A stretch of 25,688 bases of DNA. Source: a virus. Below the pieces are notes generated by a model. That model worked only from the letters and a program-made list of their open reading frames with translations, was not told where the DNA came from and did no database searches. The stretch spans positions 1-25,688 of IMG/VR virus record IMGVR_UViG_3300025876_001362. One strand, 5' to 3'. Numbering within the stretch: position 1 is the stretch's first letter; each line of letters starts with the position of its first letter. The translations under genes and the position numbers were made by a program. This document shows, piece after piece, positions 1 through 25,688 of the stretch.

Positions 1-1059
1 CCTAACTATTGGGAAATCCCGATAAAAAAAGCAAACAAGGAGATGGTTCGTCTCCGTCCTGTAATTACACACGGCACTGTTGTGTTTTCAGGGCCTCAGA
101 AATACGTATCAAAAAATGAGTATCGGAATACAACCACCACAACGAAAGTTGTGCTTAATGATGATGGGTTGGGCTACAGCTTTGAAAGCGAAACCGACGT
201 CAGTGAAGGTGGTGGTGGACCTGACCCGGCGGTAATAACAACGTCATCTCTCGCTCCTACAATTAAGACGGTCCACAATAATATGGTGGCTAAGTTCGAG
301 GAAAAAAGATACATTTTGGGGTCAGGTGTGTCAGGTGGTAATAGCCAATTCTACGGTGGTCAGGGCCTCCAGGTTGATAAAGTTCCTTTTGACTGGCCAA
401 GCCCTGGCAGTGAAAAGGTGGTTCCTGGGAATCCTGATGCCCCGTATGATTTTGGGTCTATAACCTATAAGAAGTCCTACTTTTTCGCGCATCTACCAAT
501 GAATAGCCCTATTTTAAAATGGGATTATGTGGTTCATGAGGCCACTAGTGAGGGGCAACTTTACTTCGCAGATTTCACCCCGACAAATAATCATAAAATT
601 GTAACTTTGGACTTCACCAACGCAGAGCAAGTTGCCGTCACTTTTGCTGCTGGTGATAGGAGCGATGATCCAAACTACAACCCTGATGATGACCCTTTGA
701 GTGGTCTTGAGTTTCAGGAGAATGCTCTTTTCCTTGATTGCACTGAAGCGATGGATCAGTCGGATAGGTCGGAGATTGCATGGCTGTATTATTTCCCATC
801 CAGACCTTATTATGGGCCTCCAGTGGAGGGTGAGGAAGAGGAAGAGCCTTACGTGGTTACGTCAGGAATGTATGCTTACACCAGCAATGCTTGGAGTATT
901 CTGCCTTTCCCGACTGATTTTGGAAGTGTTAATGACTATATGCTCCCTGAGAATGAGGTAAAAGGTTTGGGCGGTAAGAAGCTGTGGCCTGATGAATTAC
1001 CTAAATGGCATGAGACAACTGAGACTTTTGTTATTGAGGTTGAGGGAGAAGGTGCGTGA
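1..1059 (+). CDS. Unrecognised probable structural protein, 5' partial
   Basis: The frame is open from base 1, so the gene very likely begins before the window. The first in-frame ATG at 43 touches a purine run with no spacing for a ribosome site, and the codons before it (PNYWEIPIKKANKE) read as ordinary protein. The visible part is 352 residues, hydrophilic, rich in Gly, Pro and Asp/Glu, with no signal peptide, membrane segment or recognisable catalytic motif. It has a glycine run (about residue 70 of the visible part) and an acidic EEEEE stretch near the C-terminus. Strings of short aromatic-rich segments fit a beta-rich virion or tail protein, but this is inference from composition and from being followed by an early operon in phage DNA. 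I do not recognise the family. The stop codon lies inside the 16-bp near-palindrome at 1056-1071. Confidence 0.75.
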   Translation, partial: PNYWEIPIKKANKEMVRLRPVITHGTVVFSGPQKYVSKNEYRNTTTTTKVVLNDDGLGYSFESETDVSEGGGGPDPAVITTSSLAPTIKTVHNNMVAKFEEKRYILGSGVSGGNSQFYGGQGLQVDKVPFDWPSPGSEKVVPGNPDAPYDFGSITYKKSYFFAHLPMNSPILKWDYVVHEATSEGQLYFADFTPTNNHKIVTLDFTNAEQVAVTFAAGDRSDDPNYNPDDDPLSGLEFQENALFLDCTEAMDQSDRSEIAWLYYFPSRPYYGPPVEGEEEEEPYVVTSGMYAYTSNAWSILPFPTDFGSVNDYMLPENEVKGLGGKKLWPDELPKWHETTETFVIEVEGEGA

Positions 1060-1071
1060 CACGCACGTCAC
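1056..1071. promoter_or_regulatory. 16-bp near-palindrome, candidate operator (copy 1)
   Basis: The sequence GTGACACGCACGTCAC has outer arms GTGAC/GTCAC and matches 14 of 16 positions of the perfect palindrome at 9164-9179. It overlaps the stop codon of the preceding gene and is the first element of the gene-free region before the recT operon. A weak promoter-like pair lies just downstream: TTGACG at 1096-1101 and TAGACC at 1119-1124, with 17 bp between them. Recurrence of an unusual inverted repeat in front of both large operons suggests a binding site for one regulator. No repressor gene is visible in the window. Confidence 0.5.
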
Positions 1072-1392
1072 ACTTCTAACAGTTTGTCTTTTTATTTGAC
1101 GACTTCTGCAAACTCGGATAGACCCTTGGGGCAAGAGGATCAACGATCCTCTGACTGAGCATGACGACGACGACCAACCCAAACTGGGTCCTCCTTGAGG
1201 GACCCCGAAACCGACCCACCTTGATGCGGTCGTCAGTTGTTAGGCTCTCTGTAGAGGCAAAAAAAGACACAGGCGGCCTCCGTAGAGAACCACCTGTATC
1301 TTACTTTGAGTCCGGACGAGGGACGACGACATGGAAAACATACCAAATTTGCACTAAATAGCAACAACAAAACAAACAAAAAACAAAACAAC
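1060..1392 (+). other. Gene-free, structured leader of the early operon
   Basis: I see no convincing gene in these 333 bases. Possible RNA structures are: a hairpin at 1134-1152 (8-bp perfect stem AGAGGATC/GATCCTCT, loop AAC); an outer 7-bp pairing of 1169-1175 with 1228-1234 enclosing an inner 6-bp stem GGGTCC/GGACCC (1186-1191 with 1200-1205); and 1269-1276 with 1290-1297 (seven pairs and one mismatch). None is followed by a run of T, so they do not look like intrinsic terminators. The region ends in an A/C-only stretch immediately before recT. It could be an untranslated leader with regulatory structure, a small RNA or a transcription control region. Confidence 0.4.
1362..1392 (+). promoter_or_regulatory. 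A/C-only translation leader of recT
   Basis: Thirty-one consecutive bases consist only of A and C and run directly into the ATG at 1393; no Shine-Dalgarno sequence is present. Unstructured A-rich leaders are known to substitute for Shine-Dalgarno pairing in some bacteria. Similar A/C runs precede the genes at 3316, 6076 and 10865. The run helps to choose the start at 1393 over the in-frame ATG at 1306, which would place the run inside the coding sequence. Confidence 0.5.
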
Positions 1393-2220
1393 ATGAGCAC
1401 TGGATTATCAATATACGAGAAAATAAACGACCCGATTCAAGCGGTCACACAGCTTGGCGAAATGTTCACCCGATCAGGGATGTTCGGATGTCAGAAGATT
1501 GAACAAGGACAGGTCTTAGCACTAGCCTGCATAAGCGAAAAAGTAAGCCCCTTTGAGCTTGTCAAAACATACCACATAATCGAGGGTAAACTAGAGATGA
1601 AGTCTAGCGCAATGCTGGCAAGATTTCTTGATATGGGCGGCAAGTGCATTTGGAAGTCAGACCTGCAATCTGAAGATGTTGCAGCGGCTCACTTCGAGTT
1701 TCAAGACAACAAAGGGGATTTTAGCTATTCGATGGAGGATGCGAAGCGAGAAGGGCTGTCAGATCGTAAAGTCTGGAAAAAGCACGGCCCTGATATGTTG
1801 AGGGCGAGATTGACATCAAAAGTGATCCGAATGCTTGCACCGCAGATCAACGCGGGCATCTACGCTCCAGAAGAGAATGAAGCATTCGGAGTGGCCCAAG
1901 TCGAGAAAGAGCTCAAACTTCCTGAGGCCCCGAAAGCAGAGCCAGTAATCGAAGCGGCAGTCGAGATCATAGAGACCCCTCCTGTCGTGGAAGTTACGGA
2001 GATCGTCGCAGAGGAGAAGCCTCTTGCTGAGAGAGCAATGGAAGTTATCAAGGGAATCGGAGAGGAGCGAGTAACGCATTTTCTCAAGTCACGAGGCAAG
2101 ATTCCTGCGGATGGTGATCTTAGCAATTTGACTGATGCTTACTATACAAACATTGTAACAATGCCTGAAGTTTTTGAGCGTTCTATACAAGTGGCTGAAA
2201 AAGAGGAAGGGGGTAAATAA
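1393..2220 (+). CDS. recT: RecT-family single-strand annealing protein
   Basis: Predicted single-strand annealing protein (275 aa) that would coat and anneal complementary single strands exposed by the nuclease encoded next. The RecT-type core covers roughly residues 15-165. Visible signatures are the run around GKLEMKSSAMLARFLDMGG (residues 65-83), the pair YSMEDAKREGL and W..HGPDMLRAR (residues 112-139), and GIYAPEE (155-161), which match the family pattern of an AKraGL segment, an ML.aR helix and GiYtpEE. An acidic, Pro/Val/Glu-rich linker (about 170-235) leads to a small C-terminal helical region. The frame extends upstream to an ATG at 1306, but the start at 1393 is preferred because the core begins soon after it and an A/C leader precedes it. 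The stop overlaps the next start by one base (TAATG), suggesting coupled translation with the nuclease, the usual annealase-exonuclease pairing of phages. Confidence 0.82.
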   Translation: MSTGLSIYEKINDPIQAVTQLGEMFTRSGMFGCQKIEQGQVLALACISEKVSPFELVKTYHIIEGKLEMKSSAMLARFLDMGGKCIWKSDLQSEDVAAAHFEFQDNKGDFSYSMEDAKREGLSDRKVWKKHGPDMLRARLTSKVIRMLAPQINAGIYAPEENEAFGVAQVEKELKLPEAPKAEPVIEAAVEIIETPPVVEVTEIVAEEKPLAERAMEVIKGIGEERVTHFLKSRGKIPADGDLSNLTDAYYTNIVTMPEVFERSIQVAEKEEGGK

Positions 2221-3308
2221 TGCCTGCTACAAGACACCACCCATACGGGCCTTCAGCTCTTCCTATGTATAATGCTTGCTCTGCATTTGAGCGGGCTGAA
2301 GACGACGGGAGTCCTTCCAAAGATCGTGACTTCGGCACTGAGGCTCATACTCGACTTGAGGCGATGCTCAAAGGCGAAGATGTCGATTGGGAGGGCTATT
2401 CCCCCTTTGACAAGCAGGAGCTTGAGTGGGCAGTCGATACTGTAAAGTCACAAATGAGCTCAGAGTTCCCTTTAGAGGTCGAGCAAGAGCTCCAGGTTTT
2501 TGGTGATTCCGGTGACGAGCTGACCTTTGGCACAGTCGACGTCGTCAATGGAGACCAAATCTGGGATCTAAAGACAGGCAAGATGGACCCTGACTTCCAT
2601 TACCTTCAAATGGCAGCTTATGCTCTTGGAGTTATGCAGAGATCAGGAAAGACAGACAAAGTCCGAGCGACTATTCTTTACTCACGACTTAAAGTCCCCT
2701 ATTCTTTTGATATAACGTATGACGAAGCTAAATCAGCAGTCGAAGATGTTTTCGCACGCATCATGTTCGACGAGGCTATTCCCACCCCCAACGAGAGGTG
2801 TGCATATTGTGCAAAAGCAGGGAATTGTGACGCGCTGCTTTCTATAATGGAAAGCCTTACCGGAAACGAGATCCCTGCTGACTGGGAGATCGATCCTGAT
2901 TCTTGGGCAATGGTCAGCTCTGTTTGCAAGAAGGCTGATGTATTCATCAGCAACGCTAAGTCGATAATCCGCAAAGGGATGGTCGATGAGGGGGTGCAAG
3001 CTCCAGGCCTCAAAGTGAGAAACTCTCGTGGCAATAGATACATTTCAGACCTTGTTTCGGCATTCCCGAAAGTCGGTCTTAATCAAGAAGAATTTCTTTC
3101 GTGTTGCTCGATTTCGGTCGGCAATCTCGAAGGCAAAGTCGCGGACGTCCGTGGCACAACCAAGAAGGAGACCGAATTCATCCTCGAGGATGAGCTGGGA
3201 GAGCTCCTTCAGCGCGGCAAAGACAAGGCGTTCGTCGTCGAAGACAAGCCGCGAGTTCCCAAAAAACGCAAACCAGCGAAAAAACAAAACAAAACAACAA
3301 ACAAATAA
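2220..3308 (+). CDS. PD-(D/E)XK nuclease, RecB/Cas4-like, likely 4Fe-4S
   Basis: Predicted DNA exonuclease (362 aa), partner of RecT. RecB-family nuclease motifs appear in order: GTEAH with H43; an acidic strand around EVEQE (86-90); GTVDVV with D107; the catalytic strand WDLKTGK with D116 and K118; and YLQMAAY with Q130 and Y134. One cysteine before the core (C20 in YNACSAF) and three after it (C194, C197, C203 in CAYCAKAGNC) reproduce the 1+3 arrangement that holds an iron-sulfur cluster in AddB and Cas4 nucleases. After about residue 215 comes a helical region and then a very basic tail. The last residues, KKQNKTTNK, are encoded by an A-rich stretch that also serves as leader of the next gene. 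The start overlaps the recT stop by one base. The Fe-S cluster is inferred from cysteine spacing only. Confidence 0.82.
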   Translation: MPATRHHPYGPSALPMYNACSAFERAEDDGSPSKDRDFGTEAHTRLEAMLKGEDVDWEGYSPFDKQELEWAVDTVKSQMSSEFPLEVEQELQVFGDSGDELTFGTVDVVNGDQIWDLKTGKMDPDFHYLQMAAYALGVMQRSGKTDKVRATILYSRLKVPYSFDITYDEAKSAVEDVFARIMFDEAIPTPNERCAYCAKAGNCDALLSIMESLTGNEIPADWEIDPDSWAMVSSVCKKADVFISNAKSIIRKGMVDEGVQAPGLKVRNSRGNRYISDLVSAFPKVGLNQEEFLSCCSISVGNLEGKVADVRGTTKKETEFILEDELGELLQRGKDKAFVVEDKPRVPKKRKPAKKQNKTTNK

Positions 3309-3315
3309 TAATAAT
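3279..3315 (+). promoter_or_regulatory. A/C-rich leader of the SSB-like gene, overlapping the nuclease 3' end
   Basis: Bases 3279-3305 are only A and C, followed by repeated TAA triplets up to the ATG at 3316. There is no Shine-Dalgarno sequence. The run encodes the Lys/Asn/Thr-rich end of the nuclease and includes its TAA stop at 3306-3308, so it probably does double duty as coding sequence and ribosome-loading leader. Confidence 0.45.
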
Positions 3316-3846
3316 ATGGCAAAAGTAAATATGACCGGCCAAACACAGGCTATCGTCCAATTAGATCCAGGCAAGTATATCGCTGAAATCGTAGGTTGGG
3401 AATTTGGATTCTCTAGCAATGGCAACGAAATGTTGACCGTAGTTATTGAGTGCTGCAAGAACCAAGCTGGCACGGGGGCAAAAGGACGAATCTACGATCG
3501 TTTGGTGTTCACCTCTAATGCAGCATGGAAAATCGAACAGTTCGTCGAGTGCTTTGCAGCATCCGGAGGAATGGTGGTGAATGTCGGAGACGATGTTGAG
3601 ATCGATGATTCGGTAATGGCGAGCACGTTCTTAAACTCCAAAGGCGGGGTTTCGGTTATCCAAGAGACCTACGACGGAAAATCTCGTGCAGTCATCGACA
3701 CCTACGTCCCCTCAAAGGACGCTGGAGTCTTTGCTAAAGGGCATACTCCTCGAGTCCTTACACGCAGTCAGAAAGACGCGGCTCCCGCTCAGGACGCTCA
3801 GGTTGAGCAATCTCAGGTTGTAGTTGAAGACGACATCCCCTTTTAA
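3316..3846 (+). CDS. SSB-like single-stranded DNA-binding protein (DUF669-like)
   Basis: A 176-residue protein that probably binds single-stranded DNA during phage recombination and replication. It starts with a short strand-rich domain (LDPGKYIAEIVGWEF, then EMLTVVIECC, residues 15-50), continues with a region shared in outline by phage DUF669-type proteins (GRIYDRLVF, AAWKIEQFVECF), and ends in a disordered Gln/Val/Asp-rich stretch closing with VEDDIPF. That acidic Pro-Phe tip is the hallmark partner-docking end of bacterial SSB. The frame is open further upstream to 3028, but that extension lies within the nuclease gene; ATG 3316 follows an A-rich leader and gives the expected length. The stop overlaps the next gene by one base. 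Position between nuclease and helicase supports the assignment. The DUF669 match is from memory of the pattern. Confidence 0.72.
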   Translation: MAKVNMTGQTQAIVQLDPGKYIAEIVGWEFGFSSNGNEMLTVVIECCKNQAGTGAKGRIYDRLVFTSNAAWKIEQFVECFAASGGMVVNVGDDVEIDDSVMASTFLNSKGGVSVIQETYDGKSRAVIDTYVPSKDAGVFAKGHTPRVLTRSQKDAAPAQDAQVEQSQVVVEDDIPF

Positions 3847-4133
3847 TGGTTGATAATAACAGAGCTGCATTCGGTCCAATCGGGCGGGATGCAGCTTCCC
3901 TTTGGGAACTATGGGTAGAAGAAGAGGCTCGCTTCTGGCTTGAGGAAAACCCGAATTCATGGTTTCCTAAATCATACTCAATGGATAGCAACTTTAAGTT
4001 CGGGATAGACCCTCAAAAAATAGCGGAAAAAAACGGCTGGAGTTTCTCTGACGGGCTAATACTATTGGCCTTTTATATCCCCATAAACGAAACCCTGAAA
4101 TGGAACGACAAAGGGCTCACACGAAAAAACTAA
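3846..4133 (+). CDS. Small unknown protein of the recombination operon
   Basis: A 95-residue protein that I do not recognise. It is rich in Trp (five), Phe and acidic residues: an acidic helix-like stretch with EEEARFWLEEN (residues 25-35) is followed by a mixed region around GWSFSDGLILLAFYIPIN (64-81), whose hydrophobic part is too short and broken for a confident membrane helix. There is no signal peptide and no metal-binding motif. Its start overlaps the SSB-like stop by one base (TAATG), and its stop is directly followed by the helicase start, so it is translated within the same tight cluster. A role as a small partner of the SSB-like protein or helicase is only a guess from position. Confidence 0.6.
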   Translation: MVDNNRAAFGPIGRDAASLWELWVEEEARFWLEENPNSWFPKSYSMDSNFKFGIDPQKIAEKNGWSFSDGLILLAFYIPINETLKWNDKGLTRKN

Positions 4134-5648
4134 ATGGAACTACGCGACTACCAAAACGAAGCCGTATGGAAAACTGTAGAGAGCTTCGCTGAAGGGCACA
4201 GAAAAGTATTGATGGTGATGGCAACAGGGGGCGGGAAAACCATCACATTCGCACACATGGCAAAGCTGATCGGAGGAAAGACGCTGATATTAGCTCATCG
4301 AGACGAACTGATCCAGCAGGCGGTAGACAAGCTATATCGAGCTTGCGGAATAGTTGGGCGCATTGAAAAGGCGCAACATAAAGCCCCCCTTGGATCAACT
4401 TGCGTAGTTTCATCTATTCAAACTATGAGCAGAAGGCTAAAGAAATGGCCTCCAAACTATTTTGATTTCATTGTAATTGATGAGGCTCACAGGTCTCTTG
4501 CAAAATCTTACATTAAGATCATTGATCACTTTGAGAAGGCTAAGTTGCTTGGAGTAACGGCCACTCCAGACAGGAACGATAGGCGAAGCCTCGGAGATGT
4601 CTACGAAACGACATCTGTAGACATCGGAATCGTAAAGTTAATCAAAGATGGCTGGCTATCCCCAGTTAGAATCAGGACGATTCCTCTTGAGATCGACCTT
4701 GGAAAAGCAAAAAAGTCTAAGGGAGATATCGATGTCACTGAGATGGGTCATGCGCTTGAACCATTTATCAACAAGCTAGCAAGAGAAATCTTGGACAATG
4801 CGGGGAAGCGAAGGACACTTATCTTCCTTCCTTTACGAGAGACCTCCCGCAAAATGGTAGAGGCTCTTAAAGCTCTCGGAGCAACGGCAGTCCATGTTGA
4901 TGGAGAGTCAAAAGACCGTAGCGAAATACGAAGGGCTTTCGAAGCAAATGAGGTTCAATTTGTCTGCAATGCAATGCTTTGGACCGAGGGGTTTGACGAC
5001 CCTGGGATCGAATGTGTCGTTCCGCTTAGGGCTACGACCTCCAGATCTTTGTATTGTCAGATGGTAGGTCGGGGGACTCGGTTGTTCCCGGGCAAGAAAG
5101 ATCTTTTAGTTCTAGACTTCCTTTGGCATCATGAGAGGCACTCATTGTGTGCTCCAGCGTGTCTTGTCGGAGCTGGCAGATCAGACCTAGAGGAAGAGAC
5201 TGAAGTTATCATGGGGAAAAGCTTCAAGGGGGACGAAGAACTTGATTTAATAGAGGTCCTTAGTGAATCCGAGAGCAAGGCTGAGTCATCACTAAAGAGA
5301 AAGCTTGAGGAGGAAAACAGAAAACGTCGCTTGAGAGAGAATAAAGGAGGCGGGGAAGTCGACCTGCTTGATCTTAAAGAGCTTGGGGTAACTTTCAAGC
5401 CAGCTCCATTTGCTCCCCCACCATCAGAAAAGCAAGTCTCTTTGCTTAGGAAGTTTAAAATTGACCCCTCAAAAGTTCACACTAGAGATCAGGCAACCAA
5501 GCTGATTGGACGATTCTTGGCGAGAAGAAAAACCGGGTTAGCTAGTCCCGTTCAGATGCGATGGCTCAAAAGGTTTGGGCACGAGTCCCCAGAGACGGCG
5601 ACAGCATCCGAGGCGAAAGAGTTCCTTACGACTAAATTTTCAAAATGA
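4134..5648 (+). CDS. Superfamily 2 DEAD/DEAH-box helicase
   Basis: ATP-dependent nucleic-acid helicase of the RecG/UvsW/type-III-restriction kind (504 aa). Motifs in order: a Q-motif-like start (LRDYQNEA, 3-10), Walker A MATGGGKT (29-36), motif Ia LILAHRDELI (51-60), motif II VIDEAHR (114-120), motif III VTATPDR (141-147), and motif VI QMVGRGTR with the following LFPGKKDLLVLDF. A Lys/Arg/Glu-rich, probably coiled stretch follows the motor. The C-terminus carries two tandem 34-residue repeats (residues 431-464 and 471-504), each beginning S..Q...L(K/R)(K/R)F and ending with an Ala-containing helix. The gene sits immediately after the preceding stop, without a Shine-Dalgarno sequence, and its TGA overlaps the RusA start (ATGA). 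Likely role is branch migration or fork remodelling with the RusA resolvase encoded next. Confidence 0.88.
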   Translation: MELRDYQNEAVWKTVESFAEGHRKVLMVMATGGGKTITFAHMAKLIGGKTLILAHRDELIQQAVDKLYRACGIVGRIEKAQHKAPLGSTCVVSSIQTMSRRLKKWPPNYFDFIVIDEAHRSLAKSYIKIIDHFEKAKLLGVTATPDRNDRRSLGDVYETTSVDIGIVKLIKDGWLSPVRIRTIPLEIDLGKAKKSKGDIDVTEMGHALEPFINKLAREILDNAGKRRTLIFLPLRETSRKMVEALKALGATAVHVDGESKDRSEIRRAFEANEVQFVCNAMLWTEGFDDPGIECVVPLRATTSRSLYCQMVGRGTRLFPGKKDLLVLDFLWHHERHSLCAPACLVGAGRSDLEEETEVIMGKSFKGDEELDLIEVLSESESKAESSLKRKLEEENRKRRLRENKGGGEVDLLDLKELGVTFKPAPFAPPPSEKQVSLLRKFKIDPSKVHTRDQATKLIGRFLARRKTGLASPVQMRWLKRFGHESPETATASEAKEFLTTKFSK

Positions 5649-6079
5649 GACTAAATACAACCACACTTGTGAACCTCCCTATTTTAGCTATGGGAAAACC
5701 AAGAATGACGCAGCAGGACAAATGGAAGAAGCGTCCCTGCGTCGTAAGATACCGCAAGTTCTGCGATGACCTAATCAAGTTAATCCAGGAAGCTGAGCCT
5801 GAATGGATGCTTCAGCTTACGTGTGGAGAAATCGAGGTCGTGGGGATCACCTCGATCGTAAGGTTACCGATGCCTAAATCATGGAGCATGAAAAAGAAGG
5901 AGCTGAAGGCGGGGTCCTTGCATGACTCAAAGCCAGACACATCAAACATTTTTAAAGCCATCGAAGACGCTGTTTGCGTCGAAGATAAACAGGTGGCACT
6001 AATCAACTGCTCGAAATTTTGGACTTGCGGAGACGCACGAGTAGACATCGAACTATTATGGAAACAAACAACAACATGA
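5645..6079 (+). CDS. rusA: RusA-type Holliday junction resolvase
   Basis: Predicted dimeric endonuclease (144 aa) that cleaves four-way DNA junctions. The N-terminal GKPRMTQQDKWKKRP (17-31) is the usual basic motif. The family core is clear: KPDTSNIFKAIEDAV followed by EDKQV (97-117), aligning with the RusA pattern PDxDN..Ka..Da....DD.qV. The acidic positions present are D98, D108 and D114, with K104; the second Asp of the PDxDN motif is Ser100 here, a variation worth noting. Length agrees with the family (about 120-145 aa). The start overlaps the helicase stop (ATGA) and the stop overlaps the next start (ATGA). The C-terminal residues KQTTT are encoded by an A/C run that precedes the next gene. 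Confidence 0.85.
   Translation: MRLNTTTLVNLPILAMGKPRMTQQDKWKKRPCVVRYRKFCDDLIKLIQEAEPEWMLQLTCGEIEVVGITSIVRLPMPKSWSMKKKELKAGSLHDSKPDTSNIFKAIEDAVCVEDKQVALINCSKFWTCGDARVDIELLWKQTTT
6062..6075 (+). promoter_or_regulatory. A/C-only leader at the rusA 3' end
   Basis: Fourteen bases containing only A and C lie directly before the ATG at 6076 and encode the end of RusA. No Shine-Dalgarno sequence is present. This is a third example of the same leader style in the early operon, and it supports choosing 6076 over the in-frame upstream ATGs at 6019 and 6058. Confidence 0.4.
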
Positions 6080-6504
6080 GTAAACACGAAACTGCGGACA
6101 GAAAGATGAAACTAGTAGGCCTAAAAAGGTTTCGATCCGGAGGCAGGACTAAAAAGGGGATGGCTGAGCTGGAGTGTCGAATGCGACAACGGTTCGGTGA
6201 AACATGGGGAGAAAACATGATCGAGCTATCGAATCCCCTTGTCGTAGCACTTTGCTCTGTTATCGATAAGATGGACGTCAAGAATCCGATCGTCTTCTTT
6301 GGGTCACTAAGGCTGGCTTGTGAGCGGATGCTAGCTAACACAACAGGAGGCAATGACAATATTCATGAAGCCTCAAGAAGAACTCTTGGTTGGCTTCCAA
6401 TGGCTTTGACGGACGGGGAAATTGGAGAGCTCATGGACGAGGTCGAATTCATATCATCGCTAACCGACGAAGAATACAAGAAATACCTTGAAGAGACAGA
6501 TTAA
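6076..6504 (+). CDS. Small unknown early protein
   Basis: A 142-residue protein that I do not recognise. The N-terminal third is strongly basic (DRKMKLVGLKRFRSGGRTKKG, about residues 8-28), the middle is helical (VALCSVIDKMDV and FFGSLRLACERML), and the C-terminal part is acidic (GEIGELMDEVEF, DEEYKKYLEETD). There are no cysteine clusters and no membrane segment. The basic start and acidic end would fit a DNA- or partner-binding accessory protein, but this is inference. The start is chosen at 6076 because it overlaps the RusA stop as ATGA and follows an A/C leader; starts at 6019 and 6058 in the same frame are possible. The next gene starts 20 bases downstream and encodes the primase-helicase, so a helicase-loader-like role could be considered without direct evidence. 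Confidence 0.6.
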   Translation: MSKHETADRKMKLVGLKRFRSGGRTKKGMAELECRMRQRFGETWGENMIELSNPLVVALCSVIDKMDVKNPIVFFGSLRLACERMLANTTGGNDNIHEASRRTLGWLPMALTDGEIGELMDEVEFISSLTDEEYKKYLEETD

Positions 6505-6524
6505 CATAAACGACGACGACTTAA

Positions 6525-8816
6525 ATGGAAACATTACCAAACTCCGTATCGGAGTATTTGTCGGCTTCCTCTGTTGAGGGGGAAAGAAACAGAAGACTTT
6601 TCAATGCAGCCTGTCAGCTCCGTGATTCGGGGTGGGCGGAATCAGATGCAATGGGGGTTGTGGGGAGGAAAGCTGTCGATGACGGTCTTTCGCAGCAAGA
6701 AGTCACGACGACTTTGAGGTCTGTATTTAGGAGGGAATCAAGAGAAGAACCAAAAAATCAATCTCGAAGTTCGACTCCGTTTAGAGACAGGAAGCGAAAT
6801 TTCAAAATCAAGATGGGCTCTTCAGCCCCTCCGAAGCTACCATTAACTGAGGTTCCAAAGCAAGAGGCGACGACAGGATACTCTGATTACTATAGAGAAA
6901 ACTTTTCTGAGCATGACACCCCACCAGACTACAAGGTCCATGATGGAGAAGGGGTTATCCCAGAAGGTGGAATAGGTGCGGAGGAGTTTATCGACGCTAT
7001 GTTTGAGCCAGGATTAGCATTCTGCTTACACAAGGCTGAACTTGGAGTTGACGGGAAAGAACACCCCGCAGCAAGCGCAGCAGTATCGAGAGTATTCCCT
7101 TACGAACGCTGGAAAGAAATCTCAAAAAGGAAAGGCGGGGCAGACCGAATTTACGAGAACAATGCGGGGTGCTATATATCTCTAAACCCCCTCAAAGGCG
7201 GGAAAAGGAGGCTTGAGAATATCTATGACTACAAGCATTTTTTACTAGAGTTCGATGACATCCCAAAAGAACATCAGTATCGAGTTATCTTGCGCTCAAA
7301 GATCCCCTGCACGGCGATCCTAGACACTGGGGGAAAATCTATTCATGCTGTTGTGCTAATCCAAGCTGCTGGCGAAAGCGAGTGGCGAAGCAGGGCAACC
7401 TTTATTCTGAACCATTTCAGGAAATACGGACCAGACACATCCAATAATGATCCGACACGAATGACTCGTCTTCCTGGATATCGTCGGAGCGATACCAAGA
7501 ACTACCAGCGCTGTCTGCACCTCCGCACAGGGGCTAGGTCTTACGAAGAATGGGAAAAGGAAGCCGTCGAGCTGACTGAGACGGAGATGAACATCGAAAA
7601 GATGATGGACTTTAAACCGGAAGAAGATCCGGACATCCTTCTTGGAAATCGGTGGCTCAACCGTGGGTCGGCAGCGATCCTCTCAGGTCAGTCTGGGATC
7701 GGTAAGAGCTCATTTATCATGCAGATGACCTGCACATGGGCTCTAGGGCGTCCGTTTTTCGGCGTCAAACCTACTGGTCCCATGCGGATTCTTCTTATCC
7801 AAGCTGAAAACGATTACGGGGACATGGCTGAAATGCTTCAAGGCACAACCTCAGGGATGGGTCTGAGCACTGCGGAGATTAAGAAGATCTCTAAAGGCGT
7901 AGTTCTGAAAGAGCAGGCAAAGCTCTCTGGAGAGGAATTCGTAGGCTACTTGGCTTGGCTGATTGATATGAACAAGCCAGACCTCGTGATTGTTGACCCA
8001 TTGCTTCACTACTTCGGTGGAGACTTGGCAAATCAACAAGACGCATCTCACTTTCTCAGAAAGCTGATCCACCCTCTTGTTAAGACTCGAAAAATATGTC
8101 TTCTTTTCGTTCACCATACAGTCAAACCCCCTCGCGATAAAGGTGACTGGGGACGCTTTGATGCAGCTTATGCTTCGTTTGGTTCTTCTGAGCTCGTGAA
8201 TTGGCCTCGTGAGGTAATGACGCTTGGGCGAATTAATGACGATGGTGAGTTCCTTCTCGCTTTTGCTAAGCGGGGAAAGAGGGCTGGGATGCTGGATTCT
8301 CATGGGACTCATACCGATGCTATTATCTTGAAGCACGCAACAGACCGCATCTACTGGGAACGCTCAGAGACAACGGTCGAAGATCTTTGGGCCAAGCCTA
8401 AGAAGGAGTCTAAGGCAAAGCCAAAGACAGCTGAGGAAAAAGTCGATTACTTCGATACCGGAGGAGAACCTGACGATCTCATGGAGGTCATAAAGGGTCT
8501 GCTGAGGCGTCTTAAGTGGACTAAGAGCGGGTATAGCAGAAAACAAGCTCTTACTTACGGCAGACAAGCTTTGAAGCTTTCAGCAAAAGACAAGCCCATG
8601 CTTTCGGAGAGCTTGAATTTTGCCTTAGTGACTGGTCTTCTTGTATCTGATGAGGAGGCTGGGAAGATCTACCTTACTGATGATGGATGGAAGTTCCGTC
8701 GAGGGGAAGAGATCGACTTGAGTCCTGTAACTAAGCTTGAGGGCGAGGACATGGATCTGATCCCCGATAGCTCAGTGAGCAACTCCGTCACAATGGACGA
8801 TGATCATCCGTTTTAG
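6525..8816 (+). CDS. Primase-helicase fusion (AEP-type primase plus RepA-like ATPase)
   Basis: Likely central replication protein (763 aa). Residues 15-72 form a helical PriCT-like domain (GERNRRLFNAAC, then GLSQQEVTTTLRSVFRR). Residues about 150-340 look like an archaeo-eukaryotic-type primase: FLLEFDD (239-245) as the metal-binding acidic strand, GKSIHAVV (270-277) as the S-x-H motif, and NDPTRMTRLPGYRR (308-321) as the conserved segment with D309. Residues about 370-630 are a RecA-fold helicase of the RepA/AAA_25 type, with Walker A GQSGIGKSS (388-396) and Walker B PDLVIVDP (485-492). A winged-helix-like region follows (about 655-735). The protein ends VTMDDDHPF, very similar to the acidic SSB tail. 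It is the last gene of the operon, 27 bases from an intrinsic terminator stem. Domain names rest on motif pattern, not on a search. Confidence 0.8.
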   Translation: METLPNSVSEYLSASSVEGERNRRLFNAACQLRDSGWAESDAMGVVGRKAVDDGLSQQEVTTTLRSVFRRESREEPKNQSRSSTPFRDRKRNFKIKMGSSAPPKLPLTEVPKQEATTGYSDYYRENFSEHDTPPDYKVHDGEGVIPEGGIGAEEFIDAMFEPGLAFCLHKAELGVDGKEHPAASAAVSRVFPYERWKEISKRKGGADRIYENNAGCYISLNPLKGGKRRLENIYDYKHFLLEFDDIPKEHQYRVILRSKIPCTAILDTGGKSIHAVVLIQAAGESEWRSRATFILNHFRKYGPDTSNNDPTRMTRLPGYRRSDTKNYQRCLHLRTGARSYEEWEKEAVELTETEMNIEKMMDFKPEEDPDILLGNRWLNRGSAAILSGQSGIGKSSFIMQMTCTWALGRPFFGVKPTGPMRILLIQAENDYGDMAEMLQGTTSGMGLSTAEIKKISKGVVLKEQAKLSGEEFVGYLAWLIDMNKPDLVIVDPLLHYFGGDLANQQDASHFLRKLIHPLVKTRKICLLFVHHTVKPPRDKGDWGRFDAAYASFGSSELVNWPREVMTLGRINDDGEFLLAFAKRGKRAGMLDSHGTHTDAIILKHATDRIYWERSETTVEDLWAKPKKESKAKPKTAEEKVDYFDTGGEPDDLMEVIKGLLRRLKWTKSGYSRKQALTYGRQALKLSAKDKPMLSESLNFALVTGLLVSDEEAGKIYLTDDGWKFRRGEEIDLSPVTKLEGEDMDLIPDSSVSNSVTMDDDHPF

Positions 8817-8834
8817 GTTGACTTACAAATAAAC

Positions 8835-8873
8835 AAAAGCCCGCTCTTGGTTGTTTCCAGGCGCGGGCTTTTT
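8835..8873 (+). terminator. Rho-independent terminator of the early operon
   Basis: A perfect 10-bp stem pairs AAAAGCCCGC (8835-8844) with GCGGGCTTTT (8863-8872) across an 18-base loop, and the T run (8869-8873) ends the structure. It begins 18 bases after the primase-helicase stop codon and should end the recT-to-helicase transcript. Confidence 0.88.
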
Positions 8874-8965
8874 AGTTTAATTCCTAATCCCCAAATCCAC
8901 ATATAATCCCTACTAGGACCTTCTTCAACCCCCCTCTCGCTTGGGGTCGGAGTTACGATATCTTT

Positions 8966-9018
8966 ATACCCCCCTTTACCAAAGCCCGTAGGGGCTTATG
9001 GAATAAAGGGGGTGTTTT
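8966..9018 (+). terminator. Nested hairpin, possible second terminator or attenuator
   Basis: CCCCCTTTA (8970-8978) pairs perfectly with TAAAGGGGG (9004-9012), enclosing a second stem AAGCCC/GGGCTT (8982-8987 with 8992-8997). A short TTTT tract follows at 9015-9018, two bases beyond the stem, so it could act as a weak terminator. The left arm can instead pair with GGGGGGTAT at 9121-9129, which would dissolve this hairpin. Confidence 0.4.
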
Positions 9019-9163
9019 GTCAAAAACAAAATAAAGAAATCTTCACCCCTGACTCTGGAGTCCCCCACCAAACCGCTACCGCTTGCCGCTTACGCTGCGT
9101 CCGGATTGGGAGCGCTATTAGGGGGGTATTCCTAAGGGCCTTCGTTGGGATTCAACGTGCTAA

Positions 9164-9179
9164 GTGACACGCGTGTCAC
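9164..9179. promoter_or_regulatory. Perfect 16-bp palindrome, candidate operator (copy 2)
   Basis: GTGACACGCGTGTCAC is its own reverse complement. It ends 25 bases before the start of the first late gene at 9205 and is nearly the same as the element at 1056-1071. As DNA it would suit a dimeric regulator; as RNA it could form a 6-bp stem with a 4-base loop close to the start codon. TTGACA follows at 9183-9188, but no -10 sequence stands at proper distance upstream of the ATG. Confidence 0.6.
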
Positions 9180-9204
9180 AAGTTGACAAAAAGAAGAGAA
9201 CAAG

Positions 9205-9879
9205 ATGAGTGATAATCCGACCCCGTTTTTTGGCTGCGTGTTTGAAGCCGAAGACCCAAAAGGCAACTATTTTTCTGAAGACCCAATTCAATTAACTCAC
9301 TTGGGTGAAGGCAAAAAAAGAAACGCAGGAGGTGGTGTAGCAGCAGCTACATTGGCTGGCGCTGGCGCTTATGGGATTACTGAGAATGTAATCGACCGTA
9401 AAGGCCTCCCTAGATCCTGGGCAGCCAAAGAAATGAACAAAGGCTGGAAAAAAGACAAATATAGCAGCACCGGTCAGAGGGCCTCAAAGGTAACTCGTAA
9501 AGGGGCTACAAGAATCGCTAAGATCGAGGCTATCGAAGCCAGGAATCAAGCCAAATACGACAGCCTAGTCGACTCAAAAGGAAAGGCTCTTAAAGGGCAA
9601 GCGAAAGCCAGGGACCTTGTTTTCAAGAAGGCAGACAGATTAGACAACTCAAGACTGAAAAAGCGGAGTAAGCAACTCAGCAACGCATCCACAAGAGTCC
9701 ACAACAAATATGCGGGTAAACTCAAAGGCGGCGCAGCTATCCTTGGCGCTGGAATCACCATCGCTTCTTACCGTCAATCTTATAAGCAGGGGCAAAAGAA
9801 GGGTCGCAGCGAATTTGCAGCTAATGAGATCATCACCGATCTTTCCTCTCTTTCCTCCCTAATTAAAAATCAATACTAA
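9205..9879 (+). CDS. Unknown basic protein, possible internal virion protein
   Basis: A 224-residue protein of no family I recognise. The first 35 residues are acidic and aromatic (FFGCVFEAEDPKGNYF). Two Gly/Ala-rich segments with glycine-zipper character follow (AGGGVAAATLAGAGAYG, 41-57, and KGGAAILGAGITIASY, 174-189), separated by about 110 strongly basic, helical residues rich in Lys, Arg and Ala. It ends in a short Ser/Leu-rich tail. This combination of zipper-like weakly hydrophobic segments and a basic middle resembles proteins packaged in phage heads and ejected with DNA, but that is inference. It is the first gene after the second palindrome and the first of the late block, with only a weak purine stretch (AAGAAGAGA) before the start. 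The next gene starts 7 bases after its stop. Confidence 0.65.
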   Translation: MSDNPTPFFGCVFEAEDPKGNYFSEDPIQLTHLGEGKKRNAGGGVAAATLAGAGAYGITENVIDRKGLPRSWAAKEMNKGWKKDKYSSTGQRASKVTRKGATRIAKIEAIEARNQAKYDSLVDSKGKALKGQAKARDLVFKKADRLDNSRLKKRSKQLSNASTRVHNKYAGKLKGGAAILGAGITIASYRQSYKQGQKKGRSEFAANEIITDLSSLSSLIKNQY

Positions 9880-9886
9880 ACAAACC

Positions 9887-10780
9887 ATGAAACTTACAAA
9901 CGCATCCTCTTCAGCTAGCCTTTCCGCAAGAGCAGAACTTTCACGGGCAGGCTCTACCGGAGCCGTAACCGTCGGGTCTGCTGCACAGCAAGTCAACTTC
10001 CCTGATGCCGATCAGGCTTATCAAGTTCAGGCTTTATTCGCTGATGCTTCTACGGCTTCGCTTGATCTCACAACTGGAATTGCCTCTGGAGATGCTTGGG
10101 TAGCTCCTGTTAAGCAAGTGGAAACGACAGAAGCAGTCGGAACCATCACAACCGCTGGTTCACTTATTGTCGGAGTTTCCTCGGCAGACGTCCCTGATGG
10201 GAATATCTCCTTAGGGGTCCCCGTAGCCGAGAATGATACCCCCTCTACTTGGGCAGCCAGAATTCGTGCGGTGCTTTCTTCAAACACAACTATTGCGGGG
10301 CTCTTCGACGTCAGCGGCACAGGGGCAAGCATAACCCTTACTAAGCTACCATCAGAAACCTACACAATGGGGGCTGAAGTTGTTGAAATGGCTTACGCTG
10401 ATGACCCTACTTTAAATATCTCCATTGAAAATGACACAGCTGTAGGGGCCATTGAGGACCTAACCTCAAACCCGACTGCTGCTGGGATTGCTGCGAGTGG
10501 CGTTTATATTGTGAACTCCGACGTCGATTTTGAGGGCATCGCTCTTGAATCTCCAAGTTCGATCTATGCAGTCTCAATGGAGCATTCTTCTTCAAACCCA
10601 TCAGGCCAGGTTGTCGATTATACAGCTGGAACAGAATTCTCAGGACGATTTGCTTCCACCCAACTAAAATCCGCTTCGGCGCTGCTGATTCACCCAGACC
10701 CAGCAATCCTAACCAGCCTAAGTTTCCTTAGTGCTGGAAACTCGGGGCTAATCAAAGCCACCGTTATTGCGAAAGTCTAA
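9887..10780 (+). CDS. Probable virion protein (decoration or tail protein)
   Basis: A 297-residue protein, almost without Lys or Arg clusters, rich in Ala, Ser, Thr, Gly and Val, with alternating beta-strand pattern throughout. Residues about 85-150 contain a segment of the type GTITTAGSLIVGVSS ... VPVAENDTPSTWAARIRAVL ... VSGTGASITLTKLP, a pattern seen in many phage tail-tube and sheath-related beta domains, with a comparable stretch in the N-terminal part of the giant fibre at 12374. There is no signal peptide and no membrane segment. The composition and neighbours support a structural role; the exact role (decoration, tube or baseplate) cannot be told. Its stop overlaps the start of the 27-residue membrane peptide by one base. 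Confidence 0.65.
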   Translation: MKLTNASSSASLSARAELSRAGSTGAVTVGSAAQQVNFPDADQAYQVQALFADASTASLDLTTGIASGDAWVAPVKQVETTEAVGTITTAGSLIVGVSSADVPDGNISLGVPVAENDTPSTWAARIRAVLSSNTTIAGLFDVSGTGASITLTKLPSETYTMGAEVVEMAYADDPTLNISIENDTAVGAIEDLTSNPTAAGIAASGVYIVNSDVDFEGIALESPSSIYAVSMEHSSSNPSGQVVDYTAGTEFSGRFASTQLKSASALLIHPDPAILTSLSFLSAGNSGLIKATVIAKV

Positions 10781-10863
10781 TGAACGAAGCAAAAGCCATG
10801 ACCTTGTGGATTTTGCTGATCTACACCCTCCTTTATCTCATCTCTCAACAACAACCATATTAA
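10780..10863 (+). CDS. 27-residue membrane peptide of the lysis cassette
   Basis: A very short gene encoding 27 residues: a polar start (MNEAKAM), one hydrophobic helix (TLWILLIYTLLYLIS, residues 8-22) and a Gln-rich end (QQQPY). Its ATG overlaps the preceding stop as TAATG, and its TAA lies one base before the next start. Intact reading, tight spacing on both sides and a clean membrane helix argue that it is real. The last codons are CAA CAA CAA CCA, again an A/C run before the following ATG. It could be a holin accessory, antiholin or pinholin-like peptide; function is inferred from location only. Confidence 0.55.
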   Translation: MNEAKAMTLWILLIYTLLYLISQQQPY

Positions 10864-10864
10864 C

Positions 10865-11068
10865 ATGACCAAATCAATATTCACATCAAAAACCGCAGCA
10901 TTGTCGTTTATCACCGCCCTCGTCGGGGCCGCGGCTTTTTTCGTCCCGTCGCTTGAAAACTTTGTTGCTTCCAACTCTTCTCTTATCCTGTCTTGTCTTG
11001 GCGTAATTGGATTCGCTCTGCGGATGGCAACTAGCGGCAAGGTAGCTCTCTTTCCTGGAGGAGAATAA
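10865..11068 (+). CDS. Holin candidate, two membrane helices
   Basis: A 67-residue protein with two predicted membrane segments: about residues 10-28 (TAALSFITALVGAAAFFVP) and 39-54 (SLILSCLGVIGFALRM), joined by a short polar turn with one Glu. Both ends are short, and the C-terminus carries a few charged residues (SGKVALFPGGE). Size, topology and location four genes before the amidase fit a class II-type holin, which opens the inner membrane at a set time. No sequence family is claimed. The end of the gene contains GGAGG at 11057-11061, the only clear Shine-Dalgarno sequence of the window, serving the next gene, whose ATG overlaps the stop by one base. Confidence 0.65.
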   Translation: MTKSIFTSKTAALSFITALVGAAAFFVPSLENFVASNSSLILSCLGVIGFALRMATSGKVALFPGGE

Positions 11069-11301
11069 TGGGGTTTCTTAAGTCCTTTTTGATTGCGGCA
11101 ACAGTCTACCTGAAGGTTCTGCCTGCTCTTCATCTTAGGGGATTGTATAAAGACTTAGATTCTATAGAGGATGAGATTTATAAACTCTCTTTTGATGGCG
11201 GTGCTGCTTCCGAGTTGCGGATGGAACAGCTCGCAAAGCGAAAAAGACGTTGCCGTGAGCAGATCGGCGCTATACGATCCACCTATGATCACCTTGATTG
11301 A
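11068..11301 (+). CDS. Inner-membrane spanin candidate (Rz-like)
   Basis: A 77-residue protein with an N-terminal hydrophobic segment (about residues 3-23, FLKSFLIAATVYLKVLPALHL) and then a highly charged, probably helical or coiled-coil part (LYKDLDSIEDEIYKL; MEQLAKRKRRCREQIGAIR). This is the layout of i-spanins: one membrane anchor and a periplasmic helix. It is short for the class, and the hydrophobic segment contains a Lys. The main support is architecture: a lipoprotein gene begins inside it in the +1 frame and extends beyond its end, as in lambda Rz/Rz1. It has a strong ribosome site (GGAGG, 6 bases before ATG) and overlaps the holin candidate by one base. It might alternatively be a holin regulator. 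Confidence 0.55.
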   Translation: MGFLKSFLIAATVYLKVLPALHLRGLYKDLDSIEDEIYKLSFDGGAASELRMEQLAKRKRRCREQIGAIRSTYDHLD

Positions 11302-11401
11302 TGGCCAGACTTATGAATTTAAGGAAGGCCAAATTGAGGGCGACGGCCAAGCCTTTTACTCTAGATACCGCTATATGCGGGCTATAGTTATAGGGAAATG
11401 A
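11171..11401 (+). CDS. Outer-membrane lipoprotein spanin candidate (Rz1-like), embedded start
   Basis: A 76-residue protein with a textbook lipoprotein signal: MRFINSLLMAVLLPSC, with lipobox LPSC (13-16) and Cys16 as the lipidation site; the mature form would have about 61 residues. It starts inside the i-spanin candidate in the +1 frame, overlapping it by 131 bases, and extends 100 bases past its stop. The mature part is polar and lacks the Pro-rich stretch of lambda Rz1, apart from a PP at residues 37-38. Its end overlaps the amidase start (ATGA). The lipobox and the overlap are seen directly; the spanin role, joining inner and outer membranes at lysis, is inferred. It implies a host with an outer membrane. 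Confidence 0.6.
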   Translation: MRFINSLLMAVLLPSCGWNSSQSEKDVAVSRSALYDPPMITLIDGQTYEFKEGQIEGDGQAFYSRYRYMRAIVIGK

Positions 11402-12039
11402 AGAGAGTTGCTATAGATCCCGGGCACGGAGGAAGTGATGTAGGAGCGGTTTCTCCTTCTAATCTACACGAAGCCGACATGACTTTGGATGTGTGTAAGC
11501 GCATCCAGTCTCTGCTTGAGTCTCAAGTCGATGTCGTAATGACCCGTTCTGACGACTCTTATGTAAGCTTGGGAGAAAGGGCGGATATATGCAATACCGC
11601 TAAGTGTGATGTCTTTGTCTCTTATCATTTTAATGCCGCAACCACGATGCTGGCCAACGGTTGGGAAATATTTACAACGAAAAAAGACAACAACTCAGAC
11701 AAGCTAGCCACTTGCATAGGCAATTTCCATGCTGCCTTATTCCCTAACCAGCACGCCCGCCAAGACTGGTCAGATGGCGATCTTGACAAGGAGGCCAATT
11801 TCTCAGTAATCCGCAGGGCTAATTGCCCAGCTGTTCTAATGGAGGGGGAATTCATACACAACGCTCTAGGTGAATCACTTATAAGGAACCCGGCAAATAG
11901 AGAGAAGATGGCTATCGCTGTCGCAAATGGTGTGTTAAAATACCTCGGCTTGAAGCTTTTAGACGATTCAGTTGACTTTAACCTATCAGTAACACAGCGA
12001 TTAGACAGAATTGAAAATCACTTAGATCTCCCCACATAA
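11398..12039 (+). CDS. N-acetylmuramoyl-L-alanine amidase endolysin (Amidase_3)
   Basis: Zinc-dependent cell-wall hydrolase of 213 residues that cuts the bond between N-acetylmuramic acid and L-alanine of peptidoglycan. The Amidase_3 signatures and zinc ligands are visible: IDPGHGG with H10, HEAD with E25, SYHFNA with H77, and the catalytic VLMEGEF with E149. The catalytic domain fills residues 1 to about 185 and is followed by a short tail containing VTQRLDRIENHL. There is no signal peptide and no separate wall-binding domain, so release would depend on the holin. The start overlaps the lipoprotein stop by four bases, placing it in the middle of the lysis cassette. Confidence 0.9.
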   Translation: MKRVAIDPGHGGSDVGAVSPSNLHEADMTLDVCKRIQSLLESQVDVVMTRSDDSYVSLGERADICNTAKCDVFVSYHFNAATTMLANGWEIFTTKKDNNSDKLATCIGNFHAALFPNQHARQDWSDGDLDKEANFSVIRRANCPAVLMEGEFIHNALGESLIRNPANREKMAIAVANGVLKYLGLKLLDDSVDFNLSVTQRLDRIENHLDLPT

Positions 12040-12049
12040 CTCCCCTGCA

Positions 12050-12343
12050 ATGACCCTTACAATGATGCTCCCCAGCTTGGCAGACGTTTCCATGGATTTC
12101 TCTACCTGGAACGAAGCTGGGGGTTTGCTGGGCATGATATTTGCGGCGTTGTTCGTATTAATAGGAACTTTTCAATGGCACCTGAAAACTCAGGACAGAG
12201 AACATACTGAGACCGTGAAAAACATCCTTAATGAGGAGAGGGAAGAAAGAAAGCGGTTATCCCAAGAGCATAGAGTGACTTATGATAAGTTATCTGATGC
12301 AATCACTCAACTTAGCAAAAGCATTCTAGAATCAAGGAGATAA
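12050..12343 (+). CDS. Membrane anchor plus coiled-coil protein of the lysis cassette
   Basis: A 97-residue protein with a short N-terminal part, one strong membrane helix (about residues 24-43, GGLLGMIFAALFVLIGTFQW) and a long charged helix probably forming a coiled coil (about 48-92, rich in Glu, Arg and Lys). This layout is shared by XhlA/BhlA-like lysis accessory proteins and by some i-spanins, so it competes with the protein at 11068 for the spanin role. Ten bases separate it from the amidase stop. Methionines at residues 1, 5 and 6 are all possible starts and no Shine-Dalgarno sequence chooses among them. Its TAA is also the stop that bounds the open frame of the giant fibre downstream. 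Confidence 0.6.
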   Translation: MTLTMMLPSLADVSMDFSTWNEAGGLLGMIFAALFVLIGTFQWHLKTQDREHTETVKNILNEEREERKRLSQEHRVTYDKLSDAITQLSKSILESRR

Positions 12344-12373
12344 CTAGTTTGGGTTGACATCCCCTATTTTGTT

Positions 12374-15300
12374 GTGAGCTCCTTTGATTTTATTGTAGAT
12401 GTTGAAAAGAAAAAGCTTGTAAGCTCTTTCTACGCCACTAATTCAGCAACTGCTCCAGCCGTTGTTTTTGGTGATCTTTCTGGCATCAAGGTTAGGCTCG
12501 TCGAGCCCAGCGAAAGCGACACCCTCGTCTGGGATTACGTCCCGCTTGAGGGATACTCAATCCGAGTTGGCATAGGGGCTTTAACAGACGAAAACCCGTC
12601 AGCCTATGTTGAACTAACCGAGGACATTCCTGCCCCGTCTGCATCAGTCACTAAAAAAAGGACCGGGGTTACCGACTCTGTCGGGGATTTGCAAAGAGCC
12701 GTTATATATAACGACCCGTATGAAGGCACGTTCCAGATCGGCGTCAATTCGGAGCAGACAGGACAAATAGGGATTTTCGATTCGGCGTCTGATATACAGG
12801 AAGCTATTGAATCCCTTTCTAGCATTGGGGCAGGCAACGTAACCGTTACAGGAAGCGCTTTGGATTTCTCTGTAGCATTCAACCGCAGCCTGGGAGAGGT
12901 CAGTTATCTTGAGGTATTTACAGACAACTTAATTGGCGTCTCAGGTAAGCAAGGAGAGCTTGATCTTAACGTCGGAGGAGTAGCAGCCCTGCTTGGTGAT
13001 TTGGGTAGCGTTTCGACTACTCTGGAAATCGTTAAGTTTGATACTGTTAAAAGCAGCTCAGAGACGATTTTGCAGCTGCCGATTACCCTTACTCAGGACG
13101 TTATCCCGGATGTCCCTCCGAGCATCACTCCAACCCAGACTTATGCCTCGTCTTCTCATCAGCACGTTATTGCGGATATCATTGACTACGAGGAAAACTC
13201 AAATGTCGTTCTTAAAACAGACGACAACTTGAATGGCAACAGTTTCTTTCTTCCAGGTATTTCATTAACTACCTCCCCTAGTAGCGACAAGGTCGTTTCT
13301 GCGGCTGGGATTAAATCGTATGTCGATAGCCAGTCTTCTCTTTCAAGTGACCCTTCCCCTACTCTTTCTTTCGATCTCGAACTAAACGACAATTCCATTA
13401 CCTCTTCTTCCGGGATCATTCGCTTGGATGGTGATGTGGATTTAGGCTCTTATGTTTTAAAAGGCGATCAAGAAGTCGATTTTACAAACAATACCGATGT
13501 ATTGACCTACTCGGCTGATACGGGATTTGTTAGCTTGCAGAGAGCTGTCGGAAAAGTTGCTTTTGGTGAAACCTCTCCTGAATCCCCTGAGAATGGCGAT
13601 GCTTGGTATGATACTAATGAAGGGCTTTTGTATGTCTATTATTCTGACGTAGATTCTTCTCAGTGGGTCACCGTATCTGCCACTGGAGAGCCTGGCGAAA
13701 TTGGCGCGACTGGTCCGATTGGCCCAACCGGCCCAACCGGAGCAACTGGTCCCGAGGGCCCTGAAGGCCCAACTGGTCCAACCGGGCCCAAAGGCGATAC
13801 AGGAGCAACCGGAGCAACTGGTTCAACTGGCGCAACTGGCGCAACTGGCCCTGAAGGTCCCGAAGGCCCAATCGGGGAAACAGGAGCCGGAGTCGAAGTT
13901 ATTGGTTCTGTTTCTGATTCGACATCTCTTGACCCTTCATACGTAGGTGCTGTCGGTGATATGTTCATTGCTCAAGATAACGGCTATGGTCATGTCTGGA
14001 ACGGCTCTGCTTGGGATGACGTCGGGCCAATTCAAGGCCCAAAAGGTGACCAAGGATCCTTAGGTCCAACTGGTCCTACTGGTCCATCTGGTCCAGTTGG
14101 CGCAACTGGGGGTTCAGGCCCACAGGGTCCGCAAGGAATTCAGGGCCCAAAAGGAAATACTGGATCGACAGGAGCAACTGGTTCAATCGGAGCCACTGGT
14201 TCACAGGGGCCTCAGGGAATTCAGGGCGTCAAGGGTAACGTTGGTCCGGTTGGCGCACAGGGCATTCAAGGTGAGCAGGGCATCGAAGGAGAAGGCGGCG
14301 GGTTTTCATACACATCGGCAGGCTCGGTTTTGCGGATTACTAATGATCTAGGGGCAGATTACTCTTTAAATGGCACAACTGTTACCATCTCTACTGATCC
14401 AGGAATCAATTCTGGAGGCGGCGGCGGTGGCGGAGGAATATCTATTGTAGGCTCGATATCTACAGAATCTTCACTTACTTCTTCCTACATCGGGGATATC
14501 GGCGATATGTTTATCGCTCAGGATACCGGTAATGGTCATGTCTGGGATGGTTTCGTATGGAACGATGTCGGGGCAATCAGGGGGCCTGCTGGCGCTAATG
14601 GTTCTAATGGTTCTGACGGATTACCAGGCATCAACGGTGCAGAAGGCCCCGCTGGTCTAACTGGTCCTGAGGGTCCTCGAGGCCTGGAGGGCCCTGAAGG
14701 CCCAACTGGCCCTCAAGGTGCTGCTGGAGTCAAGGGGGATACTGGCGCAACAGGAACACTCGGACCTGCTGGCCCCGAAGGCCCTGCTGGTCAAACTGGA
14801 GCAACTGGCCCCACTGGCCCAACCGGAGCAACCGGCTCAACTGGCTCAACTGGCCCTAAAGGTGATACAGGCCCTGCTGGAGCTGACGGAGCTACCGGAC
14901 CAGCTGGGATTGACGGAACTGGGGTAACTGTAGTCGGCTCTGTATCTTCTTCTTCTTTTTTAAACCCATCATACGCTGGATCTGTCGGTGATATGTTCAT
15001 TGCCCAGGATACTGGCTCTGGTCATGTCTGGGATGGATCTACTTGGAATAATGTTGGTCAAATACAGGGTCCCGCTGGAGTAACCGGACCGGTAGGTCCA
15101 ACTGGCCCCCAAGGTGTCGATGGACCTACCGGTCCTGCTGGTCCCGAAGGTCCCGAAGGTCCCGCTGGAGCTAATGGTCTTAGTGGCCTCACTGGACCCT
15201 CTGGCCCAACTGGTCCTGAAGGTCCCGAAGGCCCAACCGGCCCAACAGGGGAAACTGGCCCAGCTGGCCCAACTGGCGCAAAGGGCCCTGTTGGAGACAC

Positions 15301-17947
15301 GGGTTTAACTGGTCTTGCTGGGGCTCCAGGTCCTGAAGGCCCAGCTGGATTTGATGGCGACATCGGTCCCGCAGGACCTCAGGGAGAAACTGGCCCAACC
15401 GGCGCAACTGGCCCCGCAGGAACTAATGGCATTAATGGAGTTGATGGGCAGGATGGCACTGGGGTAACTATAATCGGCTCCGTCCCTAGTTCTTCAGATT
15501 TAGAGGCCTCTTTCGCTGATATTTGGCAGCAGCTTGGGGAAGAGTTTAATGGAACGGCTTCGGGAGATAAGTTTGGCTCAAGTATAGATGTCAGTTCCGA
15601 TGGCACTCGGATTGTTATCGGTTCACCTTTTGAAGGATCTGGTGAGGCGAGGGTTTATTCGTGGAACGGATCGTTTTGGTCACTCATGAATGGGGGGTTA
15701 TTGGATACATCCTACGTCTTCCTTGGGAACGGCGAAGACCTGAATCCGTATGTAATTGGCGCGGATGTTTCAATTAGTGGTGATGGAAACACTATAATGG
15801 TGGCTTGTTCTAATAGCATTTCTTCTGGAGATGGCCTTGTAGTTCGCCTTACATATGATGGTAATACTTGGACGCGCCAGGGTATGTGCGGTTTCGGTAG
15901 TCTTTATTACGGATTTACTTACGTTAAGCTTAGTGCAGACGGGGCAAAGACAATTACGATGATTAAGTCGCCCGGCAGCCCGCAACCTCGCGAGTGCATC
16001 ATGTTTGACACGGTTGATTTGGATACAAATTGCCGAGCCAATTCTAGAATTGATGACCCGCCCTCATTCACTGTGGATATGAGTGCTGATGCGGCTAACA
16101 TTAATGGTGACGGCACGGTTGTGGTTGTTAGTGAGAAGCTAGCAACTCGCAATGGTTTTACAAATGCCGGCGAAGTGAGAGCTTATAATGTTTCTGGCAC
16201 TACGGTTACGCAGCGCGGTCAGTTTATATCCGGAACAACCCAGGATATGAAGTTGGGGGAGGGTGTGGACGTAGATTCTTCTGGAAATAGGATCGCCATG
16301 ACTTGCGGATCAGGCGTTAGGGTTTATGATCTAACTGACGGGCTGTGGGTTCAGGCGGGGCTAGACATAGCTGTTGGGGTGGAAATCGCCACAGATTGTG
16401 TCCTTAGCAATGATGGTCTTAAATTGAGCGCACGTTTTGGGGCTGATGGCATTTACACTTTCGAGTGGATTGCAGGGGCGTGGGTGCAGGCAGGCGCGAA
16501 TTCGGTTACTTACGGCTCTGTTTATGAACTACCTAGCAACAGAGACAAGATCAGCTCTAGCTTGGCTATATCTGGCGATGGCTTGACTCTTGCTGTTGGA
16601 GATCCGCAAACCGGCAACGGCACTGTGGAGACATACCAATCAGGGGGAACGCTTCTCGGTTCAGTTGCTGATTTTGCTAGTCTTCCTGCTGAATCTTCAA
16701 TGGGAGACCTGTGGGTCACTCTGGACACAGATGATGGTTGGGTTAGTGACGGCGCAGGTGCTTGGACTAATATAGGGAGCGTAACTCAATATACTGGTGA
16801 TGCTGGCGATATGTTTATCGTTCAAGATACGGGCAACGGTTATGTCTGGAACGGCTCTGCTTGGGATGACGTCGGGCCAATTCAAGGTCCCGCTGGAACA
16901 CCTGGCACACCCGGAGCAACTGGTCCCACTGGCCCCACTGGCGCAACTGGAAATACTGGACAAACTGGTGCAAAAGGAAATCCCGGACAAACTGGAGCAA
17001 CTGGGGCAACTGGCCAAAAAGGCGATCAAGGACCAAGAGGCTTTGTCGGAGAAACCGGGCCTAAGGGAGATAAAGGCGATCAAGGTAATGTTGGATCTCA
17101 GGGGATTCAGGGAATACAAGGCTCTAAAGGCGCAAAAGGAGATCCTGGTCAAACTGGAGCAACCGGATCTGAAGGTCCCGCTGGAGCTGATGGCTCTCAA
17201 GGAGAAACCGGAGCTAAGGGCGATAAAGGAGATCCTGGTCAAACTGGAGCAACCGGACCTGAAGGTCCAAGTGGAGCTGACGGAACTGGAGTAATTATAG
17301 TCGGTTCTGTATCTTCTTCTTCTTCTTTAAACCCTTCATACTCTGGATCTGTCGGTGATATGTTTATCGCTCAAGATACGGGCAACGGTCATCTCTGGGA
17401 CGGATCTACTTGGGATGACGTAGGGCCAATTCAAGGGCCTGCTGGAGCAACCGGACCTGAAGGTCCCGCTGGAGCTGATGGCTCTCAAGGAGAAACCGGA
17501 GCTAAAGGCGATAAAGGAGATCAAGGCAATCAAGGCGTAATCGGACCTGAAGGTCCCGTTGGAGCTGTTGGCTCTCAAGGAGAAACCGGAGCTAAGGGCG
17601 ATAAAGGCGATCAAGGCAATCAAGGCGTAATCGGACCAGATGGCGTTAAGGGCGACAAGGGCGATCAAGGTGATGTCGGACCAGATGGCGTTAAGGGCGA
17701 TAAGGGTGATAAGGGGGATGTAGGATCAACTGGCCCCGCTGGCTCAACTGGATCAGCTGGAGCAGACAGCACAGTCCCTGGTCCAACAGGCCCCGAAGGT
17801 CCTCAAGGCCCCGAGGGTCCAGAAGGTCCAGAAGGTCCGCAAGGCTCTCTTGTGGGTGCTTACACGGTAAACGGAAGCATCTTGACTTTGTCCAATGTTT
17901 CTGCTGAGTTCTTGGTCACTGGGTCAACATTAAAAATCACTTTCTAA
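12374..17947 (+). CDS. Giant collagen-like tail fibre with inserted propeller-type domain
   Basis: Probable tail fibre or long adhesin (1857 aa). The GTG start at 12374 is the first usable initiator after the stop at 12341-12343. Residues 1 to about 435 are beta-rich, with SSSHQH (near 262), a phage-fibre type motif, and GDAWYD (near 408). Six collagen-like Gly-X-Y segments follow (about 13685-13882, 14042-14300, 14588-14914, 15074-15454, 16892-17281 and 17441-17843), rich in GPT, GAT, GPE and GDK triplets, giving a trimeric stalk. They are separated by copies of a roughly 53-residue module whose centre is [15 protein letters not shown]. The fourth copy is interrupted by about 425 residues (1048-1472) of propeller-type sequence. 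A beta motif resembling a trimer cap occurs near 14303-14400 and again at the C-terminus. Assignment as collagen-like phage fibre is firm; the receptor is unknown. Confidence 0.88.
13883..14041 (+). repeat. Fibre module copy 1
   Basis: First copy of the 53-residue module between Gly-X-Y stalks. It begins [10 protein letters not shown], contains [15 protein letters not shown] and ends DDVGPIQGP. Bases 13992-14037 are identical to 16842-16887 in copy 4. Confidence 0.85.
14432..14587 (+). repeat. Fibre module copy 2
   Basis: Second copy, preceded by an eight-glycine hinge. It begins [10 protein letters not shown], contains [15 protein letters not shown] and ends NDVGAIRGP. It is one residue shorter than copy 1. 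Confidence 0.85.
14915..15073 (+). repeat. Fibre module copy 3
   Basis: Third copy. It begins [10 protein letters not shown], contains [15 protein letters not shown] and ends NNVGQIQGP, then returns to Gly-X-Y sequence. Confidence 0.85.
15455..15514 (+). repeat. Fibre module copy 4, N-terminal half
   Basis: The first 20 residues of a module ([10 protein letters not shown], then SSSDLEASF) stop exactly where other copies continue to the GDMF core. Propeller-type sequence follows. The matching second half is at 16790-16891. Confidence 0.75.
15515..16789 (+). repeat. Propeller-type domain inserted in module copy 4
   Basis: These 1275 bases (425 codons, in frame) carry beta-propeller-like repeats: [11 protein letters not shown] opens the domain, and phrases such as [36 protein letters not shown] and [12 protein letters not shown] recur, each a strand pair with a DG turn. 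The opening resembles LWQQIGSDVNG in the gene at 20272. The end of the insert includes a divergent module copy at 16643-16783. Confidence 0.75.
16643..16783 (+). repeat. Divergent fibre module copy within the insert
   Basis: [19 protein letters not shown], then [18 protein letters not shown] and WTNIGSV align with the module outline but with many substitutions (GDLWVTLDT for GDMFIAQDT). Confidence 0.65.
16790..16891 (+). repeat. Fibre module copy 4, C-terminal half
   Basis: [20 protein letters not shown] through DDVGPIQGP supplies the half missing at 15455-15514, and the stalk resumes directly afterwards. Bases 16842-16887 are identical to part of copy 1. Confidence 0.8.
17282..17440 (+). 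repeat. Fibre module copy 5
   Basis: Fifth copy in the giant fibre. It begins [10 protein letters not shown], contains [15 protein letters not shown] and ends DDVGPIQGP. It lies between the two last collagen-like segments and is closest to copy 3 in its first half ([12 protein letters not shown] versus [12 protein letters not shown]). Confidence 0.85.
17461..17640 (+). repeat. Two tandem 90-bp units in the collagen-like stalk
   Basis: Bases 17461-17550 and 17551-17640 differ at only 5 of 90 positions. The first part of the unit also occurs at 17173-17229. Each unit encodes ten Gly-X-Y triplets. Such close copies imply recent duplication and make stalk length easy to change by recombination. 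Confidence 0.85.
17633..17722 (+). repeat. Two tandem 45-bp units ([11 protein letters not shown])
   Basis: Fifteen-residue units beginning [15 protein letters not shown] (17633-17677) and [15 protein letters not shown] (17678-17722) follow one another with few base changes. They add a Lys/Asp-rich stretch, a charge pattern known to stabilise prokaryotic collagen helices. Confidence 0.8.
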
Positions 17948-20269
17948 ATGTCTCAACAAATAGATCTATCTCAGATAGAAAACATCGTTGTCAACGGACA
18001 AAGTATCCGTGAGCTTATTCTTGAAAGTGAGCTCCTGTGGACGCGTGGAGCAGATCCCAGCTCGTTTTTAGCCAAAAACTACGTATATAGAGACGGCCCA
18101 CAAGAGAGCCCCAAATTCAATTCTGTAGCTCCTGTTGCTCCCGAATCAGTTCTTTCAGGTAGACCCTTTGCAAGCCCACAACCGCAGGGAAACGACTATA
18201 TAAGAATGTCAAAAGACGGGAAGGTGGCTTTAATCAATTTCGACTTCAATAAGCTTATTGTCTTGGAAAGGCCGAATACCGATGCAGCATGGGCTGTTCG
18301 TGGGGATGACCCATACCTAGATATAGGTGTCTCGGGGAACTACCTATACTCTGGGCAAGACACAACAGGATCAGACCCCAATAGCATCATCCTACTCGGT
18401 GATCCGATCGGCTACCTTAGAGATAGTGATCGCGGCAGGTATGAAAAAACCGTGTTTGATATCAACCATGATGCCAGCACTATAGCGGTCTTTAGACGCG
18501 ACCCAACCACCGTAGATGGCTATAATTCTGCCAGAGTCGATATCTACAACTGGAGCCCTTCCGCCAACGCCGAGTATTTACTAACCCAAAGCATCCCCCT
18601 AACGGTTGACCCAAATTTAAATTCAAACGCAGACGGAACCGAATTTTTGTTCAAACAGACTAGCTACAATCCACCGTTTCCTGAAGTATATTTGAGTTTT
18701 TGCCACACAAGAAATATGTTTGCTATTACTGGAAAAAATTCAGTCAAGGTATTTCAAGAGTTCGGGGGCAACGGGGGCGAGACACCGATTTTTGGCACGT
18801 TCTATCAAATGGGCGAAGACGTCCCTGTTGGTGACCGATTAATCCATGGCGTTTCTATGGCAGATGGCGTTGGGGATTTAAATACCCCGGAGGAAGCTGT
18901 TCTTGCGGTCACAAGTATTAACTTGGATCCTTTGACATATTACAAGTCTGGTCAAGTTGATGTGTTTAGGCTGGAGAGAAACGACAATATTTTTTCCTGG
19001 GTCAGAAAAGGGGACCCTTATAATTCAGGGGATGTTGGAATGAATTCATACGGTCTACATTCCACCAATACCACTGACTTATATTATGTCCCCCCACCGA
19101 TTGTTGAGACGCAGGATACTTACACTGGATCAGATAAATCCACCCGCTGGAGACACTACGCTCGGCCAACTCCTGGGTCGCCTAACACTAAGCTGTCGGT
19201 CCCTTATCCAGTTCCAGTCAAAGTTCCCACGTTAAGCAAAGATGGCAACCGTCTCCTCGCGGCAGACCCCTCTCATCGGCACGCGGCGGTTTATATACTT
19301 GAGCTCGGTGTGTACAGCACGAAACTTGCTTGGAAAGTCATATCTCAGGTCGATACCACTATAAACTCAGGTTATACGGACTCGACTCATACAATAGTTA
19401 GGCCTAGAGGGACGACGCTAGCAATCGCGGCTAGCGATGATTTATCTTTTTTTACCTGCTTAAATTACTCCGACAACGGCCCTTGGAGATTTAGACTGAT
19501 AAACAGCTTAGGAAACCCTACCTCAACCGGGAGTTCATACATTAACGCGGGAACTTGGGACGATCGAGTAGAAGCCATGCCGCACACATTCGCGGTAGTC
19601 TCTTATTTTCAAAATTCAGCTTCTGAATGGAGAAGAAATCAGCCAGTCAAAGCGGAAAACGACGACGCACTTGTCATTAATGGGAACAGTCAGCGATGGA
19701 ATAATGGGAACGTCTTACCAGGCGCTGCTATTCGGAGCTGGTGTCACGAAAATGACGAACGTCACGATGAAGAGCTAACCAACACCACCCTAAAAAGTGA
19801 AGCCCTCGCCTATAGAAACCCTTGGTGGCTATACAATGGTGGCGGCTTATGTTCCGATAGCACGGGAGAAAATATCGCGTTTATGTCTCGATACGCTGGC
19901 TCCGGAGAAAGTGCAAGGGGGGTGCTAACGGACTCAATTCTAAGAAGTTATAAAAATGAGCCTTGGTATTCACTGGTAGCTAACAGACTAACCGTCTTTG
20001 AAGGCGCACCTGTTACAATAACGCTGAAAACCAGAGGTGTAGCTAATGATACAGATCTCCCATATACTATTACAGGCATTGAAAATGCAGATATCCTAGA
20101 ACCTAAAACAGGCATTTTTACAGTTTCTAATAACAGAGCTTACGTCACAATTAACTCTGTAGCAGATTCTTCTTCAGAGGGGGCCCAAACCATGACGCTT
20201 TCTTTAGATAATGGAGAAGCTAATGTTGCAATAACTATTGTCGATTCATCAACCGATTCATCAACCTAA
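17948..20269 (+). CDS. Large propeller-like adhesin with C-terminal Calx-beta-like domain
   Basis: A 773-residue probable tail-associated receptor-binding protein that starts directly after the giant fibre stop. The first 30 residues (IDLSQIENIVVNGQSIREL, then LW) form a short motif shared with the next gene and likely anchor the protein to the tail. The middle, about 35-670, is strand-rich with propeller-like phrases (MSKDGKVALINFD, LSKDGNRLLAADP) and no catalytic motif. Residues 679-773 resemble a Calx-beta or immunoglobulin-like domain (LTVFEGAPVTITLK, LPYTITGI, AYVTINSVADSSSEG, then TMTLSL and VAITIVD), a type common at the ends of phage tail proteins. The C-terminus is Ser/Thr-rich. Function is inferred from domain style and position. 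Confidence 0.72.
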   Translation: MSQQIDLSQIENIVVNGQSIRELILESELLWTRGADPSSFLAKNYVYRDGPQESPKFNSVAPVAPESVLSGRPFASPQPQGNDYIRMSKDGKVALINFDFNKLIVLERPNTDAAWAVRGDDPYLDIGVSGNYLYSGQDTTGSDPNSIILLGDPIGYLRDSDRGRYEKTVFDINHDASTIAVFRRDPTTVDGYNSARVDIYNWSPSANAEYLLTQSIPLTVDPNLNSNADGTEFLFKQTSYNPPFPEVYLSFCHTRNMFAITGKNSVKVFQEFGGNGGETPIFGTFYQMGEDVPVGDRLIHGVSMADGVGDLNTPEEAVLAVTSINLDPLTYYKSGQVDVFRLERNDNIFSWVRKGDPYNSGDVGMNSYGLHSTNTTDLYYVPPPIVETQDTYTGSDKSTRWRHYARPTPGSPNTKLSVPYPVPVKVPTLSKDGNRLLAADPSHRHAAVYILELGVYSTKLAWKVISQVDTTINSGYTDSTHTIVRPRGTTLAIAASDDLSFFTCLNYSDNGPWRFRLINSLGNPTSTGSSYINAGTWDDRVEAMPHTFAVVSYFQNSASEWRRNQPVKAENDDALVINGNSQRWNNGNVLPGAAIRSWCHENDERHDEELTNTTLKSEALAYRNPWWLYNGGGLCSDSTGENIAFMSRYAGSGESARGVLTDSILRSYKNEPWYSLVANRLTVFEGAPVTITLKTRGVANDTDLPYTITGIENADILEPKTGIFTVSNNRAYVTINSVADSSSEGAQTMTLSLDNGEANVAITIVDSSTDSST

Positions 20270-20271
20270 TC

Positions 20272-22695
20272 ATGGGAACAATTCAAGAAATAGACTTTAG
20301 CAATGTCGAATCCGTAGTCAAAGATGGAATCAGCTTAACTGAATTGGTCGTCGACGGCGTGACCATTTGGAACTCCGCTTACCTCGGTAAGTTGTGGCAG
20401 CAGATCGGATCAGATGTAAATGGCGGCGATAATGGTGGCGAGCTTGCATATAGAGATCTAGCTGGCTTTTCTGTTTCCATAAGCAAATCAGGAACCAGAG
20501 TCGCTGTTTCAAGCCCTAGTTACGTCGTTAATGAGCCTTTAGTCGAAAGGCCCAACCGTTTTAGTGACAATAGCACAGGACAAAACGTTTTAGGTAGCGT
20601 AACTGTTTATGACTGGAACGGCACAAATTGGTCTCCTATGGAGATAGCTGATTCACGGCACGTCTCTTTCAAGGATAACAATGGGCTTACTACAGGATTC
20701 GGTCTTAGCGCTGAGTTAGATTACCAAAACGAGCAGCGTTACAATCCATTTAGGCTTAATCCTAGCGTTGCTCATTTTTGGAACCTTCAGGCTTATAGGG
20801 CCGGCCAATATACATACCCCTCAAGCGGCATTGTATCTAGCTATGGTGGTTCGAACGATAACAAAACCCACCCTTCTCTTCTATTCGGTCAGGCTATGGA
20901 TATGAGTGATGATGGTGACCATCTCGTAATTGCTTCTAGAGGAAGTCACTCGGCTCATATTAACCCGGAACGACAGAGAGACAGGGAGTGCGGTTACTTG
21001 TCTTATTGGAAAGCCGAGGATATAGACGGCACTAAAAAATGGGCCCTTAAAGGGCTCGCTTATGATTTCAACTACATCTCAGAAGCTAATAGTTTTGTTT
21101 CTCCATTCGAAGAACCACAGTATCACAGCAGCAACCCGGGCGTAGGGGAAACGGTAAAAATAAGCCGTGATGGCTCTGTTATCGCTGTGGTCAATTCTAA
21201 TGGGCAAGCATGGGTAGTGAAGTCGGAAACTGGGAGCCAATCTTTGACTTTAGACTCAGGTGAAGTCAGCTCCAGTGAAATTTATCATGGTTTGCATCCA
21301 GACTTACCTTTGGCAACCTGGGAAACAGGAGAGATGAAGCCCGCACATAGCTTATCAGCCAAAACAATGGTAAAGTTCAAGCTGGCTAATTACTCTACAA
21401 GTGTTGATGGAAGCAATAGCAGTAGCCCGTATTCCGAGGCGATGGCAGAAGCCAATTATAACATCATAGACCCCCAGTCATCGCAGCACAAATATATAGC
21501 CTCTGTTGTCGGCTGGGAAGATGGTGATTTGATTCCTCTCCAAAAAAGGGGATCTTATCGCGGCATCAATTATTTCATAGCTTACGCTCGTTTGAGCGAT
21601 GGAACCATTCAGGCAATGAGGTTCCCATTGAACAGCACCTCCGAGTTCACTGATATTTCTTACGATTTCGAAGAACCTTATGCGGCCCCGAGCCACCATG
21701 TGTTATCTGAATCGGGCGTTCGGGACATTGCCATCAATGGTGATGGTCGTATTTGCGTTGTTAGCAGGAACGTTACGAGAGGCGGGTTACCCAACTCTGG
21801 AGAGGTGTCGGTCTATAGAACTGCATTTGGGGAATATAAAAACGAAGACGGTAGTTTAAGAAGTTTTGACTACCCCACTAAAGTAGGCCTGAGTATTAAC
21901 GCAGAGCGTTACAGTGGATTTGAAGAAGACTCCCTCTTTGGTGATCGACTAGCTATGGACGGTTCTGGGCTAACGTTCGCCGGGACAATATACAAATCAG
22001 GAAAGCTTTATGCTAGAACCTACAAGCTGGGGGCAAGCGGTTCCGGGAACCCCGACACCGACGCAGGCAGGCTTGGGGTAGACACTTACACCCAAGTCGG
22101 CAACGATATACCTTTGTTTGTAGCGGAGTTCGGCAATACCCAACAAATAACCTCTTTTGAAATGAGCGCTGATGGGCTAACTATTAGCGCTCAGATTGAC
22201 GGCTATATTTGGCCAAGTCCCTACAAGAATTCTGACTTCTCGAACGTCTACATTTCTACTTATGCCACTGGGGTTATGCTCCCTTATGATACGAACGAGC
22301 CCGCAACGCAGTCCATTTCCGCGTCAACTGCGACACTTGTTTATCGATGGAGCGGATCTAGCTGGGGGCTCCTTGGCCGAGAAATAAAATATGCGAAATC
22401 TTTTGATGGGGTTAGCTCTATTGAAGCTAAGTCTGGAAACGTCTTTTATAATGGTCAAAGTGTCAGCCAACTCCCTGTCGTCGGGGACAGAATTAGAATT
22501 GGACCAAATACAACTGTATTTCCAGCAAGAGTTGACTCTTCTGCCCCAATTAATACCGGCAGTATTCTTTCGGCTTTAAACCCGCGCAACACAAGTGACA
22601 TTTCTGAAGATGGCAGTGTCGTTTGCTCAGGCAAACCTTTAAACGACATGAGCGGCTTCGGCTCAGGCGCACACTCTACCTTTGAACTAAGATAA
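20272..22695 (+). CDS. Large propeller-like adhesin
   Basis: An 807-residue probable tail-associated adhesin. The N-terminal EIDFSNVESVV plus ISLTELVVDGVTIW parallels the start of the preceding gene, and propeller-like sequence opens at about residue 40 with KLWQQIGSDVNGGDNGG and continues with repeated strand pairs (ISKSGTRVAVSSP, MSDDGDHLVIASRG, ISRDGSVIAVVNSNG, MDGSGLTFAGTIYKSG, MSADGLTISAQIDG). These DG-turn phrases are like those in the insert of the giant fibre. The end, from about residue 695, has a distinct segment (SIEAKSGNVFYNGQSV) and finishes with another propeller-like phrase (ISEDGSVVCSGKP). There is no enzyme motif. It starts two bases after the previous stop; the next gene follows by four bases. 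Confidence 0.72.
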   Translation: MGTIQEIDFSNVESVVKDGISLTELVVDGVTIWNSAYLGKLWQQIGSDVNGGDNGGELAYRDLAGFSVSISKSGTRVAVSSPSYVVNEPLVERPNRFSDNSTGQNVLGSVTVYDWNGTNWSPMEIADSRHVSFKDNNGLTTGFGLSAELDYQNEQRYNPFRLNPSVAHFWNLQAYRAGQYTYPSSGIVSSYGGSNDNKTHPSLLFGQAMDMSDDGDHLVIASRGSHSAHINPERQRDRECGYLSYWKAEDIDGTKKWALKGLAYDFNYISEANSFVSPFEEPQYHSSNPGVGETVKISRDGSVIAVVNSNGQAWVVKSETGSQSLTLDSGEVSSSEIYHGLHPDLPLATWETGEMKPAHSLSAKTMVKFKLANYSTSVDGSNSSSPYSEAMAEANYNIIDPQSSQHKYIASVVGWEDGDLIPLQKRGSYRGINYFIAYARLSDGTIQAMRFPLNSTSEFTDISYDFEEPYAAPSHHVLSESGVRDIAINGDGRICVVSRNVTRGGLPNSGEVSVYRTAFGEYKNEDGSLRSFDYPTKVGLSINAERYSGFEEDSLFGDRLAMDGSGLTFAGTIYKSGKLYARTYKLGASGSGNPDTDAGRLGVDTYTQVGNDIPLFVAEFGNTQQITSFEMSADGLTISAQIDGYIWPSPYKNSDFSNVYISTYATGVMLPYDTNEPATQSISASTATLVYRWSGSSWGLLGREIKYAKSFDGVSSIEAKSGNVFYNGQSVSQLPVVGDRIRIGPNTTVFPARVDSSAPINTGSILSALNPRNTSDISEDGSVVCSGKPLNDMSGFGSGAHSTFELR

Positions 22696-22699
22696 TATT

Positions 22700-23461
22700 A
22701 TGGCACTAGATTTCCCAATAAACCCATCTGTAAACGATACTCATGAATATGAGTCTAAGTCCTGGATCTTCAACGGTAAAGCGTGGGTCTTTAACCCTGC
22801 GATAGGCGCTACAGGTCCGATGGGCCCTGCTGGACCAGCAGGTCAAGGTATCAGGATCGCTGGAACAGTCGCTACAAGTGCTGATTTAGAAACCCCTTAT
22901 TCTGGAACTAGTGGCGATATGTTTATCGCCCAAGACACTGGGAATGGTCACGTCTGGAATGAGCTCATTCAACTTGCAGACGACTTGTTTTCTGGTAATA
23001 CTTGGACTGATATCGGTCCTATTCGTGGTCCAGCAGGTCCAGCAGGCGACTCATGGAATAATATGCCTTCAGAGATGAGCTCAGTCTTAGCTAGTGATGG
23101 CTCAGGGGATGGAGTTACTGACCTGATGACCCTTATGGGCACAGGATCAAGCTCAACCAATAACGAAAGCAACAACTTCACAGCAACACTCACGCAGGAC
23201 ATTTTTAGCATCAAGATCATCGGGATACAGTCTGGCATTAATGGTGAAGATTACATTGGCTCAAGTGGTCTTATAGAAGTAACGCAAGACGCAACAGGAG
23301 GCCATGTAATCTCTCCACAACATCCGCTAAATATCGTGATGTCGGGAGATCCCGTTAATATGTCACTGATCACTCCAGAAACGGGGGCAGGCACGATTGG
23401 CTGGTATAAATACGGGGCTGATTCGGCGGCACTTTATCTATACTTCAGCGATGTAACTTAA
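22700..23461 (+). CDS. Short tail fibre with collagen-like linkers and a module copy
   Basis: A 253-residue protein. Residues 1-34 (FPINPSVNDTHEYESKSW, then GKAWVFNPA) match the style of N-terminal attachment domains of phage fibres. A short Gly-X-Y run follows (GATGPMGPAGPAGQG). Residues 48-111 are another copy of the [15 protein letters not shown] module, carrying an 11-residue extra piece (ELIQLADDLFS) after GHVWN. After a second mini-stalk (GPAGPAG), the C-terminal 135 residues are a beta-rich head with Ser/Asn-rich start. No catalytic motif is seen. It probably forms a short trimeric fibre alongside the giant one. Neighbouring genes and shared module make the tail assignment good; the ligand is unknown. 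Confidence 0.75.
   Translation: MALDFPINPSVNDTHEYESKSWIFNGKAWVFNPAIGATGPMGPAGPAGQGIRIAGTVATSADLETPYSGTSGDMFIAQDTGNGHVWNELIQLADDLFSGNTWTDIGPIRGPAGPAGDSWNNMPSEMSSVLASDGSGDGVTDLMTLMGTGSSSTNNESNNFTATLTQDIFSIKIIGIQSGINGEDYIGSSGLIEVTQDATGGHVISPQHPLNIVMSGDPVNMSLITPETGAGTIGWYKYGADSAALYLYFSDVT
22841..23032 (+). repeat. Fibre module copy in a second gene, with 33-bp insertion
   Basis: The module of the giant fibre recurs here ([34 protein letters not shown]). Bases 22961-22993, encoding ELIQLADDLFS, have no counterpart in the other copies. Confidence 0.8.
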
Positions 23462-23468
23462 TAATACA

Positions 23469-23963
23469 ATGAATTACCAACTAATCAAACTTAGCCCCCT
23501 AAAAGTTCAGAGAAGCTTAAATGGGCTTCCTTCATCAATTACTAGAACTGAAGGTCGAGCGGTCCCTTCTGTTCCATACGGATACAAATATGTAGAAGAC
23601 TTCCCTCTCCCTGAAGCGCCTGCTGATGATGGGTTCTTTTGGTCAAGAGTTTTAACTGAAGACGCTTATAATTGGGCGCAAGCCCCTCTTCCTACTACGG
23701 GATGGCATTCCCAACCGGCTTGGCGTGTCCGCGCTGTTGTTAAGGCTACTCCATTTGGTGCTGAGACTCTAATGGACGCGGTAATTACCGCGATAGCTTC
23801 TATAACTGACCCTCTAGAGCAATCTGTAGCAGAAGAGGCTTTCTTTGGTGGCAATGTCCTCGAGCGAAACTCTGCACTTCTTCTTAGTATGGCGGCTTCA
23901 ATCCCGTTGACTGATGCGGAACTAGACACAATATTCCAGCAAGCTGACGCCATTGAGGTATGA
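23469..23963 (+). CDS. Probable fibre-associated small protein (chaperone-like)
   Basis: A 164-residue protein. The first half has a beta-like start and an aromatic segment (DDGFFWSRVLTEDAYNWAQ). The second half, about 80-164, is helical: WRVRAVVKATPFGAETLMDAV, then AEEAFFGGNVLERNSALL and LTDAELDTIFQQADAI. This pattern of an ALK-type helix, a W/F..G..ERNS turn and a final LT..(Q/E)LD.(L/I)F..A is one I associate with small proteins encoded beside phage tail fibres, some thought to help fibre folding. The role is inference. It starts 7 bases after the short fibre and overlaps the next gene by four bases (ATGA). Confidence 0.6.
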   Translation: MNYQLIKLSPLKVQRSLNGLPSSITRTEGRAVPSVPYGYKYVEDFPLPEAPADDGFFWSRVLTEDAYNWAQAPLPTTGWHSQPAWRVRAVVKATPFGAETLMDAVITAIASITDPLEQSVAEEAFFGGNVLERNSALLLSMAASIPLTDAELDTIFQQADAIEV

Positions 23964-25688
23964 ACTTCCCCCTAGAGTTAATAGGGTCAGAAGTAAACAC
24001 CCAAGAGAATGTCCTGATCAATGATGACTTTGGGCCTAGCTCAGATTTGATCATAGGGACGTTTTTCCGTGCTAAAACTCGTAATGCAATAGAGCCAGGG
24101 GCAAACACTACCTGGATTAAAGGGACTGGCCAATGGGAAATCACCTCATCTGAATTGCAAAACCTTTCTTCAGTTAATGGTGTTGAGGGGGAATCTGGCG
24201 TAGCTATTGTTGTTGATACATCAACAGTCCCTGAAACTAACGAGTTAAACCTAAGCTTAACATACACTTTGGGAGATCCTAATGAGACTCTTTATTTCCA
24301 TTTATGGGGAGTAGTTAAGACAGCAGGGGAGCTTGTGGAAACGGGGAATGGCAATGAAGGCAATGATACACTTGCACATCTTGGTGAAAATACAGCCGTA
24401 AATACTAACGGGAAATTAACGGACTATAGTCCTCAGAATACCACGGGCTTACCCGATGTATTAGCTGTTTACGACTTATATACTGGTTCTCCTTCGATCC
24501 CCTATGCAGGGTGGGAGGCCCTTAACCCTACCTTTTCGGTTACTGGCGGTTCAGGCGAATATACCCGCATACTTAGCCTGGCTGATCATAGCATAAATAG
24601 TCTTGATCAATACGATTACCTCTTGTTTGGAATGACCCGTAATGTAGCTGGGGCAAGTTCGTCTGCAAGGATTTCTAATGTGGAGCTTACTTATTCTACC
24701 ATTGCCCCTCCTCCTCCTCCTCCTTCTGGTGAGGAGAATCCTACTCTTTTCATACCTGAACAAACATTTTACGCTGGCGACCCCACACCCACATTGAGCG
24801 ACCAAGTTGAGATCAGTTTCATGGGCCAACGGAACGGTAATTACGCTTCAAATCCGGACGCGAGATACCTTTCCTATGAAGTCTCCGACACCTCCGAATT
24901 ACCTGCTGGGTATCCTGAAGGCCCTGGTGGGTTCGGTGATAATTTCCAAAACACCGGCGGCGTAATGCACTTAAATAACTTACCTTTTACAACTGGCGTT
25001 ATTAGAGGTTACCTTGGTCCAGATAGTCACTTAAATAGCCCTTACAACATTACGGTCATTGTAAGGTCGCGTAAATCTGGTGATGTAACTAGCAGTTATC
25101 TTGAAGGTTCTTACACGTTTGTTCTGAACGTTATCTCCAATGAGCTTTGGGAGATTGATTCTCCTGCTTCCCTCGGGTTTGCTGATTCATCGGGTTTAAT
25201 AACAAGCGACAGCTTTGGCACACCGTCCGGAGCGCGGGATAATTGGACCACTTGGGATAAAACTAGAGGAGTGAACACAAGTGACGGAACTGCGTCTGGT
25301 TATGAAGACAGCAATACAGAAAAGTATCATTTTATGTCAGCAGACTCTCTCTGTATTGGGGTTCGTTGCGCTAGGTCCGAAACGGGAGCATATGAGTCTC
25401 AAAACTTCATCACCCAGAGGGCTCCGCTTGGCGATTTCACGTTTGGAATAGCTGTGTATCGTCGTCCCGATTTGGACTCTGCTTGGAGCTATGCGTTTCA
25501 CACGACTGATCTCGTTAGTTCTAATGTAGTCTGCGCTCTAAGTGGTGACGGCAGCTATCTAGTTATATCACACCCCAATGATGTAATGGACGTCTATTCT
25601 TGGAATGGGTCCAGTTATGTTCAGCATGGCAATTCTATATCCCTCAAGAACGGTTGGTCCGGGACGCAAGCCAATTTCAATTTGAATT
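23960..25688 (+). CDS. Large adhesin or tail protein, 3' partial
   Basis: The frame is open from ATG 23960 to the end of the window (576 codons, no stop), so the gene continues beyond. The start overlaps the previous stop as ATGA. Residues 1 to about 245 are beta-rich and Asn/Thr-rich with a carbohydrate-binding-like feel (DDFGPSS, GQWEITSS, LSLTYTL). A Pro6 linker stands at about 249-255. A second beta-rich region follows, and near the visible end propeller-like phrases appear (LSGDGSYLVISHPNDVMDVYSWNG), as in the three other large adhesins. No catalytic motif is visible. Most likely another receptor-recognition protein of the tail; the missing 3' part may hold the rest of a propeller. Confidence 0.7.
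   Translation, partial: MNFPLELIGSEVNTQENVLINDDFGPSSDLIIGTFFRAKTRNAIEPGANTTWIKGTGQWEITSSELQNLSSVNGVEGESGVAIVVDTSTVPETNELNLSLTYTLGDPNETLYFHLWGVVKTAGELVETGNGNEGNDTLAHLGENTAVNTNGKLTDYSPQNTTGLPDVLAVYDLYTGSPSIPYAGWEALNPTFSVTGGSGEYTRILSLADHSINSLDQYDYLLFGMTRNVAGASSSARISNVELTYSTIAPPPPPPSGEENPTLFIPEQTFYAGDPTPTLSDQVEISFMGQRNGNYASNPDARYLSYEVSDTSELPAGYPEGPGGFGDNFQNTGGVMHLNNLPFTTGVIRGYLGPDSHLNSPYNITVIVRSRKSGDVTSSYLEGSYTFVLNVISNELWEIDSPASLGFADSSGLITSDSFGTPSGARDNWTTWDKTRGVNTSDGTASGYEDSNTEKYHFMSADSLCIGVRCARSETGAYESQNFITQRAPLGDFTFGIAVYRRPDLDSAWSYAFHTTDLVSSNVVCALSGDGSYLVISHPNDVMDVYSWNGSSYVQHGNSISLKNGWSGTQANFNLN

Follow-up and report, generated by a model that had tools for sequence, protein, structure and literature searches.

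In an uncultured phage, one of the small recurring modules of a collagen-like tail fibre holds, inserted in frame into a surface loop, a complete seven-bladed beta-propeller, as judged from sequence and predicted fold. The window, i.e. the whole stretch of DNA analysed here, is a viral contig of 25,688 bases (IMGVR_UViG_3300025876_001362). As the best explanation, with a probability of about 0.62, we propose that the fourth module of this fibre is a trimeric stalk clamp which displays three propellers from an exposed loop. The relevant features are:

12374..17947, plus strand: collagen-like tail fibre gene (open reading frame, 1857 aa, GTG start)
13892..14041, plus strand: module copy 1, intact (alignment and HMM)
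14438..14587, plus strand: module copy 2, intact (alignment and HMM)
14924..15073, plus strand: module copy 3, intact (alignment and HMM; AF2 mean pLDDT 92.5)
15464..15514, plus strand: N-terminal half of module copy 4, comprising strand 1 and the turn (raises the score of the C half by 14 bits)
15515..16789, plus strand: in-frame insert of 425 aa (reading frame)
15518..16645, plus strand: predicted seven-bladed FG-GAP_2/integrin-type beta-propeller with an N-terminal closing strand (alignment, AF2, Foldseek, VIA)
16646..16783, plus strand: type-B (divergent) module at the end of the insert (48.2 bits against the module profile)
16790..16891, plus strand: module copy 4, C-terminal half, strands 2-4 (57.7 bits alone)
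17291..17440, plus strand: module copy 5, intact (alignment and HMM)
20272..22695, plus strand: independent protein bearing seven propeller blades and distantly related to the insert (alignment)
22850..23032, plus strand: module of a 253-aa fibre protein encoded nearby, its strand3-strand4 loop being longer by an insertion of 11 residues

The fibre protein matched Pfam Collagen (1.2e-88) in 14 stretches. An N-terminal region is followed by collagen tracts alternating with five copies of a module of about 50 aa. By the Pfam match and the tail gene context the Gly-X-Y tracts lie within a phage structural protein. A sister contig of 60,387 bases (IMGVR_UViG_3300025621_000007) covers this region, differs from the window at 4 of the 25,610 bases compared and encodes a 100% identical fibre protein. 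There, the fibre gene is located downstream of terminase, capsid-like and tape-measure-like genes; the open reading frames resemble large terminase, major capsid, tape measure and tail proteins, assignments which, terminase excepted, were made by reading the sequences. IMG/VR searches for close relatives of the insert, the propeller protein and the fibre N-terminus returned the sister contig only, and cultured phages searched with the insert gave no match. The arrangement is known from this one fibre, represented by two near-identical contigs. Directly upstream of the fibre gene (11398-12343) come an N-acetylmuramoyl-L-alanine amidase-like protein and, after it, one of 97 aa that contains a hydrophobic stretch; the two may be a lysis pair. 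A tape-measure-like protein of 1771 aa (L012, 2052-7367) contains several near-repeated charged coiled-coil segments.

Copy 3 shares 64-82% identity with module copies 1, 2 and 5. In copy 4 the module breaks off after DLEASF (15514) and continues, in the same reading frame, from YTGDAGDMF (16790). A reading of the sequence alone had claimed this split with 425 in-frame residues in between; coordinates and frame were checked and confirmed. The halves were scored against a profile built from 432 module sequences from which those of the window were left out. Joined in silico, they reached 71.7 bits compared with 57.7 bits for the C half alone, i.e. the N half of 17 residues contributed 14 bits. 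The intact copies 3 and 5 scored lower with the same profile (65.4 and 66.9 bits). When the N half was replaced by 17-mers drawn from the insert and the fibre N-terminus, 5 of 829 such controls attained 71.7 bits, and all five were the N half of the type-B module. The score of the joined halves and the control comparison demonstrated that the split is not due to chance.

Insert residues are numbered below according to the 479-residue segment 15455-16891. Over residues 22-397 the segment aligned blade by blade with 55 bacterial and viral FG-GAP_2 propellers of seven blades, the identity being about 24-33%. AF2, supplied with these 55 relatives, placed blade strands at 43-77, 99-147, 155-185, 213-259, 271-300, 312-345 and 369-396, the last blade being closed by strand 24-26; residues 22-397 were mostly predicted with confidence, with a few weak loops. 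Foldseek matches were seven-bladed propellers (E 1e-13). In VIA-align, integrin alphaV was at the top (Z 29.6, 347 aligned residues, rmsd 3.5, residues 22-401) with nearby rows tied. The alignment and the AF2 strands thus show seven tandem blades and VIA a propeller fold, and what had been described as propeller-like is supported as a complete, self-closing propeller. Because the first strand closes the last blade, entry and exit of the propeller should be adjacent, as deduced from strand order. Probably the propeller serves as a receptor-binding head. The Pfam family FG-GAP_2 (PF14312) scored 17.1 bits on the insert, below the gathering cut-off of 23, and integrin-like calcium loops (DxDxDG), searched as D.[DN].[DN]G, were absent from the entire insert. 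A weak Plk4_PB1 match below cut-off was ignored. None of the other viral propeller loci had a propeller within a module, and a literature search on FG-GAP together with phage tail fibres yielded nothing relevant.

Towards its end the insert contains a divergent module copy, as had been noticed before. This type-B module shares 63% identity with a type-B module that stands alone in another collagen fibre (L015), which also has stand-alone A-type modules.

How unusual is an interrupted module? Profile searches yielded 352 distinct copies at 214 loci, 290 of full length (355 distinct domain envelopes corresponding to 352 distinct aligned sequences). The consensus matched 384 deposited phage records, PHROG 3904 (tail fibre) matched 11 of 11 module members tested, and Pfam contained no credible family match. 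Gordonia phage modules which matched over residues 1-43 only were suspected to carry inserts; actually they have a variant strand 4 and no insertion. Modelled alone, without insert, an intact copy gave a confident fold (pLDDT 92.5) with a strand at 7-12, a turn at 15-17, a loop at 18-27 and strands at 28-32, 37-41 and 46-51. These data support a module that folds independently, is shared by hundreds of phage fibres and is nearly always intact. The insertion point of copy 4 coincides with loop 18-27 between the turn and strand 2, that is, between secondary-structure elements. Natural insertions were present after model position 15 in 69 of the 352 distinct copies, and after positions 35, 36 and 38 in 26, 4 and 56. 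The loop opened in copy 4 is one of the two most indel-prone loops of the module.

The nearest solved structures were Geobacillus virus E2 ORF18 (Z 5.7), the trimerisation domains of human collagens XV and XVIII, a four-stranded fold with one short helix (Z 4.3-4.8, TM 0.57-0.60), and the Mtd N-terminus (Z 3.1-3.4), all with modest Z values. The PDB matches comprised collagen XV/XVIII trimerisation and phage spike or receptor-binding domains, the viral matches being collagen-repeat fibres. In PDB sequence comparisons the module profile also hit villin and designed propellers, but these were short repeat matches and were dropped. The human domains (3n3f, 3hsh) resemble the module in size, strand order and position beside collagen helices, yet a sequence relation was not detectable: the modules did not match PF20010, for which the human domain as a control gave 2.7e-22, and the hhalign probability was 0.1%. 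Homology at the sequence level with the trimerisation domain of human collagen XVIII is not supported, and the likeness is structural only. Most likely the module is a trimer clamp holding three chains.

Taken together, sequence and predicted fold suggest the following arrangement. The protein would form a trimeric tail fibre, either a side fibre or an adhesin, with a stalk of collagen triple helices, in which the small four-stranded modules most likely bind the three chains together at intervals. In module 4, each chain would exit via the exposed loop that links the first turn to strand 2, build a seven-bladed integrin-type propeller, continue into the type-B module and then return to complete module 4. 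As the propeller is predicted to close on its own N-terminal strand, with entry and exit adjacent, it could hang from the loop and leave the host module unbroken. Three propellers would surround the stalk part-way along the fibre and probably bind a host surface glycan or protein, besides the separate propeller proteins encoded downstream. A precedent for the geometry is the Klebsiella phage K1 lyase, where a collagen XVIII-like fold forms a trimer with solvent-exposed helices (PMC8822698); by analogy, a loop following the helix would lie outside.

The sequence-only reading had gone further and regarded the module as a docking site for adhesin heads along a collagen-like stalk. A search for modules broken by at least 75 residues identified, besides the window, a single locus (L289, a 112-kb contig), from a phage unrelated to that of the window. 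In its first module 190 residues are inserted in the strand3-strand4 loop, and the returning segment outperformed 179 of 179 controls. The second module has a related insert of 189 residues (37% identical); here support for the return strand was weaker, with 1 of 181 controls equally good. Both inserts have weak ConA/LamG-like Pfam matches below cut-off. This fibre, with two modules broken by ConA-like domains of about 190 aa (L289, 8089-10149; L377 from 156, 1079 aa), adjoins a 964-aa fibre bearing three intact modules. The 11-residue insertion in the module at 22850-23032 sits in the loop type which holds the lectin-like inserts in L289. In its weaker form, i.e. that the module accepts adhesin heads, the docking claim thus stands, carried by the ConA-like inserts in the strand3-strand4 loop. 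The loop of copy 4 is no site of recurrent docking: among the 352 distinct copies from 214 loci a second large insert between turn and strand 2 was not encountered.

Tentatively, the widespread trimer module of phage collagen fibres may be a socket, two exposed loops of which take up whole adhesin domains such as propellers and lectin-like folds and position heads along the stalk and not at the tip alone; this generalises from two fibres and two loops. A broader explanation, beyond the best one, which covers the window fibre only, is that phages repeatedly put different adhesin heads into exposed loops and in this way diversify their receptor range. Two unrelated fibres with different domains (propeller and ConA-like) in two loops of one module family are consistent with this, as are the occurrence of the module in the 384 phage records and the short strand3-strand4 insertion in the second fibre protein of the window. 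Nevertheless, large inserts were found in these two fibres only, in a sampling of copies that favoured intact modules, and none recurs at the same loop. We consider such a general practice rather doubtful.

Alternatively, copy 4 may have ceased to be a single domain. By this account, propeller and type-B module would have arrived by recombination as a cassette that left behind two module remnants; the true clamp at this point would then be the type-B module, alone or with leftover strands, and the propeller would merely be in series. The type-B module is complete and closely resembles copies that stand alone. Combining its N half with the A-type C half gave 75.5 bits, which means that other pairings are possible and complicates the topology. 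NIGSV at its end resembles a strand-1 motif; however, with TNIGSVTQ as strand 1 the C half gained only 0.5 bit (58.2 compared with 57.7). In addition, MAFFT alignments meant to lay intact modules across the split favoured placing their N halves on the type-B module. Consequently, the split-copy structure was modelled with propeller rows and no module rows; the resulting low pLDDT in both module halves speaks neither for nor against one domain. A relative of the same fibre with an empty copy 4, as the earlier reading had suggested looking for, was not found. Against remnants, however, argues that the two halves of copy 4 are well preserved and jointly outscore intact copies 3 and 5, that the N half is better than all controls except those of type B, and that the break is in a natural indel loop. 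Decay of copy 4 into remnants thus appears unlikely, and we prefer a reassembled module 4 with the propeller extending from its loop.

A misassembly across the collagen repeats, which can mislead assemblers, is highly improbable as the origin of the insert because the junctions are in frame and outside the repeats, the base composition of the insert matches that of its neighbours and the longer second contig has the same fibre with few base differences, although related samples may be the source of both contigs.

Elements of the proposed fibre are known. Collagen-like phage tail fibres, i.e. PHROG 3904 and related proteins, EPclB and Tals, equally have small beta modules that break the collagen stalk and adhesin domains elsewhere in the same chain, and they share the trimeric design that is proposed for the window fibre. 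In EPclB of an EHEC prophage, Pf2 is located between two collagen stretches (PMC3368898), and streptococcal and lactococcal Tals have, in the available text, 3-beta domains between collagen linkers (PMC9437275, PMC9692632). As far as that text goes, adhesin or CBM domains of Tals are arranged in series between the linkers, whereas in the window fibre the propeller is inside a module. Evolved Dits carry a CBM within a galectin-domain loop (PMC9437275, PMC9692632). As proposed for the window fibre, the receptor-binding domain extends from a loop of a siphophage tail domain that is structural and oligomeric; yet the host domain there is the hexameric Dit and the insert a different one, whereas here the host is a 50-aa fibre unit, and the two are compared solely as a way of working. 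The K1 lyase combines a collagen XVIII-like N-terminal trimer domain with a protruding 'rider' domain (PMC8822698), but it is an enzymatic tail spike and the rider is on the beta-helix, not in the N-terminal domain. Fibres of extracellular injection systems (eCIS), which are phage-tail-derived, share with the window fibre a propeller and a collagen-like shaft; they differ by a TNFR-like end, and the accessible part of the source does not describe insertion in a module (PMC12923769). Hence, receptor-binding domains inside structural domains and propeller-plus-collagen fibres are both known already, as far as these sources extend (PMC9437275, PMC9692632, PMC12923769). The combination of collagen and propeller was, in the same accessible part, called not yet known from phages (PMC12923769), and the window fibre is a testable candidate for it. 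Possibly this is a simple route for phages to equip a collagen stalk with additional receptor-binding heads along its length and leave the stalk undisturbed; the small module concerned occurs in hundreds of phage genomes.

Downstream of the fibre gene other propeller-like proteins are encoded. The start of the insert had been said to resemble the protein at 20272-22695, and indeed the two are 30% identical over 112 aa (E 2e-4) and both have seven blades. This protein and the one at 17948-20269 are large and have a similar N-terminal motif of about 30 residues, IDFSNVESVVKDGISLTELVVDGVTIW and IDLSQIENIVVNGQSIRELILESELLW, respectively, perhaps a shared attachment adaptor; in 17948-20269 only a single propeller blade is recognisable. 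A long tail-region protein at 23960-25687 (complete with 930 aa in L013, 1666-4458) contains propeller-like repeats towards its C-terminal part.
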